Shown piece by piece: positions 1 through 24,415 of a stretch of 24,415 nucleotides of DNA. The stretch comes from a virus: IMG/VR virus record IMGVR_UViG_3300023257_000110, positions 1-24,415 of that record, one strand, 5' to 3'. Positions within the stretch are counted from its first letter, which is position 1. Each line of letters opens with the position of its first letter. The notes under the pieces were generated by a model. The model made no database searches and had not been told where the DNA came from. It saw nothing but the letters and a program-made list of their open reading frames with translations. The position numbers were made by a program, and so were the translations under genes.

Positions 1-138
1 TATCGGTTTCGGTGGTGATATTCTGTTGATGCCTCGCAAGCACTTAACACAATACTTCTGTCCAGTCTTAGCCTCATGATTGCACGGTTGCTTCTGGTGT
101 CCGTGATGTTCAACGGTCATCTCGCATTTACTCATCAT
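1..138 (-). CDS. Small cysteine/histidine-rich protein (partial, runs off left edge)
   Basis: Reading leftward from two in-frame ATG codons at 138 and 135, the frame stays open to the window edge, giving 45-46 residues that begin MMSKCEMTVEHHGHQKQPCN. The visible part has C-N-H followed 12 residues later by C-V-K-C, which looks like a small zinc-binding site. The start overlaps the stop of the upstream DUF551 gene, as is usual in this leftward operon. I do not recognise the family, and the C-terminus lies outside the window. Small zinc-ribbon proteins are frequent in this early block, so a nucleic-acid or protein-binding accessory role is plausible but not shown. Confidence 0.6.
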   Translation of the reverse strand, partial: MMSKCEMTVEHHGHQKQPCNHEAKTGQKYCVKCLRGINRISPPKPI

Positions 139-521
139 TCATCTCCTTCCACTGGTACGGGTGGTAGTGGTTGCCAGTGGGTGACCATCTGAGTATCATC
201 GCTGAATTGTGACCATCTCTGATCATCAGCAAAGTACAGCATAATAACCGGCCCTTCTCCCGTGATCGGTATCGTCAAAAATCTGGCACATGCGACACCA
301 TCGCGAAGAACTGGTAATTGATCCTCAACACTCACCCACTTCGGCAGGGCGGCGAGGTAGCCAGCGTAGAATCCTTGTAGTTTGCTGACATCCATAATAT
401 CAAGATCACGTCCCATTTTTTCCATCATCCCGCGAGAATCCTGCACAAAGGATATTTCCTTGTCGCTTGTCATCTCACAGAACCACTTCTCAAACGCTTC
501 CTGTATTCTTTTATTCATCAT
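135..521 (-). CDS. DUF551-containing phage protein, copy A
   Basis: This 128-residue protein has the DUF551 hallmark: a W-V-S-V-E-D-x-L-P segment at about residues 62-70 and a terminal V-T-H-W-Q-P-L-P motif. DUF551 is a short domain common in phage and prophage proteins, with no established function. The N-terminus begins MMNKRIQEAFEKWF, identical to the second DUF551 gene at 841-1173. The stretch around LAALPKWVSVED and the C-terminal VTHWQPLPPVP are also shared, so the two are duplicates that have diverged in the middle. It overlaps its upstream neighbour by a few bases, implying translational coupling. It is probably an accessory early gene. Confidence 0.8.
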   Translation of the reverse strand: MMNKRIQEAFEKWFCEMTSDKEISFVQDSRGMMEKMGRDLDIMDVSKLQGFYAGYLAALPKWVSVEDQLPVLRDGVACARFLTIPITGEGPVIMLYFADDQRWSQFSDDTQMVTHWQPLPPVPVEGDE

Positions 522-717
522 TCTCTCCCTCGATATATGCTTGAAACCGAATCAGCAATTCACCAAGCATTAAGTCGAAATCCTGTTCCGGTCGTGCTGG
601 TATCTGTCGATCTGGAATCCTGCCTGTTTGGTACATCTGATCACACTCAGCATCAACACGCCTTGTCAGCTCATAATCTGACAGCTTGCACAGCCTAAAT
701 CCTGCTATATCATTCAT
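511..717 (-). CDS. Hypothetical small acidic phage protein
   Basis: This 68-residue protein begins MNDIAGFRLCKLSDYELTRR. It is acidic toward the C-terminus and has no motif I recognise. Its start overlaps the end of the upstream short zinc-binding gene and its end overlaps the start of DUF551 copy A, so it sits cleanly in the overlapping leftward operon. This spacing is the main evidence that it is real. It separates the two copies of the duplicated zinc/DUF551 gene pair, so it either arrived after the duplication or was carried along with one copy. Confidence 0.65.
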   Translation of the reverse strand: MNDIAGFRLCKLSDYELTRRVDAECDQMYQTGRIPDRQIPARPEQDFDLMLGELLIRFQAYIEGENDE

Positions 718-857
718 CCCTTTCTCTCCTTTTTCTTTCCAGTTTCATGGCGTATTTCTATTGCTTCAACCTTTGTATAAAAATTATTGCACTGTACGCA
801 TGACATACGGTCGATATCAAACGGGGCAAACGTACAACCTTCACACGGATCTTTCAT
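714..857 (-). CDS. Short zinc-binding protein, truncated duplicate of the 1163-1462 gene
   Basis: The chosen start (ATG at 857, after a GGAG-type site) gives 47 residues beginning MKDPCEGCTFAPFDIDRMSC. It carries two CxxC pairs (C5/C8 and C20/C23), which suggests one zinc site. The first 32 residues are identical to those of the 99-residue protein at 1163-1462, and the DNA is identical over 111 bp that include the ribosome binding site. After that the C-terminus is replaced by a short lysine-rich tail (KKKERKG). It looks like a recent partial gene duplication. A longer reading frame upstream is open, but that part is DUF551 copy B read in another frame and is not needed. Confidence 0.65.
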   Translation of the reverse strand: MKDPCEGCTFAPFDIDRMSCVQCNNFYTKVEAIEIRHETGKKKERKG

Positions 858-870
858 TCTTCTCTCCTTC
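760..870. repeat. Exact 111-bp direct repeat, copy 1
   Basis: Bases 760-870 are identical to 1365-1475. The repeat covers the ribosome binding site and first 32 codons of the two related zinc-binding genes. Perfect identity indicates a recent duplication or ongoing gene conversion. It also makes the intervening 605 bp a substrate for recombinational loss. Confidence 0.9.
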
Positions 871-1173
871 CTCTGGTACGGGTGGTAGCGGTTGCCAGTG
901 GGTGACTTTAGGGTAAAAGTTTTCGTGTGTTCCTGAGTAATACCACTTATGTGTTGTATAGCAACAATATGAAGCTGTGAGTACGTCATAATCTGGATTC
1001 GGTGGTGGGTAAACTAAAACTCTGTCATCATTGGTCGGCAACCGATCCTCAACACTCACCCACTTCGGCAGGGCGGCGAGGTAGCACTTTTCGAATTGAT
1101 CTTTATGCTCAGTCACATCACAGTCTTCATTGAACCACTTCTCAAACGCTTCCTGTATTCTTTTATTCATCAT
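841..1173 (-). CDS. DUF551-containing phage protein, copy B
   Basis: This 110-residue protein has the DUF551 core (P-K-W-V-S-V-E-D-R-L-P near residues 35-45, then V-T-H-W-Q-P-L-P near the end). It starts MMNKRIQEAFEKWF, exactly as in copy A at 135-521. It lacks about 20 residues of the N-terminal spacer of copy A and has a tyrosine-rich middle. Its start overlaps the stop of the zinc-binding gene at 1163-1462, and its end overlaps the start of the short zinc-binding gene. The gene order zinc protein then DUF551 therefore occurs twice in tandem. The function is unknown, but the divergent middle beside identical ends suggests domain shuffling. Confidence 0.8.
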   Translation of the reverse strand: MMNKRIQEAFEKWFNEDCDVTEHKDQFEKCYLAALPKWVSVEDRLPTNDDRVLVYPPPNPDYDVLTASYCCYTTHKWYYSGTHENFYPKVTHWQPLPPVPEEGEKNERSV

Positions 1174-1462
1174 CTATCATCTCTCCTGTATTTATCATCA
1201 ATCCAACTTGTTTGCATTCATCACAGACAAGTGTTTTCATTGGCATACTTGCAGGCCAAACATTAATAGCTCTATAGTGGCACGCAAGACATATTAGTTC
1301 GGCAATCTTCTGAGGCATCCCATCAGTGATATCAGTAACTTTCTGCTTCTCATTACATGTATCCATTGCTTCAACCTTTGTATAAAAATTATTGCACTGT
1401 ACGCATGACATACGGTCGATATCAAACGGGGCAAACGTACAACCTTCACACGGATCTTTCAT
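1163..1462 (-). CDS. Zinc-ribbon-like small protein (four CxxC-type pairs)
   Basis: The start chosen is ATG at 1462, preceded by AAGGAG six bases away and overlapping the stop of the dnaC-like gene. It gives 99 residues. Cysteine pairs CEGC, CVQC, CLAC(H) and CDEC are spaced as two treble-clef or ribbon-like zinc sites, one in the N-terminal third and one in the C-terminal half. The N-terminal 32 residues recur in the 714-857 gene. The general CxGCTF pattern also recurs twice inside the protein encoded at 10437-11174. Its position directly after the helicase loader could mean a replication or transcription accessory role, but that is inference. Confidence 0.7.
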   Translation of the reverse strand: MKDPCEGCTFAPFDIDRMSCVQCNNFYTKVEAMDTCNEKQKVTDITDGMPQKIAELICLACHYRAINVWPASMPMKTLVCDECKQVGLMINTGEMIDDE

Positions 1463-1475
1463 TCTTCTCTCCTTC
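1365..1475. repeat. Exact 111-bp direct repeat, copy 2
   Basis: This copy matches 760-870 base for base and covers the 5' end of the 99-residue zinc-binding gene. Because it belongs to the full-length gene, it is probably the source copy. Confidence 0.9.
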
Positions 1476-2190
1476 GATATGATTCCCATTCCATCACGAC
1501 AAGCTGACTATTACCAGACCTTAACCGATCATAAATACGGTCGCCAAGGTACTTGGTAACGTCCGATACGGCAAGGTTTGAGATAATGATTGTCGGCTTA
1601 TCCAGTTTGTATCTGCCGTTTAACACCTCAAACAGCAAGATCCGCTCCGCTTCCGTACCGAATTGAACTCCTAGTTCGTCCAATACCAGCAGTTTGGTAT
1701 ACACATGTTTGTCAATCATGCCCTGCTCTGACTTCGAGTGATCCGTATACGACGACCTGATGTCGCGTATCATTTGCAGTGTTTCGGTGTATATCCCTGA
1801 TATCCCATGACGCAGAACACGGTTTAATATCCCGATAGCAAGGTGAGTTTTCCCCGTCCCGTAGTTACCGAGTAGAAACAGCGCGTCACCGGACTTGTGA
1901 TGTATGGCATCAGCGTAATGATTGCATACCTCAAGTGCTTGCTTTTGTTCGCCTGTGGTTGCCTCGTAGTTGTACAGGCTTGAAGATTTAAACCTATCCG
2001 GGATGTTCGCTTGAACAATTAAAATGCGGATACGTGCCTCATTATCAGCCTTGTCAGCCGCAACCAGCTTGATAGCCTTATCTGCCAGTGCTTCCTCTAC
2101 GCAACCAGGACATCGGCATTCAACCTCGATTCCCATGAACGTGCCGGCTAAAACTTCGTAGTCGCCGTGGTCGTTACAGTGCTTTGTCAT
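1459..2190 (-). CDS. dnaC: DnaC-type helicase loader ATPase
   Basis: This is a AAA+ ATPase of the DnaC/DnaI/IstB family that would load the replicative helicase at the phage origin. From the start at 2190 it has 243 residues. An N-terminal zinc-binding segment has cysteines near residues 5, 25, 27 and 30. Walker A is GNYGTGKTH at about 108-116, Walker B is LLVLDEL at about 167-173, and a sensor-like IIISNL segment follows. ATG at 2199 is also in frame, but the AAGG site lies directly against it and is correctly spaced for 2190. The gene follows the replisome organiser, the usual initiator-then-loader order in phage early regions. Confidence in the family is high. Confidence 0.92.
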   Translation of the reverse strand: MTKHCNDHGDYEVLAGTFMGIEVECRCPGCVEEALADKAIKLVAADKADNEARIRILIVQANIPDRFKSSSLYNYEATTGEQKQALEVCNHYADAIHHKSGDALFLLGNYGTGKTHLAIGILNRVLRHGISGIYTETLQMIRDIRSSYTDHSKSEQGMIDKHVYTKLLVLDELGVQFGTEAERILLFEVLNGRYKLDKPTIIISNLAVSDVTKYLGDRIYDRLRSGNSQLVVMEWESYRRREE

Positions 2191-2192
2191 CT

Positions 2193-2945
2193 CTACCATC
2201 CTTTTTTGTAGTCTGTCACAACATCAGCAGTCGGTGCCTTAATTACGTGCGGTCTCAGTGTATCATACTTAGTTCGGAACTTGCTTCCTGATATTATATT
2301 TGCAAACCAAAATCCATCTGGCTTTTTTGCCCAGCGCAATACTTTTTCTATCTCATCAAGCGGCCGGTTGTCATGAGTATGTAGCAATCTAAACGACCTT
2401 GCCCAGCTTGTGAGTATAGCATCAGACTTGGTGAACGCAGGGTCACCTACTTGATGCAGTTCCATTAGTAAAGTAGCGAGGCGGTCGTACTCGGGTGACT
2501 CTTCTTTATCCTTAACTGTATTAACCTTACTTATCTTAACCTCTCTTACGCTGACATCTGGTTGTCCATGGGACGTCCCAAGCTGTTTAGGTCTGTCCGC
2601 TCTGTCCTTTGGGTCAAGTAATTCAACATCGGGAAGGATCTCAACAAGTAGATTCTGGTATATGCTGTCAACCTTCCGGTCGGCTCTTAGCTTGTTGTGT
2701 TCAAGCCAATCGGTGATGTATGTGACAAGATCCTCATTCAATACCCTAACGAATCCCTTTGCATCAAGTATCTTCAGATTGTCTTCAGCACTTCCAATCA
2801 ATCGCATTGCTGAAAATGCCTCGACAATACCGTCGTCGTCTGCACGAATAGCAAGGTGGAAATATAGATTCTGTGCATCAATCGGCATCTTTAGGAACTT
2901 GGCAGAGTTGATAATCTTCAAGCTCAACATTCTACGGTCAGCCAT
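2193..2945 (-). CDS. Phage replisome organiser (DnaD-like replication initiator)
   Basis: This 250-residue protein starts MADRRMLSLKIINSAKFLKM and continues with the pattern of aligned Gram-positive phage replisome organisers: small residues then a LYFHLAIRADDDG segment, a winged-helix DNA-binding domain. The C-terminal part (about residues 150-240, including a SWARSFRLLH segment and WFANIISGSKFR) resembles a DnaD/DnaB_2-type helicase-interaction region. The expected role is to bind the phage origin and recruit the loader encoded immediately downstream. The start directly follows the stop of the upstream winged-helix gene, and the end overlaps the loader gene. The origin itself is often inside such genes, but I could not identify iterons here. 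Confidence 0.85.
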   Translation of the reverse strand: MADRRMLSLKIINSAKFLKMPIDAQNLYFHLAIRADDDGIVEAFSAMRLIGSAEDNLKILDAKGFVRVLNEDLVTYITDWLEHNKLRADRKVDSIYQNLLVEILPDVELLDPKDRADRPKQLGTSHGQPDVSVREVKISKVNTVKDKEESPEYDRLATLLMELHQVGDPAFTKSDAILTSWARSFRLLHTHDNRPLDEIEKVLRWAKKPDGFWFANIISGSKFRTKYDTLRPHVIKAPTADVVTDYKKGW

Positions 2946-3542
2946 TTATAAACCCGCCCGCATTTCTTCGACAGATTTATTTCTATCAATAGAATGAGTC
3001 TTATAGTCTTTGGCTCTTGGTATGCTTTCAAGCGCTATGAATGACGGCTTAGAATGTAGAAATGTTTTGCCTGCTACTGATATAAAATCATACTTACCAT
3101 CAACAATATGACTGGCCTTCATTGCCCCTAAAGTCAAAACGCCTTCAATATATGCTGACCCGTTAGGGGAACATTTTCTGATAGCTTTATTGTATGCCAT
3201 TACCAGAGGGTTCTGAGAAACAGACAAAGATTCAGTAGTAAATGCTTGTGTAAGTAATATTTTCAATTCCCGTACGGTAGAAATCTGGTATTCTGTTTTC
3301 CAGCATGGGGGATCAACTATCATTGTTTTTATAGAAATATAATGTTCTTCTTCAAGTGAATGAATAAGACTTGACACTCTTTGTGTACTTTTTCCGATTT
3401 CATCAGCAAAATATTGATTTGACAATATGCACTGGCCATCTCTTTTGTGGTAATAGTTTATAGCAGATAATATTATGCGTTGCTCAATATTTATAGGCAA
3501 CTCCCAGATTTCTTGAGGGATAAAAACAGAATGATTTCTCAT
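2946..3542 (-). CDS. Winged-helix replication-region DNA-binding protein
   Basis: The start at 3542 gives 198 residues beginning MRNHSVFIPQEIWELPINIE. An open frame extends further upstream from a GTG at 3674, but that part is the predicted hairpin leader. GGAG lies five bases before the 3542 ATG, so the shorter protein is preferred. Residues 15-75 read as a helix-turn-helix or winged helix of the phage replication-protein type: QRIILSAINYYHKRDGQCIL, then a YFADEIGKSTQRVSSLIHSL segment and a hydrophobic wing. It sits directly before the replisome organiser. It may be a second initiator or a regulator of the replication genes. Confidence 0.72.
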   Translation of the reverse strand: MRNHSVFIPQEIWELPINIEQRIILSAINYYHKRDGQCILSNQYFADEIGKSTQRVSSLIHSLEEEHYISIKTMIVDPPCWKTEYQISTVRELKILLTQAFTTESLSVSQNPLVMAYNKAIRKCSPNGSAYIEGVLTLGAMKASHIVDGKYDFISVAGKTFLHSKPSFIALESIPRAKDYKTHSIDRNKSVEEMRAGL

Positions 3543-3558
3543 ACTTACTCCATAGAAA

Positions 3559-3620
3559 AAGGCCACACGATGCAGGCGTCTACCGTATTCCGAAGAATAC
3601 CACCTGCATAATATGGCCTT
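3559..3620 (-). terminator. 62-nt nested hairpin with cUUCGg tetraloop, terminator or attenuator
   Basis: On the leftward strand three nested perfect stems can form: 3614-3620 with 3559-3565 (AAGGCCA/TGGCCTT), 3603-3609 with 3570-3576 (ATGCAGG/CCTGCAT), and 3595-3600 with 3585-3590 (GTATTC/GAATAC). They close on a TTCG loop with a C-G closing pair. The outer stem is followed by TTTTTCT, so it resembles an intrinsic terminator. It lies about 15 bases before the ribosome binding site of the gene at 2946-3542, so it may control read-through into the replication genes. Confidence 0.6.
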
Positions 3621-3664
3621 GTCGATGTGCTTCCAAACGGGTAGAACGCTTGAAACCTGCATAT

Positions 3665-3693
3665 ATACTACCACGCCACACTGAAACTATCAA
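3665..3693 (-). promoter_or_regulatory. Possible leftward promoter inside the 29-bp repeat
   Basis: On the leftward strand TTGATA (3693-3688) is followed after 17 bases by TAGTAT (3670-3665). The -10 box is weak (4 of 6 to consensus). If active, transcription would start near 3658 and run about 100 nt into the nested hairpin at 3559-3620 before reaching the replication genes. Confidence 0.35.
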
Positions 3694-3702
3694 GCATTAA
3701 AA
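3674..3702. repeat. 29-bp direct repeat, copy 1
   Basis: Bases 3674-3702 are identical to 5229-5257. Both copies cover the stop codon and the sequence just past the 3' end of a leftward gene, here the methyltransferase. The two copies bracket the KilA-N and methyltransferase genes. Confidence 0.85.
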
Positions 3703-4464
3703 TAGATTGCCTTGCTGGTTTCGCGTGGCTTCAGCAATGCGCTTCTCTGCTATCTTGAAGTATTCAGCGTCAAGCTCGATGCCGATAAAGTTCCTATTGA
3801 GATTAACACATGCAACGCCGGTTGTTCCGCTTCCCATGGTGAAATCTAAAACTGTTTCATTTTCATTGGTGTATGTCTTGATCAGGTATTCCATTAAGTC
3901 AACGTTTTTTTGCGTTGGGTGTAAAGAACCGTTTTTTTTATCATTGTGTTTTGGAGTATTAAAATTAATTGTGTTTATAGGAAATTTTATTTTTGTATCC
4001 CTATAACTGTTTTTAAACCCGTTATTGCCGTAAACGCTTGTTTTTTTAATTTTATTCTTTCCACCCTTGTTTGATTTTTTATCTGCAATTCTCATTTGTG
4101 GATTATAGCTTATTGTTTTTAAAGAGAAAATAATTATATCTTCGCTAATGTTAATGGGTCTATATTTAGCAACTCCAAAATTAGAGCCATGATCTTTAAT
4201 CCATTTCCAATCATATTTGTACTCTTTAATATTTGACATTCTCAAAACACTACTAAACGGTTCACTGCCGAATAATACTATTGGAGTTCTGTCTTTCCTT
4301 AGTTGTTTTACTCTTTGCCACATTTCATCAAAAGGAATGACAGAATCCCATTTGCAGGATGTAGTACCGTATGGCGGGTCGGTTATGATTGCATCAACCT
4401 TGACGCCATCAGCTATCAATTTATCCATTATTGCCAAACATTCGCCATGATATAGATTACGCAT
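3697..4464 (-). CDS. DNA N6-adenine methyltransferase (N6_N4_Mtase, beta-class order)
   Basis: This 255-residue enzyme would transfer methyl from S-adenosylmethionine to adenine (less likely cytosine N4) in DNA. The catalytic motif IV, DPPYG, is at residues 29-33. The SAM-binding motif I, DFTMGSGTTG, comes late at about 207-216, and HPTQK precedes it, giving the order typical of beta-class N6_N4_Mtase enzymes. A typical target-recognition region lies between them. That region (about 3900-4200) is lysine/asparagine-rich and clearly more A+T-rich than its neighbours, suggesting transfer. A strong AGGAGG site precedes the ATG. No cognate restriction gene is present, so it is probably a solitary protective or regulatory methylase. 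Confidence 0.9.
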   Translation of the reverse strand: MRNLYHGECLAIMDKLIADGVKVDAIITDPPYGTTSCKWDSVIPFDEMWQRVKQLRKDRTPIVLFGSEPFSSVLRMSNIKEYKYDWKWIKDHGSNFGVAKYRPINISEDIIIFSLKTISYNPQMRIADKKSNKGGKNKIKKTSVYGNNGFKNSYRDTKIKFPINTINFNTPKHNDKKNGSLHPTQKNVDLMEYLIKTYTNENETVLDFTMGSGTTGVACVNLNRNFIGIELDAEYFKIAEKRIAEATRNQQGNLF

Positions 4465-4532
4465 TCAACTCCTCCTATCGCACTTATGGACTTCATTTAC
4501 AGATGACAGGTTTTTATTATATTCAAGTTACT

Positions 4533-5135
4533 TCAGCCATTGATAACCTTCTTGAATGCTATTCTGATTGCGTCATCTACAGGGATAACGTCGGCGAAGT
4601 CAGCAATCTTTTCATGGATTTTATCTCTCTGCCTGAGCTGTTCCTCCGATGCTTCTTCCCATGATTTAACATCAAGTTTATCTTTGATCTGTTTGGCTGT
4701 TTCCCTAATCTTATTGACAACGTTTTTTGAAGGGGTATTGCATGCTATAGCTCCCGCCATTTTCTTGTATGAATCACCCGACTCATTACGATATTTCAAT
4801 AGATGATCGTACAGCCATTTATAGACTTCTATTTTGAGTTTAGGATCGAGTGCCAATGCAATATCAATAAATAGGAATGGATGAACCCACGTTGTCGATG
4901 ACCTACCACGGCCTTTAATCACGATCTGGCCGTATTCATTCTCAAGCTGTTTGACAAACTCAGTTGTCTTGTCAAGATTCAGGAATGAAGACAAGTTGAA
5001 TATAGATAGATTGTTTATAATTCGCCATCTATTACCAGCGTTTACAAGATCGGTAGCAGAGAATAATTCAGATTTACTTTTCTGCCTTATCTCACGACCG
5101 AACAATTCACGTTTCATTATAACTTCTGTTTTCAT
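4533..5135 (-). CDS. KilA-N domain protein
   Basis: This 200-residue protein carries a KilA-N domain, a DNA-binding fold found in phage and large-virus regulators. The hallmark is a TTWVHPFLFIDIALALDP segment near residues 80-97, followed by a conserved YKWLYDHL stretch. The C-terminal half is helical and charged, possibly for oligomerisation. It has its own promoter at 5166-5194 with a flanking inverted repeat, so it may be self-regulated. It pairs with the downstream methyltransferase between two 29-bp repeats, as a cassette that differs in base composition from the operon. The family includes antirepressor-like proteins, but the exact role here is not shown. Confidence 0.85.
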   Translation of the reverse strand: MKTEVIMKRELFGREIRQKSKSELFSATDLVNAGNRWRIINNLSIFNLSSFLNLDKTTEFVKQLENEYGQIVIKGRGRSSTTWVHPFLFIDIALALDPKLKIEVYKWLYDHLLKYRNESGDSYKKMAGAIACNTPSKNVVNKIRETAKQIKDKLDVKSWEEASEEQLRQRDKIHEKIADFADVIPVDDAIRIAFKKVING

Positions 5136-5154
5136 AAGCTCCTTCTATTATAAA

Positions 5155-5204
5155 GATCTATGACCATATTATTATAATTTGTATAAAATGTAAAGCCATA
5201 GACC
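5155..5204. promoter_or_regulatory. Imperfect inverted repeat (operator candidate) around the KilA-N promoter
   Basis: GATCTATGAC (5155-5164) and GCCATAGACC (5195-5204) are inverted copies matching at 8 of 10 positions. They flank the promoter core, a typical arrangement for a dimeric repressor site. KilA-N itself is the obvious candidate ligand. Confidence 0.4.
5166..5194 (-). promoter_or_regulatory. Leftward vegetative promoter for the KilA-N/methyltransferase cassette
   Basis: On the leftward strand TTTACA (5194-5189) and TAATAT (5171-5166) are 17 bases apart. The predicted start near 5159 is about 20 bases before the KilA-N ribosome binding site. This gives the cassette its own transcription, independent of the early operon. 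Confidence 0.65.
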
Positions 5205-5228
5205 GGAAAACTTATATAAACTTTCAGT

Positions 5229-5257
5229 CGCCACACTGAAACTATCAAGCATTAAAA
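5229..5257. repeat. 29-bp direct repeat, copy 2
   Basis: This copy is identical to 3674-3702 and covers the stop codon and the sequence just past the 3' end of the mom-like gene. The start-to-start distance between the copies is 1555 bp. Confidence 0.85.
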
Positions 5258-5890
5258 CAATATCCCTTGAGATGTCGTTTTGTAGCTGGCATCGTATCGT
5301 TGCGTTTCGCCTTTAGGGTATTCAAGGATAGGATATTTTAAAGCATTCTGAAACCGTTTTCTCTCTTTTTTTGATCCACAGAAATATACATATCGGTGTT
5401 TTGCTGATCGCTGTTCCCTGTTTTTAGAATAATCTTGCCCTTTGTCGTAGTGTCTAGAGTGCTTTCCTTCGCCTGAACCTATATCTGTACGCTCTTTCGT
5501 TGTTCCAGTAAATAGGAAATTACAAGCCTGATATATTTTGCCTATGTGTCCCATAGAAGTATCAGCGTATGAAACAATAATAGTCGCAGTCCTGAGATAG
5601 GACAAACATTTTGACACGAACCATGACGTAATATTTATTTCATCTGAATCAACACACAGCCTGTTTAGTTCTTTTACAGCCCATGAGAATTCTTCTCCAC
5701 ATATGCCGATACACAGGTTCCGACTTGCTGGCGCGCCGAATGTACAAACTCCGACTAGTTTATCAACATCATACAACCCAAAGCAGTGACCTGTTGCTAT
5801 TGACGGGATACGATGGGCATAATGTTTTTTCAGTATCCACTCGTAAGCCTCTTGAGATTTCATTCGTTTGATGGAAAAGGTTTCTTTCAT
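5252..5890 (-). CDS. mom: Mom-like GNAT-fold DNA adenine modification protein
   Basis: This 212-residue protein resembles phage Mu Mom, which converts adenine in DNA to a carbamoylmethyl-type derivative and protects the phage from restriction. Visible Mom-family features are the KKHYAHRIPSIATGHCFGLY segment near residues 21-40, a VGVCTFGAPASR segment, an ELNRLCVDSD segment, and a strongly conserved SYADTSMGHIGKIYQACNF stretch near 107-125 followed by TGTTKERTD. Length matches the family. The start overlaps the end of a 50-residue zinc-ribbon gene, echoing the com-mom arrangement in Mu. The downstream methyltransferase and this enzyme together form a counter-restriction block. Confidence in the family is high. 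Confidence 0.88.
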   Translation of the reverse strand: MKETFSIKRMKSQEAYEWILKKHYAHRIPSIATGHCFGLYDVDKLVGVCTFGAPASRNLCIGICGEEFSWAVKELNRLCVDSDEINITSWFVSKCLSYLRTATIIVSYADTSMGHIGKIYQACNFLFTGTTKERTDIGSGEGKHSRHYDKGQDYSKNREQRSAKHRYVYFCGSKKERKRFQNALKYPILEYPKGETQRYDASYKTTSQGILF

Positions 5891-6039
5891 TCACATTCCC
5901 CCACTTCCACTGACATAGATTCTTCACCGCACAATGGACAAATATATACATCTCCATTGGCAACTGCGTGTGAATATTTCACATATATATTATAGTTTTC
6001 ATAACCGCAATCGTGACAATAAAACCATTCAACATCCAT
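5887..6039 (-). CDS. Small zinc-ribbon protein upstream of mom, possible Com analogue
   Basis: This 50-residue protein begins MDVEWFYCHDCGYENYNIYV and has two CxxC pairs (C8/C11 and C34/C37), a compact zinc ribbon. Its ATG directly follows the stop of the upstream gene. Its stop overlaps the ATG of the mom-like gene. In phage Mu the small zinc-finger protein Com is encoded just before mom, overlaps it, and activates mom translation by binding the mRNA. Size, zinc pairs and overlap fit, but the sequence is not clearly homologous by eye, so the Com role is an inference. A TGGAAG/TTTCCA pairing (5909-5904 with 5877-5872) could mask the mom ribosome binding site. Confidence 0.7.
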   Translation of the reverse strand: MDVEWFYCHDCGYENYNIYVKYSHAVANGDVYICPLCGEESMSVEVGECE

Positions 6040-6258
6040 TCATGACTCCTTAATCTCATAAAGGCTCTTCCGCTTGCTCACATTCGGCACTGATCGACCA
6101 TCAACCGAACGCCATTCACGGAGGTAGCGGAGGCATGTAGCTGGGTAGGGCTTGCGACCGGTTACGCTGTTGACGATTACCGCCAGATATTCGCCGTTGA
6201 ATGTAGCGCCTGGGGATAGCTTTTCGAGGTAATTGAATAGTGCTTTTTTAACGGTCAT
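6040..6258 (-). CDS. Hypothetical small phage protein
   Basis: The preferred start is ATG at 6258, inside the 3' end of the upstream gene. It gives 72 residues beginning MTVKKALFNYLEKLSPGATF. The N-terminal half looks helical and the rest has several basic residues plus a TCLRYLREWR segment. This could be a small winged-helix DNA-binding domain, but I cannot assign a family. An alternative start eight codons upstream exists with no better ribosome binding site. It is coupled on both sides: upstream overlap of 11 bases, and the following zinc-ribbon gene begins right after its stop. Confidence 0.6.
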   Translation of the reverse strand: MTVKKALFNYLEKLSPGATFNGEYLAVIVNSVTGRKPYPATCLRYLREWRSVDGRSVPNVSKRKSLYEIKES

Positions 6259-6697
6259 AAAAATCCTCCGATATCTCTTCAAACCGCTTCGAGTTCACAC
6301 CGCTCACAATCATCACCCGTATCAGCTGATCGATGCAGTCACGGCGTTGTTTCAGTGTGTACTCAGACCAGCTCTTGAGCTTGCCGAAGCACATATCACG
6401 ATCCTCACGGATACCTTCGGGGATCTCTTCACGGGTCTTGACCTTGCGGAGTTTCGAGCCATTCCAGTATAGATAGGCATCGAAGCCCTGACCGTATGAT
6501 TTCTTGACATGCTCTTTGATATCGGTATCCCATGAGCAACAGCCGGATTTCTCCCACTCACTGACAAGCAAGTGAAAGAATCGATTCTGTGCTTGAGTAC
6601 CACCGGCAGCATCTTCCATGTGGTAATACTTGCCAACTTCGGGTGAATCCTTCGACTCCGACAGATAAGCGCCGGGGCCGGTGATCAGGATCTTCAC
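6248..6697 (-). CDS. Conserved phage protein of the ERF/recombination region, function unknown
   Basis: This 149-residue protein begins MKILITGPGAYLSESKDSPE. It has an A-Q-N-R-F-F-H-L-L segment near residue 36 and a C-terminal helical part with LKSWSEYTLKQRRDCIDQLI and a GVNSKRFEEI tail. I recall similar proteins beside single-strand annealing recombinases in phages of low-GC bacteria, but I know of no assigned function. It lies between the Gam/ERF genes and the com/mom pair, and overlaps both neighbours. A role in recombination or replication fork processing is plausible from context only. Confidence 0.7.
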   Translation of the reverse strand: MKILITGPGAYLSESKDSPEVGKYYHMEDAAGGTQAQNRFFHLLVSEWEKSGCCSWDTDIKEHVKKSYGQGFDAYLYWNGSKLRKVKTREEIPEGIREDRDMCFGKLKSWSEYTLKQRRDCIDQLIRVMIVSGVNSKRFEEISEDFYDR

Positions 6698-6879
6698 AGC
6701 TCAAGGGCCTTCGATAATAGTAGTTTGGCGGTACGGTGCAGTGCATCCTTTGCGCCGATAGTTTCCACTTGATCGATTGCATCATGTAGGCTTTTTGCCA
6801 GATTCTCGAGCACGATATAGTCGTTAGATGGTGGAGACATCTGCTTGAGTATCGATTTAAATACTGGGCTTAGGCTCAC
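6694..6879 (-). CDS. Hypothetical small helical phage protein
   Basis: This 61-residue protein starts at a GTG (6879) that overlaps the stop of the Gam-like gene, and it ends overlapping the next gene. The sequence is mostly amphipathic helix, with repeated leucines and alanines such as LENLAKSLHDAIDQVETI. No zinc, catalytic or membrane motif is visible. Its real status rests on perfect fit into the overlapping operon. It may be a small partner of the nuclease inhibitor or annealing protein. Confidence 0.6.
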   Translation of the reverse strand: MSLSPVFKSILKQMSPPSNDYIVLENLAKSLHDAIDQVETIGAKDALHRTAKLLLSKALEL

Positions 6880-7373
6880 TATTTCGCTCCTTTGATGTAA
6901 AAAGCGTTATCAGCAGGCGACACCGTGCAACCGTCAACCAGCTCGCCAGCTTTCAGGATATCATTCAACGCTGACTTTCTTAGGCTTTCCTTGATCGCTT
7001 CGGGGTGAGATGCACGGCATGATTCAAGGGCTAACTTTTCGTCGATTACCTCAAGTTTCGGCTGTAGTTTACGCAGACCAGCAACGCCTGATGGTAATGA
7101 TATTGACCGCTTCTTACTGTCCACAAGCTCGGCTTGCAACCAGGGCTTGACCAGGGATTCCATGTATTCGATAGTCGATTTGTGTTCCTTGATCGCCGAC
7201 TGATACCACAGGGCGATGCGTGCCACGTATTCATCATGAAGATCATTGAGCTTGTCAATTTCAGCCTGTGCTGATACGGCTTTAGAGATGGCCCAATCAG
7301 CCTTGTCTGCGCTGTCAACTGTGAATCCTTCGCGGATCTCTTCGGGATGGATGATGTCTTGTAGATTATCCAT
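6879..7373 (-). CDS. gam: Gam-like host nuclease inhibitor
   Basis: This 164-residue protein matches the Mu Gam / host-nuclease inhibitor type. An N-terminal DKADWAISKAVSAQAEIDKL segment near residues 23-42 leads into a long coiled-coil helix (to about 100), followed by a basic PSGVAGLRKLQPKLEV-type strand region. Gam proteins bind double-stranded DNA ends and shield them from exonucleases such as RecBCD or AddAB. It sits immediately after the ERF annealing gene, and the two would cooperate to protect ends and anneal single strands. The length is close to the family norm. Siphovirus Gp157 is a similar coiled-coil alternative, but the DKADWA motif favours Gam. Confidence 0.8.
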   Translation of the reverse strand: MDNLQDIIHPEEIREGFTVDSADKADWAISKAVSAQAEIDKLNDLHDEYVARIALWYQSAIKEHKSTIEYMESLVKPWLQAELVDSKKRSISLPSGVAGLRKLQPKLEVIDEKLALESCRASHPEAIKESLRKSALNDILKAGELVDGCTVSPADNAFYIKGAK

Positions 7374-7968
7374 TGCTTAATTCCTTTTTGCGGATGTTTT
7401 TTGCCTTTTCCATGTCGCCACGGTCAGCAGGGTTTTCCTTATAATCAATCTGATAGCGTTTTTGCAGGTCAGAAAGATTAATGCACTCCTGATAGGCAAC
7501 CTCATAATCAAGCTGTGTTTGCGTCGGGGGCTTATCCTTTGCCGGGTTCTTTTTCGGCTCCGGCTTTGGCTTGCTGTTGTCCATGCCGTCAGGATCATCG
7601 GTATTATCGATACAAAATAGTCCTGAAAGTGCATACTTGCGAGCATATGAGGAGGCTCCACCAGTGACTTGAGCGTCATCAAGGCCGCTTCGGGATAGCG
7701 TTTCACGGGCAAATGCCGACACTGATACAGTGTTTTCACCGTCAGAAACAGTTGCCGTAGCCTTGACATATACCCTGGTAGCGTGTGCCTCGATTGAGTC
7801 GGACAGGGTAAGTAATAGCCCCTGCTCCTTACACAACGGCTTGACAGCTTCCAGGATTGCGTCACAATTACGGTATTTGTAATGAAGCCCTTGTTTGCTC
7901 TGGTTCTTCGGAGCGTGCAGAGCAGCCTGCACCTCTATCAATCGTTCGTTAATCTTCACCGTTACCAT
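7366..7968 (-). CDS. erf: ERF-family single-strand annealing protein
   Basis: Starting at ATG 7968 gives 200 residues. The ERF fold is shown by an ALHAPKNQSKQGLHYKYRNC segment near residues 15-34, an AVKPLCKEQGLLL segment, and the conserved GGASSYARKYALSGLFCIDN motif near 103-122 followed by acidic residues. Beyond that lies a proline/lysine-rich linker and a small C-terminal domain. ERF proteins anneal complementary single strands in phage recombination, often to circularise or repair genomes. A GTG three codons downstream is better spaced from AAGGA and could be the true start. A longer open frame upstream is shadow sequence of the next gene. The neighbouring Gam gene supports the assignment. 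Confidence 0.9.
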   Translation of the reverse strand: MVTVKINERLIEVQAALHAPKNQSKQGLHYKYRNCDAILEAVKPLCKEQGLLLTLSDSIEAHATRVYVKATATVSDGENTVSVSAFARETLSRSGLDDAQVTGGASSYARKYALSGLFCIDNTDDPDGMDNSKPKPEPKKNPAKDKPPTQTQLDYEVAYQECINLSDLQKRYQIDYKENPADRGDMEKAKNIRKKELSNG

Positions 7969-8164
7969 CCTTATCAGAGCGCTCGGCAAGTTGGAACATT
8001 GTTTCAAGGATATTCCTGCCAGTGCTTTGCGTGTCGAGAATGGCGAATATGTCCACGCCATCAACCAGGATTTCTATGCCTTCGTGACAGTATCCACCGC
8101 CAGGGGTTTCCCTGATCTCCATCGTCACGCCCATAAACTCGATCATCTTGCTTGTCTTTACCAT
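7949..8164 (-). CDS. Hypothetical first gene of the leftward operon
   Basis: This 71-residue protein begins MVKTSKMIEFMGVTMEIRET and contains alternating strands such as GYCHEGIEILVDGVDIFAIL. No family is recognised. It has the best ribosome binding site in the operon (AAGGAG, six bases before the ATG) and is the first gene after the leftward promoter at 8189-8217. It overlaps the ERF gene by 20 bases. First-position early genes are often regulators or host-takeover factors, but nothing in the sequence proves that here. Confidence 0.7.
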   Translation of the reverse strand: MVKTSKMIEFMGVTMEIRETPGGGYCHEGIEILVDGVDIFAILDTQSTGRNILETMFQLAERSDKDGNGED

Positions 8165-8188
8165 GTTTATCTCCTTAAACTCCCCTTT

Positions 8189-8217
8189 ATATTATACCTT
8201 TGATGGTGGTCTGTCAA
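8189..8217 (-). promoter_or_regulatory. Leftward early promoter
   Basis: On the leftward strand TTGACA (8217-8212) is 17 bases from TAATAT (8194-8189), with a TATAAT also available at 15-base spacing. It sits directly before the first leftward gene and faces the rightward promoter, forming the divergent control region of the window. Confidence 0.85.
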
Positions 8218-8241
8218 GTATAAAAAGAATAAATAAGTATC

Positions 8242-8260
8242 GTAAAATAAAGTAAAATAA
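8242..8260. repeat. Two 9-bp direct repeats at 10-bp spacing between divergent promoters
   Basis: GTAAAATAA occurs at 8242-8250 and 8252-8260, one helical turn apart, in an A+T-rich stretch just upstream of the rightward -35 box. It could be an UP element or a regulator site shared by both promoters. Confidence 0.5.
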
Positions 8261-8263
8261 GTG

Positions 8264-8292
8264 TTGACAGTATACCGTGTGGGGTGTAATAT
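8264..8292 (+). promoter_or_regulatory. Rightward promoter
   Basis: TTGACA (8264-8269) and TAATAT (8287-8292) are separated by exactly 17 bases. The predicted start is near 8299, a few bases before the AAGGAG site of the first rightward gene. Confidence 0.88.
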
Positions 8293-8315
8293 ATAGATAG
8301 TTAAGGAGAGCAAAG

Positions 8316-8513
8316 ATGATTATGTTAACCGAAGAGACAGCAAAAACAGCAAAACAGATTAGAAGCATTGCCGAGCCGGAATGGGGAAATTGGAAGTTTG
8401 ACCTTAATGGTCAGGATCTGAACGACGGAATGGCTTGTGACGTTATTTCCAATGATCGTGGATCAAGAATCCTTTTCTCAGGCAACTACCGATTCTGGGA
8501 AGTGGTGGCGTAA
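8316..8513 (+). CDS. Hypothetical first rightward gene
   Basis: This 65-residue protein begins MIMLTEETAKTAKQIRSIAE and ends RFWEVVA. It is preceded by AAGGAG with good spacing and lies directly after the strong rightward promoter. The second half (DVISNDRGSRILFSGNYRFW) looks like a small beta-sheet. No family is recognised. Its stop overlaps the start of the next gene (TAATG), so the two are translationally coupled. Confidence 0.65.
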   Translation: MIMLTEETAKTAKQIRSIAEPEWGNWKFDLNGQDLNDGMACDVISNDRGSRILFSGNYRFWEVVA

Positions 8514-8737
8514 TGCCATCCTTCCAGCAACTATATGATTTTATCAAGCATAATTATAGGCATGACCGATTTGAAGGATCTCACTTATGTAAGGTATATC
8601 CTTACTATACGACCATAATAGTTGATGGATACATGAGAGATTTACAGGAAGATGGCTTTGGAATATTGGGCAAGTTTGAATCTACTTTTGGGCGAGATAT
8701 GCGATTCAATAAAAATTTAGAGATAACAGAATATTAG
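8513..8737 (+). CDS. Hypothetical small phage protein
   Basis: This 74-residue protein begins MPSFQQLYDFIKHNYRHDRF, is rich in tyrosine and phenylalanine, and has no recognisable motif. The start codon overlaps the stop of the previous gene with no strong ribosome binding site of its own, so expression probably depends on coupling. The context is a string of small accessory genes behind one promoter. Confidence 0.6.
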   Translation: MPSFQQLYDFIKHNYRHDRFEGSHLCKVYPYYTTIIVDGYMRDLQEDGFGILGKFESTFGRDMRFNKNLEITEY

Positions 8738-8746
8738 GGGGTGATT

Positions 8747-9013
8747 GTGGATATAAACAAGATGATCAAGCCAATACCGAGGCATAAGATAGGAATGGCA
8801 GGGCATCCAATATGCCTTGACCGTGATGTTGAAAAGATCAAGTTAAATCTGAGTGAGTCGGTAACGGCTTTGATTTGCATATTGATCAAGGATGAACAAT
8901 ATCAGCAAAAATACGGTGCAGGTATTATCAGTAATGTTACCAGAAAGGAATATAAATCGATAATAAAGAAGTCGATAGAAATGACATGGCCAGACGTTAT
9001 AGAATGGATGTAA
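8747..9013 (+). CDS. Hypothetical small phage protein
   Basis: The preferred start is GTG at 8747, five bases after a near-perfect Shine-Dalgarno (AGGGGGTGAT). It gives 88 residues. An in-frame GTG at 8741 lies inside that site and is unlikely. The protein has a basic, proline-containing N-terminus and helical segments (LNLSESVTALICILIKDEQY). No family is recognised. The stop is followed at once by the strongest Shine-Dalgarno in the window. Confidence 0.62.
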   Translation: MDINKMIKPIPRHKIGMAGHPICLDRDVEKIKLNLSESVTALICILIKDEQYQQKYGAGIISNVTRKEYKSIIKKSIEMTWPDVIEWM

Positions 9014-9014
9014 A

Positions 9015-9043
9015 AAGGAGGTGATTTGATGCAAGCGGGTTAA
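9015..9043 (+). other. Perfect Shine-Dalgarno followed by a 4-codon minigene (M-Q-A-G)
   Basis: AAGGAGGTGAT (9015-9025) is fully complementary to the 3' end of 16S rRNA. Seven bases after GGAGG is ATG CAA GCG GGT TAA (9029-9043). No longer frame uses this site. Phage minigenes of this kind can cause peptidyl-tRNA drop-off. It might instead be a ribosome landing site that affects the structured RNA and tRNA just downstream. Confidence 0.45.
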
Positions 9044-9081
9044 TACCGCCGGCTCACGGTGATTCGTCCCGGAGTCATTAC

Positions 9082-9157
9082 AACAGGGTGACTGGAGTTG
9101 GATACCAGCACGGTATCATAAGCCGTTTCGACGTGGGTTCGAATCCCACCCCTGTTA
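9082..9157 (+). tRNA. tRNA with anticodon CAT (Met, or Ile2 after lysidine modification)
   Basis: Acceptor arms AACAGGG (9082-9088) and CCCTGTT (9150-9156) pair fully, with discriminator A at 9157. The D arm is CTGG/CCAG with loop AGTTGGATA. The anticodon arm is ACGGT/GCCGT with loop ATCATAA, giving anticodon CAT. The variable loop is five bases, and the T arm is GTGGG TTCGAAT CCCAC. Three bases, not two, separate the acceptor and D stems, which is unusual. CCA is not encoded. ATA codons are frequent in this phage, so a tRNA-Ile2 reading ATA is attractive, but Met cannot be excluded from sequence alone. Confidence 0.8.
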
Positions 9158-9315
9158 TTCGCCGTCCGTACATGATGGCGTCCGAAGCGAATACGGATAA
9201 GCGAGGCGCGCGGTCGTAAGCGTTGAATTGAGGGTTAGGAAATGTACCTGATGAATTACGATAACATGACCTGACTGCCGTGAAAGTGCGGCATCTTTAT
9301 ACAGGGGGAATCGTC
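9158..9315 (+). other. Gap after the tRNA: short hairpins, no convincing gene
   Basis: I see no well-supported gene here. ATTCGC/GCGAAT at the two ends of the first 35 bases and TGCCG/CGGCA near 9277-9295 can form small hairpins. A 10-codon frame (MYLMNYDNMT) follows TTAGGAA near 9240 but is too short to call. The stretch may be tRNA 3' trailer and leader for the next gene. Confidence 0.35.
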
Positions 9316-9483
9316 ATGATGGGACACCGTGAAAAGCTGAAGGGTGGGGATGAATGGGACGCTGTTTGTGCAAGGCATGTATATTGCTACCTTGCCAGGG
9401 CGTCCAAGCGGATCAAACAGCAGATGACCCGCCGTAACCGTCATGCTGATAAGATAGCTTTGAATCAAACAGGGGGTGAGTGA
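9316..9483 (+). CDS. Small basic conserved phage protein
   Basis: Start ATG 9316 is seven bases after AGGGGG and gives 55 residues. The order REKLKGGDEWDAVCARHVYC followed by a run of basic residues (RASKRIKQQMTRRNRH) is a pattern I have seen in many small phage proteins whose function is unknown. Net charge is strongly positive, consistent with nucleic-acid binding. A GTG further upstream is in frame but has no site. The next gene's Shine-Dalgarno overlaps its end. Confidence 0.68.
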   Translation: MMGHREKLKGGDEWDAVCARHVYCYLARASKRIKQQMTRRNRHADKIALNQTGGE

Positions 9484-9484
9484 T

Positions 9485-9757
9485 ATGACATGTACACGGT
9501 GTGACAATAGCGGGTTTTTGAATCTACACCAGCTTGAACAATCAAAACTTGAGGAACTTGACGAGATAGGCCCCGAGGCTTGGCTTGATAACTACCTCGG
9601 CCTGATCGAATCAGACATGAATGACGTTCAGGTCTGTGACTGTTGCGGGGATGGTGACGGATGGTATGGGACTCCTGGCGAACATTATAACAGCTACGAC
9701 CCAAGAGGTCAGGATGGGCCGTATGCATACAACGGCGGACTGTGTGAGTGTCATTGA
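9485..9757 (+). CDS. Small zinc-finger-like acidic protein
   Basis: Start ATG 9485 follows GGGGGTGA at good spacing and gives 90 residues. The N-terminus MTCTRCDNSGFLNLHQLEQS has a CxxC pair, and a second C-D-C-C-G-D-G-D-G-W motif occurs near residue 51. Another pair lies at the C-terminus (LCECH). The CxxCxxxG pattern recalls half of a DnaJ-type zinc finger. The protein is otherwise very acidic. Role unknown. Similar small zinc proteins recur across this genome. Confidence 0.68.
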   Translation: MTCTRCDNSGFLNLHQLEQSKLEELDEIGPEAWLDNYLGLIESDMNDVQVCDCCGDGDGWYGTPGEHYNSYDPRGQDGPYAYNGGLCECH

Positions 9758-9779
9758 TGATATACAGGAGGGAGATGTG

Positions 9780-9992
9780 ATGAAAGGGTATAAATACCAT
9801 GTGGTGTACAATATCCCTAGAGGATGGGGAAGCATTGAGGTCGATGTTGATAAGAAAATGAATACAAAGTTTGTATTAGAACAAGTACGGAAGTATATTT
9901 CCAAAGAACATTGTGATGGCGCCAATGTAGTTATTATCAACTGGATACGCCTAAAATACGGTATAAACGATTTGACAACCGACCCGAAATGA
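9780..9992 (+). CDS. Hypothetical small phage protein
   Basis: Start ATG 9780 follows AGGAGGGAGATGTG and gives 70 residues beginning MKGYKYHVVYNIPRGWGSIE. An open frame upstream belongs to the overlapping zinc gene read in another frame. The protein looks like an alternating strand-helix-strand fold (SIEVDVDKKMNTKFVLEQVR, then VVIINWIRLKY). No family is recognised. Confidence 0.62.
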   Translation: MKGYKYHVVYNIPRGWGSIEVDVDKKMNTKFVLEQVRKYISKEHCDGANVVIINWIRLKYGINDLTTDPK

Positions 9993-10024
9993 TCGGTATC
10001 GCATAACATAATAAGGAGATGAGG

Positions 10025-10222
10025 ATGACCGGAGAGATTACTATGATTGGAAGTGATTTATATATTCACATGAATAAATCAGGGACACTTGAGAAGATCA
10101 GCGGACGAATACACTGGTATCATGCAATCTATATCTACATTAAACAACGGTCAAAGCGCCCGCTCGGTTTGGAAGAATTGCGAACGTGGTTTTATGCGAG
10201 GAGAATGCATTTTAGTAAGTGA
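10025..10222 (+). CDS. Hypothetical small phage protein
   Basis: The start chosen is ATG 10025, six bases after AAGGAG. An ATG at 10019 touches that site and is less likely. The 65-residue product begins MTGEITMIGSDLYIHMNKSG and ends in a basic helix (LRTWFYARRMHFSK). No motif is recognised. Its stop is part of the leader of the tiny hydrophobic peptide gene that follows. Confidence 0.6.
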   Translation: MTGEITMIGSDLYIHMNKSGTLEKISGRIHWYHAIYIYIKQRSKRPLGLEELRTWFYARRMHFSK

Positions 10223-10234
10223 TAAGGAGATATC

Positions 10235-10297
10235 ATGATAATATTTATAGTGGCAATAGTAGCGATGACGATAGCAGGCTTTCGATGGGACAGTTAG
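10235..10297 (+). CDS. Tiny hydrophobic peptide, 20 residues
   Basis: ATG 10235 is preceded by AAGGAGATATC and opens a frame for MIIFIVAIVAMTIAGFRWDS. The first 15 residues are almost all hydrophobic, followed by an R/W/D end, so it would form one short membrane segment. It overlaps the next gene's start, which may depend on it for translation. It is short enough to be chance, but the well-placed ribosome binding site and membrane-like composition argue for it. It could be a membrane-active or signal-like peptide. Confidence 0.45.
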   Translation: MIIFIVAIVAMTIAGFRWDS

Positions 10298-10440
10298 AAG
10301 ATGCAATTGTCAAGCCGGTTATAGAGCAGATCGTCAAGAACCTGAATCATGTACCATCGCACATCGAGGGGAAGTTTGAAGAAGGTGAAGAGTGGATCAG
10401 GTTACAGGATGCGATTGACGCAGTGGAGGCAGAGGGATGA
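10285..10440 (+). CDS. Hypothetical small acidic phage protein
   Basis: Start ATG 10285 gives 51 residues beginning MGQLEDAIVKPVIEQIVKNL. An alternative GTG start at 10219 adds 22 residues, but those codons overlap the ribosome binding site and the tiny hydrophobic gene. The sequence is helical and acidic, ending EEWIRLQDAIDAVEAEG. Its stop overlaps the next gene (ATGA). It may be coupled to the tiny peptide upstream. Confidence 0.55.
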   Translation: MGQLEDAIVKPVIEQIVKNLNHVPSHIEGKFEEGEEWIRLQDAIDAVEAEG

Positions 10441-11174
10441 AGAGATACAGGATACGGACTGACGGAAGGTATGGAATGACTCATGACTGCTTCGGCGAGT
10501 GGGTCAAGTACGACGACATCAAGCACCTGTTGACTTGTAGGCATGTCGGCGAAACAGATTGCGTTAACATCAGAAGGTTGAAAGAAGAAAACAACAGCCT
10601 CCGTCGTAAATTGAGGGAGAAGGAACCGACCTTCACCCTACCGCAGAAGAAGAAGACCAAGAAACGGTGGATTGATGATCAGCGATATAAGTCTGCTCCA
10701 GAAGAACGGCTCGGTGGCTGTGATGGATGTGATCTGATAGCAAAGAGGGTCGGGAATGGGGCATGTCCGTATGTTTTGGATTGTGATAAAGACCACATAA
10801 TTTGGAAACTATCAATGACACCACAGAAGAAGAAGACCAAGAAGCGGTGGGTGGATGGTCAGCGGTATAAGTCTGCTCCAGAAGAACGGCTCGGTGGCTG
10901 TGATGGGTGTACATTTGATCATGATCAAGATTGCCCATTAATGGGATGCCAGGAGAGGATATGGAAACTCGCCATGCCTAAGTCAAAGCCCCTCGACCTG
11001 GCCAACCTGCCGAAGGGGTTCACGCCGGAGCGGTGGTTTGTGGAACTATGCAGACATGACGACAAGTGGATTCCTGCATGTTTTAACGAATCAGGCAATC
11101 TTGAAAATCTAAAGCGGGATGCACAGACTCACACTGAGTGGCAATACCGCTACACCAAGAAGGCCCCGAAGTAG
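10437..11174 (+). CDS. Zinc-module protein with internal tandem duplication
   Basis: This 245-residue protein has a 60-residue unit repeated in tandem: PQKKKTKKRW, then QRYKSAPEERLGGCDGC, further cysteines and a W-K-L end. Each unit has a CxxC pair and two more cysteines, likely one zinc site, after a highly basic stretch. The second unit (GGCDGCTFDHDQDC) resembles the small zinc proteins at 714-857 and 1163-1462. At DNA level the two 90-base cores differ at 7 positions. N- and C-terminal parts are unrelated and unrecognised. Basic tails plus zinc sites suggest nucleic-acid binding. The promoter at 11180 begins just after its stop. Confidence 0.75.
   Translation: MKRYRIRTDGRYGMTHDCFGEWVKYDDIKHLLTCRHVGETDCVNIRRLKEENNSLRRKLREKEPTFTLPQKKKTKKRWIDDQRYKSAPEERLGGCDGCDLIAKRVGNGACPYVLDCDKDHIIWKLSMTPQKKKTKKRWVDGQRYKSAPEERLGGCDGCTFDHDQDCPLMGCQERIWKLAMPKSKPLDLANLPKGFTPERWFVELCRHDDKWIPACFNESGNLENLKRDAQTHTEWQYRYTKKAPK
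10641..10730 (+). repeat. 90-bp in-frame repeat, unit 1
   Basis: It matches 10821-10910 at 83 of 90 bases by my count. The offset is exactly 180 bases, so the frame is kept. Most changes are synonymous or conservative. Confidence 0.85.
10821..10910 (+). repeat. 90-bp in-frame repeat, unit 2
   Basis: This is the second unit of the internal duplication in the zinc-module gene. It continues into a CTFDHDQDC segment that is closer to the left-arm zinc proteins than unit 1 is. Confidence 0.85.
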
Positions 11175-11179
11175 CGCAC

Positions 11180-11208
11180 TTGTAATATAGGAGTAAGTGA
11201 CGTATAAT
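11180..11208 (+). promoter_or_regulatory. Rightward promoter before structured leader 1
   Basis: TTGTAA (11180-11185) and a perfect TATAAT (11203-11208) are 17 bases apart, just past the stop of the zinc-module gene. The predicted start is near 11215, and the transcript would enter two hairpins, the second a strong terminator, before the next gene. Confidence 0.7.
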
Positions 11209-11217
11209 ATATATAGG

Positions 11218-11322
11218 TTGCCGGTTCTAAAGCGTTGGCAATATTATCGTAGGCCGTTAGTCGGCACAGAGGGATGTCTTCTGATATCCGCTTTAGCTCT
11301 GTGCCAATTAGCGGCCTTTTTT
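11218..11322 (+). ncRNA. Structured leader or small RNA ending in a large terminator
   Basis: From the promoter start the RNA folds a first hairpin, TTGCC (11218-11222) with GGCAA (11237-11241). A long second hairpin pairs 11251-11271 with 11297-11317, 21 positions with two G-U pairs and one mismatch, followed by TTTTTT. The loop contains a small GGAT/ATCC stem. The whole unit of about 105 nt could be a free small RNA, or a leader through which RNA polymerase must read to reach the gene 15 bases downstream. Confidence 0.6.
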
Positions 11323-11336
11323 ATTAGGAGAGCGAA

Positions 11337-12107
11337 ATGGCAAAGACAGAAGTTGTTGACAATACCGTCATCAAGATCAAAATGGAAAGGGTTTCTTATT
11401 GTGTACTTGGCAAAACGCCAATCATTCTTAACCGACTATCTGAGAAATCAAAGCGCGATCTGCTATTGCCTCCGAAAAGTAAAAGCAGAGCAGAAAAAGA
11501 ATCCACACTGAAACAGAATCCCTATGTCGAGTTTAGGAATTCACCGTATACCCTTCCTGACGGAGAACCAACATTCATTGCTCATCTTGCAACAGCATTC
11601 AAAAAGGCTATCTCCTGCACAGCGGTTGATATCCCTGGAGCGAAAAAGGCACAAATGGGGAGGCTGATGTGGGTCGAGGGTGAAAGAATAGGAATCTACG
11701 GTATCCCGAAACTGTTTATGGCAATCACAAGGGATGCCGGAATGACAAAAACGCCGCGTGTCAGAACAAGGTCAATTATTCCTGAATGGGCATGTAGGGT
11801 CGTTGTCTCATTCCCGACACCAATACTACAAGAGGTCACGGTGTCTAATCTGTTCGCTGCTGCCGGGATGATTCAGGGAGTTGGTGACTGGAGGCCAGAA
11901 AAGGGATCGGGGTCATTCGGTCAGTTTGAGTTGGTATCAGAGGACAATATTAATTTTCAACGTATTATAGCCGAAGGCGGTAGGGCCGTACAGCAAGAGT
12001 ATATGAACAACCCAGAGCCTTATGATTCAGAAACAGAAGATATGTTAGCGTGGTTTGGCCCCGAAGTTGAGCGTCGAGGATTCAAAAACATAGAAGGAGT
12101 AAACTAA
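11337..12107 (+). CDS. Conserved phage protein with glycine-rich loop, function unknown
   Basis: This 256-residue protein, which I recognise as a recurring phage family without a function, has conserved stretches: a GKTPIILNRLSEKSKRDLLL segment near 25-44, a KKAISCTAVDIPGAKKAQMG segment near 89-108, a TPRVRTRSIIPEWACRV segment, and a C-terminal GVGDWRPEKGSGSFGQFEL motif near 181-199. The last resembles the glycine-rich loop of RAMP-fold RNA-binding proteins, but this is only a pattern match. It starts after AGGAG and is coupled (TAATG) to the next gene. Both occur together before the cargo/late region. Confidence 0.75.
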   Translation: MAKTEVVDNTVIKIKMERVSYCVLGKTPIILNRLSEKSKRDLLLPPKSKSRAEKESTLKQNPYVEFRNSPYTLPDGEPTFIAHLATAFKKAISCTAVDIPGAKKAQMGRLMWVEGERIGIYGIPKLFMAITRDAGMTKTPRVRTRSIIPEWACRVVVSFPTPILQEVTVSNLFAAAGMIQGVGDWRPEKGSGSFGQFELVSEDNINFQRIIAEGGRAVQQEYMNNPEPYDSETEDMLAWFGPEVERRGFKNIEGVN

Positions 12108-12583
12108 TGGATAAAACAACAGTAGAAGAAAGAATGGTTGAACTATACCGGATGAATGGCAATTATATTACTCCTGACATCGTTATTAAGGATGCTAAAG
12201 AGCCGGATTCACCATTGCATTCACGGTTTGTCTGGGATATGGAAGCGGCAGCAATGACAACGTGGAGACAACAAGCCAGAATGCTTATAAGTCGGTGTAT
12301 CCCTGTTAATATTGAAACCGAGGATATTGTATTTTCAGGTGCAGTTAATAGGGTATTTATCGAAGATCCAAGGAAGGAAGGGAACAACCAAGGGTACATA
12401 ATGCGAGCAGAAGTCAGGACGGATCATGACCTTGCCGTGATCGTAATGAAAGCAGAGATAACACGCATTGAGGCGGCGATACATAGGGCGATGGAAGTCG
12501 CCGAGGATATTGGGCTTGCTGATGATATCGATATTGTGAAGCGTGCAGTAATAAGGTTAAAAGAAGCGGTTCCGACTGCTTAA
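12107..12583 (+). CDS. Conserved phage protein, partner of the preceding gene
   Basis: This 158-residue protein begins MDKTTVEERMVELYRMNGNY. An AKEPDSPLHSRFVWDMEAAA segment near residues 29-48 is typical of a phage family that usually follows the glycine-rich-loop gene. The C-terminal half is long, helical and alternately charged. The start overlaps the previous stop, implying coupled synthesis and perhaps a complex. No function is known to me. It is the last gene before the GG-periodic array. Confidence 0.72.
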   Translation: MDKTTVEERMVELYRMNGNYITPDIVIKDAKEPDSPLHSRFVWDMEAAAMTTWRQQARMLISRCIPVNIETEDIVFSGAVNRVFIEDPRKEGNNQGYIMRAEVRTDHDLAVIVMKAEITRIEAAIHRAMEVAEDIGLADDIDIVKRAVIRLKEAVPTA

Positions 12584-12597
12584 AGATATTATGTCAA

Positions 12598-12811
12598 GGA
12601 ATGGCGCGGACTGGAACGACGGGGAATGGAGAGGCGCGGAATGGACATGCAAGGCTGGCCAGGACCGGAGAGGAAGGACAAGGACGGGATTGGCTTGGAG
12701 AGGATTGGCGCGGCTGGCAAGGGCAGGACCGGCAGGGAATGGCTCGGAACGGCCCGGAGTGTCAAGGCTGGAGCGGATGGGAACGGATAGTGATGGCTCG
12801 GCAAGGAGAGG
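12598..12811 (+). repeat. Pentanucleotide-periodic array, GG every 5 bases
   Basis: Over about 214 bases, GG falls every five bases at nearly every step, with only a few one-base slips (near 12657, 12676, 12716 and 12770-12780) and a few lost G's (12618, 12648, 12761, 12790). The other three bases vary, with A or C favoured after GG. The unit is thus about GG(A/C)NN, some 43 units. Two reading frames stay open through it only because of the low-complexity sequence, and neither has a ribosome binding site. It ends two bases before the -35 box of the cargo promoter. Confidence 0.85.
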
Positions 12812-12812
12812 T

Positions 12813-12841
12813 TTGACAGGCAATCATGAAGGTAGTATAGT
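12813..12841 (+). promoter_or_regulatory. Promoter of the sugar-transport/nonulosonate cassette
   Basis: A perfect TTGACA (12813-12818) and TATAGT (12836-12841) are 17 bases apart. The predicted start is near 12848. It directly abuts the GG-periodic array, so the array could act as an upstream binding region. Confidence 0.82.
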
Positions 12842-12862
12842 TATATCGGAGATCAACCGGCG

Positions 12863-12940
12863 GCACTTCAGGATGTCGTTGGGGGATTCTATCCTTCATT
12901 TAGCCCACGGCACAACCTGAAGTGCAACGTGGGCTTTTTA
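12863..12940 (+). ncRNA. Cargo-operon leader: terminator overlapped by a potential pseudoknot
   Basis: The terminator stem is AGCCCACG (12902-12909) with CGTGGGCT (12928-12935), followed by TTTTTATTTT. Its 18-base loop holds CCTGAAGTGC (12916-12925), perfectly complementary to GCACTTCAGG (12863-12872) upstream. The two helices can form a pseudoknot or compete. A further hairpin lies between them (around GGATTCTATCC). The AGGAG site of the binding-protein gene is eight bases past the T run. This looks like a switch controlling read-through into the transporter genes, or a small RNA. Confidence 0.6.
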
Positions 12941-12958
12941 TTTTACAGGAGAAAATGG

Positions 12959-14224
12959 ATGAAGAAACTTGTTTTTCTGGTAATGGTGGCATTGCTTGCC
13001 TTTACCATGTATAGTGCGGGACAACCCGAATCGCAGACCTTGCGGATTCTGCATTCCGGGAATGCCGTATTTGAGAACGGGACGACTTTCATTGGAGAAG
13101 CAACCCGGCTATTCAATTTGAAATATCCCGACATCACAGTTGAGGAAAGCAAAATTGACTTGTCGGATGGGTCAGCACTGACCATGGATGCCATGATTGC
13201 CGCCGGTATGCCACCTAATATTTATATGGATACAATGGTAAGAGCGTCAAAATATATGATTCCTGAATTCGCTTTGCCGTTGGATGACTATATCAGCGAT
13301 CTTGATAAATACCAGCCGGGGATCCTCGATCCATACCGAAAAGACGGTAAACTGATGGCATTACCACAAGCCGGGGGCGCGCAAGCCATGGCGATCAATC
13401 TGGATCTGATGGATGATATTGGCTACACCGTGCCTGATGACTGGACAATCGTTGATTTCCTGAAGATGGCCGGCATGGTAAAACATAAATACAATGGCGA
13501 GAAATGGGCAACAGGGATGTTTGCCGCGAATCAATCCGGGGATTATCTAATCAATAACTGGTTTGCTGCGTTTGGTGTGGATTTCTACGGTCCGGGCGGT
13601 TATGATGTTTCAACAATTGCCGATACCGGTGGTGAGGTAGTTTATCAGTTTTTCAACTTATTGAATGAAAACGGGTACATACCTCCGAACAGCGCCGCCC
13701 TATGTGATGACGATTATGTGATGCAATGGTCTGATGGAAACCTTGCCGCAACAGCATTTTTCCCATCGTGGATGAAACCATACTGGGATGCATCGATGAA
13801 ACAAGGGACGATAAAAGAACCGTTCAGGGTAAAATACGTTCCATTTCCTGCAATGCCAGGGGTGAGCGGTGTACCTGTCTATTTTTCCAATGCTGCAATT
13901 ATCGTCAATAACACCGGGACTGATATTGATACTCCTGCCGCGTATTATGCTGAATTACTCAATGGCGCATGGGCACAGAATGAATTAGTAAAGCAAGGGA
14001 TCATGTCAACCCGGACAGATGCAATTCCAAACCAAGATCCGTATCTTCTGCAAGTTGCTGACATCATGGCAAAGAATGGGATTCAGGATGTTGGTATCAC
14101 TGACCCGCGATTTACCGAAAGGCGGTCACTACAGTTTCCGATCCTGCAAAAGTTGTTAAATGGCAAAATCAGCCCTGCTGACGCAATTGCCGAATATCAA
14201 GAAAAGTTGACATCTGTAAAATGA
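12959..14224 (+). CDS. ABC sugar transporter, extracellular solute-binding protein (CUT1-like)
   Basis: ATG 12959 is seven bases after AGGAG and gives 421 residues. It begins with a signal peptide (MKKLVFLVMVALLAFTMYSA) that lacks a lipobox cysteine and instead reads AGQPES, so it should be cleaved by signal peptidase I and be periplasmic or released. The mature part has the family-1 binding-protein layout: TLRILHSG strand start, an ITVEESKIDLSDGSA region, a KLMALPQAGGAQAMAINLDL segment typical of sugar-binding proteins, and a late PAYYAELLNGAWAQNELVKQ helix region. The substrate is unknown. It is the first gene of the cargo operon, coupled to two permeases. Family confidence is high. Confidence 0.9.
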   Translation: MKKLVFLVMVALLAFTMYSAGQPESQTLRILHSGNAVFENGTTFIGEATRLFNLKYPDITVEESKIDLSDGSALTMDAMIAAGMPPNIYMDTMVRASKYMIPEFALPLDDYISDLDKYQPGILDPYRKDGKLMALPQAGGAQAMAINLDLMDDIGYTVPDDWTIVDFLKMAGMVKHKYNGEKWATGMFAANQSGDYLINNWFAAFGVDFYGPGGYDVSTIADTGGEVVYQFFNLLNENGYIPPNSAALCDDDYVMQWSDGNLAATAFFPSWMKPYWDASMKQGTIKEPFRVKYVPFPAMPGVSGVPVYFSNAAIIVNNTGTDIDTPAAYYAELLNGAWAQNELVKQGIMSTRTDAIPNQDPYLLQVADIMAKNGIQDVGITDPRFTERRSLQFPILQKLLNGKISPADAIAEYQEKLTSVK

Positions 14225-15027
14225 GCCTAATACTGATTGCACCACTGGCGATACTCTGGATTGTATTCTTCGCGTGGCCTATGGTGCAGTTGGTTATTAT
14301 TTCACTACAGCATACCAATTTCATGAGGTCGGAGTTTATCGGCCTCGATAACTATATCAAAACATTTACTGATCAAACCTTCTGGCTGGCGGTTACCAAT
14401 TCTCTGTCATACGCCGCACTGATGATTCCATGCACTGTTTTTATAAGTTTTACACTTGCCTGTTTTCTGTCGAGAATGTCAAAGCCGTGGCGTAATGCTG
14501 CCAGAATAGGGTTTTATATTCCATCACTATCAGCAGGGATAATTATAGCAGGATTCTGGAAGTGGTTATTTCATGTGAATGGCGCTGTCAATTGGGTTCT
14601 GGGAGCAAACATATCATGGTTTGCCCAAGGGATAACGGCCATTCCAGTGATTGCCGGGATAGTTATACTCAGTGCTATGGGTAGTGCATTGATTATGACA
14701 CTCGCAACTGTGGAAGCGGTTGATCCAGGGATATTAGACTCGGCGAGAATTGACGGGGCATCATGGCGGCAGATAAAATACAGGATCATCATGCCGACGA
14801 TTGCGCCGGTGCTGGTTCTGCTTGCACTGCTTTCATGGATTGGAGCATGGCAGATTATTGAGACACCTATGATGCTTGCCCCACAGGACTATGCGGCAAC
14901 GTTGACATATCATATTTATAGGCAAGGGTTTCTGTTCGGGAATTATGGACTTGCCAGTGCACAGGCTGTCATTTTATTGGGTATTATTGGCGGACTTGCT
15001 CTGCTTAAAACTAAGGTAAAGCAATGA
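14221..15027 (+). CDS. ABC sugar transporter permease, MalF/UgpA-like
   Basis: This 268-residue integral membrane protein has about six hydrophobic segments, the first at residues 3-27. The EAA loop that docks the ATPase is clear near residues 172-195 (DSARIDGASWRQIKYRIIMP), with the conserved D-G-A and terminal P. N-terminal features such as FIGLDNYIKTFTD are typical of CUT1 permease A. The start overlaps the binding-protein stop (ATGA), so the subunits are made together. It would form the channel with the next gene product. The C-terminus ends shortly after the last helix, with no extra domain. Confidence 0.92.
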   Translation: MSLILIAPLAILWIVFFAWPMVQLVIISLQHTNFMRSEFIGLDNYIKTFTDQTFWLAVTNSLSYAALMIPCTVFISFTLACFLSRMSKPWRNAARIGFYIPSLSAGIIIAGFWKWLFHVNGAVNWVLGANISWFAQGITAIPVIAGIVILSAMGSALIMTLATVEAVDPGILDSARIDGASWRQIKYRIIMPTIAPVLVLLALLSWIGAWQIIETPMMLAPQDYAATLTYHIYRQGFLFGNYGLASAQAVILLGIIGGLALLKTKVKQ

Positions 15028-15836
15028 AGAAAGTATGGCTTATAATCATGATGGCACTTGTATTGCTTCCAGTCTGGTTTATGGTGGTATATTCGCTTGA
15101 GGATGTGCAGGGAGTTCTACGGATGCCACCACGACTAATCCCGAATACGCCGACAATAGAGAATTTCAGGTATATCTCAAACTGGCCATTATTGCGGTGG
15201 GTTCGCAATTCTGCAATCGCGGTGGTTGCAACTGTGATTCTCTCTGTAATTGTGTATGCCATGGCGGGCTATGCGTTCGCTTTTAAAAAGATTCCACATG
15301 AAAAATTGATATGGGCGGCGTTTATTGCGGGGATGATGGTTCCCAGGATGAGCCTGATGATTCCAATGTATATCACTATAAGGCAAGTGGGGATTTCTGG
15401 AACCATGGCGGCGGTTGTCCTGACATCAATATATCAGCCGGTCAATCTATATCTGACAAGGAATTACATGATGCAAATCCCTAAAGCCATTATAGAATCA
15501 GCTACCATTGACGGAGCATCTGAATGGACTATACTATATAGGGTGATAATTCCGCTTGCATTGCCTGTCTTAACGTTGATTGCGCTATTAACCGGGATAT
15601 TTATATTGAGTGATTATGTCTGGCAATCGTTAGTATTTCAATTTGGAGACACCCAGACTTTGGTAGTCGGGATTATGAGAAAGGTATTGACACGAGGTGG
15701 CGGGGAACTGAATATCAATCCACTAGGACGGCAAATGGCAGTCGGGGTAATCTTGTTATTCCCACTGCTTACTATATTTTTGATAGCAAATAAATATTTT
15801 ATAACCGGAATTTCTGTAGGGGGAGTTAAGGAATGA
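15024..15836 (+). CDS. ABC sugar transporter permease, MalG/UgpE-like
   Basis: This 270-residue protein has six predicted hydrophobic segments and an EAA loop near 156-178 (ESATIDGASEWTILYRVIIP). The segment PPRLIPNTPTIENFRYI after the first helix and the C-terminal KYFITGISVGGVKE end are typical of CUT1 permease B, whose C-tail reaches the ATPase. Overlaps of four bases with both neighbours place it firmly in the operon. No ATPase gene follows, so it must use a host MsmX/UgpC/MalK-type ATPase if it works. Family confidence is high. Confidence 0.93.
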   Translation: MKKVWLIIMMALVLLPVWFMVVYSLEDVQGVLRMPPRLIPNTPTIENFRYISNWPLLRWVRNSAIAVVATVILSVIVYAMAGYAFAFKKIPHEKLIWAAFIAGMMVPRMSLMIPMYITIRQVGISGTMAAVVLTSIYQPVNLYLTRNYMMQIPKAIIESATIDGASEWTILYRVIIPLALPVLTLIALLTGIFILSDYVWQSLVFQFGDTQTLVVGIMRKVLTRGGGELNINPLGRQMAVGVILLFPLLTIFLIANKYFITGISVGGVKE

Positions 15837-16609
15837 TAACAGCATTGATAACAGCACGGGGCGGTTCTACAAGAATACCAGGAAAGAATATATATCCAAT
15901 CTGCGGCCATCCATTAGTTGCATGGTCTATTATGCAGGCTTTGGCGTGTAAGCAAGTCGATATGGTTATTCTCACCACGGATGATGATGAGATCGCGGAG
16001 GTCGGGGAAAGATACGGGGCGCATGTAGTTCGACGGCCTGTCTGGGAAAATGGAATTACTGCTGGAGTCGCATTTAAACATGCTATGGAACAGGTGGGCC
16101 CATGCGATCATATCCTGACAATGCTACCAACAAGCCCGCTTAAAAAACCGGATGATCTGGATAATATGATCAGTCTATATCTTGAGCTTGAGACCAACGT
16201 CATTGTTACTGCTGCACCGATTAAAGAGACCTGTATTTATTTAAATGATCAATCATTTGAGCAGAGGTATGGAGACAGCCATAATGAACCAGGTAAGAGG
16301 CAGGATCAAAAACATTTCACAGCACGGAATCATATTTTCGACAAGTTTTGGAATTATTCGAAACTCTGCGGAGGCTGGGGAATTGCTGAATATAATTGGT
16401 CAATGGAGCAATGGGGAAATAACCCAAAACTTGACATAACTATAGATAAACGCGAAATTGACACAGAGACAATAAAACACTGTTATGCAGTCGAAGAATG
16501 GCAGTGCTATGAACTGGATTATCCCGAAGATATCCCTATTGTGGAATGTTTCATGGAGAAATTTATTTTGAAAGGCCGAGACGCAAAGGACGTATACAGT
16601 GGAAACTGA
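15833..16609 (+). CDS. CMP-nonulosonate (N-acylneuraminate-type) cytidylyltransferase
   Basis: This 258-residue enzyme resembles NeuA/PseF/LegF, which join CTP with a sialic-acid-like sugar to give a CMP-activated donor. The nucleotide-binding signature ITARGGSTRIPGKN occupies residues 6-19 and is followed by PICGHPLVAWSI. Further matches are ILTTDDDEIAEVGERYGAHV near 46-65 and MLPTSPLKKPDDLD near 96-109. The C-terminal half is less typical, with a tryptophan-rich stretch. It overlaps the permease gene upstream and the DUF115 gene downstream. The family also includes Kdo and glycerol-type cytidylyltransferases, so the exact sugar is unsure. Confidence 0.87.
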   Translation: MITALITARGGSTRIPGKNIYPICGHPLVAWSIMQALACKQVDMVILTTDDDEIAEVGERYGAHVVRRPVWENGITAGVAFKHAMEQVGPCDHILTMLPTSPLKKPDDLDNMISLYLELETNVIVTAAPIKETCIYLNDQSFEQRYGDSHNEPGKRQDQKHFTARNHIFDKFWNYSKLCGGWGIAEYNWSMEQWGNNPKLDITIDKREIDTETIKHCYAVEEWQCYELDYPEDIPIVECFMEKFILKGRDAKDVYSGN

Positions 16610-17951
16610 ATTCACATATAAAAGCAATTCAACACAGTACAATCAGGCAACCGATAAAGCACAGACAATTCATGAAGAATACAACGCAACCCGAAACTGG
16701 CCGATAATTCAGGATCGTATAAAGGCCGGCACTGCATATGATATCAGCGCAGCCGGCAAAGCGAACAAGCCGTGTATCATAGTTGGATCAGGTGGAAGCC
16801 TGGACGAAACATTACCGCACTTAAAAGACTGGGAGGGCGGTATTATCTGTAGCACGAGCCATGCATTGACACTTGTGAAATATGGCGCTCCACCGACTCA
16901 CATTTATGCACTTGATCCGTTCTGCACTTTTGAGGAAATCCAGGGAGTAGACTGGTCGCAATACGATACAAAGCTAATTACTACCCCGACAGTATGGCCG
17001 ACTTTGATTGAAAAATGGCCGAATGACATTATTCTATATCGTCAATCCAGAGGGAAAAGCGACAGTTTCTATGCGAATATGCTAAATATCATGTACTCGG
17101 ATCGGGAATGTAAAGACGGACAACTCCGCATGGCAGCATTTGAACCACAAATCAAAACAGAGGTCACGCTATTTGCTTGCTCACCACCTGGACAATTGTT
17201 TTCAGCTCAGGTACTTGGATATACGAACATATTTCTAACCGGGGTTGATTTCGGGTATACTCACGGTAAAAGCCGGTTCACAGAATGGACATGCGAAAAC
17301 GGCGAGTGGATTGAACATCAGAAACCGTATGACGCATTACCTCAGGACGTAAAAGACCGCGCAGTTATGTCAAATAATGGGATAGAAATGGATGTTGTAC
17401 ACACTTTCTATAAAAAGAACATGATATCAGCCTGGAGACTGGGATTACAAAGTTGCTGGACAATCGGGGAAACAACGATTACAGAGATGCCGAAAGTTGA
17501 TATAGAACATGTTATCAGAAAGCAGGGGAATCATATAAAGGGCTACTCAACACAACAGATTGCTGATATATCAGAAACCTATTTAGCAGCTGTAGGCGCT
17601 TTCGTAGTTGCGTCAGATCAAGGCTACTCATTCGTTGAAAGCGAAAAGCCAGAAGAGGAATTGCTAAAATATATGGAAGGGATGAGAAGTCAATATATTT
17701 GCGGAACGTGCAATTCTCAAATGGTATCCGAAAATGAAGAGGAAAGAGAAATAGAAGAATGTCCGGTTTGCAAGGCGAAAACACTACACAGACGGTTCAA
17801 TATCGATATCGAGGGGAACATGAAACGCATCAGGAAGCGGATAAAGGCCGCTAATAAGCTGAAAATAGGCAAGGAAAAGCCGGTTGTTGATCCAATGAGA
17901 AACGTTAAGGCGGTATATTCTGAATCAATGCGTGATGTGAATAAATCATGA
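16599..17951 (+). CDS. DUF115/Maf-like protein with C-terminal zinc ribbon, probable glycosyltransferase
   Basis: GTG 16599, eight bases after AAAGGA, gives 450 residues. The DUF115 (MptE-like) core begins with KPCIIVGSGGSLDETLPHLK at 57-76, then a STSHALTLVKYGAPPTHIYALDP region, and later NIFLTGVDFGYTHGKSRF near 208-225. In flagellar Maf proteins this domain transfers nonulosonic acids to flagellin. Archaeal MptE instead pyrophosphorylates a pterin. The adjacent CMP-nonulosonate synthetase favours the first role. Near residues 367-391 two CxxC pairs form a zinc ribbon not usual in the family, followed by a very basic tail. Confidence 0.82.
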   Translation: METEFTYKSNSTQYNQATDKAQTIHEEYNATRNWPIIQDRIKAGTAYDISAAGKANKPCIIVGSGGSLDETLPHLKDWEGGIICSTSHALTLVKYGAPPTHIYALDPFCTFEEIQGVDWSQYDTKLITTPTVWPTLIEKWPNDIILYRQSRGKSDSFYANMLNIMYSDRECKDGQLRMAAFEPQIKTEVTLFACSPPGQLFSAQVLGYTNIFLTGVDFGYTHGKSRFTEWTCENGEWIEHQKPYDALPQDVKDRAVMSNNGIEMDVVHTFYKKNMISAWRLGLQSCWTIGETTITEMPKVDIEHVIRKQGNHIKGYSTQQIADISETYLAAVGAFVVASDQGYSFVESEKPEEELLKYMEGMRSQYICGTCNSQMVSENEEEREIEECPVCKAKTLHRRFNIDIEGNMKRIRKRIKAANKLKIGKEKPVVDPMRNVKAVYSESMRDVNKS

Positions 17952-18337
17952 CCGCCTATGATCTCGACGGGACACTATGCACAGAAACCCCTGCAAGATG
18001 GTGGGAGAAACCGCTATTCAGGATATTCGGCGATGCTTACGGTCGGTTAAGGAAAGCATGGGAAACGCCTATCTTGAAGCCTGAAGGGGAATATATTATA
18101 ATTACGAGTAGGCAGGGTACAAGAAGACACGTCATGCGAACTTATAGATGGCTTGAAAAGTACGGATATACGCAGAGTGTCTTATACATGATGGCATCAG
18201 GAAACTATACCTATAAGGCAGAATATAAAGCAGAGATGTGCAAAGCGATGTACGTTGACAAGTATTACGAGAATGAGCCTGCCGTTGCTCAGTACCTACG
18301 GGAAACGGTGCCAGGATTGGAGGTAGTAGAGGTATGA
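17948..18337 (+). CDS. Small HAD-superfamily phosphatase
   Basis: This 129-residue protein starts MTAYDLDGTLCTE, with the HAD motif I DxDGTL at residues 5-10 (nucleophile Asp5). Motif II appears as IIITSR near 49-54, a conserved lysine follows, and a YVDKYYENE acidic motif lies near 98-106. The small size means no large cap domain, as in KdsC-type or phage HAD phosphatases. It overlaps the DUF115 stop (ATGA). In nonulosonate pathways an HAD enzyme removes a phosphate from the sugar before activation, so it fits the cassette, but phage HADs may also act on nucleotides. Confidence 0.82.
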   Translation: MTAYDLDGTLCTETPARWWEKPLFRIFGDAYGRLRKAWETPILKPEGEYIIITSRQGTRRHVMRTYRWLEKYGYTQSVLYMMASGNYTYKAEYKAEMCKAMYVDKYYENEPAVAQYLRETVPGLEVVEV

Positions 18338-18358
18338 TTGATAAACAAGGAATAAACA

Positions 18359-18655
18359 ATGCCATTTGTACCAGGTAAATCAGGAAATCCCAACGGCAGA
18401 CCAAAGAAAACCGAGGCCATGACCGAGATATTAAGGGCCGAATTGAACACGCTCGACCTTGAAGATGCCGAAGGGAACCCGATACCAGCAAAGCAGGCGA
18501 TAGCTCGCCGATTGATCGCCCTTGCTATGGATGGCGACGTGCCTGCAATGAAGTATGTCTATGACAGGATCGACGGTAGGCCGAAGGAATCGATTGACCT
18601 TGAACATAGCGGAGAGCTGACAGTTGTTTTCGAGGATGCGGAGAAAGATGTTTAA
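18359..18655 (+). CDS. terS: Terminase small-subunit-like protein (DUF5681 type)
   Basis: This 98-residue protein starts with MPFVPGKSGNPNGRPKKTEA, the signature of DUF5681 proteins. These lie before phage large terminases and are thought to serve as the DNA-recognising small subunit. The following helical part (AKQAIARRLIALAMDGDVPA then YDRIDGRPKE) supports this. AAGGA precedes the ATG. The end overlaps the large subunit start. Recognition of the pac or cos site is inferred from family and position, not visible here. Confidence 0.82.
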   Translation: MPFVPGKSGNPNGRPKKTEAMTEILRAELNTLDLEDAEGNPIPAKQAIARRLIALAMDGDVPAMKYVYDRIDGRPKESIDLEHSGELTVVFEDAEKDV

Positions 18656-19880
18656 ACTTACAGAAAAACAGCGTGAAGCTGCGCGACTGATAGCACAGAA
18701 AAAGATAGTGCTACTTGAGGGCGGTTCAAGGTCAGGTAAGACATTTCTCGCTTTACGGGTTATCTGCAAACGGGCGCTTGAGAAGCCTGCACATCATTTG
18801 GTAGCACGGTTCAGGTTCAACCACGCCAAACAATCGATCTGTCATCAAACCATGCCAGCCGTGCTTGAATCGTTGAATCTTAAAAAGGCTGTCAAGCTAA
18901 ACAAAACAGACTGGTTTTATGAGTTCCCGAATGGTTCGACGGTGTGGATCGGTGGCCTTGATGACAAAGACAGGACAGAAAAGATACTTGGTAATGAGTA
19001 TGCCACGATATTCCTTAATGAAGCATCTCAGATATCCTATCCAGCATATGAGACGATTATCACCAGATTGAACCCTCCTGAAGGAATGCGCGGGAGGATA
19101 TTGATTGACTATAATCCTCCATCAATAAACCATTGGGGATACAAGATATTTCATCGCGGCGAATTGCCAGATGGGCGCACTGTCGATATGAAAGATTACG
19201 GGAAAATCAGGATGAATCCAGGGGACAATATTGAGAACATATCAACTGAATACCTGGAAACGCTGAATACCTTGTCAGAATCAAAGCGGAAAAGGTACTT
19301 GCACGGGGAGTACAGTCTGGACAGTGGAACGCTATGGCGCAGAGCATGGATAAAGTACCGGGAAGAGTTGCCGGACATGCAGCGGATAGTTGTCGGCGTT
19401 GACCCTGCTGGAACAGTAGATGGTGATGAGATTGGAATCATTATAGCAGGGAAAGCGGCGGGGGAATATTACGTGCTTGATGATTACAGTATGCATGGGA
19501 CACCCCAACAATGGGCGGCTGAAGTTGCACAGGCATTTGTGAAATGGAGAGCAGATGCGGTTATTGCCGAAAAGAATTATGGTGGTGATATGGTTGAATC
19601 AACGATCCGGGGAGCAAAGAAAAATATCAATGTTCAGCTTGTGAATGCAACCAGGGGGAAGGTTGTCAGGGCCGAGCCAATGTCTGCATTATATGAGCGT
19701 GGGCAAGTGTATCACAGAATACCATTTAACGACCTGGAGGATGAAATGTGTCTATACGATCCAGCTATTGACAAATCACCGAACAGGATGGATGCTCTAG
19801 TGTGGGCATTAACAGAATTGACCGAAGGATATACAGGAAATATAGCTGAAAATTACGGAGCTTCTGACTTAGGATTATAG
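18648..19880 (+). CDS. terL: Terminase large subunit
   Basis: The packaging motor ATPase-nuclease. From ATG 18648 it has 410 residues. Walker A LLEGGSRSGKT is at residues 22-32, and Walker B ATIFLNEAS has its glutamate near 125. A YNPP stretch (coupling region) follows, and the RNase-H-like nuclease starts with VVGVDPAG, its aspartate at about 252. Later acidic residues (AEKNYGG and a final D-A-L-V-W-A) complete the nuclease. The length suits phages with separate head and portal genes. It overlaps the small subunit and is followed by portal after eight bases. Alternative in-frame starts up to eight codons upstream lie inside the small subunit gene. Confidence 0.95.
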   Translation: MFKLTEKQREAARLIAQKKIVLLEGGSRSGKTFLALRVICKRALEKPAHHLVARFRFNHAKQSICHQTMPAVLESLNLKKAVKLNKTDWFYEFPNGSTVWIGGLDDKDRTEKILGNEYATIFLNEASQISYPAYETIITRLNPPEGMRGRILIDYNPPSINHWGYKIFHRGELPDGRTVDMKDYGKIRMNPGDNIENISTEYLETLNTLSESKRKRYLHGEYSLDSGTLWRRAWIKYREELPDMQRIVVGVDPAGTVDGDEIGIIIAGKAAGEYYVLDDYSMHGTPQQWAAEVAQAFVKWRADAVIAEKNYGGDMVESTIRGAKKNINVQLVNATRGKVVRAEPMSALYERGQVYHRIPFNDLEDEMCLYDPAIDKSPNRMDALVWALTELTEGYTGNIAENYGASDLGL

Positions 19881-19888
19881 GGGACAAT

Positions 19889-21283
19889 ATGAACAGAATA
19901 TGGACGACTGACAAATCGATGCTATCGACTGACGACATTGAGGACTGGATACAAAAGCATGAATCGGAACGGCTTCCGGTATTATCGATGATGGCCGATT
20001 ATTACGATGGCAAGAATCCAACGATCCTGGGAAAGCCGACAACTGACCCGGACAACAGAACGCCATTCCCTTACGGTAGGAAGATAGTCAACACGTTCAC
20101 CGGATATGGATACCGACCAGGGTATATCACTTACCGTACTGAGGATGAGCCATATCTGAAAACGCTTACCGATATATTCAGACAGAACAACGAGACGGTA
20201 AAGACAGAGCGTGGAGGCAGAAATACCGCTACATTCGGCGTGTCCTATGAACTGCATTATATATCAGGGATGACGGATGGCCTGACCACAAACATTGTGC
20301 CAAAGTTTTTCACTGTTGACCCACGGAACATGATCCTGTTGTATGACAGACAGCCTGAGCCTGATGAAAAGTTCGCCATTTACTACACTAAGATTGATGA
20401 CGACGTGTACAATGTGGAATACTACACCGATGAAGCGGTAACGGTGTATAAACGCACCAATAACAATTCGGGCAAATGGGAATATACAAGGGAGTCAGTA
20501 AAGCAGAATTTTTATGAGAAGGTTCCTGTAACTCCATATTACATGAATGATAGGTCAATCGGGTTGATAGAACCCGTGGCACCAATTATTGACGACTATG
20601 ATATTATCGTGTCGGATTCCATGATCGAGTTTCAGCGGTTTGCAAACGCATATCTGAGAATTGTCGGCATGAGTATCGGCGATCCGACCGGAGACAACCC
20701 GAAACTTTTGAGAAGGATACTTGCCAAGATCAAAGCATCACGTACATTTGACAGCCTGAAAGACAAGGACGATGTAACTTTTCTCACCAAGGATATCCCG
20801 AAAGACTTTATCGAATACATGACCAAGTTACTCCAAAACCAGATACATGAACAAAGCCATGTTCCTGATTTTACCAGTGAGAAGTTCAGCGGGGCATTAT
20901 CAGGGGCAGCAATCGAGAGGATGCTGTTTGATTTTGAGAACATCGTATCAAGCGCACAGGCTGATTTCGATCTCGGACTATATGACAGGATTGAGCATAT
21001 AACCGGAATCATGCAGAAGATAGGTGTCCCGGTTGGCGACCCTATGGACGTAATCATCAACCATCGGCGTAATATCCCTATCGATGAGATGAATGCAGCT
21101 GAGGTCGCCAAGGAGTTAAGGAATACCGGAATCAGCATGGAATCGGTAGTGGAGAATATGCCGAGAAAAGTTATACCGACTGTCAAGGTAGAAATGGAAA
21201 GGCAAAAGAAAGAAATAGACAGCGCATATCCTGATATAGAAACGGTTAGGAATAATAACGATGCCGACACTGAAGAAACTTGA
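19889..21283 (+). CDS. Portal protein, SPP1 Gp6-like
   Basis: This 464-residue protein builds the dodecameric ring at the head vertex through which DNA enters. Features of the Gp6-like family include an N-terminal YYDGKNP segment near residue 38, a KIVNTFTGYGYRPGYITY region near 65-82, a FGVSYELHYISG segment, and a long helical C-terminal region with FSGALSGAAIERMLFDFENI and a MDVIINHRRNIPIDEMNAAE stretch. It follows the large terminase and overlaps the MuF-type head gene, as expected. No sign of frameshift or truncation. Confidence 0.92.
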   Translation: MNRIWTTDKSMLSTDDIEDWIQKHESERLPVLSMMADYYDGKNPTILGKPTTDPDNRTPFPYGRKIVNTFTGYGYRPGYITYRTEDEPYLKTLTDIFRQNNETVKTERGGRNTATFGVSYELHYISGMTDGLTTNIVPKFFTVDPRNMILLYDRQPEPDEKFAIYYTKIDDDVYNVEYYTDEAVTVYKRTNNNSGKWEYTRESVKQNFYEKVPVTPYYMNDRSIGLIEPVAPIIDDYDIIVSDSMIEFQRFANAYLRIVGMSIGDPTGDNPKLLRRILAKIKASRTFDSLKDKDDVTFLTKDIPKDFIEYMTKLLQNQIHEQSHVPDFTSEKFSGALSGAAIERMLFDFENIVSSAQADFDLGLYDRIEHITGIMQKIGVPVGDPMDVIINHRRNIPIDEMNAAEVAKELRNTGISMESVVENMPRKVIPTVKVEMERQKKEIDSAYPDIETVRNNNDADTEET

Positions 21284-22223
21284 GGACATAGCAGCCAGGC
21301 GGCTTGATTTACTACTTATCAAATATGAGAAAGAAGCGGCTGAAATCCTCAGGGTTGCGCTAACCGAAACCAGGAACACGCTCACTAAAATCTATGAAAA
21401 GTACGCAGTAAACGGGGTGTTGACCAAAGCACAAATGACACAATACAACCGGCTAACAAACCTTGAAGCTGAAATTGTAAAGAATATCAAACCATCGTTG
21501 AACAAGGTTGTGGCGCTTACAAATCGATTGCCAGCGGAAGTCTATCAACAGTCATTCTTTCAGCACGCTTGGGTTGTCGATGGTAGCCAGGGTGTCCGGT
21601 TAAAGTGGGGAACCTTGAACCTTGATGCTATCCTGAAAAACACCGATAACCCAATGGATAAAATCACGATAAGTAAAAACCTTGAAAGCCAAATTGGAAA
21701 AGTTGCCGCTAAAATGATGCGCGATGAGGCGATTGCCGGAGCTAAGATTGCACTCAGTAACGGTCTGCCACTTGGGAAGTCATACGCTAAAATGGCAAGA
21801 GACCTGAAGAAATCCATCAATACAACGGCAGCCAGGGCCATCCGTATCATTCGCACCGAAGGCCAGACGGCTATGAATTCAGGTCAGGATGCGGCTTACT
21901 ACAGGGCACAGGAGAACGGCGTTGAAGGCCGGTATATCTGGGATGCGACACTTGACGGAAGGACAAGGCGACAGCATGGGGATATGGATCAGAAAGCGCG
22001 GAATGAGAAAACAGGGTTGTTTGCCGGCCCCGGATCAGAAGTATCGAGGTATCCAGCCGATATGAACCTGTCGGCGGGGAATCGTATACATTGCCGGTGT
22101 AGATTACGTTTTGAGGTTGACGGGTTCAGCCCATTGATCCGAAGAACCAGGGAGCAGGGGCTTGTCAAATATCAATCTTATACAGAGTATGCAAAAGAAT
22201 ATCACCCGGAGTGGCTAAAATGA
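21261..22223 (+). CDS. Head morphogenesis protein, MuF/SPP1 gp7-like
   Basis: This 320-residue protein carries the MuF minor head domain at its C-terminal half: IIRTEGQTAMNSGQDAAYYR near 195-214, a WDATLDGRTRRQHGDMDQ segment, and NRIHCRCRLRF near 272-282. The N-terminal half is helical, with no toxin domain seen. MuF proteins are carried in the procapsid and are linked to portal assembly. It overlaps the portal end by 23 bases and overlaps the small DUF2292-like gene after it. Confidence 0.9.
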   Translation: MPTLKKLEDIAARRLDLLLIKYEKEAAEILRVALTETRNTLTKIYEKYAVNGVLTKAQMTQYNRLTNLEAEIVKNIKPSLNKVVALTNRLPAEVYQQSFFQHAWVVDGSQGVRLKWGTLNLDAILKNTDNPMDKITISKNLESQIGKVAAKMMRDEAIAGAKIALSNGLPLGKSYAKMARDLKKSINTTAARAIRIIRTEGQTAMNSGQDAAYYRAQENGVEGRYIWDATLDGRTRRQHGDMDQKARNEKTGLFAGPGSEVSRYPADMNLSAGNRIHCRCRLRFEVDGFSPLIRRTREQGLVKYQSYTEYAKEYHPEWLK

Positions 22224-22381
22224 TTAGTGGAACCGCACACGCCGCATTGCACAAGGCGCTTGATTGGATGATTGAGGTAGTAGATTCGCAACCATTCGGT
22301 GAGGTAGCTGTGGTTGTCACTATTCAAAACGGAAATGTGGTACTGATAAAGAAAAGTATACAGGAAACTGACAAGCCTTGA
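22220..22381 (+). CDS. Small DUF2292-like protein
   Basis: This 53-residue protein overlaps the MuF stop (ATGA). It begins MISGTAHAALHKALDWMIEV, and its second half, with GEVAVVVTIQNGNVVLIKK, resembles DUF2292, a small beta-hairpin family of unknown role. Its stop codon lies within the -35 box of the next promoter. It is short but well placed. Confidence 0.68.
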   Translation: MISGTAHAALHKALDWMIEVVDSQPFGEVAVVVTIQNGNVVLIKKSIQETDKP

Positions 22382-22405
22382 CAAAATTATAAATTTGTAT
22401 ATATC
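22378..22405 (+). promoter_or_regulatory. Promoter before the scaffold and capsid genes
   Basis: TTGACA (22378-22383) overlaps the preceding stop codon. A TATATC (22400-22405) lies 16 bases on, with weaker alternatives at neighbouring spacing. The stretch between is A+T-rich. It would boost capsid transcription. Confidence 0.6.
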
Positions 22406-22431
22406 TTTAAAAGAACACTGGGCGTAGAGCA

Positions 22432-22469
22432 GGTGGGACATCCTTAAACGGGGTGGCCCGCCTTTTTTT
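22432..22469 (+). terminator. Intrinsic terminator in the scaffold-gene leader
   Basis: GGTGGGACATCC (22432-22443) pairs with GGGTGGCCCGCC (22451-22462) with two G-U pairs and one mismatch, followed by seven T's. It stands about 60 bases after the promoter at 22378 and 27 bases before the scaffold start, so read-through is needed for capsid synthesis from this promoter. Confidence 0.72.
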
Positions 22470-22495
22470 ATGACCAAATTAAATAGGAGCATAGA

Positions 22496-23071
22496 ATGGA
22501 AGTACAAGACATCAGCACAGTGGAAACGGTAACGGTTCCAAAGGGCAACGATGACAATGCACAGGCTGCAACGATCGAACAGCTTGAGGCGACAAAAACG
22601 GAACTTTCAGCGACAAGGCAGGCGTTGGAAGATATCAAGTTGGCACAGAGCGGGAGTGATAAAACGGTTGCAAAACTAATGGCCAAACTTGAAGAAAAAG
22701 AGACCGTAAAGAAAACTGCTGAGCAACGTATTGAAGCAATTGAGTTAAAAGCCGCCGCGTCAGAGGCCAGGGCCGTAAGGCAAGAATGGTTGAATGCCGG
22801 GTATAAAGAGGCTACCACAAGGGGCTTACCTGCTAGGTTAATTGATAACTACGGGGGTGATCCTGACAAGTTAATTGAGTTTCTCGACGCTGAAAAAGAG
22901 GATCGGGAAAATATTAAAACTGAATCAGTAAAAGCCACGATGAAGGACGGCAAGCACGTCCCGTCTGGTGGTGGTTCAAACGAGTCTGTAGAGATCGCAA
23001 ATATGACCTCTGCGGAAAAAGTAAAACACTACAACACTATGTTTGAAAAACGTCTTTCAAACCAGGGTTGA
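22496..23071 (+). CDS. Capsid scaffold protein
   Basis: This 191-residue, acidic, largely coiled-coil protein (residues about 25-95) has a C-terminal basic and glycine-rich segment (KDGKHVPSGGGSNESVE) and a helical end (AEKVKHYNTMFEKRLSNQG). Position immediately before the capsid gene and the coiled-coil form identify it as scaffold. Scaffold guides procapsid assembly and then leaves. AGGAG lies six bases before the ATG. Confidence 0.85.
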   Translation: MEVQDISTVETVTVPKGNDDNAQAATIEQLEATKTELSATRQALEDIKLAQSGSDKTVAKLMAKLEEKETVKKTAEQRIEAIELKAAASEARAVRQEWLNAGYKEATTRGLPARLIDNYGGDPDKLIEFLDAEKEDRENIKTESVKATMKDGKHVPSGGGSNESVEIANMTSAEKVKHYNTMFEKRLSNQG

Positions 23072-23089
23072 TAGTCACAGGAGAAAAAC

Positions 23090-23923
23090 ATGGGTTTAGC
23101 AAATTTTATACCTGAGATGTGGCATTCAGCGGTGCTTGTTCCACTCAGGAAAAATCTGGTTCATGCTTCTTTGGTTACCAGAGAGTATGAAAAGGAATTG
23201 AAGCAAGGGGATACGCTGCGGCTTAGTGAGATCGGAGCCGTTACCGTAAATTCATACACCAAGAATGGCACGATATCTTGGGAAAATTTGGATTCTGCAC
23301 AGAAATCACTATTGATTGATCAGCAGGATTACTTTGCCGTGAAACTTGACGACATTGACAAAGTGCAATCAAATGTCGATTTGATGGCATCATTCGGGGC
23401 AGAAGCCTCCTATACGATGTCGGACACAATTGATCAGCATATTGCCGGGTTGTATACCGGAGCCGGGAACAGCGTATCAGCGTTGACCGTAACCGCGGGG
23501 AATGTTCTAAAGAACCTTTCCAACATGCAGCTTGAGCTTGATGAAGCAAATGTTCCCACTGGTGGCAGGTATATTGCCGTCCCGCCGTGGTACAATCAGC
23601 ACCTTGTACTTGCTGCAAGTGGTGCCGTAAGTGCAACCGCAACCGTAAAAACGGCTGATGACGGAGCATTGATCAACGGGTATGTAGGGCAGTTGTTCGG
23701 GTTTAATATCCTGATGAGTAACAATGTCAACAACAATGGCACCGTGTGGAATATGATGGCGTTTAATCGGTCGGCTATCGGGCATGTAATGCAGATTACC
23801 GAAGTCACATATTTTGATAAATTTGAAGATACGCAAGGATCAGGTGTCCGTGGTTTCTATGTTTATGGCTCCAAGGTCGTAAAACCGAATGCAATGGTAT
23901 CTTGCGCTGCGACCAAAGGATAG
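23090..23923 (+). CDS. Major capsid protein (P22 coat / HK97-fold type)
   Basis: This 277-residue protein has the pattern of P22-type coat proteins of phages: MGLANFIPEMWHSAVLVPLR near 1-20, a LVTREYEKELKQGDTLRLSE segment, DQQDYFAVKLDDIDKVQSNV, a central helix, and a C-terminal GVRGFYVYGSKVVKPNAM stretch. It follows scaffold at 18 bases, with a good GGAG site. The length lacks the extra insertion domains of larger relatives. Family by pattern is strong; the exact subgroup is not certain. Confidence 0.88.
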   Translation: MGLANFIPEMWHSAVLVPLRKNLVHASLVTREYEKELKQGDTLRLSEIGAVTVNSYTKNGTISWENLDSAQKSLLIDQQDYFAVKLDDIDKVQSNVDLMASFGAEASYTMSDTIDQHIAGLYTGAGNSVSALTVTAGNVLKNLSNMQLELDEANVPTGGRYIAVPPWYNQHLVLAASGAVSATATVKTADDGALINGYVGQLFGFNILMSNNVNNNGTVWNMMAFNRSAIGHVMQITEVTYFDKFEDTQGSGVRGFYVYGSKVVKPNAMVSCAATKG

Positions 23924-23933
23924 GGGGTAAACA

Positions 23934-24317
23934 ATGGCTAGCACAACTTTATCTGTATTGACTCCGGTAATTGCTGGTGTTGCTATTGCGGCTAAAACTG
24001 CTGTAGCAAGTTCTGAAACCATCACCATTCAGGCTACGACTGCACAGTCAAGTCTTGATTTTTCAACCTTGATGGTAAGGATTTCCGCCGTTGGTGGATC
24101 GGTTACACCGACCATCGGCGTTGGTACTGAGTTCAGTGATATCGGGATCGGGACTGCGGCATTAACCGCAATCGTATCAAGTGGAAGCGTAATACTTGGG
24201 GGACAGTTGTTCGAATCTTCGAGATTCCAGACCTCCGGTGGTACGCTTGTAATCACCATGGCCGGTACTGGTACCGCTTCGATTGAAGCATTCCAGGCAC
24301 CGAAAGCCAACGAGTAA
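23934..24317 (+). CDS. Possible capsid decoration or head-surface protein
   Basis: This 127-residue, very Ala/Thr/Ser/Gly-rich protein directly follows the capsid gene. It reads as repeated beta-strands (AAKTAVASSETITIQATTAQ, then SVTPTIGVGTEFSDIGIG). Such small beta-rich proteins after the capsid gene are often decoration or cement proteins on the head surface. I do not recognise a family. If the cargo cassette does glycosylate virions, its many exposed Ser/Thr would make it a candidate acceptor. Confidence 0.6.
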   Translation: MASTTLSVLTPVIAGVAIAAKTAVASSETITIQATTAQSSLDFSTLMVRISAVGGSVTPTIGVGTEFSDIGIGTAALTAIVSSGSVILGGQLFESSRFQTSGGTLVITMAGTGTASIEAFQAPKANE

Positions 24318-24323
24318 AATAAT

Positions 24324-24348
24324 GCGGGCAGAGATGCCCGCTTTGTTT
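24324..24348 (+). terminator. Hairpin with GAGA tetraloop after the decoration gene
   Basis: GCGGGCA (24324-24330) and TGCCCGC (24335-24341) form a perfect 7-bp stem with a GAGA loop, then TTTGTTT. It may be a partial terminator that tunes capsid against connector expression. The next ribosome binding site (GAGGGGGAG) follows at once. Confidence 0.65.
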
Positions 24349-24359
24349 GAGGGGGAGCT

Positions 24360-24415
24360 ATGGGACTAGCGGATGCCTATCCTGACATATGGACACCTAT
24401 CGGGGATCATGGTGG
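24360..24415 (+). CDS. Start of a head-tail connector-region gene (partial)
   Basis: ATG 24360 follows a strong GAGGGGGAG site, and 18 codons are visible (MGLADAYPDIWTPIGDHG) before the window ends. By position it should be a head-completion or connector protein. The sequence is too short to assign a family. Confidence 0.5.
   Translation, partial: MGLADAYPDIWTPIGDHG

What the first reader, a model, noticed from the sequence alone, without database searches (positions are those of the whole stretch)
12598..12811. Non-coding array with GG every five bases abutting the cargo promoter
Seen: about 43 pentamers of the form GG(A/C)NN, nearly in phase over 214 bp, ending two bases before TTGACA. The unit is not conserved apart from GG, so this is selection for periodicity, not recent tandem copying. 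Five bp is half a helical turn, so GG steps alternate on opposite DNA faces. Possible roles: binding a filament-forming protein, DNA curvature upstream of the promoter, a G-rich RNA that sponges a GGA-binding regulator such as CsrA, or a recombination or packaging mark. I recall vaguely similar GGNNN tracts in other phages, often annotated as spurious proteins.
Basis: partly seen in the sequence, partly recalled or inferred. Interest (0 to 1): 0.82.

Follow-up and report, generated by a model that had tools for sequence, protein, structure and literature searches.

The report
Phage VIPR guide-RNA array with Vipr gene
The odd run of GG every five bases is very probably a guide-RNA array of VIPR, a recently described CRISPR-like system that phages carry and seem to use against rival phages, here in a form with unusual fixed letters.

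Summary
The period-5 GG tract is real: lag-5 GG pairs 30 against 9.4±2.7, at most 19 in 2000 shuffles. It is not an isolated array. It starts 15 bases after a two-gene operon. The first gene (11337-12107) belongs to PHROG 4652. A profile of that family hits PDB chain 36pp_D, 'SUSP1 Vipr protein', at E=7e-37, and its predicted fold matches CRISPR Csm3/Cas7 RAMPs. The second gene (12107-12583, PHROG 15946) is a predicted winged-helix accessory. Homologous operons carry same-strand GG-pentamer arrays: 72 of 79 loci chosen by the accessory alone, with none in 454,805 bases farther away. This matches VIPR (PMC13142463, 2026 preprint): Vipr bound to RNAs of GGY/NN pentamers whose NN pairs read DNA with a one-base skip. 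The window array splits into four guide-sized blocks (11, 11, 10, 8 pentamers) at GGCT slips. Its third base is A 23, C 15, G 2, T 0 of 40 instead of pyrimidine; its boundary tetramer is GGCT, where all 49 other testable loci mostly use GGCA. Decoded targets gave no match above a decoy. New member of a known kind.

The parts
11337..12107 (+). vipr: RAMP-fold protein, 256 aa, G-rich loop GVGDWRPEKGSGSFG (residues 181-195)
   Evidence: PHROG 4652 E 1.1e-9; 76 of 77 members of alignment A3 match PHROG 4652; profile hits 36pp_D 'SUSP1 Vipr protein' E 7.1e-37, window protein alone only E 0.04; AlphaFold2 pLDDT 89.7, pTM 0.85; Foldseek best rows Csm3/Cas7-type RAMPs E 1.6e-5; VIA-align Z 10.6, rmsd 3.8, 137 aligned
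12107..12583 (+). vap-like accessory gene, 158 aa, predicted winged helix plus helical hairpin
   Evidence: PHROG 15946 in 17 of 17 members of A1; no Pfam family; model pLDDT 87.3; only weak fold matches, N-terminal part to winged-helix DNA-binding proteins at Z about 5
12598..12811 (+). vrRNA-type GG-pentamer array, consensus GG(A/C)NN
12598..12656 (+). block 1: 11 pentamers + GGCT
12657..12715 (+). block 2: 11 pentamers + GGCT
12716..12769 (+). block 3: 10 pentamers + GGCT
12770..12811 (+). block 4: 8 pentamers + GG
12813..12841 (+). sigma-70-like promoter TTGACA-17-TATAGT just after the array; probably not part of the guide array, could drive the next RNA and the cargo
   Evidence: 11 of 12 consensus positions; consensus match only
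12846..12945 (+). structured RNA ending in a terminator-like hairpin and T run; relation to the array unknown
   Evidence: -39.8 kcal/mol, z -4.59; no Rfam family at gathering score here, best weak match E 0.16

Best explanation
The tract is the guide-RNA (vrRNA) array of a VIPR system in a phage. Shown here by sequence: a Vipr-family RAMP gene, an accessory gene and the array form one same-strand unit, and this unit recurs in many phages. Inferred from the VIPR preprint: the array is transcribed, Vipr subunits coat it along the GG pentamers, the GG-N triplet anchors the protein, and the two variable bases of each pentamer pair with DNA with one skipped target base between pairs. Each block of 8-11 pentamers between GGCT slips would then be one guide of about 16-22 read bases. 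The complex would bind and silence genes of rival mobile elements, helped by the accessory DNA-binding protein. Which genes this phage targets is not known.
For: Vipr: profile of 77 homologues hits 36pp_D 'SUSP1 Vipr protein' E 7.1e-37, aligned over 181 profile positions including the G-loop; predicted fold is RAMP, the 50 Foldseek rows shown are all CRISPR RAMP chains, Z 10.6. Array-selected loci: 81 of 120 have a Vipr homologue within 1.5 kb, 80 of 81 on the same strand; of 65 with long diverse arrays 54 have Vipr. Protein-selected loci: 72 of 79 (by vap) and 31 of 41 (by Vipr) have an array within 1.5 kb; 121 arrays same strand, 1 opposite; 0 array bases in 648,423 far bases; 0 arrays in 707,587 shuffled bases. 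Six of six named phage records opened (of 33 matched) have the array beside the same two genes: Saal, Gorge, Quico, ODay, UmaThurman, Cy-LDV1. Guide-sized blocks: pentamers between slips peak at 10-12 over 136 loci; the preprint reports 9-16 repeats per vrRNA. Positions 4-5 hypervariable.
Against: Third base is A/C and never T, while the preprint's usual form is GGY; it allows 'a related consensus' in a figure I could not see. The window Vipr alone reaches 36pp_D only at E 0.04. Decoded targets of three blocks: 7, 0 and 0 exact viral hits, against 3 for a permuted decoy, and the decoy hits were also in-frame; block 2 had 0 hits in bacterial genomes. Block 4 has only 8 pentamers, below the 9-16 reported. 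No separate 3' tail after each block was found. 39 of 120 array-selected loci gave no Vipr match and 10 of 41 Vipr-selected loci gave no array. No expression data.
Confidence: 0.93

Rival explanations
1. A non-targeting RNA scaffold: the Vipr-like protein coats the array as an RNA filament for another purpose (for example autoregulation of the operon, like TRAP on GAGNN repeats), without DNA targeting.
For: Period-5 trinucleotide plus two free bases is also how TRAP sites look (recalled, no call). No target found above the decoy.
Against: The protein is a RAMP by fold and by profile match to SUSP1 Vipr, for which DNA targeting was shown in the preprint. Hypervariable NN in otherwise conserved pentamers fits guides better than a fixed binding site.
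Confidence: 0.05
2. CsrA/RsmA sponge: transcribed GGA motifs titrate a host regulator.
For: 23 of 40 window units have A as third base.
Against: In 136 non-redundant Vipr loci the third base is mostly C in 93 and T in 10. The linked gene is Vipr.
Confidence: 0.01
3. DNA-level element: replication or recombination site, R-loop zone, packaging mark or curved promoter DNA.
For: Strict strand orientation and G-rich non-template strand; Erf and Gam-like genes lie in the window.
Against: Arrays track Vipr/vap; 0 array bases far from them in protein-selected loci. One-base slips break helical phase.
Confidence: 0.005
4. A repetitive protein-coding gene (for example the 109-codon frame 12591-12920).
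For: Two forward frames are open through the window array.
Against: No Pfam match; 49 of 103 long arrays of Vipr loci have stops in all three forward frames; one-base slips shift the frame.
Confidence: 0.005

Closest known systems
VIPR (Viral Interference Programmable Repeat) systems, PMC13142463
   Same: Vipr RAMP protein, accessory gene, adjacent same-strand pentamer array with constant GG and hypervariable NN, phage setting, guide-sized blocks
   Different: Third base A/C, not pyrimidine; block boundary GGCT; blocks joined directly without a visible tail; targets unknown. Type (of seven) not assigned: the supplement was not available
CRISPR class 1 effectors (Csm3/Cas7 RAMPs)
   Same: RAMP fold with G-rich loop; expected filament on guide RNA
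   Different: No repeat-spacer array; only one RAMP gene seen in the locus; guide expected to be read non-contiguously
TRAP (trp RNA-binding attenuation protein; recalled)
   Same: RNA read as trinucleotide plus two free bases, period 5
   Different: Different protein; no targeting; fixed sites

Membership tests
VIPR | Vipr protein: RAMP homologue with RRM core and G-loop | tested here: met
   Profile match to 36pp_D E 7.1e-37; RAMP fold Z 10.6; G-loop residues 181-195; thumb domain not examined
VIPR | Adjacent tandem pentamers, constant GG triplet (GGY or a related consensus) alternating with hypervariable NN | tested here: met
   Met as a related consensus, GG(A/C)NN; strict GGY is not met (T 0, C 15 of 40). 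32 of 119 new GGA-selected loci have Vipr within 1.5 kb, all same strand
VIPR | 9-16 repeats per vrRNA | tested here: inconclusive
   Blocks of 11, 11, 10 and 8 pentamers; true RNA ends unknown
VIPR | Accessory vap gene | tested here: met
   PHROG 15946 gene between vipr and array; the same family lies in 19 of 120 array-selected loci, and 72 of 79 loci chosen by it have an array within 1.5 kb. That it equals a vap of the preprint is inferred from position and predicted fold
VIPR | Encoded mainly by phages and prophages | tested here: met
   Window has terminase, portal and capsid genes
VIPR | Invariable structured 3' tail | tested here: inconclusive
   None between blocks; a structured RNA follows at 12846 behind its own promoter-like site
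VIPR | NN read targets under the 1-nt skip rule | tested here: inconclusive
   Block 1: 7 hits in one holin-like gene family, decoy 3 hits; blocks 2 and 3 none
VIPR | vrRNA expressed and bound by Vipr | not testable with these tools
   No RNA or binding data
CRISPR-Cas | Array of conserved repeats separated by unique spacers, with cas genes | tested here: not met
   Unit conserved only at GG; no cas family among the window proteins scanned, which were not all of its ORFs

The most novel reading that the evidence does not exclude
The pentamer's third base is an evolvable part of the VIPR code. Lineages switch between a GGY form, a nearly pure GGR form (C and T close to 0) and, in this phage, a mixed GG(A/C) form with its own boundary signal GGCT. 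The window would then be a distinct subtype whose Vipr has changed its base-3 recognition, so that its guides are kept apart from those of co-infecting VIPR phages.
Probability: 0.2. Interest if true: 0.65.

Novelty: new member of a known kind. Interest (0 to 1): 0.5.

Why it matters
VIPR was described only in 2026 and is proposed as an ancestor of CRISPR. This window adds a member with a deviant array. The survey around it shows that the constant triplet is not always GGY: 25 of 136 non-redundant Vipr loci are GGA-dominated, by at least 6 separate changes that well-supported branches force. The 136 are not a random sample, since one scan asked for GGA. If base 3 is read by the protein, this is a natural series for finding the residues that set guide recognition and for building systems that do not cross-talk. 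It also turns tracts that look like spurious repeat proteins into a recognisable RNA array.

Tried and rejected
Targets. Decoding blocks 1-3 by the one-base-skip rule, leaving out units that lost GG, gave 7, 0 and 0 exact matches in viral contigs. The 7 are variants of one holin-like gene (PF05105 at E 2e-4 and 8e-4, just under the curated cut-off), in the wobble frame, but units 5 and 11 mismatch wholly or in part in all of them. A permuted-order decoy gave 3 hits, also in-frame in long open frames, so I do not claim the holin as a target. Block 2 had 0 hits in bacterial genomes. In fetched loci the best matches of the window blocks were no better at skip 1 than at other skips, except block 1 in the loci it had itself fetched.

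Skip rule over all guides. 839 unique guides against my own masked loci: best match with at most 2 mismatches for 20, 41, 24 and 33 guides at skips 0, 1, 2, 3. Only a mild excess for skip 1. Two guides (L135, L139) match two motifs of one Sak4-like gene in L195 in the wobble frame with 1 of 18 mismatches; unconfirmed.

Fold of the accessory protein. No confident PDB match (best Foldseek E 1.6; most VIA rows are the helical hairpin); profile against PDB sequences E 0.65 or worse. No PADLOC family for vipr or vap.

Earlier ideas dropped: annealing-protein (Erf/RecT) landing site, R-loop origin, TRAP-like ring, CsrA sponge. blastn of the array in phages found only chance pieces. Host not found: nearest portal proteins under 30% identity, solute-binding cargo protein no match in plasmids.

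Literature. Searches for GGNNN, for pentanucleotide repeat with phage genome, and for GGCNN found nothing on point; one on RecT annealing proteins served a dropped idea, listing seen only. The preprint came from searching the PDB molecule name. I read its main text in all four parts, not its supplement. Later searches found no other VIPR paper.

Full report
OBSERVATION. The tract at 12598-12811 is real. Lag-5 GG pairs number 30 against 9.4 (sd 2.7, maximum 19) in 2000 dinucleotide shuffles; the chain score is 27 against at most 7 in 2000 shuffles. It is confined to the + strand and to this place. An identical copy stands in a second contig (L215). The phase is broken three times by one base, each time at GGCT, which gives blocks of 11, 11, 10 and 8 pentamers.

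WHAT LIES BESIDE IT. A scan of viral contigs for eleven GGNNN units in a row plus a closing GG hit its limit at 120 stretches. Among these, 19 encode a relative of the window gene 12107-12583 (PHROG 15946), all on the array strand. The gene before it, 11337-12107 (PHROG 4652), is the commoner partner: 81 of 120 loci have it within 1.5 kb of an array, 80 of 81 on the same strand. Of the 65 loci with long, diverse arrays 54 have it. The 39 without it include simple repeats of few distinct units and short contig pieces; some may hold relatives too distant for my profile.

REVERSE TEST. Loci chosen by protein only: by the accessory, 72 of 79 have an array within 1.5 kb; by Vipr, 31 of 41. In these two sets 121 arrays lie on the gene's strand and 1 on the other, and no array base lies in 648,423 bases farther off; 707,587 shuffled bases gave none. 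Six of six named phage records that I opened, of 33 matched, show the same arrangement. In phage Gorge the two genes are annotated as one (gp54).

IDENTITY. A profile of 77 PHROG 4652 proteins hits one PDB sequence strongly: 36pp_D, 'SUSP1 Vipr protein', E 7.1e-37. The window protein alone reaches it only at E 0.04. The AlphaFold2 model (pLDDT 89.7, pTM 0.85) matches CRISPR RAMPs: the 50 Foldseek rows shown are all RAMP chains, best E 1.6e-5, and VIA-align gives Z 10.6, rmsd 3.8, 137 residues for a Csm subunit. The conserved GVGDWRPEKGSGSFG fits the RAMP G-loop (my reading). The preprint PMC13142463 (main text read) describes VIPR: a Vipr RAMP, an accessory gene, and vrRNAs of 9-16 pentamers with conserved GGY and hypervariable NN. 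In it the NN pairs read double-stranded DNA with a one-base skip in the target, bound DNA is silenced, and natural targets are rival phages and satellites. It names seven types, some with staggered arrays, and 'GGY/NN motifs, or a related consensus'. The window meets the sequence-level features of this system.

HOW IT MOST LIKELY WORKS. Shown here: gene order, strand, periodicity, block structure, predicted RAMP fold. Inferred from the preprint: transcription, coating by Vipr, non-contiguous reading, silencing of rivals. The accessory protein models as an N-terminal winged-helix-like part with a helical hairpin, but its fold matches are weak, so DNA binding is a guess that agrees with the preprint's remark that types II, VI and VII have predicted DNA-binding accessories.

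WHAT IS UNUSUAL. (1) Third base: A 23, C 15, G 2, T 0 of 40. Among 136 non-redundant Vipr loci, 93 are C-dominated, 10 T, 8 mixed and 25 A, the window among them. The other 24 A-type loci hold at most 14% C, while the window holds 37% by the same count. The A number is inflated because one scan asked for GGA, but that scan gave an independent check: 33 of 119 new loci have Vipr, 32 within 1.5 kb of a GGA run, all same strand. A-type loci do not form one clade: 14 changes by parsimony, at least 6 forced by starred branches, fewer than in any of 500 shuffles (quick tree, many open branches). The window's nearest relatives L216 and L217 are C-dominated. (2) Boundary: of 50 loci with three or more one-base slips, 49 use GGCA most and only the window uses GGCT. 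Whether either has a function is untested.

TARGETS. Not found. Block 1 matched a holin-like gene family in 7 contigs over 18 decoded bases, in the wobble frame, but a permuted decoy matched 3 contigs, also in-frame. Blocks 2 and 3 matched nothing. Block 4 was too short to scan.

NOVELTY. The system is in print as a preprint, so this is a new member of a known kind. The mixed GG(A/C) triplet and GGCT boundary may mark a variant; the preprint's supplementary figures, which I could not see, may already show a related consensus. My literature searches found no other account.

Noticed in passing
window 12929-17951: Cargo between array and terminase: a solute-binding-like protein (no Pfam match), two permease-like genes (first PF00528), a cytidylyltransferase (PF02348) and an MptE-like protein (PF01973), suggesting transport or surface-glycan changes in the host.
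   Followed up: no
window 5252-5890: Mom-family DNA modification protein (PF25680, E 2.3e-36), near a DNA methyltransferase at 3697-4464.
   Followed up: no
window 12813-12945: Strong promoter match followed by a stable structured RNA (z -4.59) with a terminator-like end, no Rfam family at gathering score; two loop segments look able to pair with each other (seen by eye).
   Followed up: partly
window 9082-9157: tRNA gene (Rfam RF00005, 42 bits).
   Followed up: no
L206 5212-6429 (Mycobacterium phage Gorge gp54): Vipr and accessory annotated as one fused 1218-base gene; the related phage Saal has two genes there.
   Followed up: no
L269, L310, L338, L340 and others: Large Vipr arrays with an almost pure GGA/GGG triplet (C and T near 0), up to 233 units in one chain.
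   Followed up: partly
L195 near 8488 and 8713: Guides of two different phages (L135, L139) match two motifs of one Sak4-like gene in the wobble frame with 1 of 18 mismatches.
   Followed up: no

Follow-up and report, generated by a model that had tools for sequence, protein, structure and literature searches.

The window analysed here, 24,415 bases (24.4 kb) long, is an entire IMG/VR virus record, and it carries five consecutive genes that we interpret, with a probability of roughly two in three, as a phage scavenge-activate-transfer cassette for nonulosonic acids (NulO) of the pseudaminic, legionaminic or sialic type. The predicted products are a solute-binding protein (SBP), two ABC importer permeases (PermA and PermB), a CMP-nonulosonate synthetase (CTS) and a DUF115-family protein that resembles the Maf glycosyltransferases. 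In related viruses, NulO synthesis genes take the place of the importer. This swap, read from gene content, is the best evidence for what the importer does, and it seems that phages can supply a single sugar-coating enzyme by either of two exchangeable routes.

As the earlier note had described, six overlapping or abutting ORFs lie on the + strand at 12959-18337 ahead of the terminase, and we found all six. The run sits between early genes and the terminase. On its 3' side come genes for a DUF5681 protein in the small-terminase position (18359..18655, +; PF18932, E 1.4e-16), the terminase large subunit TerL, a late-region marker (18624..19880, +; PF17289 and PF04466), a portal, a Mu F/gp7-like protein, a scaffold and a capsid protein. 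The claim of one promoter ahead of the cassette stands as far as a candidate site goes: TTGACA-N17-TATAGT at 12813..12841 (+) agrees with 11/12 consensus positions, a consensus match alone from a scan rich in chance hits. The conserved phage gene proposed directly upstream did not hold up, the ORF at 12591-12920 being a low-complexity reading frame and not an evident conserved gene. A search for structured RNA returned none besides tRNA.

The first three genes have the features of a CUT1-type sugar importer. SBP (12959..14224, +, with an alternative GTG start open at 12929) gave no match in Pfam, PHROG or NCBIfam. A profile of its relatives retrieved sugar-binding proteins from the PDB (E 1e-17), and its AlphaFold model (pLDDT 87.7) matched trehalose/maltose and other sugar SBPs with E down to 6.6e-20, consistent with a secreted protein that combines a signal peptide with a CUT1 sugar-binding fold. 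These fold neighbours bind neutral oligosaccharides, and the ligand cannot be named from the modelled fold alone. The two permeases are distinct and each has an EAA coupling loop: PermA (14221..15027, +; PF00528, E 3e-8; ARIDGASWRQIKYRIIMPTIAP) is closest to the NCBIfam models UgpA and GlcT, and PermB (15024..15836, +; PF00528, E 3e-14; ATIDGASEWTILYRVIIPLALP) to GlcU, MalG and UgpE. Together, these matches bear out the sugar importer that had been predicted for this phage. The SBP N-termini that we compared are signal-peptide-like and have no clear lipobox cysteine, so the protein may be soluble in the periplasm, which would make the host a diderm. No ABC ATPase scored above the cut-off in 19 related phage records, suggesting that the importer should dock to an MsmX/MalK-type ATPase lent by the host.

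CTS (15833..16609, +) contains a CTP_transf_3 domain (PF02348, E 5.5e-20) with the nucleotide motif ARGGSTRIPGKN, and its closest relatives are NeuA and PseF. Its best NCBIfam model was PseF (E 1.9e-22), with a score of 80 bits against an equivalog cut-off of 205.7; we therefore grade the protein as NeuA/PseF-like and do not file it as PseF. The gene looks to be under strong purifying selection, with a dN/dS of ~0.08 against the related record L007, a rough value since synonymous sites are near saturation. In three relatives (L008, L009 and L021) the nucleotide-binding motif is altered, IPQH replacing ARGG, and in L031 no CTS was detected. We considered whether the sugar might be Kdo or another acidic keto sugar and not a NulO, given that KdsB models match CTS too, that the CTS-like gene of L025 is KdsB-like, and that CMP-Kdo is usable by a Maf enzyme (PMC11339370). 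However, the CTS family profile searched against the PDB found NeuA at E 1.5e-35 and KdsB at 8e-10, a preference for NeuA of >80 bits, and the three synthesis variants described below carry NeuB-family enzymes. We regard a Kdo-type sugar as highly improbable and keep the CMP-NulO-type synthetase that the earlier note had predicted.

The DUF115 gene (16599..17951, +; PF01973, E 2.6e-12) encodes a 450 aa protein for which Maf is the best match both by sequence profile and by fold, pointing to a Maf-like, putative protein glycosyltransferase. Maf enzymes move NulO from CMP-NulO to Ser/Thr of flagellin. When the family profile was searched against the PDB, the sole protein found was Maf of Magnetospirillum (5mu5, E 4.3e-7), and the structure model (pLDDT 87.2) gave the same protein as its top fold match (E 2.3e-6), followed by an archaeal HPPK/MptE from Methanocaldococcus jannaschii (8sd5, E 1.7e-3) and weak matches to the sialyltransferases CstII and ST8SiaIII. 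The Maf and HPPK matches have low TM-scores, and so the common part is limited to the core domain. The phage protein shares the DUF115/MAF_flag10 central domain with the Maf flagellin glycosyltransferases (Magnetospirillum 5MU5; Clostridium botulinum CbMaf), which use CMP-NulO donors. Unlike them, it lacks the full architecture of ~630 aa: it aligns to the central domain of 5MU5 alone, and a C-terminal zinc ribbon stands where Maf has a flagellin/chaperone-like C-terminal domain. For this reason we call it Maf-like and do not file it as Maf. GSG-SL and the four zinc-ribbon cysteines (CxxC...CxxC) are invariant in 17/17 relatives, and strong purifying selection seems to act on this gene too (dN/dS against L007 ~0.04, likewise rough with synonymous sites near saturation). 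Other viral DUF115 proteins exist and are distant in sequence.

The DUF115 family includes the MptE pterin diphosphokinases. Were the phage protein an MptE-type pterin or nucleotide diphosphokinase, the cassette would modify a cofactor or nucleotide and not a protein, a reading to which the naming of PF01973 after MptE and the second fold match to M. jannaschii HPPK lend some weight. Yet the protein is no closer to MptE than to Maf: the fold comparison favours Maf (E 2.3e-6 vs 1.7e-3), the sequence profile finds Maf alone, and the sialyltransferase matches point the same way. In addition, the neighbouring genes are those of CMP-NulO formation and NulO synthesis, and no folate or pterin genes were seen. 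Pterin chemistry, which the earlier note had set against a Maf-like role, is thus disfavoured, and we judge it very unlikely.

We then followed the Maf-like gene and its neighbours through other viruses, a synteny search that the earlier note had proposed. Viral contigs were scanned with SBP and DUF115 queries, followed by gene calling and profile searches. Five of the six genes proved to be conserved in order. SBP-PermA-PermB-CTS-DUF115 is kept in L004, L008, L009, L010+L020 (two ends of one record), L011, L012, L013, L016, L017, L033 and L034, and extra genes are inserted within the cassette in several viruses. Protein identity to the window genes is mostly ~30-55%; conservation of all five genes and of their order at this distance argues against a chance set. 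Counting the window virus, 16 distinct viruses of IMG/VR have importer genes next to CTS and DUF115; three of them are cut at contig ends (L024 and L044 inside SBP, L023 inside PermB). The 16 differ in their terminases and in the late-region position of the cassette, which usually lies just ahead of the terminase genes and in L034 between the gp7 and capsid genes. L021 and L044 have a distinct importer subfamily with the same neighbours; the DUF115 protein of L044, the 16th importer record, is divergent. A BNR-repeat (sialidase-like) ORF adjoins the L021 importer.

The sixth gene, for an HAD-like small phosphatase domain (17948..18337, +; weak phrog_415 match only), is confined to the window virus and near-identical copies. 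With no relative at the other cassette loci, it falls outside the conserved cassette, of which it had been taken to be a member. We rejected a role as NulO-9-phosphatase because the gene lacks conservation and its one match is to a family of phage polynucleotide kinases.

Pairwise identities covary within the importer (0.74-0.90; SBP-PermA 0.89, PermA-PermB 0.90) and within the virion genes (0.65-0.77), but covariation between importer and virion genes is ~0 (SBP-TerL 0.04); CTS and DUF115 are intermediate (SBP-DUF115 0.27). The identity pairs are not independent, so these figures are descriptive. The picture that sequence comparison gives is of an importer block that would move between phage backbones and stay with CTS and DUF115, the only company in which it was found.

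Three viruses (L029, L031 and, as a separate case, L025) have the same DUF115 gene, no importer, and NulO biosynthesis genes that include NeuB in 3/3. In L029, the genes after DUF115 encode PseB-, PseC-, PseI-, PseH- and PseF-like proteins, a methyltransferase and a WbuX N-acetyl sugar amidotransferase; L031 has PseB-like, NeuB, methyltransferase and WbuX-like relatives in common with it. L025, where DUF115 lies between the terminase and portal genes, carries LegC/PseC-like, SDR, NeuB, CTS-like and methyltransferase genes. Among 24 related records searched over their whole length, 15 have PF00528 and 3 have NeuB; none has both, and 6 have neither. Each of these six (L007, L035, L036, L037, L038 and L039) begins at or within CTS or DUF115, and its upstream part is therefore missing. 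With three synthesis-type viruses, the swap represents few independent events.

We reasoned from the swap that the importer would supply NulO or a direct precursor, for CTS to activate and DUF115 to transfer. An importer with another purpose, for example to bring in a carbon source for the infected cell, could instead sit beside an independent CMP-sugar/glycosyltransferase pair that uses host NulO; the match of the SBP fold to general sugar binders and the weak covariation of SBP with DUF115 are compatible with this. However, the importer is found with CTS and DUF115 in 16 viruses and is missing exactly where NeuB occurs, and even the divergent subfamily of L021 and L044 holds the same place, so we consider a separate purpose unlikely. 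The functional linkage between importer and sugar genes that had been suggested earlier is supported by the same pattern. We also looked for the genes as random separate morons and did not see them as such, every SBP-found contig carrying DUF115.

SBP and DUF115 alignments had no relatives in 84,980 species genomes of bacteria and archaea, screened through a pattern prefilter that can miss distant ones, and no host was found in this way. With the search sensitivity applied, neither protein matched any of the 50,697 phage records of INPHARED, DUF115 had no match in plasmids, and the divergent L016 DUF115 used as a scan query gave no new contigs. The INPHARED permease matches were ~23-34% identical and fell mostly in Listeria phage and faecal records without annotation; the matched sequence could be bacterial. 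No description of the cassette was found in the literature searched, whose coverage left out most subscription papers: the parts are of known kinds, and neither the phage-borne import-activate-transfer set nor the synthesis swap was found described there.

In the mechanism that we propose, the secreted SBP would bind free NulO, or a direct precursor, on the outer side of the inner membrane, PermA and PermB together would bring it in with the borrowed ATPase, CTS would couple the sugar to CMP, and the Maf-like DUF115 protein would move the NulO onto Ser/Thr of an acceptor protein. There is precedent for single steps: CUT1 systems import sialic acid in Streptococcus pneumoniae (PMC3302838), and Maf enzymes accept several CMP-NulO donors (PMC11339370). 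As the acceptor, we slightly prefer a late-made virion protein to host flagellin or some other surface protein. A search of 25 records for tyrosine integrases came back empty. This result does not strengthen the case for prophage conversion and, together with the late-region position of the genes, mildly favours a late-made acceptor, for example a protein of the virion, over lysogenic conversion. A more speculative extension, which we find possible but somewhat doubtful, is a modular virion-glycosylation system in which a fixed CMP-sugar and transferase core would be fed either by an ATPase-borrowing NulO importer or by a NulO synthesis operon, both encoded by the phage.

Known systems resemble parts of this scheme. 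In Haemophilus ducreyi, a Sat-type transporter is arranged with a CMP-sialic acid synthetase and a sialyltransferase. This set provides a route of free sialic acid import, CMP activation and transfer to a surface molecule that is analogous to the one proposed for the phage. The H. ducreyi set, however, is bacterial, uses a different transporter class (a Sat-type ABC sialic acid transporter, PMC9631793) and modifies lipooligosaccharide, whereas the cassette is phage-borne and has a Maf-like putative protein transferase. Like S. pneumoniae SP1681-1683 and SP1688-1690 (PMC3302838), the phage importer is of the CUT1 type, with one SBP and two permeases, and would likewise use an ATPase encoded elsewhere; the pneumococcal importers are catabolic and their SBP is a lipoprotein, unlike the phage SBPs without a clear lipobox cysteine. 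The phage genes EpaA/EpaB, found in Acinetobacter baumannii (PMC12053666), offer an analogy in that they act on pseudaminic acid. They epimerise the host capsule sugar, however, and do not form an import-activation-transfer set.

The auxiliary genes of phages usually tune central metabolism or secure a single nutrient. The phages described here apparently carry the entire route, from taking up a sugar to decorating a protein, in two forms that can replace each other and minus the energy-supplying subunit. If this is true, phages can put sialic-acid-like sugars on proteins without a sugar-making host, which would bear on host range, superinfection and the recognition of the phage particle. The make-or-import swap would also offer a direct way to test the role of a set of viral DUF115 proteins that await characterisation.

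In L017, one of the related IMG/VR viral contigs, two genes for the Maf-like DUF115 protein lie in tandem (L017:16251-19194), 3' of a single importer and a single CMP-nonulosonate synthetase gene, and possibly serve two acceptors. The closest relative, L007, encodes a further phage-borne transporter downstream of DUF115, a putative queuosine-precursor transporter of the Vut_1/YhhQ type (L007:3806-4402; PF02592). In contig L037, an RtcB RNA ligase gene lies 3' of DUF115 (L037:2125-3258). The gap between the two permease genes of contig L004 holds a Radical-SAM-like protein (L004:8485-9468; weak match). In contig L021, a BNR-repeat (sialidase-like) ORF, an aldo/keto reductase and a class-III aminotransferase are interspersed among divergent importer genes (L021:137-4447); their products may act in releasing the sugar that is taken up or in preparing it.

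The INPHARED phage collection also yielded matches to the sugar permeases (hits H1-H20), in "Listeria phage LM" and faecal phage entries that carry no annotation; these entries may represent bacterial contamination of the collection.

In the window, the cassette is directly preceded by an ORF (12591-12920) whose reading frame is repetitive and of low complexity. The best promoter-like site, a consensus match at 12813-12841 (+), falls within this ORF, which may encode no genuine protein.

At the left end, ORFs on the minus strand (region 135-1489) resemble each other in two pairs, 135-521 with 841-1173 and 714-989 with 1163-1489, suggesting a tandem duplication with a unit of several hundred bases. 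A tRNA-Met gene (CAT anticodon) lies at 9082-9157. We also observed a Mom-family protein on the minus strand (5252-5890; PF25680, E 2e-36). An N6/N4 DNA methylase is encoded nearby at 3697-4464, as is a KilA-N protein at 4533-5135. The Mom-family protein probably modifies DNA bases against host restriction.
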